Shown one piece after another: positions 1-44,206 of a stretch of 44,206 bases of DNA. How positions within the stretch are numbered: the first letter of the stretch is position 1; the number at the start of each line of letters is the position of its first letter. The notes beneath the pieces are model-generated. The model saw nothing but the letters and a program-made list of their open reading frames with translations. It searched no databases and had not been told where the DNA came from. Origin of the DNA: Mariniblastus sp. (GTDB lineage: Bacteria > Planctomycetota > Planctomycetia > Pirellulales > Pirellulaceae); NCBI GenBank assembly GCA_023300235.1, contig JALZWN010000222.1:1-44206 (forward strand), given 5' to 3'. A program made the translations under genes and the position numbers.

Positions 1-62
1 GCGTTCTTTCAGAGCGTTCTTTCAGAGCGTTCTTTCAGAGCGTTCTTTCAGAGCGTTCTTTC
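1..62. repeat. 13-bp tandem repeat array
   Basis: The window opens inside a perfect tandem array of the 13-bp unit GCGTTCTTTCAGA: four complete copies (1-52) followed by a 10-bp partial copy. Degenerate continuations (GAGTTCTTCCGAGGAGAG, GCGTTCTTTCAAAGG) run to about 110. The array probably extends beyond the left edge, so the real copy number is unknown. It codes for nothing evident. Confidence 0.9.
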
Positions 63-286
63 GAGGAGAGGAGTTCTTCCGAGGAGAGGCGTTCTTTCAA
101 AGGCCTTCTCTACTTCAAACGCGACAATTCGTTCAAAAACTTCGCCCCGCTAAAGTAACCGTGCCAACCATAAATTAACAGTGCAATGATCTTAGAAATA
201 AAATAGGCTTTAGGCATCCGAGCCGGCTTACCTTGACTGACATTCGCCAAAAACCCGGCTTACATTTTTGCCGTGACCTCGCGTTA
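63..286. other. non-coding spacer
   Basis: Apart from decayed copies of the 13-bp unit up to about 110, no gene, RNA or convincing promoter was seen here. Together with the repeat element that follows, it forms the upstream region of the formate dehydrogenase operon. Confidence 0.5.
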
Positions 287-414
287 GGGCCTGTTGATTT
301 AGTCAACAAATCCGTCTGCTAGAATGAATTCCAGACTGCCTGCACGCATGACAGGCTGGAAGCCCATCACCACATTGTTTAGGCTTCGCCAAAAACTATT
401 AAATCAACAAGCCC
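287..414 (-). mobile_element. MITE-like element, copy 1
   Basis: A 128-bp non-coding element bounded by 15-bp terminal inverted repeats with one mismatch: GGGCCTGTTGATTTA at 287-301, against the complement of TAAATCAACAAGCCC at 400-414. The sequence GTTA occurs immediately outside both ends (283-286 and 415-418), consistent with a 4-bp target duplication, though this is not proven. A closely matching copy lies in opposite orientation at 30820-30973, and a diverged one at about 44045-44160. There is no transposase, so any mobility would need help in trans. It sits about 60 bp upstream of fdhB and may carry or disrupt that gene's promoter. Confidence 0.65.
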
Positions 415-477
415 GTTAGTGACGGACGGCTCAAATCGACAGCCGCCGACGCTTTTTTCAACCCCCTGGACCCACTC

Positions 478-2034
478 ATGCACAAGCCATCGGCGAAACG
501 CGAATCCGTGATCGAGATGCTCGAACACGGCGGCTTGACCGAACAGAACGTTCGCAACATCTCGCAGCAAACCGGCGTACCCGAAGCCGACATCTGGGGA
601 GCCGGTTCGTTCTACCACCTAATCGACGACCAACAGGACCTCGCCGCCGGCCCGCAGGTTCGCGTTTGCAACGGGCTGACTTGTCGCCTGCGAGGGGCCG
701 ACGCGCTGGCCGATCGCCTGACTGCCGCAGGTCGCTCCGTCACTCGGATTAGTTGCCTCGGCCAATGCGATTTGGCACCGGCTCTACTAAACGAGCAAAC
801 CGAACTCGAAACCTTTGCCGCGACCCAAACCGCCGTCACCCCCGACAACCCTGCCCTGCCCTTGAACTTGGGCGGCGAAGTCGATGGCTCGTATCGGAAT
901 CTCGCCAAAGCAAAACAGATGTCCGCCGAACAAATCATCCAGCAGCTGGAGGCCGCGGGCTTGCAAGGCCGCGGCGGCGCGGGGTTCCCGGCGCACTTTA
1001 AGTGGACTTCCGTTTGCCAGCAAATCAAAACCGAACGCTACGTGATCTGCAACGCCGATGAAGCCGAACCGGGCACGTTCAAAGACCGCGAGACGATGTT
1101 GCGGCAACCACACAAAATGTTTGAAGGGCTCGCCATCGCCGCTCATGCGATCCAAGCCAGCAGCATCTACATCTATATTCGCGGCGAGTACGTTAACGAA
1201 TACCGGGTTATCGCCGAGGCACTCGAACAAGCCCAGCCTCACCTATCCGATTTTGACATCAAGATCGTTCGCGGACATGGGGCTTACATCTGCGGCGAGG
1301 AAACGGCGTTGCTGGAATCGCTCGAAGGCAAACGTGGCATGCCGCGGCTGAAACCGCCCTACCCTACCGAGTCCGGTTTTCGCGGCAAACCGTCTTTGAT
1401 CCACAACGTCGAAACCATCGCTTGCGTGCCTGCGATCATCGAACACGGCGGCGAGTGGTTCAAAAACCTCGGCCGCACCGAACCCGGCACCAAGTTGTAT
1501 TGCATCTCGGGGCACGTCAATGCTCCGGGCGTTTACGAATTGCCGCTGGGCGTTTCTTTGAACGAACTGGTTGAAGCGGCGGGCGGCTACGAAGGCACGC
1601 CGATCGGGTTTTCTCCCGGCGGGGCCAGTTCTGGATTTTTGCCGATCAGCATGAACGATCTGCCTTTGGATTACAAGAACCTATCCGAAGCCGGTTCGAT
1701 GATGGGCAGTGCTGGCGTGGTCGTGTTGAACGACACCGTCGACATGGCGAAAGCGGCCGCGTGGCAGTCTGAGTTTTTTGCGATCGAAAGCTGCGGACAA
1801 TGTGCCCCCTGTCGCATCGGCACTCAGTACATTCACCGACAAGTCGACAAGTTCGTGCAGCTTGGCGACGCATCCGCTTTGGACATGACCGCCGACGTTG
1901 GTTGGGAGATGGAAGAAGGTTCCATCTGCGGGTTAGGCATGGTCGCGGCCAAACCGCTCGAGTCCGCGATGAAGCACTTTCCAGACGCGTTTGAAGATCG
2001 CACCAAAACAAATAAAACAACGGGCCAAAACTAG
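478..2034 (+). CDS. fdhB: NAD(P)-linked formate dehydrogenase beta subunit (NuoE/NuoF fusion)
   Basis: This is the diaphorase subunit that passes electrons between the FdhA iron-sulfur chain and NAD(P)+ through FMN; it is expected to be cytoplasmic. The 518-residue protein fuses two complex I-like modules. The NuoE-like thioredoxin-fold part has 2Fe-2S ligands C64, C69, C93 and C97. The NuoF-like part has the glycine-rich FMN/NADH motif GLQGRGGAGF (161-170), CNADEAEPGTFKDRE, and GAYICGEETALLESLEGKRG. An SLBB segment follows, then the 4Fe-4S ligands C439, C442, C445 and C484. All expected ligands are present. The next gene, fdhA, begins 7 nt after the stop, so the two form an operon. The layout resembles FdhB of acetogens and FdsB of aerobic bacteria, and NuoF of a partial complex I is a weaker alternative. 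The ATG at 478 has a weak GGA upstream. Confidence 0.9.
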   Translation: MHKPSAKRESVIEMLEHGGLTEQNVRNISQQTGVPEADIWGAGSFYHLIDDQQDLAAGPQVRVCNGLTCRLRGADALADRLTAAGRSVTRISCLGQCDLAPALLNEQTELETFAATQTAVTPDNPALPLNLGGEVDGSYRNLAKAKQMSAEQIIQQLEAAGLQGRGGAGFPAHFKWTSVCQQIKTERYVICNADEAEPGTFKDRETMLRQPHKMFEGLAIAAHAIQASSIYIYIRGEYVNEYRVIAEALEQAQPHLSDFDIKIVRGHGAYICGEETALLESLEGKRGMPRLKPPYPTESGFRGKPSLIHNVETIACVPAIIEHGGEWFKNLGRTEPGTKLYCISGHVNAPGVYELPLGVSLNELVEAAGGYEGTPIGFSPGGASSGFLPISMNDLPLDYKNLSEAGSMMGSAGVVVLNDTVDMAKAAAWQSEFFAIESCGQCAPCRIGTQYIHRQVDKFVQLGDASALDMTADVGWEMEEGSICGLGMVAAKPLESAMKHFPDAFEDRTKTNKTTGQN

Positions 2035-2041
2035 GTTACTC

Positions 2042-4792
2042 ATGAATCGCCCCCATCAAAACAAAAAAGCAACCCAAACGTTCTCCGTCGAAATCAACGG
2101 CACTAAGTGCTCGGCCGAAACCGGCGAGACCGTGTTCAACGTGGCGAAACGAAACGGGATCGACATTCCGGTTCTATGCCACGACGATCGACTGGCTCCA
2201 GCGGGCGCGTGTCGCGTTTGCTTGGTCGAAGTCGAAGGCCAACGTCGTTTGCAACCCGGCTGCGCGTGGGTGGTGACGCCCGACATGCAGGTCACAACCG
2301 AATCGGACCGCATCGAAAAACACCGGACCGTTCTGTACAACCTGTACATGGCCGACCACGAATTGGACGCCGCAGGCCTTCCGGTCGAAACCGAAAACAA
2401 CAACCAGCTTCGCGAGCTCTGCAAAACCGTCAAGCCAATGAAGCTCGCCCCGGTCAACGCCCCGCGGGACGCTCGACCGGCCGACAACAATCCTTACATC
2501 GAATTCAAACCCGACCTGTGCATCCTGTGTGCTCGTTGCACTCGCTACTGCGATGAAGTCGAAGGGGTCAACGCGATCACGCTGGCCAACCGTGGAGCCG
2601 AGACCACGATCGCGACGGCGGGACAGCGGAGCCTGATCGATACCAGCTGCGAACTGTGCGGCGGGTGCATCGACACTTGCCCGACAGGGGCACTCGTTGA
2701 AAAGAAGAGCCCACAAAACCTAGTCCAACTGGACGTCGCGACCACGCGGACGACTTGCAACTTTTGTGGCGTTGGTTGTCAGATGGATTTGCACACGCAC
2801 AACGATCGATTGGTCAAAATCACTAGCCCCGAACCCGGCCAGACGCTCAACGACGGAAACCTGTGCGTGAAAGGACGATTCGCGTTTGACTTTGTTCATC
2901 ACGAAGACCGAATCACCGAGCCCTTGATTCGCGGCGCCGATGGTCAACTCCATCCTGCCAGCTGGGACGAAGCGATCGCAGTTGCGGCGAAGGGGTTGTT
3001 GAAGGTCAAAGAAAAACACGGATCCGATTCGCTTGGTTTTATTTCCTCGTCACGTTGCACCGGCGAAGAAAACTACTTGATGCAAAAAGTGTCTCGAGCG
3101 GCCTTTGGGACGAACAACATTCACCAGTGTGCCGCCACCTGACATGCTCCTACTGTCGCCGGTCTGGTGACAATGTTTGGTGCTGGGGCGATGACCAACG
3201 CGATCGACGAGATCCGTGATTCGGAAATGATGTTCATCATCGGATCCAACACCACCGAGGCTCATCCGATCATCGCGATGGAGATGAAACGCGCCCGGCA
3301 ACGCGGGGCAAAGCTGGTCGTCGCTGACCCGCGAGAGATCTGGCTGGCCGAGATGGCGGATTTGCATTTGCAGCTCAAGCCAGGCACCGACGTTTGGCTG
3401 CTGTCCGCGATGGCTCATGTGATCATCAACGAAGGTTTGCACGATCAAGCGTTCATCCAGGCTCACACCGAAAACTTCCCAGCCGTCGTCGACAAAGTCC
3501 AAGCGTACTCGCCCGAAGAAGCCGAACAAATCACCGGCGTGCCGGCCGAAGACATCCGCACCGCCGCTCGCTGGTACGCCACGACTCGGCATGCCGGAAT
3601 CTATTACACGCTGGGCATTACCGAGCATACTCACGGGACGGACAACGTTTATTGTTTGGCGAATTTGGTTCTGATGACCGGTCACCTTGGCGTTCGTTCG
3701 GCGGGGATGAACCCGCTACGCGGACAGAATAATGTTCAAGGAGCGAATGACGCCGGGGCCACTCCGATTTATTTCCCTGGCTACCAAAAGGTGACGGACG
3801 ATTCGGTTCGCGAAAAATTCGAAGCCGCTTGGGACGTCCAGCTATCACCCGATGACGGGTTGAATTTGAATGTGATGATGAAAGAGATGGAACACGGCGG
3901 AATCAAGGGCCTGTACATCATGGGCGAAGACATCGTGATCTCTGAACCGAACGTGTCCAAAGTCGAACGTGGTTTGAATCAATGCGATTTTATCGTTTGC
4001 CAAGAGATCTTTCACAACGAGACGACTCGGTTTGCGAATGTGGTCCTGCCGGGTGCTTGCTTTGCAGAAAAGGACGGCGTGTTTACCAATAGCGACCGCC
4101 GCGTCCAACGGGTTCGCAAAGCGGTCGATCCACCGGGGGAAGCCAGACCGGACTGGTTGATTTTGTGCCAGATGGCTCGAGCGGCCGGCTACGCGATGCC
4201 GGAGTATCCTTCGCCGAAAGAGGTGTTTGACGAGTACGCTTCGTTGACGCCGAAAATCGCTGGAATTTCTTACGAGCGTTTACAGCAGAATCCATCGGGC
4301 CTGCAATGGCCTTGCCCGACCGCGGATCACCCCGGCACTCCGTCGTTGCATTTGGACGGTCCGATGATCGGTCGCGCTCCGTTTCAAGCGGTTGATTATC
4401 GGCCGAGTGCGGAACTGCCCGACGATGAGTTCCCGTTGGTGTTGTCGACGGGCCGGACGCTGTACCACTACAACAGCGCGTCACAGACTCGTCGCGATCC
4501 CGGGCCGGTTGCGAAGCAGCGAGAGAACTTTTTGGAGATGCACCGTTACAACGCGAAGCAGTTGGGCGTGAAGCACGGCGAGAAAGTTAAGGTGCTGTCG
4601 CGACGAGGAGCGGTTGAGGCCGAGGTTTGGGTGTCGCCGCGAGTGAGAGTGGGTTGCGTTTGGATGCCGATGCACTTTGCAGAATCACGAGCGAATTTAT
4701 TGACCAATGATGCGGGAGACGCAGTAACAGGAACGGGAGAATATAAAGTCTGTGCGGTGCGAGTTGAAAAGCTGGGCTGCGACCGGGGTTGA
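2042..4792 (+). CDS. fdhA: Formate dehydrogenase alpha subunit, predicted selenoprotein (Sec367 at TGA 3140-3142)
   Basis: Molybdenum/tungsten bis-MGD enzyme oxidising formate to CO2, or the reverse; predicted 916 residues. Order: plant-type 2Fe-2S domain (C46, C57, C60, C74); NuoG-like His-Cys region; two 4Fe-4S motifs (C160/163/166/170 and C203/206/209/213); MopB 4Fe-4S (C239, C242, C246 and a Cys in NLCVKGR); the catalytic molybdopterin domain; and a C-terminal dinucleotide-binding domain. The frame holds an in-frame TGA at 3140-3142 (codon 367). It falls in NNIHQCAAT-[TGA]-HAPTVAGL, which matches the family motif where Cys or Sec ligates the metal. Reading continues in the same frame to TGA 4790-4792 with all downstream family motifs intact, and a SECIS-like hairpin follows the TGA. 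I therefore read one selenoprotein, not two ORFs or a pseudogene. The start is ATG 2042, 7 nt after fdhB; an in-frame ATG at 1991 would overlap fdhB. The cell would need selA, selB, selC and selD, which are not in this window. Confidence 0.9.
3140..3171 (+). promoter_or_regulatory. Bacterial SECIS element with UGA (Sec) codon
   Basis: TGA at 3140-3142 is followed 12 nt later by a hairpin. The 5' arm GTCGCC (3155-3160) pairs along all 6 bp (one G-U) with GGTGAC (3166-3171), around the loop GGTCT (3161-3165). From memory, the E. coli fdhF SECIS has a GGUC apical loop beginning 18 nt after UGA; here GGTC also begins exactly 18 nt after the TGA. SelB is known to contact this loop. The bulged U of the E. 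coli upper stem is not obvious here. The hairpin lies within coding sequence, as bacterial SECIS elements do. Confidence 0.85.
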
Positions 4793-5092
4793 ATTTCAAG
4801 TCTTAAAAGCCTTGGCCAAAATAGTTGACACCGAGCATAACCTCGCCCCACCCATCAACAAATCTGCCTGATCGCTCACCATATCGCGTTTCCTTGAATC
4901 CTCCAGCACAATTCCCGATCCCCATCGGCCTGTTAATTACCGCCGAATCGGTTAAGCTTTACCGAGAACAGGCGACGCATAAATGGGCCCCGACGCGGAT
5001 CATTTGATTTTTATCGCGCCCCGGCGAACCATTTCGCTGACGTGACAAACTCGCTGATAGCCTGATTTGAAAACGATACGGTGGAGAACTTA
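4793..5092. other. intergenic region between fdhA and the moxR operon
   Basis: A 300-bp spacer. It has no convincing terminator hairpin and no credible gene; a 60-codon open frame at 4825-5007 has no recognisable features. It presumably holds the moxR operon promoter. The Shine-Dalgarno GGAG at 5083-5086 lies 6 nt before the moxR ATG. Confidence 0.5.
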
Positions 5093-6139
5093 ATGGCGGA
5101 CAACGCGGTAGGTCGCGAGGCGATCGATTTATTAACCAAAGCTCGCAAAGAAATCGGCGAAGAATTGGCCCAGGTCATTGTCGGTCAAACCGACGTTGTC
5201 GAACAAGTTTTGATCTCAATGTTCAGCCAAGGCCACTGCTTGCTCGAGGGAGTGCCCGGATTGGCAAAGACCTTGATGATCAGCACGCTCGCCGAAACGT
5301 TGAGCCTCTCGTTTTCTCGAATCCAGTTCACGCCTGACTTGATGCCGGCCGACATCACCGGCACCGACATTTTGGAAGAAAACAAAACGTCAGGAGCGCG
5401 TGAGCGACGCTTCATGGAAGGACCGATTTTCGCCAACATCGTGCTGGCCGACGAAATCAACCGGACACCGCCCAAAACCCAAGCCTCGCTGCTAGAAGCG
5501 ATGCAAGAACGCACCGTCACGGTCGGCCGAGTCCGACACAAGCTGCCGGATCCGTTCTTTGTGTTGGCAACGCAAAACCCAATCGAACAAGAGGGAACCT
5601 ACCCGCTGCCCGAAGCTCAGCAAGACCGTTTCATGTTCAAAGTTTTCGTCGACTACCCAAGCTTCGACGACGAGCTTGAAGTTGCTCGCCGGACGACCAA
5701 ACGCACAAACCATAACGTCAAACCGGTGCTCTCTGGCGAAGAAATTTTGAAACTCCAATCGACCATCCGTGACGTACCCGTCTCCGATCATGTACTGCGT
5801 TACGCATTGACACTCGTCCGCCAGACCCGAATCACTTCCGATGGTGCGCCTGATTTTATTAAAGACCAAATCGGCTGGGGAGCCGGCCCACGTGCAGTGC
5901 AGAATTTGATTTTGGGCGGCAAAACCCGAGCACTACTGTACGGCAGAACCCATGTCTCCACCGAAGACATCGACGCGCTGGCAAAACCTGTTTTGCGGCA
6001 TCGCATCGCCGTTAACTTTGCCGCTCAATCTGATGGCGTCACTTCCGACGACGTTATCGAACAGTTGATCGCCAACACTCCATCCAAAGAAGATGAATTG
6101 ACAAACGATGCCCGATTCCAAAAACTTTTTGCATCCTGA
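5093..6139 (+). CDS. MoxR-family AAA+ ATPase
   Basis: A cytoplasmic AAA+ ATPase of the MoxR family, thought to act as a chaperone-like factor that matures or activates partners containing VWA domains. Visible are Walker A GVPGLAKT (53-60), Walker B IVLADEIN (116-123), the family signature [13 protein letters not shown], the sensor-region sequence [22 protein letters not shown], and a C-terminal lid. The 348-residue length is normal for the family. I chose ATG 5093 over GTG 5081 because GGAG at 5083-5086 is ideally spaced for the ATG and would lie inside the longer reading. The 3' end overlaps the following DUF58 gene by 32 nt, so the two are probably translationally coupled. It is the first gene of a MoxR-DUF58-VWA operon. 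Confidence 0.92.
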
Positions 6140-7007
6140 AGCGATCAAGCGAATCGATCGACTGGACTTGCGAGCCCAACACATCGTGGAAGGGTTCATG
6201 TCCGGCAGCCATCGCAGCCCGTACTTCGGGCAGTCGGTCGAGTTCTTGCAGCATCGCGAATACCAGCTTGGCGACGACCTCCGTCACGTCGATTGGCAAG
6301 TTTGGGCGCGGCAAGATCGGTTGTACATTAAGCAGTTCGAAGAAGAAACCAACATGCGAGTGCAAATGTTGGTCGACGTATCCAGCAGCATGCAGTACGG
6401 CAACGGACCGCTGAACAAATACGAATACGCCGCCACGATCGCGACTTCGCTGGCGTACTTGGTCTTGAAAAAACACGACGCCGTTGGCTGCGTGACCTTC
6501 GACGAAAAGATCCGTCAGAACCTGCCGACGCGTTCAAAACACACGCAATTGAACTCCATCATCGCTAGTCTAGAAAACAGCAAACCAGCCGACAAAACCA
6601 ATCTGAATGAGATCTTCACCGCCGCCGCCGAGATGTTTTCGCGAAAAGGCGTCGTGATCGTCGTCTCGGATTTATTCGGCGACACCGACGCCACGCTCAA
6701 AGGACTGCGAATGCTGCGGCAGCGCGGGCATGACGTTTTATTGTTCCATTTACTCGACGACGACGAATTAGATTTCCCGTTCACAGGTTCGATGCAGTTT
6801 GATGACTTGGAATCTAACATTCAATTGAACTGCAACCCAAAAGCATTACGCGACGGGTACCTCAAAGAAATCAATTCGTTTTTGGAAACAATCAAAATTG
6901 GCTGTGCAAGAGCGGCAATTGACTACGCTTTGGTTCGCACCAGTGACTCGATGGGCGCCGTATTGGCATCGTTTTTGAGTCGTCGCATCGCACGGAATCG
7001 GGGCTAA
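6108..7007 (+). CDS. DUF58 domain protein with VWA-like MIDAS
   Basis: A 299-residue DUF58 protein, the usual partner of MoxR ATPases. The family signature is clear: [34 protein letters not shown] is recognisable at about 35-68, followed by a VWA-type metal site DVSSS (90-94) and a C-terminal Rossmann-like half containing [11 protein letters not shown]. There are no membrane segments, so it is probably soluble. Its start overlaps moxR by 32 nt, and its stop lies 2 nt before the next gene's ATG. DUF58 proteins are presumed to act with MoxR and the membrane VWA protein in envelope or stress functions, but the specific substrate is unknown. Confidence 0.9.
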
Positions 7008-7009
7008 GC

Positions 7010-9304
7010 ATGTTTGAAAACATTTTCACGCCCAGCCCGCAATTATGGACCGGCTTGATCGCCGCCGGCGTTGCCTTGCCTATCTTGATCCACTTGATCA
7101 ACATGATGCGGCACAAAAAAGTCAAATGGGCCGCGATGGAGTTCTTGCTCAAGAGCCACCGAAAAAATCGCAGCTGGGTCTGGCTCAAACAACTCCTGCT
7201 GCTGCTCAGCCGAATCGCGATACTGCTGCTGGCGTTGTTTATGCTGGCTCAAGTCGGTTGCGAAAACGACCGCGTGGCTCGCTTGTTGGGCGGCAAAACG
7301 ACTCACCACTACGTCCTGCTGGACGACAGCTTTTCGATGGGACAGCAAGACTCAAAAGGCCGAGCGTTCGACCGAGCCGTTTCGATGCTCAGCTCCGTGG
7401 CCGCTCGAGCCAAAAACCGACAGAATCAACTGTTCACGTTGCTTCCCTATTCATCCACCAAGCCAGCCGGTGCTTCGGAACGATTGGCCGCAGACGCAAA
7501 CGACGAACCCTCTTCGGCCGTGCTAGAGTCACAACAAGTCGACACGAACTTTGACCGCACGCTCGAAAGCCTCAAAGGGCAATTGCTGCTGTCCGAAACG
7601 ACAGCCGATGCCAGGGCTTCGCTGGCCAAAGTAGCCGAGTTAATTCAAAACCGAAAAGACGAAAATGCGATCGTCTATTTGATTTCTGATTTTTGCGAGC
7701 GAGACTGGCAAGAACCCGAAGCGCTTAAAGCCTCGATTCTGAACATCGAACGAACCGGCGCCGCGGTGGAGCTAATTGACTGCTCGCAAGCCGACGGGAC
7801 CAACTTAGCCGTCACGCAGCTTACTGCCGTTGGCAACGTGCGGGCGGCCGAGACTCCGCTGATGATGGAGTTGACCATCAAAAACTTTTCGCCGACGACC
7901 GCGAAGAAAATCCAAGTTCAAGTCGAGTCCCGGGAGTATCCGCGAGTGGAACAAGGCAGTCGAGCTGAAGATCTGGCACCGGAAGTGGTTCGCTTGCCGA
8001 CCGTGTTCATCGAGTCAATCGAGCCCGGCGATTCGGTTCAACAATCGTTTCCTGTTTTCTTTAATTCTGTCGGGCAGCATACCGTTGTCGCGAAAGTTGA
8101 AAACGACTCTTTGGCAGTCGACAACCAACGAACCTGTGTCGTATCGATCCAAAAGTCGTCGGAGGTTTTGTTGGTCGAGGCTGCTCCTGCTGAAACGAGC
8201 GAGATTTTTTCAATCGTGATGAATCCCGGCGGTAGTACGGGCATCGCAACCGAAACCGTTGACGAAGCTTTCTTGCGTGACTGTACGATCGAGCAGCTAA
8301 GTAAATACGATACGGTGTTTTTATTCGACGTCGGCAGCATTTCCGAAACGGGCATCAAGACGCTGGAGCAATACGTCGCCGACGGCGGCGGTGTGGTGTT
8401 TTTCATGGGGCCGAAAACTAATCTTGGGTTCTTCACTCAAGATCTGTATCGCCGCGGCGATGGTGTGTTTCCGATTCCGATCGAACGCATCTACGAAGTC
8501 CCTGAACGACTCGACGGCGAAGCCGCGGATATCCAAGCGATTCAGCATCCAGTGTTCGCACCCGCCAATTCCGTCAAGAACTCACTGCTGGATTTAGTTC
8601 AGATCAGCCAAGTCGTTGCTCCGCCGCTTGAGTGGAGTGGACGTGGCGGCGATTCGACGGTGGAGGTTTTGGCGACGCTGCGAGGAGCGAAACAACACCC
8701 GTTGGTGGTCGTTAAAAAGTTTGGTGCTGGCCATTGCGTTGCTGTGACAACAACCGCTGGCCCCCAGTGGAATAACTGGATGCGAAACGCGACTTACCTG
8801 CCAATCATGTTGTTGATGCAAGACTTTGTTGCTTCAGGCCGTTTTTCGAGCCTTGATCAACTGGTGGATCAACCGATCGTAGAAAGCTACCCAAAGAACG
8901 AGTTCCGCCAAGAAGCGACGATGGTCGTGGGCGAACCCGACGAGCGGATGCAGGTGCCGTTTGGCTTGGAAACGGGAGCAAAGGGCGAGCAACTGCTTGC
9001 GAATTTGAACACCGACAAGTCAACCGTTTATGAGATTTGGGGGCAACGAGTCGATGGCCAGATCGACGTTCGCCGAACCGCGATCAATGTCGATACGGCC
9101 GAGAGCGATTTGACTCAGGCGGACCGCAAGGTACTGGTTAATCGTTTATCGGCCACGCAAGCGAAATTGGTTGACTGGGACAAATTTAACCCAGAGCCAA
9201 AAATCAAACCTGCTTCGATGCTGAACCGCTTGTTGTTTTGCTTTTTGGTTTTAGTGCTCGTTGGCGAACAGCTGCTGGCGTACGCCACGAACTACCATCG
9301 CTAG
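7010..9304 (+). CDS. BatA-like membrane protein with VWA and GATase-like domains
   Basis: A 764-residue membrane protein. The N-terminus has two hydrophobic helices (about 13-32 and 60-81) flanking a basic HKKVKWAAMEFLLKS segment, which matches the double-transmembrane N-terminal domain of aerotolerance (Bat) and related proteins. A VWA domain follows with the MIDAS-type motif D105-x-S107-x-S109. The middle holds a CARDB/Ig-like stretch, then a Rossmann segment resembling class-I glutamine amidotransferases (KYDTVFLFDVGSI, YVADGGGVVFFMG). A final hydrophobic helix lies near the C-terminus (LLFCFLVLVLVGEQLLAY). It starts 2 nt after the DUF58 gene, so the three genes form one operon. The large middle region probably faces the periplasm. 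The function is inferred from the family: an envelope-associated partner of MoxR. Confidence 0.85.
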   Translation: MFENIFTPSPQLWTGLIAAGVALPILIHLINMMRHKKVKWAAMEFLLKSHRKNRSWVWLKQLLLLLSRIAILLLALFMLAQVGCENDRVARLLGGKTTHHYVLLDDSFSMGQQDSKGRAFDRAVSMLSSVAARAKNRQNQLFTLLPYSSTKPAGASERLAADANDEPSSAVLESQQVDTNFDRTLESLKGQLLLSETTADARASLAKVAELIQNRKDENAIVYLISDFCERDWQEPEALKASILNIERTGAAVELIDCSQADGTNLAVTQLTAVGNVRAAETPLMMELTIKNFSPTTAKKIQVQVESREYPRVEQGSRAEDLAPEVVRLPTVFIESIEPGDSVQQSFPVFFNSVGQHTVVAKVENDSLAVDNQRTCVVSIQKSSEVLLVEAAPAETSEIFSIVMNPGGSTGIATETVDEAFLRDCTIEQLSKYDTVFLFDVGSISETGIKTLEQYVADGGGVVFFMGPKTNLGFFTQDLYRRGDGVFPIPIERIYEVPERLDGEAADIQAIQHPVFAPANSVKNSLLDLVQISQVVAPPLEWSGRGGDSTVEVLATLRGAKQHPLVVVKKFGAGHCVAVTTTAGPQWNNWMRNATYLPIMLLMQDFVASGRFSSLDQLVDQPIVESYPKNEFRQEATMVVGEPDERMQVPFGLETGAKGEQLLANLNTDKSTVYEIWGQRVDGQIDVRRTAINVDTAESDLTQADRKVLVNRLSATQAKLVDWDKFNPEPKIKPASMLNRLLFCFLVLVLVGEQLLAYATNYHR

Positions 9305-9372
9305 GGTGTGGCATCGCAGCACCGGTTGGGACGTTTTTCCTTGCGAAATATTTGAAGCGATCTTTCAAAATG

Positions 9373-9469
9373 AAACCTCGCTCTCCCTGCTCCCGACAAG
9401 CTCGGACGCGAGGCTGTTCAGCGGACCAAACTGCCTCCGAATTTCTGGGCAGCAGGGAGAGCGAGGTTT
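9373..9469. repeat. 19-bp perfect inverted repeat between convergent genes
   Basis: AAACCTCGCTCTCCCTGCT (9373-9391) is exactly complementary to AGCAGGGAGAGCGAGGTTT (9451-9469), with 59 bp between the arms. It lies between the convergent BatA-like gene and purQ. A transcript of either strand could form the long stem, so it may serve as a bidirectional transcription end or processing site. There is no U-tract, and the loop is too long for a classical intrinsic terminator. It may instead be a remnant of a mobile repeat. Confidence 0.75.
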
Positions 9470-9522
9470 GCGCCGTGGCTTGACCCGGCAGCTTTGCTGA
9501 GACGGCAACTCCTATACCACCC

Positions 9523-10293
9523 CTAACCAAAGAAGTTGACCGCGTTTTCAAAGATCGCGAACCCATCGCCACGAGGACCGATATCTTCACGGGTCCAGCG
9601 AGGATGATGAGTCGGGTCGATGTTTCGTTCCGGGTGGGGCATCAGCCCGAAGATCCGTCCGGTTTCATCACAAACACCAGCGACGTCCGCGGTGGATCCG
9701 TTGGGGTTAGCCGGTCCGCTGTCGTTGCCCGTCGGCGACGGACAATAAGTTAACGCCAGCTGGTCTTGCGATTGCAGTGTCGAAAGAATCGAATCGTTTC
9801 GTGTAACGAATTTGCCTTCGGCGTGAGCGATCGGCAAGTACATGTGGTCGACATCTTTCAAAAACACGCACTTGCTGTGGTTGGTTTTCAAATCTACCCA
9901 ACGAGCAAGATAGCGGCCGGAATCGTTCCAAGTCAAAGTCGCTTGCATGCCTTCGTCGTCCATCGGCAACAAGAAACCTGATTTGATCAAGATTTGAAAC
10001 CCGTTACAAATCCCAAGCACCAACTTACCGGCGTCACGGAACTCGTTCAGCGTGTCGGCCAAGCGGTTTTGCATTTGGCTAGCGAGGATCCGTCCGGCGG
10101 CGATGTCGTCGCCGTAGCTGAAACCGCCAGGGAAACAGAGGATCTGGTGTTCGGCGACTAGCTGTGGCTGTTCCAGTAACTGGTTAATGTGAGCGTAAGT
10201 CGCTTTCGCGCCGGCTTGTTCGAAAGCGAAACCAGTTTCTTGATCACAATTGGTGCCAGGAGCTCGCAGGACGAGTACTTTAGGTGTGGACAT
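9523..10293 (-). CDS. purQ: Phosphoribosylformylglycinamidine synthase, glutaminase subunit
   Basis: The glutaminase subunit supplies ammonia from glutamine to PurL for the FGAR to FGAM step of purine synthesis; it acts in the cytoplasm. The 256-residue class-I amidotransferase has the start VLVLRAPGTNCDQET, the oxyanion-hole region FPGGFSYGDDIAAGRI, the nucleophile C96 in GICNGFQ, and the triad residues H220 and E222 in MPHPERN. It lies 132 bp downstream of purL on the same strand. The spacer carries a fragment similar to the inner part of the MITE-like repeat, so co-transcription is likely but coupling is not tight. The length is slightly above that of minimal PurQ proteins. Confidence 0.95.
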   Translation of the reverse strand: MSTPKVLVLRAPGTNCDQETGFAFEQAGAKATYAHINQLLEQPQLVAEHQILCFPGGFSYGDDIAAGRILASQMQNRLADTLNEFRDAGKLVLGICNGFQILIKSGFLLPMDDEGMQATLTWNDSGRYLARWVDLKTNHSKCVFLKDVDHMYLPIAHAEGKFVTRNDSILSTLQSQDQLALTYCPSPTGNDSGPANPNGSTADVAGVCDETGRIFGLMPHPERNIDPTHHPRWTREDIGPRGDGFAIFENAVNFFG

Positions 10294-10398
10294 GATTTGA
10301 GTTCTTATGTTTTTGTTGGACCGCTGGTTGTTACGCGGCGAGTTGATTGTTCTTTTTAACTTTGAAACGGCAGATCGGTCAAATTTGGATCGATGACC

Positions 10399-10420
10399 GG
10401 CTGCAGCCCATCACCACATT
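10399..10420 (+). repeat. fragment resembling the MITE-like repeat core
   Basis: GGCTGCAGCCCATCACCACATT closely matches the internal segment GGCTGGAAGCCCATCACCAC of the element at 287-414 and of its inverted copy at 30820-30973. It sits in the purL-purQ spacer. It may be a decayed insertion or a short shared palindrome, and the match is too short to decide. Confidence 0.4.
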
Positions 10421-10425
10421 TTTTG

Positions 10426-13400
10426 TTACCAGTTCAGCGGTTCTTGCCAAGCGGCTTTGAGTGACGCGATGTCTGATTTAATGACTTGCGAATGAGCAAG
10501 CTCAATGGTCAAAACGGGATCGGTGATGACCTCTCCTAACTTTACGATTTCGACGCCGTCAAAGTGAGCCTCGAACGCGGCGGCTTTTTCGGGTTCGACT
10601 TCGACCACGAAACGAGTGTTCGATTCCGAGAACAATACCGAAGCGATCACGTAACTCAAATCGACTTCCTCGTCCTCGCCGTACGCCAGCAAGTCCAAGC
10701 CAATCGCACTCGCATCGACGTTGGCTCCCAGTCCGCCAGCAAACGCCATCTCGGCCACCGCCGCCGCCAAACCGCCTTCACTCATGTCGTGGCAACTGCG
10801 GATCAAGCCCGTAGAAATCGCGGCGTGCATCTGAGCGAACGTGGTTTTGGCCAGCTCAGGGTCCACGGTCGGGACGAGGCCCCCGTCGATCTCGTTAACC
10901 AAACTCCAGTGTGACCCACCCAAGTGATCGCCCGTGATGCCGACCTGGTACAGCAAGTTGCCGGTCTTTTTCAAATCCATCGTCGTGCAGTTGGCAACGT
11001 CCGGCACTTGGCCCAACGCACTGATCAACAACGTCGAAGGAATCGAAATCGTTTGTCGGTCTCCATCGTCGTCGGTGTAGCTAAATTCGTTGTGCAGGCT
11101 GTCTTTGCCGCTGATGAAAGGCGTTTGTAAAACGACCGAGAGGTCTTGGCAAGCGATCGCTGCGCGGACCAGAGAGCCAAGCGTTTCCGGCCGATCAGTG
11201 AAGCCCCAACAGAAGTTATCCAAAATCGCGATGCGGCTCGGGTCGGCCCCGACGGCAACGCAGTTTCGAATCGCTTCGTCGATGCCGCTGGTGGCCATGT
11301 GGTACGGATCCAAATCACCGTACATCGGGTTCATGCCGCAGGATACCGCCAATCCGCGTCGCGATTCCAACAACGGACGAATCACCGCCGCGTCGCCGGG
11401 GCCGTCGTTTTGCACACCGACCAACGGCTTGATCACGCTGCCGCCTTGGACTTCGTGGTCGTACTGCTGAATGATCCATTGTTTACTGGCGACGTTCAGG
11501 CTGCCCAGGATTTTTGAGAGGTCGGCGGTCCAGTCGGCTGGTGTTTTTTCTGGAATGTTTTCGATTCGTTTGACCGGAGCTGGCGTGAAGTTTGCTTCGC
11601 GAATGATCGGCGGGCGACCATCGTGCAAAAACTCCATGCTCACATCGCCAACGACTGTGTCGCCGTATTTCAAAACCAAACGGCCGGTGTCTTCGAAACG
11701 ACCAATCGCGGTAGCCACAACCGATTCAGCCGCACACAAATCGCGGAAGGCTTCCCATTTATCTTCGGGAACCGAAAAGACCATCCGCTCCTGAGCTTCG
11801 GAAATCCAGATCTCAGTGTAAGACAAACCTTCGTACTTAAGCGGCACTTTGTCCAGCCAGACTTCCGCCCCGGTGTCTTCACCCATCTCGCCGACCGCAC
11901 TCGAGTACCCACCGGCACCGCAATCGGTCACGGCGTTGTACAAATTCAAATCGCGGGCTTGCAGCAGCACGTCCATTGCCATTTTTTCGGTCACCGCGTC
12001 ACCGATCTGCACGGCACCACCGGACGTGATATCGCTGTCCTCGGTGAGTTCAGCACTGCTAAACGTCGCTCCGTGGATTCCGTCGCGGCCGGTTTTGCCA
12101 CCGATCGAAACGATCAAGTCGCCGGGTTTGACTTCTTTGAAGGATTTGTCGTGAGGCAAAATGCCGACGTTGCCGCAGAATACCAGCGGGTTTCCAACGT
12201 AGCGATCGTCGAAGTAAACGGCTCCGTTGACCGTCGGGATACCCATCCGGTTTCCGTAGTCTCGGACACCGGCAACGACGCCTTGCATGATTTGCTTGGG
12301 GTGCATCACGCCCGGAGGAAGGTCTTCATAAGGCGTGTCGGGCGAAGCAAAACAAAACACATCAGTGTTACAAACGGGCTTGGCTCCCAGACCAGTTCCC
12401 AGCGTATCGCGAATCACCCCGCCGATGCCCGTGTTGGCACCACCGTAAGGCTCCAAAGCTGACGGGCGGTTGTGGGTTTCGACTTTGAACGCGACGTTGT
12501 GATCGCCTTCGAAACGAACGATGCCGGCGTTGTCTTTAAACACGCTAACGCACCAGTCGTCTTCGCCCAAGTCTTCGCGGATTTGCATCGTCGCGGCGAA
12601 AATGGTTTCCTTGAGCATGTTTTCGTATTGGCGAGTACCATTTTCGTCGGTGTAGGCGACTCGGCCAGCCAAGGTCTTGTGGCTGCAGTGCTCGGACCAA
12701 GTTTGAGCGACACTCTCCAACTCGATGTCCGTCGGGGCTCGGCCTTCGGCTTCGAAGTGATCGCGGATGACGTGCATTTCGGTCAGGGAAAGGCTGAGCG
12801 TCCAGTCTTTGCTGATTTTCATCAAATCGTCATCGCTGACCAAAGCGAGAGGCACGTCGGTTTTGACGAGTTTGTATTCGTTGCCAAGGTCTAAACGGTC
12901 GAGTTCCAAAACACCGGTAATGACGCGTTCGATCGATTCGTTGTGGAAAACTTTTTTCTGCAGCAGCGCCGTGTGGGATTCACTCAGCCCCGAGGCACAG
13001 AACTTTTTGAAGGTGCTGACCGCGTCGACGGCGTAGCCCAGTTGCTTCATCGCTCGCATCGCACTCTCGGCTTGCGAGTCCGTTACGCCGGGCAGCGGAA
13101 GCACGTAAGTCACGTTCGATTTGTCGGCTGGGGCTGGATTGATCGCAGTGCCGACGGGGCCAAAATCGCACTTTTGGACGACGGATTCGAACAAGAGTTC
13201 CCGAGTCAGCTGATCGACGTCGGCGGCGGTCAAATCGCCTTGGATTAGAAATCCGTGATTGGCCGTCAGGCTCAAGTCGTTGATTTGCAGCAGTTTGGCA
13301 CTGGCCAACGTTTCTTCTGCCAGCAGGTTGGGATTGCCAGGCAGCGGCGAAATGTCGATTTGCCAGATTTGCGGCGATCCGTTGCTAGGAGTGGCCGAAT

Positions 13401-13488
13401 TCGAGCTTGCAATGGTTTCTGTAGAGTCTGTCACGATTTTTGGCGTGTTGAAAATGTTGTCAGTCAACCTACGGTGGCTTGGAAGCAC
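10426..13488 (-). CDS. purL: Phosphoribosylformylglycinamidine synthase, PurL with PurS-like N-terminus
   Basis: The ATP-dependent synthase converts FGAR to FGAM, using ammonia from PurQ. At 1020 residues it is longer than the usual small PurL (about 740). The extra N-terminus (about 40-200) holds two PurS-like segments, [15 protein letters not shown] and [20 protein letters not shown], followed by the catalytic AIRS-type repeats with [12 protein letters not shown] and [18 protein letters not shown]. It therefore looks like a large-type PurL lacking its glutaminase domain, which is encoded separately as PurQ, or like a PurS-PurL fusion. No separate purS is seen here. The start is uncertain: GTG 13488 gives the length quoted, GTG 13434 would remove 18 poorly conserved residues, and neither has a strong Shine-Dalgarno sequence. 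It is divergent from the tRNA-Arg unit. Confidence 0.93.
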
Positions 13489-13597
13489 GAAATTCTATCT
13501 TTTGCAGCAAAATTGACGACCGGACAAAGCGGTAAGAGCCATTAATTTCCAAGAACCTGCGAAATCTTTTTGTGAACATTCAAGGATTAATTGGCTC

Positions 13598-13626
13598 TTT
13601 ACGATAAGGTGTTGTGTGAGTATACT
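13598..13626 (+). promoter_or_regulatory. Sigma70-type promoter of tRNA-Arg
   Basis: A -35 box TTTACG (13598-13603) and a -10 box TATACT (13621-13626) are separated by 17 bp. This places a start about 43 nt before the mature tRNA 5' end. The boxes match the consensus at 4/6 and 5/6 positions. No other gene lies between them and the tRNA. Confidence 0.5.
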
Positions 13627-13675
13627 TCCCGGCCTACTGGGCGAGTCAAATCGTTCAGTGGCTGTGAAAACAGAT

Positions 13676-13749
<74 letters not shown>

Positions 13750-13763
13750 CTTCAAAAGCCGAT

Positions 13764-13796
13764 AAAAACCGAGATCAAAAATGATCTCGGTTTTTT
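13764..13796 (+). terminator. Intrinsic terminator after tRNA-Arg
   Basis: A perfect 14-bp stem (arms 13764-13777 and 13782-13795, core CCGAGATC/GATCTCGG) has an AAAA loop and ends in a T-run (13791-13796). It begins 15 nt after the tRNA and closes that transcription unit. The upstream A-run makes it potentially bidirectional, but the minus-strand gene ending at 13862 is 65 bp away. Confidence 0.9.
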
Positions 13797-13861
13797 CGTG
13801 CGCTTTTTTTGCCACCAAAAAGCGTTGCCGCGAGAAAACGGAGCCTCACTCAAACGGAGCC

Positions 13862-14374
13862 TCACTCCGATGAGCCCGATCGTTCCCGCACTTCCGAATC
13901 CTTGGGCCAAAACGGACTAAGCAGCCTAAACCAAGCAAGCAAAGCCTCCGTCACTATCAAAATCGGGAACAACAAGAATGTTGCGATCGCGGAAGTGATA
14001 CAAGTGAACAAGGTTCGATTTGCTTGAATGCTGGAAACTTGCTCTAGGTCGTACACGTGCCAAATGCTGTTCGACAGCGCGAATGGCAGCGCCGCTAGGA
14101 AAGTCACCAAGATGATCACCCCAAGATCAAATTTCAGTTTCCTGATTCCGTGCTGTGCGTAAAGCCGACCAGTGATCAACGCGATCAAAGTAGACGCAAC
14201 GACTAAATAAGCAATCGGACCGATCAGCGCCACCACGGGTGAAATCCCTTGATTGGCAGCAGTTTTCCAAACAGCAAACAACGCCCAAAGAATCATCCCC
14301 CCGGAAAAAACGAATCGGCCCATTCTGTTTTGATCGACGGAATCATTCATGCTGTTTTTTTCTTGCTCCTTCAT
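13862..14374 (-). CDS. Four-helix membrane protein of unknown function
   Basis: I do not recognise this 170-residue protein. It has about four hydrophobic segments (FSGGMILWALFAVW; PVVALIGPIAYLVVASTLIALI; LGVIILVTFLAALPFAL; TLFTCITSAIATFLLFPILIV) and a charged C-terminal tail (WPKDSEVRERSGSSE). I chose ATG 14374, which has AGGTG about 5 nt upstream; a TTG at 14389 would add five residues. It follows the methyltransferase-like gene on the same strand after about 115 bp and may be co-transcribed with it. Confidence 0.65.
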   Translation of the reverse strand: MKEQEKNSMNDSVDQNRMGRFVFSGGMILWALFAVWKTAANQGISPVVALIGPIAYLVVASTLIALITGRLYAQHGIRKLKFDLGVIILVTFLAALPFALSNSIWHVYDLEQVSSIQANRTLFTCITSAIATFLLFPILIVTEALLAWFRLLSPFWPKDSEVRERSGSSE

Positions 14375-14490
14375 GACCGCACCTGCCAAAATGGTTCTTC
14401 GCGAAATTTAGTGGTCCTGACGATAGGGCAAATTCCACAATCCGCCACGCGATAGCCCTCTGCATCGATTCACGCTCGGCCATCACCTGT

Positions 14491-15348
14491 TCAACGATCG
14501 CGTTGGCCAAAGGTTGGCACCCAACAGCCGACGCGTTGACGATACTGCACGTATGAGTCCCCAAACCGCTGCACCATATCACGCTCCTCAAACGGCCTGA
14601 CGACGAAGTGCCACACCAACGCTCCCAGTAGCGAGTATATCAAAATGGGCATCGATTGGAAAATTACCGCGATCGCGATGCCTTGACCAATCCCGGCGAT
14701 CGCCATTGGATTGCGAACGTAGCGATAGGGGCCGGTCAGGACCAAGTGGTTGGTTTGATCAAGCGGCAGCGGAGTCCCCGATCCATCGCGAACCATATAG
14801 TACGCGCTGGTTAGCCCCAACACGCTGCAACATGCGAACAGTCCTGCACCGCAATAGAAACCAACTCCCAGCTTGGGCAACGCCAGAGCATCGAAGGCAT
14901 CCAAAATGATGTACGGAAGGACCGCCAAAGCCAGCGTCCAAATACAAACGGTTTGAACCGCCGTTTTGGTGACGTTCTGAATGAAACTGGCGGTCGAACG
15001 GCGAAATAACGATTCGTTAAAACAAAGAAAAACGTTATAGCCCAGCCCTAGCAACATCAGTCCGGTCGGCAGGTAACCGCTATGAGTCAGCAATGTTGCA
15101 TTGGCGCAGTACAGCGACGCGTAAGCAAACGCGCCAAGGATGACGTACTCGAGACTGACGATTTCCCGGTACGCCCGAACCGCAGACAAACCGGCAATCA
15201 AGAACATATCGGGACCAAAGAAAGCCCAAAATGCGGCGGACGCGACTCCATCAAACTGAAACGCATCAAAGAACAACTGACTCGCTGCCAACCCAAACCA
15301 CCAAACGCTAATCAATGCCGCTTGAAGCAGGTAGGCAGTTTCTTTCAT
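14491..15348 (-). CDS. Isoprenylcysteine methyltransferase-like integral membrane protein
   Basis: A 285-residue protein with seven or more hydrophobic helices. Its C-terminal third carries the ICMT/phospholipid-methyltransferase-type signature: LVLTGPYRYVRNPMAIAGIG, a hydrophobic stretch, then RPFEERDMVQRFGDSYVQYRQRVG. In this family those motifs bind S-adenosylmethionine at the membrane. The N-terminal 150 residues are an extra helical domain with no recognisable family. The substrate cannot be told from sequence; a lipid or a small hydrophobic thiol would be typical. It starts 434 bp from the neighbouring unrelated region and probably has its own promoter. Confidence 0.75.
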   Translation of the reverse strand: MKETAYLLQAALISVWWFGLAASQLFFDAFQFDGVASAAFWAFFGPDMFLIAGLSAVRAYREIVSLEYVILGAFAYASLYCANATLLTHSGYLPTGLMLLGLGYNVFLCFNESLFRRSTASFIQNVTKTAVQTVCIWTLALAVLPYIILDAFDALALPKLGVGFYCGAGLFACCSVLGLTSAYYMVRDGSGTPLPLDQTNHLVLTGPYRYVRNPMAIAGIGQGIAIAVIFQSMPILIYSLLGALVWHFVVRPFEERDMVQRFGDSYVQYRQRVGCWVPTFGQRDR

Positions 15349-15442
15349 GCGTCGGCCTTTGAAACTAGGTTCTTGCGGTAAGGTAATTTAGTGGGCGGGG
15401 ATGAACTGGCAGCATTTGGATAGCCTGCCCCAATGCAAGCGA

Positions 15443-15593
15443 GGGTGCCATGCTTACGCGGTTTGAACGACGTGACTTTACAAGGCCCCGTAAAAAACAT
15501 GCTCACGAGACTTCTCAAAAACCACATCGCACGCGTAAGCATGCCGGCACTCAGTGGATCCTCTTAGCGTCCAAGCCGTGAAGCATGGCACCC
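15443..15593. repeat. nested inverted repeats in the 15349-16002 intergenic region
   Basis: GGGTGCCATGCTTACGCG (15443-15460) is complementary to two downstream sites: CGCGTAAGCATGCCGGCAC (15532-15550), with a 3-nt insertion, and AAGCATGGCACCC (15581-15593), perfectly. The layout could let an RNA switch between two hairpins, or may be debris of palindromic dispersed repeats. The rest of this 650-bp spacer shows no gene. The open frame extends upstream of 16003, but its extra 73 codons look non-coding. Confidence 0.6.
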
Positions 15594-16002
15594 ACTCGAC
15601 TGAGAAAACCACCCGAAACAATTGCGAAACAATTGGGCCAGCCACCAAAACCCCGTAAGCACCTTAAAACGAGGTTAATGATTTTGAATTCCAGCATCAA
15701 GTGAACCGCAACGCCGAAGCAAACTTCCAGTAAACGACGTTGCCAGCAAAACAAATTTACCGAAAAAAAGACTCTCATCAGCTTTGACGACCAGCCAAGC
15801 CCGATCCTGGCGTCAGAAGAACCCCGCTAAAGCCCTTACAATCCGCATAGGCTATTGGCCAGTGAATGATTCCTCCAAGGCTTTGAAAGTAATTTCGCAC
15901 AAATCCTTGTATCTTCGATTTTCTTGCGTTCGCAGCCTCACACTCGCTTACTTCAACCTACGTTTACTCAATCCAATTAACACAATTACTAGGTTCGTAG
16001 AA

Positions 16003-17934
16003 ATGCCTGACGATACCAACGACCATCCGAAGCACGCTGATCGCGATCACCTAGGTGACCAGCTCCGCGCTGAAAGTGTATGGTTATTGGGGCACGTGAT
16101 TCTAGCTGCGTGGTTCTTTTTCAGCGTATTCTATTGGTTTATTGGCCACCAATTAGCGTCTTCTTGGTGTACCGCCCAAGCATTGGCCTATCTCGTTACT
16201 TTTACAGTGATGCGTAAATCCAAAGCGTACCAAACGACCATGAACCTATTTTTGGGATTCACTATGGTTGGGGTCGTTGGCATCTCCGCCATCGAACCCG
16301 CTGCTTCGACTTCGATTTACTTTGCCCCGTTTGCGACGTTGGTGGCGAGCCAACTGTTTGGCAATCGTCAGGGCCGCTCTTGGATGATCTACAGCATGTT
16401 TGCGATGGTCACCTTTTTTGGAATCCAATACAGCATCCAAGATCTTCTCAACCATCACTTGATCGAACTCACACTCGGTTTGGTAATGTGTGTATCGGTC
16501 TATTTGATTTGCCGGCAGTTCGAATTGCATTACCAAAGAAAAACTCAATCGCTGGTTTCTTTCAGTGAGTCACTGCAGATAAAAAGTGAAGAACTAAGAA
16601 AACTGGCTACCACTGATTCACTGACCCATTTGACCAACCGATACCAACTAAAACAACAACTCGAAGCCAGTATCGACGCAGCTAAAAACGGCGAACCATT
16701 CGCGATCTTCCTAGTCGACATGGATGGTTTCAAAGAGATCAACGACACGATGGGGCACTCGGTCGGTGACCGAGTGTTAGTTGAAATCGGCCTTCGGCTT
16801 TCCAACAGGTTTGGTGATTTTGAAAGCATCGCAAGGCTTGGCGGTGATGAATTCTGCTTGATCGCCAAAGGCGTGGATTCGGAACTCGAAGCCGAGCAGA
16901 TTGCCCATGCGATCTTTAACGAGCTGACCAAAAAATACTACCTCGCAGAACGCGAATTCGCATTGGGCGCTAGCATTGGCCTGGCGCTCTGCCCAAAACA
17001 TTCTTTGTCCAGTAATGACATCTTGGCCTTTGCCGACACCGCAATGTATCACGCGAAAAATAACAATATCGCGGTCGGAACCTACTCGATCGAGATGACA
17101 AAGAAGCTAGTCGAAAATAGCAAGCTCAAAGAACAACTTTCGGATGCGATCGCCGAGCAGCAATTCTTCCTAGTGTTTCAACCGCAGGTTTGCCTGACTA
17201 ACGGGACCATCGTGGGCGCAGAAGCTTTGCTACGATGGAATAACAACGGGCAAATCATTTCACCCGCCCGCTTCATTCCCCTGCTGGAACAAACAGGGCT
17301 GATCGACGAAGTCGGACAGTGGATCATGGAAGACGTTTGCCGCCAAAAGAGCCTATGGCGGGAAGCTGGAATTGACCTGAAGGTCGCCGTCAACATTAGT
17401 GCGGTTCAGTTCGAGTCGGATCAATTTATTGAAAGCATCCTCGAACCGATCAGGCGCTGGGGATTGGAATCCGAAGGATTTGACCTTGAGATCACCGAGA
17501 GCCTTTTGATTGGCGATGTTGATTCGGCCGTACGAAAGTTGGTCATTCTGAAACAGCACGGCCTTTCAATCAGCATCGACGATTTTGGAACCGGGTACTC
17601 GTCGCTATCATACTTGCGTCAGTTCCCGATTGATAAACTTAAGATTGATCGGGCATTTGTCAAAGACATTCCCCACTACGACGATGGGGCGTTGGTAGCC
17701 AGCATCACCACGCTGGGGCACGTCATGGGCATGGAGGTGCTGGTCGAAGGCGTAGAAACAGACGCGCAGCTCGAGCTTGTAAAAGAACTCAAATGCGACG
17801 CATACCAAGGCTACTTCTTTAGCAAGCCGATTGAAGCTCAGGAGATGACCGCAATGCTGGTTAAGCAACAACGCTCGGCCGACCAAGCTCGGCAAACACC
17901 TCTGTGCGTAGCTAATATCGACCCTCACGAATAA
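16003..17934 (+). CDS. Membrane-bound GGDEF-EAL cyclic-di-GMP protein
   Basis: A predicted cyclic-di-GMP turnover enzyme of 643 residues. About six hydrophobic helices (roughly 28-165) form a membrane sensor domain of unknown ligand. A GGDEF domain follows with an intact RLGGDEF (GGDEF at 280-284), then an EAL domain with EAL at 407-409, DDFGTGYSSLSYL and EGVET. All the common catalytic motifs are present, so either diguanylate cyclase or phosphodiesterase activity, or both, is possible. I chose ATG 16003; the open frame reaches 15784, but the extra 73 residues have no features. It is convergent with rpsU over a shared terminator, with no operon partner. Confidence 0.9.
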   Translation: MPDDTNDHPKHADRDHLGDQLRAESVWLLGHVILAAWFFFSVFYWFIGHQLASSWCTAQALAYLVTFTVMRKSKAYQTTMNLFLGFTMVGVVGISAIEPAASTSIYFAPFATLVASQLFGNRQGRSWMIYSMFAMVTFFGIQYSIQDLLNHHLIELTLGLVMCVSVYLICRQFELHYQRKTQSLVSFSESLQIKSEELRKLATTDSLTHLTNRYQLKQQLEASIDAAKNGEPFAIFLVDMDGFKEINDTMGHSVGDRVLVEIGLRLSNRFGDFESIARLGGDEFCLIAKGVDSELEAEQIAHAIFNELTKKYYLAEREFALGASIGLALCPKHSLSSNDILAFADTAMYHAKNNNIAVGTYSIEMTKKLVENSKLKEQLSDAIAEQQFFLVFQPQVCLTNGTIVGAEALLRWNNNGQIISPARFIPLLEQTGLIDEVGQWIMEDVCRQKSLWREAGIDLKVAVNISAVQFESDQFIESILEPIRRWGLESEGFDLEITESLLIGDVDSAVRKLVILKQHGLSISIDDFGTGYSSLSYLRQFPIDKLKIDRAFVKDIPHYDDGALVASITTLGHVMGMEVLVEGVETDAQLELVKELKCDAYQGYFFSKPIEAQEMTAMLVKQQRSADQARQTPLCVANIDPHE

Positions 17935-17937
17935 AAA

Positions 17938-17964
17938 AAAGCCAGTGGCAAATCCACTGGCTTT
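17938..17964. terminator. Bidirectional terminator between GGDEF-EAL gene and rpsU
   Basis: An 11-bp perfect stem AAAGCCAGTGG/CCACTGGCTTT has the loop CAAAT. The A-run on its left (from 17933) becomes a strong U-tract for minus-strand transcripts such as rpsU; on the plus strand a shorter T-rich run follows. The plus-strand gene stops 3 nt before the stem. Confidence 0.88.
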
Positions 17965-18050
17965 GTAATGTATTTTTTCGCGGTTGATTAAAAACCAACC
18001 TCTCGTGCATCGCCTCTCGTGCATGACACATCAGCGAGCACTTTGGTAGC

Positions 18051-18251
18051 CTAGCGGCGAGCGGCCAACATGCGGTTCCGCTTTGACCGACGCTCGGCAC
18101 GCAGACGCGCACGACGCTTGATTTCGCTTGGCTTTTCGTAGAACTCGCGGCGGCGCATTTCTTTTTTGATTCCGCTTCGCTCGACCAACTTGCGGAATCT
18201 GCGGACTGCTTCCTGAATTGACTCTTTGTCACGGACCAACAGCTTTACCAT
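18051..18251 (-). CDS. rpsU: 30S ribosomal protein S21
   Basis: A 66-residue very basic protein of the S21 family, a small-subunit protein near the mRNA entry and anti-SD region. It starts [27 protein letters not shown] and ends in the Arg-rich [23 protein letters not shown] chose ATG 18251 because GGAGAG lies about 5 nt upstream; an in-frame extension to 18278 would read through that ribosome binding site. It stands alone and ends towards the hairpin at 17938-17964. A 14-bp near-perfect direct duplication (CCTCTCGTGCATCG/CCTCTCGTGCATGA) lies just downstream at about 17999-18026. Confidence 0.95.
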
Positions 18252-18289
18252 TTTCTCTCCATACCAACCATTTGGCACCTCTTAATTAA

Positions 18290-18980
18290 AGGCACGAACT
18301 AATAAACATCTACAAAGCTCAGGTCTACGAAATCCGAGCAGCACGCAATCTTTGCGCAGTTTCTCCAAAAGCGGGTTCAGCCACCAAGAATGGAAACGAA
18401 GATGATAACGGCTTTTCCGAAACCCTGTCTATAGCCAAACTTGTTTTTTAATAAGGATTTAACGGGGAAAAGACAATCCGAGCCGGCTAACTGGCAAGAT
18501 GACTGCTCCTGCGGGGCCCTGCTGGTGGTGTCGACACCAAACACCGGTAGTCGCTTTGCCAAGACATGGCCGATACGTGGCCGGGGGCTAGGTTGACGCT
18601 TTGGATTACTCAAAACCGGCACTGCCACTGCCTATTACTTTGACGTCGTCATGGATTTCACGTCGCCAGGGCTTTGATATCGCCAGGGCTTTGTCAGCCG
18701 GACAAGTGCCCAACCTGCGTACGTTGGCGGTTCCAGCCTTCGCAGCTAGATCTAAGTTTAGCCCCCGCTCCGGCGATTCCTCTACCCCAGTCCGTCCGCA
18801 CCACCTAGGGCTTACAACCCGGCGGAAGCTGCTTACTGTTGGGACGCAAACCAATTACTGCCCGCCATGCCTAGATGAACCGGCGCAATCCAGACAACCA
18901 GCATTTTGCTTGGCCTCTGCCGTCCCCAGGCCACCAACGCTCGATACCGGAAGTATCTTCACTTACTGCGGTAGCAAATA
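18290..18980. other. long gene-poor region with internal repeats and palindromes
   Basis: About 690 bp with no gene I can support. It contains a perfect 14-bp palindrome TGGTGTCGACACCA near 18531-18544, a direct repeat CGCCAGGGCTTTG about 15 bp apart near 18665-18692, and several GC-rich self-complementary stretches. A TTG-initiated open frame (18601-18981) ends in TAATG overlap with the next gene, but its composition is not convincingly protein-like. Hallmarks of RNase P RNA, tmRNA and SRP RNA were looked for on both strands and not found. It may hold a structured RNA or decayed coding sequence. Confidence 0.4.
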
Positions 18981-19376
18981 ATGCCATCAGACCAACACCT
19001 CTCTGATAGTCAATTTGACCAGGACGGTTTCCCGATCACGATCGGGTTCGCACCTGCAGGAGATGCATTAGACGCCAAACTTGCCGCCGCAGATGGCCTA
19101 GAACGCAATGAAGCCAACGCAGAACACGACAACGATCGTGAGCCGAGTGAAAAATCCGCGGCAGCCGATCAGGAGCCATTGACCGGTTATGAACTGGTGA
19201 CCGACATGATGCGGCGGCAGGACGAGGTCCTGGGGCAACTGGACAACCTGAATGCTCGGATTGAATTAGCAATCAAAGAAATCTCAGCTGCACGCAAATG
19301 CGAAATCGAAGCTCTTGAGGCCCAGAGGCAAATGCTTGAGAACGACGACCAAGCGAAACATCTGAAGGCGGCCTAA
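18981..19376 (+). CDS. Small acidic coiled-coil protein, unknown function
   Basis: I do not recognise this 131-residue protein. The N-terminal half is acidic and low in hydrophobicity (QFDQDGFPITIGFAPAGD, then an Ala/Glu/Asp-rich stretch). The C-terminal half (about 66-125) is a likely coiled coil with heptad-like spacing (MMRRQDEVLGQLDNLNARIELAIKEIS). It has no signal peptide or membrane helix. The clean composition and defined helical end favour a real gene. It is followed, after about 290 bp, by tRNA-Gln on the same strand. Confidence 0.6.
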   Translation: MPSDQHLSDSQFDQDGFPITIGFAPAGDALDAKLAAADGLERNEANAEHDNDREPSEKSAAADQEPLTGYELVTDMMRRQDEVLGQLDNLNARIELAIKEISAARKCEIEALEAQRQMLENDDQAKHLKAA

Positions 19377-19668
19377 TCCCCGTCGCAGTTATTTTTTCCG
19401 CCTATGTCCAATCGGCTAAGTTCCATCAGCGTGAAGGCCTCTAGAGCCACAGCAAAGCCAGCGATTGCCGAGCGAAACCGACAAGGAGTCCAAGTCGCAA
19501 AAACGGAAAATCTGGATTCAAAATTTGCCCGACCCGGAAAATACGCCGAAAATGGACAGATTTCCCCGATCACCTATTTTTCTATATGCGATCATTTGTT
19601 AATAATACCGCACGAGAAACGAACCTTGGCTTTAGAGAGCAATCTTCATTGCCGATACCGTAACTCAT

Positions 19669-19739
19669 TACCCGATAGTGTAATGGTAACACCACAGTTT
19701 TTGGTTCTGTTATTCTAGGTTCGAGTCCTAGTCGGGTAA
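19669..19739 (+). tRNA. tRNA-Gln (anticodon TTG)
   Basis: A 71-nt cloverleaf. The acceptor TACCCGA pairs with TCGGGTA. The D-arm is GTGT/ACAC, the anticodon stem ACAGT/TCTGT has a U-U closing mismatch, the loop TTTTGGT holds anticodon TTG, and the T-arm CTAGG/CCTAG encloses TTCGAGT. The discriminator is A. CCA is not encoded. Confidence 0.95.
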
Positions 19740-19744
19740 CCTAA

Positions 19745-19781
19745 GCCGCTGAGTCCTTTATAGGATTCAGTGGCTTTTTTT
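19745..19781 (+). terminator. Intrinsic terminator after tRNA-Gln
   Basis: A 13-bp stem GCCGCTGAGTCCT/AGGATTCAGTGGC (two G-U pairs) has the loop TTAT and is followed by seven T residues. It begins 5 nt after the tRNA. Confidence 0.9.
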
Positions 19782-20005
19782 GTGCCCAGACTCTCAGGCC
19801 CCCTTCGCAACGTCGCCAAGGCAACCGCTACGATGGTCGTACAAATCGCTAATTTCATCGCTCAAAAACGCTACTCATCCAGCGATTGCAAGGAATCTCT
19901 TGCCGGTGAACGAGATTTAGGCCCCAAAAAAAGAGTGCCTCAAAGGTAAGCCCAACGGAAATCAACGTTGAATCTTGGCTCGTATTTGCGATAATGGCTC
20001 CCGCA

Positions 20006-20051
20006 ACGACCTGCTCGCTTTTAAACAAACGAGACAGGTCGTGGTTTTTTT
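20006..20051 (+). terminator. Strong intrinsic terminator with no gene directly upstream
   Basis: The stem ACGACCTG-CTCG (20006-20017) pairs with CGAG-A-CAGGTCGT (20030-20042) with a single bulged A, followed by GG and a seven-T run. No coding gene ends here; the nearest plus-strand unit upstream is tRNA-Gln, which already has its own terminator. A weak promoter-like pair (TTGAAT, 18 bp, TAATGG) lies immediately upstream. The hairpin may end a short RNA or act as a leader attenuator of greA, 200 bp downstream. Confidence 0.75.
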
Positions 20052-20245
20052 GGTGAGCCCAAAATCAAATCTGGGCGAAACCAAAATCAAGGAACACCAA
20101 TTTACCGCACCGTCCTGCCGGTAGCCGAGCGACATTTGCTGGGTTGCCAGGAATTGCACATCACTTTAACCATCACCGTTGCCACACCCTCGCTGGCATA
20201 CGGATACCGTCGATCCTTGCGACCTAATTTTGACAGGAGCCAAAC

Positions 20246-20725
20246 ATGGAACGTGTACCAATGACCCAAGAAGCCTACGCAAGAATCCGGGCGGAAGTGG
20301 ATGAACTGGAAAACGTCACCATGCCTCAAATCGCCTCCGACGTCGCGCTGGCTCGCGACGAAGGTGACCTGAAAGAAAACGCCGAGTATCATGCTCAGCG
20401 CGAAAAGCAGGGTATGATGCAAGCCAAAATCAACCAACTGCGGGGCAAACTATCCATGGCCCAAATCGTCGACCCGAGCAAAATCCCTCGGGATCGCGTC
20501 GCCTTCGGTGCGTCGGTCAAGGTTTTGGACGTGGACATCGACGACGAAGAAGTCATCACGCTGGTCGGCGATGGCGACGAAGACTACGACAACGGCAAAT
20601 ACTTGATCACCAGCCCGATTGGCAAAGGCTTGCTGGGCAAGAAGGTCGGTGAAACGGCTGAAATTGCAATCCCCAAAGGTAAGCTTGTTTTCAAAATTTT
20701 GGATATCACGTACGACGAAGCGTAA
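20246..20725 (+). CDS. greA: Transcription elongation factor GreA
   Basis: A 159-residue Gre factor that rescues backtracked RNA polymerase by stimulating transcript cleavage. The N-terminal coiled coil contains the acidic tip [20 protein letters not shown], whose D and E residues coordinate the catalytic Mg2+ in this family. The C-terminal FKBP-like domain contains [23 protein letters not shown]. The AGGAG Shine-Dalgarno lies about 8 nt before ATG 20246. It is followed 96 bp later by the pxpBC fusion on the same strand. Confidence 0.97.
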
Positions 20726-20821
20726 GCCTCCAAGGCGAGTCCTGACCGCCGCAGACAAATTTTCAGGCTCGTGAATTTCCAGGCTCGCTAACTGATCAAT
20801 GCAACACGGAGTCGATCGCTA

Positions 20822-22468
20822 ATGGCCTTGTCAATCCAACGGCTGGGCGACCGTGCGATCTTGGTGACGCTGGGGACACGGGTCGATCCGAAAATCAATG
20901 ATCAAGTAATCGCGTTGCACCAGCGGCTGGTGAATGCCGACGGTGCGGAAATCGATTTTTTCACACCGGCTTTCTGTTCGCTGGGAATCGGTTACGACCC
21001 AGCGGTGTTAAGTTACGACGCTTTGTGTGAGTTGGTTCGTCAGGAATTCGAACGGATTAAAACCGTCGGTGAACACGAGCGAAAGCTGGTGAGGATTCCC
21101 GTTTGCTATTCGCCGGACTTGGGAATCGACCTAGAACACGTTGCCGCGTCCACAGGAATAACTCTTGAACAAGTGGTGCAGCTTCACACTGGCAAAACCT
21201 ATCGAGCATACATGCTCGGCTTCCTGCCGGGGTTTGCTTATCTGGGAAGCGTCGACCAGCGTTTGCGAGTTGATCGCCATGCCCAACCGCGTGTGAAGGT
21301 GGCAGCTGGTTCGGTCGGGCTGGCAGGGCAGCAAACCGGCGTTTATCCTTGCGAGGCCCCAGGCGGTTGGCAGATCATCGGCCGCACGCCAGTGTCGCTG
21401 CATGGCCCAAGTCCCGGTGACAGCCCAAGTCCCGGTGACACAGAGAATCCGTTTTTGGTTTCGCCGGGTGATGAGGTTCAGTTTTATCAGATCGACCAAG
21501 CAGAATTCGACGCGCTGTCAGCGCAAAACAATTGCGAACCCGCAGACACACAAACCGCTTTAACGATCCACACCGCTGACTCCGTGTCGTTGCATTTCAA
21601 AACCGCCGGCCTAAGAACCGCCGTTCAAGACTTCGGTCGCACCGGCTATCAACATCTGGGAGTACCTAGCGGCGGCGTGATGGATCGGTTCAGCGCCACG
21701 ATTGCGAATCGCTTAGTAGGCAATGCCGATGACGCGGCGTTGATTGAGATTACATTGATGGGCCCGACGATTGAAATCACCGGCGACTGCCAAATCGCGA
21801 TTACGGGCGCGGATTTGTCGCCGATGCTGGACGGCCAAGCGGTAGCGATGTGGGAAACCATTCCCGTCACTAGCACGCACCAGCTTCGCTTTGGTTCGCG
21901 GCAGAACGGATGCCGTTGCTACTTGGCGATCGCGGGAGAATTCCAAGTCGCGAGCTGGCTGGAGAGTGTTTCTGTATCGCCTAGCGGAGCCGATTCAGCG
22001 ACTGCATACCAATCTTTAAAAGACAAAACGATGTCGGTGATCGCCAACCCGGCGCCGACCAACAAACGAATTTTCCCCGAAGGCCAGCGGCCGGTACAGC
22101 TAGTGCGGGCCAATGATGGGCCGATTGAAACCCGGATTCACTTTCTACCAGGCCCTGAGTGGGATTGGTTTTCGGCGGAGCAGCGGTCCGATTTTTTTAG
22201 CCATCGGTTTGAGATTTTGCCGAACTCCAATTCGATGGGGTACCGGCTTTCAAGTTTCCTGAGCCAACCGCTAGATTCGCCGGCGATGATTTCTTCGGCG
22301 GTGGTACCGGGGGCGATTCAAGTGACACCAAGTGGTCAATGCATTTTGCTAATGCGAGACGCACAATCGACCGGCGGTTATCCACGGATGGGAGTCGCCC
22401 TTTACGACTCCTTAAACGAAGTCGCTCAGCTGCGCCCCGGTGATTCGATTCGTTTCGAACTGAAGTAA
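20822..22468 (+). CDS. 5-oxoprolinase subunits B and C fused (PxpB-PxpC / KipI-KipA type)
   Basis: A 548-residue fusion. Residues 1 to about 215 match PxpB/KipI (allophanate hydrolase subunit 1-like), with IQRLGDRAILVTLG, CYSPDLGIDLEHVA and the signature YRAYMLGFLPGFAYLG. Residues about 255-545 match PxpC/KipA (subunit 2-like), with TAGLRTAVQDFGRTGYQHLGVPSGGVMD and GGYPRMGVA. In bacteria the PxpABC complex hydrolyses 5-oxoproline to glutamate with ATP, and related pairs belong to urea carboxylase systems. PxpA (LamB/YcsF family) is not in this window, so activity depends on a distant partner. The linker contains an in-frame 18-bp duplication encoding PSPGDSPSPGD. Confidence 0.9.
   Translation: MALSIQRLGDRAILVTLGTRVDPKINDQVIALHQRLVNADGAEIDFFTPAFCSLGIGYDPAVLSYDALCELVRQEFERIKTVGEHERKLVRIPVCYSPDLGIDLEHVAASTGITLEQVVQLHTGKTYRAYMLGFLPGFAYLGSVDQRLRVDRHAQPRVKVAAGSVGLAGQQTGVYPCEAPGGWQIIGRTPVSLHGPSPGDSPSPGDTENPFLVSPGDEVQFYQIDQAEFDALSAQNNCEPADTQTALTIHTADSVSLHFKTAGLRTAVQDFGRTGYQHLGVPSGGVMDRFSATIANRLVGNADDAALIEITLMGPTIEITGDCQIAITGADLSPMLDGQAVAMWETIPVTSTHQLRFGSRQNGCRCYLAIAGEFQVASWLESVSVSPSGADSATAYQSLKDKTMSVIANPAPTNKRIFPEGQRPVQLVRANDGPIETRIHFLPGPEWDWFSAEQRSDFFSHRFEILPNSNSMGYRLSSFLSQPLDSPAMISSAVVPGAIQVTPSGQCILLMRDAQSTGGYPRMGVALYDSLNEVAQLRPGDSIRFELK
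21405..21440 (+). repeat. 18-bp perfect tandem duplication inside pxpBC
   Basis: GCCCAAGTCCCGGTGACA occurs twice head to tail, at 21405-21422 and 21423-21440. It preserves the frame and adds six residues to a Pro/Gly/Ser-rich loop of the PxpB half, so the protein probably tolerates it. It looks like recent slippage. Confidence 0.95.
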
Positions 22469-22492
22469 ATTCACCACGAGCTCGACAGCGAT

Positions 22493-23731
22493 TCATTCGT
22501 TTGCCTTCAGCCAATCCTTCCACGCTTGAACGTCCGTTCCGTGTGACTGCTTGGTAACCTTTTCTAGTTGTTTTACGACGTGAGTTTTCTGTTGGTCATT
22601 CGCAAACTCTAACGCTACCACGAGAAAATCAGGAGACTCCAATAAAGCTTGTTCTTTTATAAAATCCGCAACATTGTCGGTAGAGTTTTCTTCGATGATC
22701 TCCTTGAGTCGAAACCTTGCGTCCACCGAAAGCTCTTTATTGGTTGAGTACTCCTTGATCTTCGCCGACCATTGATCGTATCCAGCGGTCAACTTTTCAC
22801 TGGCTTCGTTTCGAGCCTGATAGTTGTCGGCATCTAAATCCTTGAACAAACCCTTGAGTACTTCCGTGCCTGACGCAGCTTGACTTTGAAGCCGCCTAAT
22901 AGCGGCCGAAAGAACTTCGGGGGCCCTTCTGCTGATCGGTTTTTCTATTCCTAAGCGATTCATTAATGGCAACAACAACTTCTCAACGGCCTGCGGATTT
23001 CGTTTCACAAAATCTGAAAATGAATCGCCGGTATAAACATTCACTTTATCGCCTGCTATCCAGATCAATTGTGTTGCCCCGTGCTTGCTTTGCAAGAATC
23101 GAACAAACAATTCGCCAAAGCTAAACTCAAATTTAAATATGCCTTTGCTGTTTTCGCTTAATTCAAAAGTCCGTTGGTCACCACCGAGTTCCCTGAAGTT
23201 AAACCGCAGGTCATCGGCCTTCGTGTTCGCTTCCCCCGCCATAGCTGCATTGCTGAAGCTTATTCTGCCGCCCGACCGAGAAGTCGAACGGCTACCGAGC
23301 ACTTCTGAAATCTTGAAAAAAGCCTTATCGACCGCTACCTGGGATTCGTTTCTGCCCGTCATCCCCAATCGAAATCGATCATTTCTACCGAACGGGTTAA
23401 TGCCCCGTGTCAGCAACTGCTCCGCCATTTTCACCGCCTGCTCTTCGGGCAACCCGCGCTTGACGAACTCATCGATCATCTTTGTTCGCTCCTCTTCGTC
23501 AACTACGACATCCCGTTTTTTCTTGAGACGTTCTGCCCAATCCTGTTTGATGGTCAGGTTGTCACCGTCCCACGTCAATTGCAAAAGCGCTTGCATTTCC
23601 GGAGCCACTTCATCAAACGCTCCGTTACCGAAATCCGCCTTCGGCATTGCTTCCTGAGCTGTTGTCTGGCCATGCAACGCAATTGACAGCAACAGTAAGA
23701 ATGCAACGACTCGTGTGTAGTTCGTAGACAT
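22493..23731 (-). CDS. Secreted protein of unknown function
   Basis: A 412-residue protein with a clear Sec signal peptide (hydrophobic VVAFLLLLSIALHG, likely cleaved near TTAQEA). The mature part is soluble. An N-terminal domain has repeated Phe/Asn/Arg motifs (FNFRELGGDQRTFELSENSKG). It is followed by an alpha-helical C-terminal region with helix pairs (LFKDLDADNYQARNEASEKL; VDARFRLKEIIEENSTDNVADFIKEQ) reminiscent of HEAT-type repeats, which I cannot confirm. No enzyme motif is seen. It is convergent with pxpBC, with only 24 bp between the stop codons, and stands as a single-gene unit. Confidence 0.75.
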   Translation of the reverse strand: MSTNYTRVVAFLLLLSIALHGQTTAQEAMPKADFGNGAFDEVAPEMQALLQLTWDGDNLTIKQDWAERLKKKRDVVVDEEERTKMIDEFVKRGLPEEQAVKMAEQLLTRGINPFGRNDRFRLGMTGRNESQVAVDKAFFKISEVLGSRSTSRSGGRISFSNAAMAGEANTKADDLRFNFRELGGDQRTFELSENSKGIFKFEFSFGELFVRFLQSKHGATQLIWIAGDKVNVYTGDSFSDFVKRNPQAVEKLLLPLMNRLGIEKPISRRAPEVLSAAIRRLQSQAASGTEVLKGLFKDLDADNYQARNEASEKLTAGYDQWSAKIKEYSTNKELSVDARFRLKEIIEENSTDNVADFIKEQALLESPDFLVVALEFANDQQKTHVVKQLEKVTKQSHGTDVQAWKDWLKANE

Positions 23732-23877
23732 AGGAGTTCCTTAATCGTCAAAAAACAAAGCATTATTTTGACCGCAAGCATATCGCTTTTTAAGATCGCA
23801 GTCGGCGAAGCTTACTGTGTTTTTTTTCACGGATCAACCCAGTTGGCCAAGTGCATTTAAAAAAGCGAGTTAACACG

Positions 23878-23910
23878 AAAAAAACCTTTGCCGACGGTCG
23901 GCAAAGGTTT
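23878..23910 (-). terminator. Intrinsic terminator of the sigma factor gene
   Basis: The 13-bp stem AAACCTTTGCCGA/TCGGCAAAGGTTT has a 3-nt loop. Seven A residues on its left side become a U-tract on minus-strand RNA. It lies about 98 nt past the sigma-factor stop at 24009. Confidence 0.85.
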
Positions 23911-24008
23911 CGAGAAAACTCACGCTTCGGGTTGATAGCCAACCCGCAACAAGAGATGCGTCAATCAAAAATCTAGAGCGTGGAAGCGGCCCTTCGATTG
24001 TTTTGGTT

Positions 24009-25517
24009 TTAGACCACTCGGCCATCGTAGGCAGGTTCGTAACCTTCTAGGAAACTCGAAAGCGAACGGTTGCGGTACGGTTGTTGAAGTTTGCGAACCG
24101 CTTTGGATTCGATCTGCCGAACGCGTTCGCGGGTAACCGAGAAAATCTTTCCGACTTCTTCAAGCGTGTAAGAGTATCCGTCGGCCAAGCCGTAACGCAG
24201 CTTCAAAATCTCGCGTTCGCGGTAGTTCAAGTGGTCCATCGCTTCCTCGATGCGTGACTTCAACGCTGCTTGATGCGTCGCGTGAAGCGGATCTTCGTTG
24301 CGGTGGTCTTGCAAGAAATCGCTGAACTGACTGTCCTCTTGATCCCCCACAGGCTGGTCGAGCGACAACGGTGTGCGAGCCATTTTCATGATCACCCGGG
24401 TGTCTTCGATCGACAAGTTTGCTTTCGAGGAAATCTCATCGGCGGTTGGTTCACGACCGAGGTCTTGGACGAGTTCACGCATTACGTTGCGAACTTTGGT
24501 CATCGTGTCAATCATGTGAACCGGCACGCGAATGGTTCGGCTTTGATCAGCGATCGCTCGCGTGATCGCTTGACGGATCCACCAAGTCGCATAGGTCGAA
24601 AACTTATAACCGCGTTGATGTTCGAACTTGTCGACGGCCCGCATCAGCCCGGTGTTACCCTCTTGAATCAAATCCAAAAAGTTCATCCCGCGGTTGCGAT
24701 ATTTTTTGGCGATCGACACGACCAACCGCAAGTTGCCAGCCGAAAGGATCCGCTTGGCCGCGTCTTGGACTTCGTTCAACTTTTTTGTCTTTTGAATTCG
24801 ACGATTTAGCGTCGCTGGTGATTCAAAGGTCTGCTGCATTAGGTAGTGCAGGTCTGACCGAACGTCCTCAACCGTACGCGAGCCCTTGTATTCAGGTGAC
24901 TTGACTTCTTCTAGCAGACGACTCAGATCTTGCATCCGTGTGTTGATCTCTTCCAACTGTGCGAACAATGGCTGTAGGCGATTGATCCGCAGGTTTGATT
25001 CTTCGACCAACATAACGCACTTGTTGCGGCGACGCACCAATCGTTTCCAAGCGGATCGTCGTTCTTTGATCGGGTTCGACTTACAAATCGAGATTAAGTA
25101 GTCGCCTTTGTTTTGGCTCAGCAAGTTTCGCAGGGTTGCCAGGTTCGGATCAAGCCGAGCCATGATGCGTTCTTTTTCGACTTTGTTAGTGACCGAGACT
25201 TCGATCGTGCGATCCAAACGCAGTTCCTTGTCGCGAACTTTTTGCAACTGGTCGACGGCTCCGTGGAGCATGAAGTCGGTGGCCAACATCGTGTTTCGGT
25301 AAGAGAATCGAGCCTTGTCAATGGCGACGGCCGAGGCGACTTCTTCTTCGCGGGTCAGCAAAGGAATGCGTCCCATCTGCATCAGGTAAACTCGAATTGG
25401 ATCATCAATGGCTGAATCTAAGGTCGAGTCAGTGCTGAGCGAATCGAATTTTTCGTTTTTCCCTGAAGCGGATACAGGAAGGCTTTGGTTGGATTGCAAT
25501 TTTGAAGAGCGTGGCAT
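24009..25517 (-). CDS. rpoD: RNA polymerase sigma-70 factor (RpoD/SigA type)
   Basis: A 502-residue group 1-like sigma factor. A short N-terminus precedes region 1.2 ([21 protein letters not shown]). A roughly 150-residue non-conserved helical insert follows, then region 2 ([57 protein letters not shown]), which recognises the -10 element. Region 3 is next, and region 4 ends the protein with the helix-turn-helix [20 protein letters not shown], which recognises -35. It is divergent from the aminotransferase gene, with a 426-bp shared upstream region. It could be one of several sigma-70 paralogues, as planctomycetes carry many sigma factors, but the full region set supports a housekeeping type. 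Confidence 0.92.
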
Positions 25518-25943
25518 CTTGTTCCTTCAGCAAAGGTGAGTTTTCTCTGCTGACGAACAAAAGCAAGGCGAAGGCCAAACTTGATAACGGGGCTGTCAAA
25601 GTTTCAATCACCCCCAAAACAACGGGAAAAACAAGGTTTCGTCGCAAATTGGCCACCAAACTCGAATCAGTGATGATGCAAAAAAACATCCCCTATGATG
25701 CCAGCCAGAAGCATGTTGCCAAAAAACAACAGGGGACTCATACGGATCTGCAACCAAGAAACCAGAAGTCACGCGGGTTGGCCAGTTTCGCCCAAAGTCG
25801 TCTTCACTGACTTTCTACCGACTTTCGTGGCCTCAAAAACATCTGTCGCACCAAAACCCTTCTCGTGTAGAATACCCGCCTTTGATAGCCGAACCCCACC
25901 AGGCTGTCCTGAATACTTAAGCCCTAGGCCACGTTACATTTCC
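25518..25943. other. divergent promoter region between rpoD and the aminotransferase gene
   Basis: A 426-bp spacer with no supported gene. Promoters for both genes should lie here; an extended -10-like TGTAGAAT is present near 25867-25874, in the right orientation for the aminotransferase, but with no good -35. Open frames running through it in both directions have no recognisable features. Confidence 0.5.
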
Positions 25944-27152
25944 ATGCCTGAGATTTCCGACCGCGCAACAGGTTTACCCGAATCCCCGATCCGCAAACTT
26001 GCCCCCTTTGCCAACGCCGCCAAAGAAGCCGGTGTCAAGGTTTATCCACTGAACATTGGGCAACCCGATATCAAAACGCCGCAAGTGTTCTTCGACGCGA
26101 TCGCTGCCGCCGACACTTCGCTGTTGTCCTATAGTCCCTCGGCCGGCATCCCGACGCTCCGCGAAGAAGTCGCCAAGTACTACCGACGGTACGATTGCGA
26201 TGTGGTCACCGACGATGTCCTGATCACGACCGGCGCTTCCGAAGCGATCAATTTCGTGTTGCGAGCGATCTTGGATGCGGGCGAAGAGATGATCGTGCCA
26301 GAGCCATATTACGCCAACTATTTGTCGTTCACGATGGCCAATGATGGCGTGCTGGTGCCAGTGCCGTCAAGCATCGAAAACGATTTCGCGTTGCCAACGA
26401 TCGCTGATTTTGAAGCAAAGATCACGCCGAATACGCGGGCGATCATGATTTGCAACCCCGCCAACCCGACCGGGATTTTGTACCCCAAAGCAGCACTTGC
26501 TGAATTACTTGACTTGGTCAAACGACGAGACTTGTTTTTGATCGCGGACGAAGTTTACCGCGAATTTGTCTACGACGACCACATACACCACTCGGTGTTA
26601 AGCTTTAAGCGAGAATACGAAAACATCATCGTCATCGATTCGATCTCGAAACGGTTCTCCGCTTGTGGAGCACGAATTGGCAACGTGATTTCCAAAAACG
26701 AAAAACTACTACAGATGATTTTAAAAATGGCTCAGGCTCGCCTGTCGCCGCCGACCTTCGGACAGATCGGTGCCGAGGCGGTCTACCAATTGCCGGCCGA
26801 GTATTATCAAACGAACATCGCCGAGTATCAAAAGCGTCGCGACGTGGTGCTAGACTGGCTGCAAAAAATTCCCGGTGTGGTTTGCCCGGTCATCAACGGA
26901 GCGTTTTACGCGATGGTTCGATTGCCGGTGGACGATTCGGATCGGTTTTGTGAGTGGATGCTGAAAGAGTTTCGGCATAAAAATTCAACGATCATGCTGG
27001 CTCCGGGCAGTGGATTTTACGTGACGTCTGGGCTAGGATCGGATGAAGTTCGAATTGCCTATGTCCTCAACTGCGAAGACCTTACCGCCGCCATGGAGTG
27101 CCTAGAAGCAGGCCTCGCCGCTTACCCCGGACGAACCGGAACGACTGAATGA
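25944..27152 (+). CDS. Class I/II pyridoxal-phosphate aminotransferase (aspartate type)
   Basis: A 402-residue fold-type I aminotransferase, probably transferring the amino group of aspartate or a related amino acid to 2-oxoglutarate in the cytoplasm. Visible are the N-terminal NIGQPDIKTP, LITTGASEAINFVLRAI, the PLP-ring contact CNPANPTG, DEVYREFVYDD, the PLP-lysine K236 in DSISKRFSACGARIG, and the C-terminal VRIAYVLN, whose Arg binds the substrate carboxylate. I chose ATG 25944; the open frame extends 83 codons upstream, but that part is not aminotransferase-like. The stop overlaps the ATG of the next gene (ATGA), so the two are translationally coupled. The exact substrate cannot be read from sequence. 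Confidence 0.9.
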   Translation: MPEISDRATGLPESPIRKLAPFANAAKEAGVKVYPLNIGQPDIKTPQVFFDAIAAADTSLLSYSPSAGIPTLREEVAKYYRRYDCDVVTDDVLITTGASEAINFVLRAILDAGEEMIVPEPYYANYLSFTMANDGVLVPVPSSIENDFALPTIADFEAKITPNTRAIMICNPANPTGILYPKAALAELLDLVKRRDLFLIADEVYREFVYDDHIHHSVLSFKREYENIIVIDSISKRFSACGARIGNVISKNEKLLQMILKMAQARLSPPTFGQIGAEAVYQLPAEYYQTNIAEYQKRRDVVLDWLQKIPGVVCPVINGAFYAMVRLPVDDSDRFCEWMLKEFRHKNSTIMLAPGSGFYVTSGLGSDEVRIAYVLNCEDLTAAMECLEAGLAAYPGRTGTTE

Positions 27153-27514
27153 GCAATCAAAACCCAAACCACCGACCGTTGATCTCCTCGTCGACGCATC
27201 CCCCGCTTAGCAAGGGCGCGATCGTGCACTGGATGAATACGTGTGCGTCAAAGTTTCGGTTTACGATTGGTTCGATGTTGATTTTGACGACCGTCTTCGC
27301 GGCGTTCAGTGTGTGCTTAAGCTACTACGCTCGAGCGTTATGGGTGACCGGATCGCTCGAGTGGATGGGCTGGCAGACCCCGCCTCCATCAAAAACCAAA
27401 GGTACCGAGATCGGCATGTTCGCGATCGTCGCCGCAATGGTTCCAACGGTGTTCTTGGTAGTGGCCAGCTGGTTCCTGAAAGCGGCCAGTTTCGTTGCCA
27501 AGCTTTTTAGATAG
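27149..27514 (+). CDS. Small two-helix membrane protein
   Basis: A 121-residue protein. A polar N-terminal tail leads to the segment FRFTIGSMLILTTVFAAFSVCLSYYARALWV, which resembles a short N-terminal membrane motif I associate with many planctomycete proteins (RFxxxxLLxLTTxxA). A second helix follows at about 89-115 (GMFAIVAAMVPTVFLVVASWFL). The ATG overlaps the aminotransferase stop by 4 nt, so it is co-translated. Its function is unknown, and no enzymatic motif is visible. Confidence 0.75.
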   Translation: MSNQNPNHRPLISSSTHPPLSKGAIVHWMNTCASKFRFTIGSMLILTTVFAAFSVCLSYYARALWVTGSLEWMGWQTPPPSKTKGTEIGMFAIVAAMVPTVFLVVASWFLKAASFVAKLFR

Positions 27515-27758
27515 CCAGTTCAACGCTGGTTCTTTACCTGAAAAAACACTTTTGAGCATTTCTTGATGCTTTGAAATGTTTGGCTTGTTCGTTGTCTTTT
27601 GTAATTCCCAAAGCTACGCTATGGCCCCCCGCAACTCAGCAACCACCATCGCTGAATGGGATTGAGCCTTAGCCACGTTACAACGTAACAGAAAACGCCC
27701 TGCTTATGCTCAAGTGGCTTTTTCGCTTTCCTTCTTCAAATTTCAAACAACCCTGATC

Positions 27759-28352
27759 ATGGTCAAAAAATTACCACCTGAAGTTCAAGCGATCGTCAGT
27801 GCATCCGACGCAGGCTTTTACGCCACCACCGTTCTGTTGCTCAAGCCTTTCCTGGAAAACAACCCCGACAGCCAACGCGGTTGGATCGATTACGGCCACG
27901 CGTTAGGCAATCTGTCGCGATACCGTGAAGCCGAAGCGGCTTACCAACGAGCGATCGAGTTGACCAAAGAAGCTGATCGCGATTCGATTTACGGCGAAAT
28001 CGGCAACCTGTTTCGTAACGAAGGCAACTACGATGTCGCCGCGCAGTGGTACCGAAAACAAATCGAAGCCAATCCCAAAGACGCCACCGGCCATGTGTTC
28101 CTTGGCAGCCTTGAAATCAAACGAGGCGAATTCGCCAGTGCGATTGAGATCCTGCAAGAAGGTTTGGAATGCCAGACGGTCTGCTTTGAGGAACTCCATT
28201 TCGCACTCGGCAGCGCATACCGATCGCTGGAAGAGTTTACCCTTGCTAAAGTCCATTTCGACAAAGCGATCGCCGCCGACGCAAAGTACGATGCTGCCAA
28301 GACGGCTTTGAAAGATGTCAAGAACGCTGTCAGCGAACAACAGAAAATGTAG
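27759..28352 (+). CDS. TPR-repeat protein
   Basis: A 197-residue soluble protein built of about four tetratricopeptide repeats (residues about 35-180). The repeats carry the usual W/L/G/Y/A/F/A/P pattern, as in RGWIDYGHALGNLSRYREAEAAYQRAIEL, SIYGEIGNLFRNEGNYDVAAQWYRKQIEANP and HVFLGSLEIKRGEFASAIEILQEGL. Such proteins scaffold protein interactions. I chose ATG 27759 over 27714 because the upstream 15 residues (MAFSLSFFKFQTTLI) are not needed for the TPR fold; if used they could form a weak hydrophobic leader. It is preceded by a 244-bp spacer and followed by a tandem repeat. Confidence 0.85.
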   Translation: MVKKLPPEVQAIVSASDAGFYATTVLLLKPFLENNPDSQRGWIDYGHALGNLSRYREAEAAYQRAIELTKEADRDSIYGEIGNLFRNEGNYDVAAQWYRKQIEANPKDATGHVFLGSLEIKRGEFASAIEILQEGLECQTVCFEELHFALGSAYRSLEEFTLAKVHFDKAIAADAKYDAAKTALKDVKNAVSEQQKM

Positions 28353-28374
28353 CTTCGCTCGATGTGGGAATCCG

Positions 28375-28470
28375 TATTGGCCCACCAAGTCATTGACCCG
28401 CCAAGCCATTGGCCCGCCTAGTCATTGGCCCGCCAAGCCATTGGCCCGCCAAACCGCTGCTCCACCCAAT
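28375..28470. repeat. 16-bp tandem repeat array
   Basis: Five clear copies of a 16-bp unit (consensus CATTGGCCCGCCAAGC) lie head to tail at 28375-28454, with a sixth degenerate unit to 28470. Units differ by one to three bases. There are no unique spacers, so it is not CRISPR. It lies in the 391-bp spacer between the TPR gene and the following secreted-protein gene; the rest of that spacer shows no gene I can support. Confidence 0.9.
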
Positions 28471-28743
28471 CAATGGTCCGAGGTGCCATATTGCTTTTGG
28501 CTTGCTCAATTGGCTGCGAAAGCAAACCGCCCGTTTAACGACGCCCCGGAAGGCGTAGGCGACAGGTTCCAGTTGAATATCCACGCCCCAATTCAAGCTG
28601 ACTGCACCAACGCCGCTAGCACTTCTAGATCCGACAAGTCACGCAGATCGTCCGGCCTAGACGCAGCATGCGAATTTTGAAAAACTCGGCAACGTGAAAC
28701 CTACCTGAAACGTCCGAAATCATTTTTTCAAACGGATGGTCTT

Positions 28744-29286
28744 ATGTACTCCAAGCTAATCATGAAAACAGTCGCTTACATTTTGTTCGCTATCGTCAGC
28801 TTACAGCTCACGACCTCACCGACAGCCTCCGCTCAAGAATTTTTCAGCGGCCGAGGAATCGCTTCCGGCAACGGCGGGAGTTCCTTTTCGAACACACGCG
28901 CCCCGCAGTTCGATCAACCCGTCAACAATCCATTGTCGGGAATTTTCAAAAAACCAGCTTTCTTGGAAAACCTAAAACTACCTACGCTTGGTTTCAAGAA
29001 ACCCAACATCGAATTGCCAACGCTAGGCAACTTGATCCCACAAAACCAACCCGCCGAACCAAGCATGCTGGGAAAAATTAAAACGAAGACCGACGCGTTT
29101 TTCGCCAAAGCGTTTGCTTTTGAAAAACGACTGCCCGGCGGGCAACAGCAGAACGCTGCTGGAGGCTCGGGTGATTGGGATTCAGTTCGCAAGTCAATGG
29201 AATCCATCTTGGCCGAACGCGGCGAATCAAACCCGATTCGATCAGTCCGATCCGCGGGTGCACTTGGCGACACCATTCAACGCTAA
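28744..29286 (+). CDS. Secreted low-complexity protein, unknown function
   Basis: A 180-residue protein with an N-terminal signal peptide (AYILFAIVSLQLTTSPTASAQE, likely cleaved after ASA). The mature part is Pro/Phe/Lys/Asn-rich with a repeated motif of the form LxLPTLGxxxPNxELPTLGNLIPQ. It has no cysteine pattern and no known domain. ATG 28744 has a GGA-rich stretch upstream; ATG 28762 is an alternative that would still retain a signal peptide. It is convergent with the EF-hand gene. Confidence 0.65.
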   Translation: MYSKLIMKTVAYILFAIVSLQLTTSPTASAQEFFSGRGIASGNGGSSFSNTRAPQFDQPVNNPLSGIFKKPAFLENLKLPTLGFKKPNIELPTLGNLIPQNQPAEPSMLGKIKTKTDAFFAKAFAFEKRLPGGQQQNAAGGSGDWDSVRKSMESILAERGESNPIRSVRSAGALGDTIQR

Positions 29287-29394
29287 CCCAGTTGCCAGAC
29301 TCTACGGGCAACCGACCAGAAAACGGCGACATCGACTGTGCCATCACAGTGCAGCAGAAAAATCGAGCCTGTAGAATCGTTCCATCAACCGACT

Positions 29395-30615
29395 CTACCA
29401 CTCACTCGGCGAAATCACACCGTCGCCGTCTTCATCTTTGCCGACAAATTCTTTGAGCTTTTTCTCGGTCCATGTCTTCGAGAACTCATGCATCTGCACC
29501 AAACCATCTTTATTGACATCCAGTTTGTTAAATGAACTGGAACCATTCGATGTCGTTCGAGAGCTACTGGAACGCGAGCTACTGGAACGCGAGCTTTTGC
29601 TGGACGATGATGTCGCTGACTTCGTTGTAGTGGCTTTGGTAAGCGGAGCGGAGGCTTCATACATCTCCGCTTTCGTAATCTTTCCGTCGCGGTTCTTATC
29701 GTACCTCGCCTTCGAGCTCACCTTTTTCAGCTCGTCCCCCTCAAGCACGTCGTTCTGGTCCAGATCACGGGTTTTAAAATAACTTTCTACGTACCTTTCA
29801 ACCTGCTCTCGTTTCTTTCGTTCCATGTCTACCGAGGCTTTTACACTTGGGCGGCTGGAGCTAGACCTCGACGAACTATTTGTTCCATCTCGCGAGCCCC
29901 TTGAATAACTACGGTCGGACCGTGACTCGCCTTCCGGACGCACATACCGCCCACGCCCACCCGAACGCTCTTCCGAACGCTCTTCCGAATCACGACTACC
30001 GCTAGAGGCTTGTGAAGATTGATCGGATCCCTGTTTCGCGATTTCTCGATCGCGATAACGATCTTGGATCTCGCGGTAGCTCAATCGCCCGTCACCGTTC
30101 TTATCACTGACCGATGGCCTCGGGCTGCCCCAGGACATACGAGCAATTTCCCAATTGTCCATCACGCCGTTTTCATTTCGATCGTATTTTTCAAACAGTT
30201 GGCGCGTTTGCTTATTTACAGTTTCGGAATACTCAACCGTTTCCGCTACAGCCCCAAAGCCTCCAACACTAACTTTATCTGCAGCCTCGACCCCAAACTT
30301 GGGGACCTTCAGGTTACTCGATTCCGTCACAGTTTCCGCTTTCGGCTCCTGCCCCGTGCCCGTGTCCGTGCCCGCATGCCGCAGGAGGTCCTTGATCTTG
30401 TGGCGTTTGTCAACGTCATAGCCCCTGCTGACCAAATACCGCTTGATCGACCCCGTAATCTCATGCGGTGCGATTTCCCCATCGCTGTCTAAATCTGCTT
30501 GTTGAAAATACACGTTGAAGCCCTGCCCAATCACTGAAGCAGGCAAACTGGTAGCCACTGCCACAAAAATGAGACCAACAAAGACTAGCTTAAATGGATT
30601 GATGATTTGGATCAT
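29395..30615 (-). CDS. Secreted EF-hand protein with seven calcium-binding-like loops
   Basis: A 406-residue exported protein with the signal peptide LVFVGLIFVAVATSLPASVIGQ. Seven EF-hand type loops can be read: DLDSDGEIAPHE, DRNENGVMDNWE, DKNGDGRLSYRE, DLDQNDVLEGDE, DKNRDGKITKAE, DVNKDGLVQMHE and DEDGDGVISPSE. Most retain the Asp/Asn ligands at positions 1, 3 and 5 and the Glu at position 12; the fourth is the most degenerate. Between the third and fourth is a Ser/Arg/Glu-rich disordered linker, and a Ser/Thr/Lys-rich linker precedes the sixth. Short DNA duplications encode parts of the linkers (SEERSEERS). It is probably a calcium-binding cell-surface or periplasmic protein; the partner is unknown. 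Confidence 0.88.
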   Translation of the reverse strand: MIQIINPFKLVFVGLIFVAVATSLPASVIGQGFNVYFQQADLDSDGEIAPHEITGSIKRYLVSRGYDVDKRHKIKDLLRHAGTDTGTGQEPKAETVTESSNLKVPKFGVEAADKVSVGGFGAVAETVEYSETVNKQTRQLFEKYDRNENGVMDNWEIARMSWGSPRPSVSDKNGDGRLSYREIQDRYRDREIAKQGSDQSSQASSGSRDSEERSEERSGGRGRYVRPEGESRSDRSYSRGSRDGTNSSSRSSSSRPSVKASVDMERKKREQVERYVESYFKTRDLDQNDVLEGDELKKVSSKARYDKNRDGKITKAEMYEASAPLTKATTTKSATSSSSKSSRSSSSRSSSSRTTSNGSSSFNKLDVNKDGLVQMHEFSKTWTEKKLKEFVGKDEDGDGVISPSEW

Positions 30616-30782
30616 GATCGTATTAACTGAAGACTTGTGTTTAAAAACAAGGTTAGCGTTTTGTCGTTTAACGGATATCGAGTTGCTGATAGTCAGATTT
30701 GAAAAATCATTACTCGCCGATTGAGCGATAGCCTCGGTTTTGTGGAGCGTAAATCGCGGCCATCGCCAAAGCGGATCGATAA

Positions 30783-30820
30783 TGGTAGCCCGCTGCGTCA
30801 GTGGTAGCCCGCTGCATCAG
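30783..30820. repeat. 19-bp tandem duplication next to MITE-like copy 2
   Basis: TGGTAGCCCGCTGCGTCAG (30783-30801) is followed directly by a copy differing at one base (30802-30820), which abuts the left end of the MITE-like element. It may represent insertion-site sequence duplicated by slippage. Confidence 0.85.
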
Positions 30821-30973
30821 GGTTTGTTGATTTAATAGTTTTTGGCGAAGCCTAAACAATGTGGTGATGGGCTTCCAGCCTGTCATGCACGCAGGCAGTC
30901 TGGAATTCATTCTAGTCTAGTAGGCGGATTGGTTAGTCTAGTAGGCGGATTTGTTGACTAAATCAACAAGTCC
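30820..30973 (+). mobile_element. MITE-like element, copy 2 (inverted relative to copy 1)
   Basis: This region is near-identical to the reverse complement of 287-414, with terminal inverted repeats GGGTTTGTTGATTTA at the left and TAAATCAACAAGTCC at the right. It is about 26 bp longer than copy 1, mostly because the block GTCTAGTAGGCGGATTGGTTA is duplicated almost exactly near 30914-30950. There is no transposase or coding frame. A clean target-site duplication is not evident here, unlike copy 1. Confidence 0.65.
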
Positions 30974-31457
30974 GTTAGTCAGGATTTTCAAGGGTTCCTC
31001 GCTAACGCGTCGGGCTACCAGAACAGCTAGGTTCAAAAACTGATTTGCCCGCTCAAAAAAAATGGCCAGCGGGCATCACGCTCCCAACCAATACCTTACG
31101 CAAAATCGCGGCTAAAGTTTCGGCAAAACGAAGATTCTAATCGGCTGAGCACTAAAAATTAAATCGGCTCATCCTCACCAAAACCCAGCAACACAATTGT
31201 AATCCAAGCCAATCATTCGCCGTGGCCCACAAATATCGGAAGGTTGGCACGAATTTACGGCCATCACCGCCTCCCTCCCCAACCTACCCCCTAAAACTCC
31301 CCCCAACCTACTGCCAACCTACTACCAAAAAGACGCTCCCTGCCGTAAACAAAATTTGACGCCAACCGCTCCAGCATGGATAATATTTTGGTCTCGGACG
31401 TTACTCTCACCCAATTCTCGGTGGCCACTTCCTGAACTTCAGTCCAGCAAATGTAAC
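30974..31457. other. intergenic spacer with repeat motif and C-rich tract
   Basis: There is no gene. At 30995-31019 lies a copy of a short dispersed motif (core CCTCGCTAACGCGTCGGGC) also seen near 36006 and 44161. At about 31268-31330 the plus strand is strikingly pyrimidine-rich, with three copies of CCAACCTAC. The promoter of the following TPR gene should lie downstream of this. Confidence 0.55.
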
Positions 31458-34400
31458 ATGAAAAACCTTTGCCCAGCGTGCCAAAATACGCTTAAAAATC
31501 GCGCGAGCTGCTCCTGCGGATGGGAACGATCAAACGTTCAACCCAACGCAACCATCAGCCAGCCCACGCCGGTCGGCGCGAGCGATGTTGCCATGCCGGT
31601 ACACGCCTCGGCCAAAGTTGCCAAGCCAAGCCAGACGATGGCCCAGACGATGGCCGATGATACCTTGCCACTGGCGGTTGATTTGCAACTGACCAAAGCC
31701 AAACAGCTGATCGCCAAACAAGACTTCCCCCGAGCCCTCGCTTGCTTGAACCGCGCCATCGCCGACGCACCCGGTCAACGGATCGCCGAATGCATGTCGC
31801 TGAAAGGTTTTTCACATTACCAAATTGGTGAATCAAAAAAAGCCGAACAAGCTTGCACGATCGCCATCGAAGGCAATTGGGAAGATCCAAACACGTTTGC
31901 TTGGCGAGCCGCAAGTCGCGGGGAACAGAACAAGTGGCGATTAGCATTCAACGACCTACACCGCGCCTGCGAATTGACCGCTCCGCATAGCGACCAATAC
32001 CTAGCCCTGATGGAACAGTATTCAGAAGTGGCCAAGGAGTTCTTCCACCAGCAAACAAAATTGCCTTCCCCCCCGGCCGGCGTGTTTTGTGACCGCGGTT
32101 GGATGTACCTCCGACAAGGCCGCTTGCGAAAAGCCGAACGCGACTTCAAACTAGCCCTTTCCATCGACATTGACCATCGCTGGTCAGCATTAGGGCTCGC
32201 CAAAACCCACCACCAAGCCGGCGTCACTCAACACTTAGAATCACTACTGGTTTCCGCTGCCAGCCCAGAAGCACCGACCCAGTGCCGCCGCTCCGCGTAC
32301 GAACTGAGCGCACGAATCAATCACCAATCCGGTTTGATCGCCGCAACGGACCAAGACCTACACCAGCTCTACCGTCTTGCAGGCGAACACTATCGACAGA
32401 AAATCCAAAGCTGCCAACTCCGTGCTGAACTTGGTTTTCCGATTCGATCCATCGACACACTCACAAAAATCCTACAAACCAATCCAAACGCGACGATGGC
32501 CTTGTTGGTCCGCGGCGAATGCTACACGGCCATCAAAAGCTACACCCAGGCGATCAAAGACTTCACGCGATTCCTGAACGTCCATCCCGATCATGCCGAT
32601 GCGATGATCGGCAGAGCAAACGCATTGCTGGGAATGAAACAATTTCCGTCTGTCCACCAAGACCTCGATCGGGCTCTCGCATTAGCCCCTGACCGATACG
32701 AAGCGGTACTATTGCAAGCCAAAACATTCTTGGTCGAAGAACGTCTCAATGAAGCTCTTGCTTCCTGCCAGCATGCGACACGTCTAGAGACGCTCCCCGA
32801 AGGCTTTGCCGTCAAAGCGGAAATCTATCACAAGCTTTGCAATTTCCCAGAGTCGTTTGAAGAGTACACGCGGGCGATCGAGTTGGCTCATGATGCCGAC
32901 CAAAAAGCAGAATACCTGTACCGGCGAGGTGCGTCGTTGTACGAGTTGGAACAATTCGAAAAAGCCTTTACCGACTTCAAAAAGTCTTCCCAACTGCGTC
33001 CTCATCACTCAGGCTGTTGGGTCTGGAAAGCCGCCGCAGGAGCCAGACTAGAAAAATGGCACTCGTCCATCGACGCGTTAACGTCCGCGATTGATGCTCG
33101 TCCTGCCGCCGCCGAATCCTACCGAAAAATCGGACACCCGGTGGCCCTAAAAGCGATCAAACATTTCACCCGCCTCGAACAACGCGCACCCGACACCCCC
33201 AAAATCCACCTGTATCGCGCGATGGCTCATCAGTTTCTCGGCGACCACGAAAACGCCCTAAGAGACTTCACGATCGCCCACCGCAGCGACCCCGGTAATC
33301 TTAAGATTCTAGTCGCCAGAGGGCAAGCGTTTTCCGATTCCGAAGACCATGAACTAGCACGCGCCGATCTGACGAAAGTAATTCGCCACGATCCCGGTCG
33401 CCACGCCGCATGGTACGGACGCGCCAATTCATTGGCAGCGTTGGGACTCCAACGCAAAGCGCGGTCGGACTTGAAGAAGGCAATCGAAATTGAACCCAAC
33501 TGTGCCAAATACCATTTGCTGCTGGCTCAACTTTACCTCCAAGCGGGCCTACGAAAAAAAGCCACGCGTGCGTACGATCGAGCGATCGTCCACGACCCAG
33601 CCGACGCGAATAGCTATCATCAGCGAGCCAAAGTCTATTTGTCGATGAAACTCTACCGCCGCGCGATTCGCGATTTTTCGACCGCCATCGAACTGGCGCC
33701 GCAGCAAGCAACAACGATTGAACAGCGCGGACAAGCGTATCTGCAAAACGATCAGCCAGAGTTGGCGTTAGCAGATTTTGAAGCCGCGTTGGCTTTGGAT
33801 CCGCGAGCGGCAAAGGCTTATCGGGGACGAGCCTCGGTGTTGGTGAGTCGAGGCAAGCACGAGTACGTTTTGATTTGGTTGACCAAGGCATTGCATCGCT
33901 TCGAAGAGGATCAAGACTTAGTTGAGATCCTGCTTGCTCGTGGAAAGGTCTTTGCTCAAATGGGCCGTTGGAGCCCCGCAACCTCAGACTTCTCGGCCAT
34001 CATCGAATTGATGCGACACGAACCGCAAATGCTAATCGCGGCTCGTCATGCACGAGCACTCACGAACATCCATTCGGGGCACTTCGAAAATGCATCGATC
34101 GATCTAAAGAAAATCAAAAAGCTGATGAAAATCAAAAAGCTGATCCCCAACGAACCCTCGTCCACCAAAACCAAAGACCGCTCGCTGCAGCAAATCGAAC
34201 ATATTCTCGATTGGCTAAGACGAGCCGAAACAGAACGAGATTTGCCGCGTCCGGTGATCTTGGGACCGCCGATCGAACTCAAAACGCCCAAGCGTCCGCC
34301 TGTGATCCGACAAGGAGTCGTTTTGGACGACACAACGGTTGAATACGTCCAGAACTCTCCGCCCTTCAACACCTGGGTGATACGCACGTCAGACGGAAAA

Positions 34401-34586
34401 GAGTACGGACCAATCCACTTTGGCATCCTCCGCGACTGGCTCGCCGATGGCCGTTTGGAAACCGGTACTCGTTTGCTACGAGCCGACTGGGCAAACTGGC
34501 AACCAATCGAGCAACTGTTTTCCGACATGTTACCCAACCCAGGCACCCCGGGCCCTGCGTTTGAGGCTCCGAAAGTAAAACCGTAA
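31458..34586 (+). CDS. Zinc-ribbon / multi-TPR / GYF_2 protein
   Basis: A 1042-residue soluble protein. The N-terminus (1-24) is a small zinc-ribbon with ligands C5, C8, C18 and C20 (CPAC, CSC). A Ser/Thr/Ala/Pro/Gln linker leads into a very long array of tetratricopeptide-like repeats (about 80-900), many with the aspartate-rich pattern of prokaryotic TPRs (for example EKAFTDFKKSSQLRP, RRAIRDFSTAIELAP, ELALADFEAALALDP). The C-terminal domain (about 970-1030) fits the GYF_2/DUF4339 family: SDGKEYGPIHFGILRDWLADGRLETGTRLLRADWANWQPIEQLF. I chose ATG 31458 because it begins the zinc-ribbon; the frame extends upstream by 34 featureless codons. The role is presumably a large interaction scaffold. 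An 18-bp in-frame near-repeat lies at 34110-34145. Confidence 0.85.
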   Translation: MKNLCPACQNTLKNRASCSCGWERSNVQPNATISQPTPVGASDVAMPVHASAKVAKPSQTMAQTMADDTLPLAVDLQLTKAKQLIAKQDFPRALACLNRAIADAPGQRIAECMSLKGFSHYQIGESKKAEQACTIAIEGNWEDPNTFAWRAASRGEQNKWRLAFNDLHRACELTAPHSDQYLALMEQYSEVAKEFFHQQTKLPSPPAGVFCDRGWMYLRQGRLRKAERDFKLALSIDIDHRWSALGLAKTHHQAGVTQHLESLLVSAASPEAPTQCRRSAYELSARINHQSGLIAATDQDLHQLYRLAGEHYRQKIQSCQLRAELGFPIRSIDTLTKILQTNPNATMALLVRGECYTAIKSYTQAIKDFTRFLNVHPDHADAMIGRANALLGMKQFPSVHQDLDRALALAPDRYEAVLLQAKTFLVEERLNEALASCQHATRLETLPEGFAVKAEIYHKLCNFPESFEEYTRAIELAHDADQKAEYLYRRGASLYELEQFEKAFTDFKKSSQLRPHHSGCWVWKAAAGARLEKWHSSIDALTSAIDARPAAAESYRKIGHPVALKAIKHFTRLEQRAPDTPKIHLYRAMAHQFLGDHENALRDFTIAHRSDPGNLKILVARGQAFSDSEDHELARADLTKVIRHDPGRHAAWYGRANSLAALGLQRKARSDLKKAIEIEPNCAKYHLLLAQLYLQAGLRKKATRAYDRAIVHDPADANSYHQRAKVYLSMKLYRRAIRDFSTAIELAPQQATTIEQRGQAYLQNDQPELALADFEAALALDPRAAKAYRGRASVLVSRGKHEYVLIWLTKALHRFEEDQDLVEILLARGKVFAQMGRWSPATSDFSAIIELMRHEPQMLIAARHARALTNIHSGHFENASIDLKKIKKLMKIKKLIPNEPSSTKTKDRSLQQIEHILDWLRRAETERDLPRPVILGPPIELKTPKRPPVIRQGVVLDDTTVEYVQNSPPFNTWVIRTSDGKEYGPIHFGILRDWLADGRLETGTRLLRADWANWQPIEQLFSDMLPNPGTPGPAFEAPKVKP
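34110..34145 (+). repeat. 18-bp tandem near-duplication inside the TPR gene
   Basis: AAAATCAAAAAGCTGATG is followed by AAAATCAAAAAGCTGATC (17 of 18 bases identical). It adds the residues KIKKLM to give KIKKLMKIKKLI, a short basic amphipathic segment. It keeps frame, like the duplication in pxpBC. Confidence 0.95.
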
Positions 34587-34601
34587 AGAAGTCCAGATTT
34601 G

Positions 34602-35459
34602 CTATCGCAAAAAGTTGTCGCGGATTTTTTTAGATTTCGAAAACGTCTCGGTTAGCACTTTCGAATCATCCGTTTCAATCGCTTTTCGAATGTCACCAAG
34701 CCGAGCCTCGAAGTGATCCAAGACGTCCAAGATCGCTGACTTGTTCGTCAAACAAACGTCTCGCCACATCACTGGATCGCTGGAAGCAATCCGCGAGAAA
34801 TCTCGAAACCCACCCGCAGCGAACTCAAAAATCTCTTCGACATAATCCGTGCCCGCCAACGTATCGACCGTCGCATAAGCCAACACATGCGGCAAATGGC
34901 TCGTCGCCGCCAACACCAAGTCGTGTTGCTGAACACTCAAACAACTGACCTGAGCCCCTACCGAGTTCCACATCTGACTGACCCGATCGACGGCGTCTTG
35001 TCGAGTCGTTTCGAGCGGCGTCAGGATCACGCGGTGATCGCGGAACAACTCCGTCTCCGCCGCCGCCACACCGCTTTTTTCCCGACCGGCAATCGGATGC
35101 CCCGGTACGAATCGATCCATATGCTCGCCTAACGCTTGCCGAGCCGCCGAGACGACGTGCGCTTTGGAACTGCCCACGTCCGTGATCACCGAATCCGTAG
35201 GAAGCCCCGGCAACAGCTCAGCCAAAACCGCTCCCGTTTGACGCACCGGCACCGACAACACAATGATGTCCGCGCCCGCGACCGCTTCCGAAAGATCGTT
35301 TGAATATCGATCGATCACGCCCAGTTCCACCGCTCTAATAAGAGCCGATTCATTTTGATCCGCACCGACGATGGTGCCCGCAAAGCCAGACTTACGAAGT
35401 GCTTTTGCTAAGGATCCACCGATAAGACCGGTGCCGATTATTGAGACTTGCTTGTTCAT
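34602..35459 (-). CDS. tyrA: Prephenate (or arogenate) dehydrogenase
   Basis: A 285-residue NAD(P)-dependent enzyme of tyrosine synthesis converting prephenate to 4-hydroxyphenylpyruvate, cytoplasmic. The N-terminal Rossmann fold has GTGLIGGSLAKAL (9-21). The family motifs VITDVGSSK, PGHPIAGREKSGV and ATSHLPHVLAYA follow, with a helical C-terminal dimerisation domain. No ACT domain or chorismate mutase is fused, so feedback control by tyrosine is not obvious. It is the only gene of this unit, convergent with the TPR gene (15 bp between stops). Arogenate specificity is possible and cannot be excluded. Confidence 0.92.
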   Translation of the reverse strand: MNKQVSIIGTGLIGGSLAKALRKSGFAGTIVGADQNESALIRAVELGVIDRYSNDLSEAVAGADIIVLSVPVRQTGAVLAELLPGLPTDSVITDVGSSKAHVVSAARQALGEHMDRFVPGHPIAGREKSGVAAAETELFRDHRVILTPLETTRQDAVDRVSQMWNSVGAQVSCLSVQQHDLVLAATSHLPHVLAYATVDTLAGTDYVEEIFEFAAGGFRDFSRIASSDPVMWRDVCLTNKSAILDVLDHFEARLGDIRKAIETDDSKVLTETFSKSKKIRDNFLR

Positions 35460-35822
35460 CCGCGAATTTTAATTGATTTTCAATATTTTCGGAGGTGCCG
35501 TACCACCAATGTGAAAACATAGGCAAACCCCAACAAACAACCGGGCAGCCTAGGCGATCTAGCGAGACCTGTTCTTGGCCAAGATGCTTGCAGATGGCCA
35601 TCGAGCCCTTACAGATGGTCTTGCGACGCCCCTTCAGCCTCTGTATTTGTTAAGGCAGAGATCGCTTTTAAGCGTTGCTCTCAAACACTTTTGATCAGTC
35701 GTGTTGCAGAGATCGCGGGACTTCTGCATATTCCCTCCCTCCTGGGGGCAAAGCATTTAGTCGTTCGAGCTAGGTTTCTGGGTCAACCAGCTTTGAAGGA
35801 CGCTCACGGCTGAGCACGAGTC

Positions 35823-35852
35823 GACACTGGAATGGCAAGCTATTCCAGTGTC
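35823..35852 (+). other. perfect 11-bp hairpin preceding the terminator
   Basis: GACACTGGAAT (35823-35833) pairs perfectly with ATTCCAGTGTC (35842-35852) over an 8-nt loop. It stands 11 nt before the terminator hairpin. A tandem pair of stable stems is typical of the 3' end of a structured RNA. Confidence 0.85.
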
Positions 35853-35863
35853 AAACACATTTT

Positions 35864-35902
35864 CGTTGGCTTTTGTCGCAAGACGAAAGCCAACGTTTTT
35901 TT
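35864..35902 (+). terminator. Textbook intrinsic terminator with GCAA tetraloop
   Basis: A 14-bp stem CGTTGGCTTTTGTC/GACGAAAGCCAACG (one G-U) is closed by a GCAA (GNRA) tetraloop and followed by seven T residues. The orientation is plus only, because the other flank has no A-run. It belongs to no coding gene. Confidence 0.9.
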
Positions 35903-36005
35903 ATGGCCGCGTTTCCCGACAGACCAAGGTCTCGCCAACGCTATCCGAGTCCTGCCAACTCAGTTCGCGAGCATCTAGCATGTCTTGGCGAACCCGTCTT
36001 CACAG

Positions 36006-36030
36006 TTCCTCGCTAACGCACCAGGCCACC
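36006..36030. repeat. dispersed CCTCGCTAACGC-type motif
   Basis: TTCCTCGCTAACGCACCAGG and the following CCACC resemble the motif at 30995-31019 and 44161-44185, with changes in the middle. It belongs to the same dispersed short repeat family. Confidence 0.5.
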
Positions 36031-36116
36031 CCTCACAGGGGCTTCCTAATTTTTGATCCGCGGCCAAAAGCATTCTCGAACTACCGCTGTAATCAGCACC
36101 CACGAACCAAGACGAC

Positions 36117-37607
36117 TTATTGTTCAACAATCCGAAACAGAATCCGCTCTGCATGGTCATGCTTGACCAACACGACCTCCGCGGTCGCACCCTCGAACTG
36201 AACCTTGTCGCCGACTTCGGGAACCTTGTTGGACCGATTCATCAGCACACCCGCGACGGTATCCACATCCGCTTCGTCCAGATTCAAATTCAGCGCCTTT
36301 TCGACTTCTGAAATCGGCGTCGTACCGATCACCATAAAATGCCCAGGCTTGATTTCCTTGACCGCAGGCTCGGTCGTCACATCGAATTCATCATCCACCG
36401 GCCCAATGATCTTTTCCAAAACATTCTCCAGCGTGCACACGCCAACGATCGCGCCGTACTCGTCCACCACGAACGTCATTAACTGATGAGTTGTTTGAAT
36501 TTTCTTTAGCACGGTAGTGATCGGCATGTTCTCTGGAACCTTAACCGGCTCGCGCATCACCGATTTGACATCGAAATCCGTAGACTTTGCGTCAATGCCC
36601 AGCAAGTCCTTCATGTGCACCACGCCCAGTAACTTGTCCAACGACGCGTCACACACAGGATACCGCGTGTGCTTGGTGTTTTTGGCGATTGCCATCAGTT
36701 CAGGAAACGGCAAGTTAACGTCTAAAAACTGAACCTCCGTGCGCGGCAACATCGCCAATCGACAAACCAAATCATCGAACTCAAACACATTGTTCAGCAG
36801 ATAATGTTCATTCCCTGTAAGGTTTCCATGAATATGCGACTCGCGCAACAAGGCTCGGATTTCTTCTTCCGAGTGAGGCGACTCGTGCCCGGAACCACCG
36901 CCAAGCCCCAACCATCCCAAGATCACTTCGGTCACGTAATTCAACACGTACATGAACGGGAACAACATGTAGAAGAAAAACACCATCAGCGGCGCACACC
37001 AGCGGACCATGTCCTTTGGCTTTCGAATCGCCCAGATTTTCGGAGCTTGCTCGCCAACGACCAAGTGGAACGACGTGATCACCGAAAACGCGAAGATGAA
37101 TGCGAAAATATGAATCCACGTATCGCTGACACCTACCCATTCAAAGAACGGCCGAATCAAAAACGCAAACGCGGGCTCACCGACATAACCAAGTGCCAAT
37201 GACGCCATCGTGATGCCCAGCTGACAAGCGGACAACGAGTGGTCCAAACGACCCGCCAACCACCTGGCCGGTTTGGCAAACATCTTGCCCTCGGTTACCA
37301 ATTTATCCAACTGGCTAATGCGAACTTTTACCAACGCAAATTCGGCCGCCACAAAGAAGCCATTCAACGCAATCAAAACGAACGCTATCCCAAGGTAAGC
37401 CAAGCTTTGATTGGTAGTAAGCTGATCATGCCCGCCTCCGTGTCCGCCTCCGTGTCCGCCTGCTTCACCAGCGGCTTGGCCAGCCCCATCGACAACAACA
37501 TCACTTAGCGGCGCAAGCCAAGCAAGCAGCGACGGAGATGTTACGAACGCATGGAGCGTTTCAATACAGTAAAAAGATGAGGCGACAAGGTTCGCTTCGA
37601 GCATCAT
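36117..37607 (-). CDS. CNNM/CBS/CorC_HlyC-domain membrane protein (hemolysin-like, putative divalent-cation transporter)
   Basis: A 496-residue protein of the CNNM (DUF21) family, implicated in Mg2+/Co2+ efflux or homeostasis. It has a non-conserved N-terminus with a Gly/His-rich run GGHGGGHGGGHD (50-61), then the DUF21 membrane domain with about four helices (GIAFVLIALNGFFVAAEFALVKVR; MASLALGYVGEPAFAFLI; FHLVVGEQAPKIWAIRKP). Two CBS domains follow, with TEVQFLDVNLPFPELMAIAKNTKHTRYPVCD and DEYGAIVGVCTLENVLEKIIG, and a C-terminal CorC_HlyC domain. All expected modules are present. The His-rich run is an addition and may bind metal ions. It is a single-gene unit on the minus strand. The two ATGs at its start leave the exact N-terminus open by one residue. 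Confidence 0.9.
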   Translation of the reverse strand: MMLEANLVASSFYCIETLHAFVTSPSLLAWLAPLSDVVVDGAGQAAGEAGGHGGGHGGGHDQLTTNQSLAYLGIAFVLIALNGFFVAAEFALVKVRISQLDKLVTEGKMFAKPARWLAGRLDHSLSACQLGITMASLALGYVGEPAFAFLIRPFFEWVGVSDTWIHIFAFIFAFSVITSFHLVVGEQAPKIWAIRKPKDMVRWCAPLMVFFFYMLFPFMYVLNYVTEVILGWLGLGGGSGHESPHSEEEIRALLRESHIHGNLTGNEHYLLNNVFEFDDLVCRLAMLPRTEVQFLDVNLPFPELMAIAKNTKHTRYPVCDASLDKLLGVVHMKDLLGIDAKSTDFDVKSVMREPVKVPENMPITTVLKKIQTTHQLMTFVVDEYGAIVGVCTLENVLEKIIGPVDDEFDVTTEPAVKEIKPGHFMVIGTTPISEVEKALNLNLDEADVDTVAGVLMNRSNKVPEVGDKVQFEGATAEVVLVKHDHAERILFRIVEQ

Positions 37608-37735
37608 GGGTGGGGTCCTAAAAATAGAATGGAACCCTTATTTTGCGCTTTTCTACATACCGTGAAAAGAAGAGTATCGAAAAACGTTTCCGCCAGCACT
37701 TTTTTAATCGCGAAAACCGTCTCTTGACAGTAAAC

Positions 37736-38914
37736 CTACTTGAAATTCCAGCCACCGAAGCCCGGATAGACCTTCCGCAACACCCGCTTGACGGCCGGTT
37801 TCATCGGCATCGACTTCAGGCGTTGCCGCCAATGGTAGCGAGCTTTGGCCGCTTGGAAGCCAATCGAGCTGTCGGTCATCAAGCCACAACTAACCCGATC
37901 GCTATCGTTGCTGAACTTAAATTTGTAGTCATCGTCGCCAAATCCAAGGTCCAGCTTCCCTCGCCCCCGGTCGCAACATTCTTTCGCCACCCGTAACATC
38001 AACTCCGTACCAGGCGAAAACTGATTGAACTCGATATCAAACGTCGGGAACCAATAATGCAACATCTGGTCGGTCAACATCCCGAAGTGTGCCGCGACCA
38101 AACGATCGCCCGCATGCAACGTCGACAAAACCCCAGAAAACTCGTCCGTCTGAATTTGATGGATGTGACGCAACAAATTCGCCGCCCACTCAACGGACAA
38201 AATATCAAACGTCTTTGTCCGTTGATACTTAGCACTCTTTAACGCAATCAATTCTTCCAGCACCGCCGAATCGGTATTTTGAAACTCAAACCGCAACTCA
38301 CCATACTTCCGCGCCAACGCACGCGACTTTTGCCCATGTCGTTTGATGGTCGAGCTATTCTTTTTGGCCCAGCGATAATAAGACTCCCAACCATCGGACA
38401 AATCCAAATGATGAGACTTCATTTCTCGAAACTGAAAACGATCATCGGTGCCATGAAAATCAGCGGCCGCGTGAAAACTGGCTGAACGAATACCGATCAA
38501 TTCCAGCCCTTCCAAAATTTGATCCGCCGACAGGTTTCGACCACCCAATACTCCATGGACATCGTTCAAACGACCACCGATAGGCTCAGCATACGTTGAC
38601 GAAGTCTTTTGAAACGGCAGAATCCCCTCGATCACACCGCCCGTGTTTCGGAAAATCGCAAGCCTCGCATCGTCTCGGATCGCTGCCACCGCTTGAGTAA
38701 ATTCGACCGAGAAATAAGGCGACTCATGCTGCGGTTGATCCGCCCGCATACCATTCCAAGCTTCCAAAATTTCGTCGCTCAACTGCGAACAGCCCACGAC
38801 CTGAATCTGAAATCCGTCTTGCAATTTTCGAGTCTTCGAAAACGATTTTTGATGAACCAGACAAGGCAAGTCCTGTTTAATTCGCGCGCTAGAAACATTA
38901 GAAGAAGAATTCAT
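37736..38914 (-). CDS. GNAT-family acyltransferase, CelD/BcsL-like (Acetyltransf_6)
   Basis: A 392-residue cytoplasmic protein. The C-terminal half (about 180-340) has the FemAB/CelD-type GNAT signature: KNSSTIKRHGQKSRALARKYG, LIALKSAKYQRT, LVAAHFGMLTDQMLHYWFPTFDIEFNQFSPGTELMLRVAKECCDRGRGKLDLGFGDDDYKFKFSND. Members are often linked to exopolysaccharide or cell-surface polymer modification. I chose ATG 38914; a frame reaching 38965 adds 17 residues with no features. It stands between the CNNM gene and the BshB1-like gene, with no obvious operon tie. The acyl donor and acceptor are unknown. Confidence 0.8.
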   Translation of the reverse strand: MNSSSNVSSARIKQDLPCLVHQKSFSKTRKLQDGFQIQVVGCSQLSDEILEAWNGMRADQPQHESPYFSVEFTQAVAAIRDDARLAIFRNTGGVIEGILPFQKTSSTYAEPIGGRLNDVHGVLGGRNLSADQILEGLELIGIRSASFHAAADFHGTDDRFQFREMKSHHLDLSDGWESYYRWAKKNSSTIKRHGQKSRALARKYGELRFEFQNTDSAVLEELIALKSAKYQRTKTFDILSVEWAANLLRHIHQIQTDEFSGVLSTLHAGDRLVAAHFGMLTDQMLHYWFPTFDIEFNQFSPGTELMLRVAKECCDRGRGKLDLGFGDDDYKFKFSNDSDRVSCGLMTDSSIGFQAAKARYHWRQRLKSMPMKPAVKRVLRKVYPGFGGWNFK

Positions 38915-39086
38915 AGGGGACACGACGGCGAGCCGGCAGCTTAGGGAGTGTGAGAAATCTAACAAACACGCCCATTGTTACCTTGAAACCGAATTTTCCC
39001 ATTCGGTTAGCCGAGTTTTCCCAAAACTAATGGACAAATAAGCCGGTTTTTCCCCCCCGAACCGCCCATTCGAACAAAAAACACCG

Positions 39087-39803
39087 CTAAACCAACTTGT
39101 CAAACCCGGACAGACCGATCGGCTCCCTGCTATTGTAAGGCTCACCGTACTTCACACCGATCGTTTTGCCCCAATAAGCCGCCTCGATTTTTAGCTGATC
39201 CAAAAACGATGGATCCATCTGCTCGCGTCCCGTCACGAATTGGCTCTCAAAACAGCCAATCGCCTCGATCTTTTGCTCCCAAAACTCGCTAATGTCCAAC
39301 ACAAACGCCGGCGTGGCATGCATCTTCAAATGGACGCAGTAATAATTAAAAATCCGCTCGGGATGGAAACGCTCTCCCGGCATGTCGGTCTTCGACAGCT
39401 TCGCCCAAAACCGAGCCGCATCGACTAACTCCGTCGCCGCGGTGTGGTCGGGATGAGCATCCACCCAAAAAGGCGCGAACAGCCAGCGCGGCCGCGTCAA
39501 CCGAATCACGCTGGCAAGTTCCTTGCGAGCTGCGAGCGTCGGTTCGAGGCTGCGATTGGGCAGACCGAGGTTCCCTCGCCAACTTAGCTTCAGCACGTCC
39601 GTCGCGGCTTGTGTTTCCGCAGCGCGAATTTCGAGAGACCCGTGCGGCGTTGGTTCACCCGAAGTCAAATCCAACACGCCGACCTTTAACCCTTGAGCCA
39701 GCATTTTTAAAATCCCACCGCCCATTCCCAACTCAGCATCATCCGGATGCGCAGCAACCACGAGTGCGTCCAAGTGGATCGGATTTTCAATACTTTTTGT
39801 CAT
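39087..39803 (-). CDS. PIG-L/LmbE-family deacetylase, BshB1-like
   Basis: A 238-residue zinc-dependent N-acetylglucosaminyl deacetylase-type enzyme. The metal-binding motifs AHPDDAE (18-24) and HPDH (117-120) are present. The PTPHGSLEIRAAETQAA and RGNLGLPNR sequences are what I expect of BshB1, which removes the acetyl group from GlcNAc-malate in bacillithiol synthesis. bshA and bshC are not nearby, so the pathway assignment is an inference from family resemblance. The gene begins 6 nt downstream of the Gfo/Idh/MocA gene, so the two are co-transcribed. A mycothiol-type or other GlcNAc deacetylase is the alternative. Confidence 0.85.
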   Translation of the reverse strand: MTKSIENPIHLDALVVAAHPDDAELGMGGGILKMLAQGLKVGVLDLTSGEPTPHGSLEIRAAETQAATDVLKLSWRGNLGLPNRSLEPTLAARKELASVIRLTRPRWLFAPFWVDAHPDHTAATELVDAARFWAKLSKTDMPGERFHPERIFNYYCVHLKMHATPAFVLDISEFWEQKIEAIGCFESQFVTGREQMDPSFLDQLKIEAAYWGKTIGVKYGEPYNSREPIGLSGFDKLV

Positions 39804-39809
39804 GACAAA

Positions 39810-40889
39810 TTACCCCTTCGAGCGAGCTTTTAAAACAGGATCTTTGGCCAACGGTAACGAAATCGATTTACCGGTTTCGGCCGCTTTGTAAATCGCCAAA
39901 ATAATCTCGACGCTCTTGCGACCTTCGGCCCCGTCGATCACCGGTTGGCTGCCGGTTTTTATCGCCTTCACAAAATCCTTGAACTGCTTCGCATGCGCCG
40001 CGTGACCGATCGCACTCGGGTCCGCCGCACCGCCGCCAGTGTCAGTCATCGTCTCGGTCGCGGCCGCGATTTTTTTGTCCTGAGCCGTCATCTTGGCGAA
40101 CTCCCAAGTCTTGATGTCCTCCTCTTCGATCACCGCCGAACCATGACTCCCGTGGATCTCGATTTTTTTCAGCATCCCTGGAAACGCCGCTGTGGTCGCT
40201 TCAATCACGCCAAGAGCACCGCTTTTAAATCGCAGCGAAGCCGTCGCGACATCTTCGACCTGGATTCGATCATGAGCCAACGTCGCGACGTTCGCCGAAA
40301 TCGACTCGACCGGCCCCATGAGCCAACTGAGCAAATCAACGTTGTGAATCGCTTGATTCATCAACGCACCACCGCCATCCAAATCCCAAGTACCTCGCCA
40401 TTGCCCGCTGTCGTAGTACTCTTGCGTGCGGAACCACTTCACGTAGGCATCGCCGAGCGTCAGCGTGCCGAACTTACCGCCGTCGACGGCTTTCTTTAGC
40501 TTTTGGCTCGCGTCGTGAAAACGCGACGGAAAAATTGTCGATAGCAGCACGCCGTTCTTTTCACATGCGTCGATGATTTTGTCGCAGCGTTTGAGCGTGA
40601 TCTCTAATGGCTTTTCGACCACGACGTGCTTGCCTGCGTTGGCGGCGGCGACGGCGGGTTCAAGATGAGCCCCACTAGGCGTGCAAATCGTGACAACGGT
40701 GACGGCCGGGTCGGCCAACATTTCGGCCGTCGATCCGTAAGCCGTACAGCCTTGTTCATCCGCAAACTTCTGCGCCGACTCCATTCGACTGGAACAACAC
40801 GCAACCAGCTTCGCTCCTCTGATTTCCGCGATCGCTTTGGCATGAAAACGAGCAATCATGCCACAACCGACGACACCAAATCCAATCAT
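39810..40889 (-). CDS. Gfo/Idh/MocA-family oxidoreductase
   Basis: A 359-residue NAD(P)-dependent dehydrogenase of the glucose-fructose oxidoreductase / inositol dehydrogenase family. The N-terminal Rossmann fold begins FGVVGCGMIARFHAKAI. The catalytic-lysine motif EKPLE lies at 92-96, with the C-terminal beta domain carrying YVKWFRTQEYYDSGQWRGTWDLDGGGALMNQAIHNVDLLSWLMGP. It probably oxidises a sugar or sugar-derived alcohol; the substrate cannot be inferred. It is the upstream member of a two-gene unit with the BshB1-like deacetylase, 6 nt apart, so the two may act on related sugar substrates. No signal peptide is seen, so it is cytoplasmic. Confidence 0.9.
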   Translation of the reverse strand: MIGFGVVGCGMIARFHAKAIAEIRGAKLVACCSSRMESAQKFADEQGCTAYGSTAEMLADPAVTVVTICTPSGAHLEPAVAAANAGKHVVVEKPLEITLKRCDKIIDACEKNGVLLSTIFPSRFHDASQKLKKAVDGGKFGTLTLGDAYVKWFRTQEYYDSGQWRGTWDLDGGGALMNQAIHNVDLLSWLMGPVESISANVATLAHDRIQVEDVATASLRFKSGALGVIEATTAAFPGMLKKIEIHGSHGSAVIEEEDIKTWEFAKMTAQDKKIAAATETMTDTGGGAADPSAIGHAAHAKQFKDFVKAIKTGSQPVIDGAEGRKSVEIILAIYKAAETGKSISLPLAKDPVLKARSKG

Positions 40890-40930
40890 ATCTAATTACC
40901 CGACTAAGGAATTTCGCTTAAGGAGTTTGC

Positions 40931-42088
40931 TTAAGGAGATTCGCCCAACAGAATCATGACCGTAAACACGAACATGCTGTAGAAATTCAATAAAAAGTGT
41001 ACCGTGATGCAGGCGACCAGGCTGCCCGTTTGACGGAACAAGTAACCTAGCCCAAGTGCCAAAATAAACAACGGGATCGGCGCTAAGCCTTGCCCATAAT
41101 GCACCAAGGCGAAGCACAAACTACTAACGAAGATCGGCCAGTAACCGAACCTACGCAGATTCGATTGCACTTCTTCCGTCGACGGAAGCACCTGACTTTT
41201 CATCGCCCGAAAGGGGTTCGCATCTGTCCCGATCACAGGATCTGCACCATCGTGGTCATTAACGATTTCGGCAACGACCACGTCATCTAACCGACCACCT
41301 AACCGACCGTCAATCGCACTACTGCCCACCGCCGCTGCATCGACTGCCAAGCTACTACCGCCCAGCAACATTCGATCGTCATTGAGCTTGGAAATGCTCA
41401 ACCGTTCCATCCAATGCTGAAACACACCACGGAATAAAAACTCTTCCACAAACGGAGCCTGCAACACCGCAGCCGCCCAACATCCAAAAATCGAAACGAA
41501 ACTTGGATTCTCTGCCAGCACCGTCATCACGGGGTGTTCGTATTTAACCAATAGCGAAAGTAGATACTGAATCAGCAAGGTCACCGGAAACAACATGACA
41601 AACACTACCACGCCGTAACCGATTTGTTTTCCAAGTTGGCCGATTCGCAAACCAAACGAATTCGTGGTTCGATAGCGTAACACCAAATACGATCCGCCGA
41701 CCACCAACGATCCGATCCCAAAGGCTGCCGACAAATAAAGCAACCATACACCGTGCTTTTCGAACACTTCGACTTCGCTGCCACGCATTGCATCGCGGCC
41801 AGCAATCGCGACCAACACGACGCCAGTAAATACCTGAGCCCCCGCCCAAAAAACAAAAATCGCCACCAGATCAATAAATCCCAACACACATTCGCTACGC
41901 TGATATGGGATCAGTTCTTGTCCATTCCTTAGCCGTCCAAACGCCCAGTACCAATAGCGGATCGACATCACCGCGATCGCGATCACCACGATCATCAACC
42001 CTAACTCGATCCAGTCAGCGGCCGTATCGAAAGCCGCAAGCAAATTGGCAAACCCGAGAGTTGGATGATTTTCGAAAGCAATGTCCAC
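40931..42088 (-). CDS. CPBP-family intramembrane metalloprotease (CAAX/ABI type)
   Basis: A 385-residue polytopic membrane protein. The CPBP catalytic motif EExxxR is present (E215, E216, R220 in APFVEEFLFRG), followed later by FALVHYGQG, which supplies the metal-binding His, and a hydrophobic HFLLNFYSM-containing tail. About eight membrane helices are apparent. A roughly 90-residue hydrophilic insertion (LSISKLNDDRMLLGGSSL ... SEEVQSNLRRFG) separates the EExxxR motif from the His motif, which is longer than usual. The substrate is unknown; relatives process prenylated proteins or bacteriocins, or act in immunity. It lies 41 bp upstream of the Gfo/Idh gene on the same strand and may be co-transcribed with it. 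Confidence 0.88.
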   Translation of the reverse strand: MDIAFENHPTLGFANLLAAFDTAADWIELGLMIVVIAIAVMSIRYWYWAFGRLRNGQELIPYQRSECVLGFIDLVAIFVFWAGAQVFTGVVLVAIAGRDAMRGSEVEVFEKHGVWLLYLSAAFGIGSLVVGGSYLVLRYRTTNSFGLRIGQLGKQIGYGVVVFVMLFPVTLLIQYLLSLLVKYEHPVMTVLAENPSFVSIFGCWAAAVLQAPFVEEFLFRGVFQHWMERLSISKLNDDRMLLGGSSLAVDAAAVGSSAIDGRLGGRLDDVVVAEIVNDHDGADPVIGTDANPFRAMKSQVLPSTEEVQSNLRRFGYWPIFVSSLCFALVHYGQGLAPIPLFILALGLGYLFRQTGSLVACITVHFLLNFYSMFVFTVMILLGESP

Positions 42089-42156
42089 ACGCGACCTAGA
42101 GTGATTTAATAGATATAAAAGTGGAATTCAGAAAACAGCCGGCCGGCGCTGAACAA

Positions 42157-42771
42157 TCAGCTCTGCAAATATTTTCCAGCAGCGACGCAGTATCCCCAAC
42201 CCGATTGCAACGTCGAGTAGATCGAGAGCCAGATCGAGCTAATTAAAACAATGTTCAGCCAACTGGGAATCCCTGCCGCCACCGGTTCGGTCGTTTCAGT
42301 TTTAAGCGCCAACGCTACCAAGCAGGCACCGACCGCTACACACTGAAAACCCATCTTCAACTTCCCCGCCCACTTAGCCGAAAAGTCTCCGCCGGCGCCT
42401 TCGATCATCGATCGCAGCACCGTCACCAATAACTCTCGACCGACAACGACCACCGCCATCCATCCCGCGATCTTTGCGTACCAAGGAAACAAGTCATCCA
42501 TCTCAATCGCCAGCAAAATATAAGCTCCGCAGATCAAAATTTTGTCACAGAACGGATCAAGTACTCGGCCTAGCTTCGTCACCATGTTGTACTTCCGAGC
42601 GTACCAACCATCGACCCAGTCGGTGCCCGCAGCGATCACGAACACCACCAACGCAGCCCAGAACAACTGCAACGGCAACAACGCAAAGAACACGAACGAC
42701 AGCAACAGCCGCGCCGCCGAGATCTTATTCGGAACATTAAAGATGTCTTGCTTTAAGTCAGAGTCAGCCAT
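42157..42771 (-). CDS. pgsA: CDP-alcohol phosphatidyltransferase (CDP-DAG-glycerol-3-phosphate type)
   Basis: A 204-residue inner-membrane enzyme of phospholipid synthesis, most likely producing phosphatidylglycerol phosphate from CDP-diacylglycerol. The complete signature D-x2-DG-x2-AR-x8-G-x3-D-x3-D is visible (D51, D54-G55, A58-R59, G68, D72, D76), whose Asp residues bind the divalent metal and the CDP moiety. About six hydrophobic helices surround it. It lies 68 bp upstream of the CPBP protease gene on the same strand. The N-terminal FNVPNKISAARLLLSF is also typical of PgsA. Another CDP-alcohol transferase specificity cannot be excluded by motif alone. Confidence 0.88.
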   Translation of the reverse strand: MADSDLKQDIFNVPNKISAARLLLSFVFFALLPLQLFWAALVVFVIAAGTDWVDGWYARKYNMVTKLGRVLDPFCDKILICGAYILLAIEMDDLFPWYAKIAGWMAVVVVGRELLVTVLRSMIEGAGGDFSAKWAGKLKMGFQCVAVGACLVALALKTETTEPVAAGIPSWLNIVLISSIWLSIYSTLQSGWGYCVAAGKYLQS

Positions 42772-43020
42772 GACTACTCGTCCGTTTTAAAAATGATTTG
42801 CGCAGTGAACGATGTCACGAGTGGGATGACGTAACGATTTCACAATCGCTATTTCTGAATTACGCGGTTGGTGGTGTCGAAAATTCACAACCACCGATGA
42901 ACACTACTAAACGCGGATCTGCGATTGCGAAACCCGTGTTTGTCGGCATCCATCCGTGGTTGATCTTCCAATCGGACACATCAAAAAACACGCCTAGGGC
43001 TCTCGCCCACAGCCCCATGC

Positions 43021-43863
43021 CTACAAAAGATCTTCCTTCAACTGCTTCAGCAAATCAACCGCATGGCCGATTTCTGCTTGTTGCTTTTCAGGCGTTTGAG
43101 GAATCTCGCGTTCGATCGTCAACGGTCCCGTGTAGCCGATTTTTTGCAAGGTTTGCAAAAACGCTTTCATGCCAACATCGCCGTCGCCCAACTTCGTTTC
43201 CTCGCCCCACTCTTCGCCGGGCTTACCCGCCCACTTCGCATCCTTGCAGTGGACACTCTTGATCAACTTGCCGATTTTTTCGACCGCTTCGATCGGCTCA
43301 CCCGCACCGTACAAAATCATATTCGCCGGATCGAAGTTTACGAACAGATTGTCGCACTTGGTATCACTAATAAAAGTCACCAACCCTTCGGCTGTTTCTT
43401 GGCCCGTTTCCAAATGCACCGCTTGCCCATTACCGGCCGCGTGCTGGCACAACTGCTGAGTCACCGCGACGATGTCTTGATAAGCAGGGTCGGTCGTGTC
43501 ATGCGGTACGAACCCAAGATGCAACGCGACAACATCACACCCGATCATCTTCGCGAAGTCCGAGATCTCAAACATTTCCTGCAAACGTTTTTGCCGAGTC
43601 TCCTCAGGCATCAGGCCGACGGTTTCAACCACTGCCGGGATTGTCTCGTAGCTTTCTCCTTCAAAACCGCCAAAGACAGCCGTGATTGAAATCCCATAAG
43701 GCGCAAGCGTCGCCAAAATCTTGTCCGCGCTGGCTTGGTCGCGTTGACCAAGCGGAGGAGCGTGCAGCTGAATCGTTGGCAGCCCCATCGCGCCCGCCAG
43801 ATCCAAGTCCAACCCAAGTCCTGCTCCTACGCTCGTGAAGACTCCAATTTGCCAATTTTCCAT
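43021..43863 (-). CDS. Sugar phosphate isomerase/epimerase-like TIM-barrel protein
   Basis: A 280-residue protein of the xylose isomerase-like / AP endonuclease 2 superfamily. The sequence shows alternating strand-helix blocks, with likely metal ligands in VVALHLGFVPH, VHLETGQET, LFVNFDPANMILYG and KSVHCKDAKW. The end has GPLTIEREIP, whose Glu is a common metal ligand. In this superfamily the metal-bound site isomerises or epimerises a sugar or sugar acid. The substrate is unknown. It is preceded on its strand by a repeat-bearing intergenic region at the window edge and followed, after 249 bp, by pgsA. No signal peptide is seen. Confidence 0.88.
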   Translation of the reverse strand: MENWQIGVFTSVGAGLGLDLDLAGAMGLPTIQLHAPPLGQRDQASADKILATLAPYGISITAVFGGFEGESYETIPAVVETVGLMPEETRQKRLQEMFEISDFAKMIGCDVVALHLGFVPHDTTDPAYQDIVAVTQQLCQHAAGNGQAVHLETGQETAEGLVTFISDTKCDNLFVNFDPANMILYGAGEPIEAVEKIGKLIKSVHCKDAKWAGKPGEEWGEETKLGDGDVGMKAFLQTLQKIGYTGPLTIEREIPQTPEKQQAEIGHAVDLLKQLKEDLL

Positions 43864-44206
43864 GTTTATCTGTTCGTTCTAGATACTAATTAAATGCCAA
43901 CATAAGTCCCAACAGAATAGAAGATCCGGCCGCGTTTGCCCAGCACCGAAAGGCATCCGTCAGGGCAAATCCGTTTTACTAATCAGGAACTCCCAACAAA
44001 TGGGAGCCGGACGCGTAAGCGAGGATTTCCACGGGTTCCTCACTAACGGGTTGGTTGATTTAGCATGTTTTGGCGCAGCAAAAAACGTGGAGATGGGCTT
44101 CCAGCCTGTCTTACGCGCTGCCCCCATGCAAATGACAGGCTAGAGGCCCATCTCCACAAATTCCTCGCTCACGCGTCGGGCGACCAACCCCAGAATTATC
44201 GCAACC
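43864..44206. repeat. dispersed palindromic repeats including a diverged MITE-like copy
   Basis: There is no gene in this end segment. The motif GGAGCCGGACGCGTAAGCGAGGA occurs near 44003-44025 (complementary orientation), and TTCCTCACTAACGGG at about 44036. From about 44045 a sequence related to the MITE-like element begins (TTGATTTAGC, TTTTGGCG, then GATGGGCTTCCAGCCTGTC). Its arms 44087-44110 and 44134-44157 are complementary at 22 of 24 positions, forming a large hairpin with a 23-nt loop. A further TTCCTCGCTCACGCGTCGGG motif lies at 44161-44180. Confidence 0.6.

Follow-up and report, generated by a model that had tools for sequence, protein, structure and literature searches.

The fdhA gene in the window, by which we mean the whole 44,206-nucleotide stretch of DNA analysed here, is read with very high confidence as encoding the alpha subunit of an NAD(P)-linked, Mo- or W-dependent formate dehydrogenase. 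Residue 367 of this protein would be selenocysteine (Sec), inserted at an in-frame UGA through SelA, SelB, SelD, tRNA-Sec and a SECIS element. The reading is drawn from sequence comparison. Sec-containing formate dehydrogenases are a well-known kind of selenoprotein that has been described in related bacteria, and no new principle is involved.

A single UGA codon at the catalytic position of FdhA

The translation of fdhA from 2042 to 4789 contains only one internal stop, the TGA at codon 367. The open reading frame list holds two same-frame fragments, 1991..3142 (with a TTG start; the ATG lies at 2042) and 3167..4792. When the gene is translated from 2042 to 4792, coordinates and frame agree with the original prediction that both fragments share one frame running through this codon. 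Calculated with Cys substituted for Sec, the mass of the resulting protein is 100.7 kDa, or about 101 kDa. From the N to the C terminus, Pfam recognizes 2Fe-2S, a NuoG-like ferredoxin region, Molybdop_Fe4S4, Molybdopterin and Molydop_binding domains. Scored with C written for Sec, FdhA reaches 789.2 bits over residues 237-908 against TIGR01591, the NCBIfam model of the formate dehydrogenase alpha subunit, for which the curated cut-off is 666.25.

The motif at codon 367 is HQCAAT-U-HAPTVAGL. It includes the catalytic Cys/Sec together with His-x-Pro (U-H-A-P, residues 367-370), and UHxP is the catalytic motif of formate dehydrogenases (PMC13188914). The alpha subunits of the best solved relatives, PDB 9wxb and 6tg9, are like FdhA over nearly its full length (residues 15-909 and 16-909, respectively), and 9wxb has a Cys where the window fdhA has UGA. 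The original prediction had placed the motif CAAT-U-HAPTVAGL at the catalytic Cys/Sec position; this placement is borne out by the Cys of 9wxb, which aligns at residue 367, and by the occurrence of either Cys or TGA at that codon in 110/110 loci. The coordinates of the features are collected in Table 1.

Table 1. Location of fdhA, its partner gene, the recoding signals and the Sec-related genes found elsewhere in the same genome.
Feature	Location	Strand	Details
fdhB-like diaphorase subunit	478..2034	+	518 aa; NuoE-NuoF fusion
fdhA, formate dehydrogenase alpha subunit (predicted)	2042..4792	+	916 residues, 1 predicted Sec codon; terminal TGA 4790-4792
UGA, predicted selenocysteine codon, residue 367	3140..3142	+	aligned with the catalytic Cys/Sec of formate dehydrogenases
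SECIS apical hairpin (predicted)	3155..3171	+	stem GTCGCC/GGTGAC, loop GGTCT
tRNA-Sec (selC)	contig C278, 5.0 kb		69.8 bits, cut-off 47
SelB	contig C146, 15.1 kb		367.9 bits, cut-off 242.25
SelA	contig C297, 5.2 kb		573.2 bits, cut-off 267.9
SelD	contig C283, 29.3 kb		279.5 bits, cut-off 125
AhpC/TSA frames with in-frame TGA (L147, L148, L149, L150, L151)	contigs C60, C84, C117, C157, C69		selenoprotein candidates

Codon 367 is either UGA or Cys among relatives

Codon 367 was compared in 110 loci, comprising 30 from 392 genomes of the phylum (best-scoring matches, window included) and 80 named loci, which are the best 80 of at least 586 confirmed. It is TGA in 84/110 loci and TGC or TGT in the other 26, with no other codon found (0/110); within the named set the counts are 54/80 for TGA and 26/80 for Cys. 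L104 and L126 each gave a second match, with Cys, that is not part of the 110-locus count. L026 and L061 are identical, so at least one genome is common to both locus sets; compared over 36 bases, 74 of the 84 UGA rows are distinct. TGA occupies the codon in all eight of the named records L051-L058, which are 75-81% identical to the window FdhA, and in the partial record L072 (76% identity) as well. Elsewhere in the aligned stretches, stops are found only at residues 912-914, the gene end, in three loci.

These counts bear on the possibility of a pseudogene or of a sequencing or assembly error, in which TGA would have replaced an original TGC or TGT and truncated the gene. Decay or error often lies behind in-frame stops, and the genome is a draft. 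The same TGA nevertheless recurs in 83 further loci, among them independent named assemblies from several phyla, TAA or TAG occurs at codon 367 in 0/110 loci, the domains encoded by the downstream half of fdhA are intact, and the SECIS described below is kept at synonymous sites past the codon. Because TGA is kept at codon 367 among relatives, sequencing error, chance or a decaying gene is very unlikely, and we allow this explanation only the slightest chance of being right.

Among the relatives in the phylum sample that have no internal stop, the highest-scoring one (G056:C2:1795550-1798246, 55% identity) belongs to a genome with a SelA match; a Sec-to-Cys change in this relative is possible.

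A conserved hairpin follows the UGA

In the bacterial SECIS model (PMC13188914), the apical loop is small, has G in its first two positions and lies 16-37 nt from the UGA. The fdhA hairpin agrees with this description, since its loop is GGTCT and 18 nt separate the UGA from the first loop G. The stem-loop starts 12 bases past the UGA; with the T of TGA as position 1, it spans 16-32, positions 16-21 pairing with 27-32 around a loop at 22-26. Taken by itself, the window hairpin is not unusually stable (MFE z -0.40; 56/200 shuffles fold as well), and all six pairs also form in 1120/5000 synonymous shuffles of the window. Because the single hairpin is not significant, the case for a SECIS rests on comparison among relatives.

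Synonymous shuffles that preserve the protein and local codon use served as the reference. The GGTCT loop is present in 74/84 UGA rows, against a mean of 13.3 and a maximum of 23 in 500 shuffles; among the Cys rows it is at chance level (3/26, shuffle mean 3.3). UGA rows form a mean of 5.48 of the 6 stem pairs (shuffle maximum 4.67), and the Cys rows show a slight excess too (4.27, shuffle maximum 4.15). Standard pairs fill 90.3% of the pair cells in the 84 UGA rows (74 distinct, ungapped), compared with a shuffle mean of 77.3%, and pairing falls to 58.3% or less when the 3' side is slid out of place. Pair 18-30, in which both partners are third codon positions, is GC in 39 rows, CG in 24, UA in 4, AU in 2, GU in 1 and unpaired in 4, and the covariation score was matched by 0/500 shuffles. 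Three stem pairs have changed on both sides, which is unexceptional as 65/500 shuffles have as many. In a hand-picked set of 40 UGA rows 98.3% of the cells are paired, a figure that flatters the stem, as L028-L034 and many others are out and none past L095 is in. Overall, the alignment points to a bacterial SECIS after the fdhA UGA that is both conserved and covarying.

Six UGA rows, L029-L034, form only 0-1 of the six stem pairs and were retained in the SECIS counts. They are related planctomycete fdhA genes with the motif HFPTEQALV (EQAL for VAGL) and without the usual GGTCT hairpin; an alternative stem of the AAGCTCT/AGAGCTT type lies about 5 bases further downstream. The position of the SECIS has thus apparently switched within one gene family.

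The genome encodes the Sec decoding machinery

The original prediction had named the absence of selA, selB or selC as evidence against itself. In the organism's own genome selA, selB, selC and selD were all found, each above its curated cut-off (Table 1). ARAGORN also calls a tRNA-SeC with anticodon TCA, SelB carries the SelB winged-helix domain, and SelD (L019:298-2511) has an N-terminal pyridine-nucleotide oxidoreductase domain fused in front. The reading of UGA as Sec put forward in the original prediction is supported by these four genes and by the comparative SECIS signal, and Sec is almost certainly inserted at residue 367 of FdhA.

The sel genes are scattered over four different contigs, none of which is the fdhA contig. 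In planctomycete P1 the Sec-insertion genes are likewise reported not to be co-localized (PMC4807772). As the Mariniblastus genome is a draft (4.73 Mb, 311 contigs, completeness 94.8, contamination 1.57) with its sel genes on four contigs other than that of fdhA, some residual chance of a binning error attaches to their assignment.

A general reassignment of UGA in this organism, for example to Trp, would also produce a frame that runs through TGA. Against it, TGA terminates 6/23 of the larger window open reading frames (a hand-picked set that includes fdhA), and the tRNA with the UCA anticodon is called tRNA-Sec by ARAGORN. Additionally, in the six TGA-bearing frames examined the codon falls at the FdhA catalytic Cys/Sec position or in a thioredoxin-type active-site motif. 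We regard a reassigned code as negligibly probable, and Sec insertion at codon 367 as the reading to be retained.

Across the phylum, a SelA match at E 1e-60 or better was found in 242/392 genomes, 239 of which are over the cut-off. Where a TGA-fdhA was verified at the codon, 29/30 genomes have such a match, against 213 of the 362 others, a comparison group that includes some genomes with TGA-fdhA or TGA-bearing relatives whose codons were left unread; the association has a Fisher p of 7e-6, by hand tally and with kinship ignored. The exception is G164, which has a TGA-fdhA but no SelA match at E 1e-60. SelB passes its cut-off in 14/14 of a chosen set of genomes from named relatives and SelA in 13/14, the one genome with no selA over the cut-off being the source of L053. 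The Sec trait therefore looks common in the phylum.

Pipelines that take no account of Sec would drop such enzymes from their gene lists or divide them. The original prediction had expected automated callers to annotate two truncated proteins here; in RefSeq, E. coli K-12 fdhF is a single CDS across its TGA, so the splitting of such genes depends on the annotation pipeline.

A partner gene and a proposed mechanism

The end of the fdhB-like gene is separated from the fdhA ATG by 7 bases. The fdhB-like product contains the Pfam domains 2Fe-2S_thioredx, Complex1_51K, SLBB and NADH_4Fe-4S, which amount to a NuoE-type thioredoxin-like 2Fe-2S part joined to NuoF-type FMN/NADH and 4Fe-4S domains. A homologue is found in 63/80 named loci, some loci being cut by contig ends. 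The L051-L058 homologues are 63.8-72.7% identical and lie upstream of fdhA, at a distance of about 160 bases or less in seven of the eight and about 1.1 kb in L056. A NuoF-type FMN/NADH subunit, as expected for an NAD(P)-linked FdhAB enzyme, is encoded together with fdhA. The gene pair has the anatomy of such an enzyme, for which cofactor, metal and reaction direction are predicted from its genes. Upstream of the fdhB-like gene, the contig end (1-98) consists of a perfect 13-base tandem repeat in 4.8 copies followed by an 18-base repeat in 2.4 copies with 88% matches.

The roles of SelA, SelB and SelD in Sec insertion are established knowledge, and they suggest how the enzyme may be made and work. 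SelA would convert tRNA-Sec using selenophosphate made by SelD, and SelB would deliver it while binding the stem-loop 12 bases past the codon, so that the ribosome would read the UGA at 3140-3142 with tRNA-Sec(UCA) and place Sec at residue 367. FdhA would then act as the catalytic (alpha) subunit of a molybdenum- or tungsten-dependent, NAD(P)-linked formate dehydrogenase, its activity being predicted, and the upstream gene would supply the FMN/NAD(H) subunit in the form of the NuoE-NuoF fusion. Electron transfer would link formate, at a metal ligated by Sec, with NAD(P) by way of the Fe-S clusters of FdhA. The genome also encodes, away from fdhA, FdhD, a factor for the maturation of formate dehydrogenases.

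Decoding of a UGA is in competition with termination, and this competition lends some plausibility to a variant in which Sec is inserted but the UGA works as a partial selenium-dependent switch, with only an N-terminal Fe-S fragment made when selenium is lacking. FdhA has a single match at E 1e-100 in its own genome, so there is no obvious close Cys backup. Yet of the four genes with a Molybdopterin-domain match in this genome fdhA alone carries the TGA, leaving three others without it. We consider such a switch unlikely, and favour plain Sec insertion into a full-length FdhA.

Relationship to known systems

A quick tree was built from 91 rows, made up of the window, 14 chosen phylum rows and the 76 of the 80 named loci in which 800 or more residues align. 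The window groups with the Pirellulaceae records L054 and L055 (support 96), and next with L051-L053, labelled Planctomycetaceae and Pirellulaceae (support 99); further records of Planctomycetota, Acidobacteriota and Myxococcota surround this group. By these neighbours, the source of the window is probably a Pirellulaceae-like planctomycete. A Sec-FdhA/nuoEF operon has been described in planctomycete P1, from Porphyra umbilicalis, and in the myxobacterium Plesiocystis pacifica, and horizontal transfer between the two lineages was inferred there (PMC4807772). The neighbourhood of the window in our tree is consistent with this proposed transfer. As described (PMC4807772), the P1 operon resembles ours in that a planctomycete Sec-FdhA is encoded with nuoE and nuoF, away from the sel genes; the two differ in organism and in that the NuoE-like and NuoF-like parts form one gene here, the likeness being one of description.

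The Moorella mulderi FdhA (L087) has TGA at the same codon, a GGTCT SECIS loop and a NuoF-like partner upstream. It is 47% identical to the window protein and falls on the opposite side of the midpoint root of the tree. E. coli K-12 fdhF shares with the window the TGACAC start and a GGTCT at 22-26 counted from the T of TGA, whereas its product (PDB 1aa6, 715 aa) matches FdhA residues 237-915 only and does not have the N-terminal Fe-S region.

Other UGA-bearing genes in the genome

An in-frame TGA was also found in 5 of the 23 AhpC/TSA-family matches in the same genome. Four of them have the codon in a U-x-x-C motif (W-U-PYC, W-U-PFC, W-U-PPC and W-U-GPC), and the fifth reads T-U-PPF. Past each TGA lies a possible hairpin of six or more pairs, its loop containing G-U and beginning at the 21st to 32nd base after the TGA; the GGTCT loop of fdhA starts at the 19th. 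The hairpin search admitted only loops that have G in the first two positions and was run without a shuffle control. These five frames, examined within this genome, are selenoprotein candidates only.

With five AhpC/TSA genes bearing an in-frame TGA, the organism is likely to have at least six selenoproteins and looks like a general Sec user. Six selenoproteins is the threshold for calling an organism "selenoprotein-rich" in PMC5029168. It is reasonably probable, if well short of certain, that this is a selenoprotein-rich, Pirellulaceae-like planctomycete in which FdhA and at least five thioredoxin-fold selenoproteins share UGA recoding, with SECIS loops starting at the 19th to 32nd base. If so, one SelB would serve SECIS elements at quite different spacings.

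Other features of the window

Downstream of fdhA and on the same strand, MoxR-type AAA ATPase, DUF58 and BatA-like genes occupy 5081-9304. The minus strand carries purQ and purL-like genes at 9523-13488.
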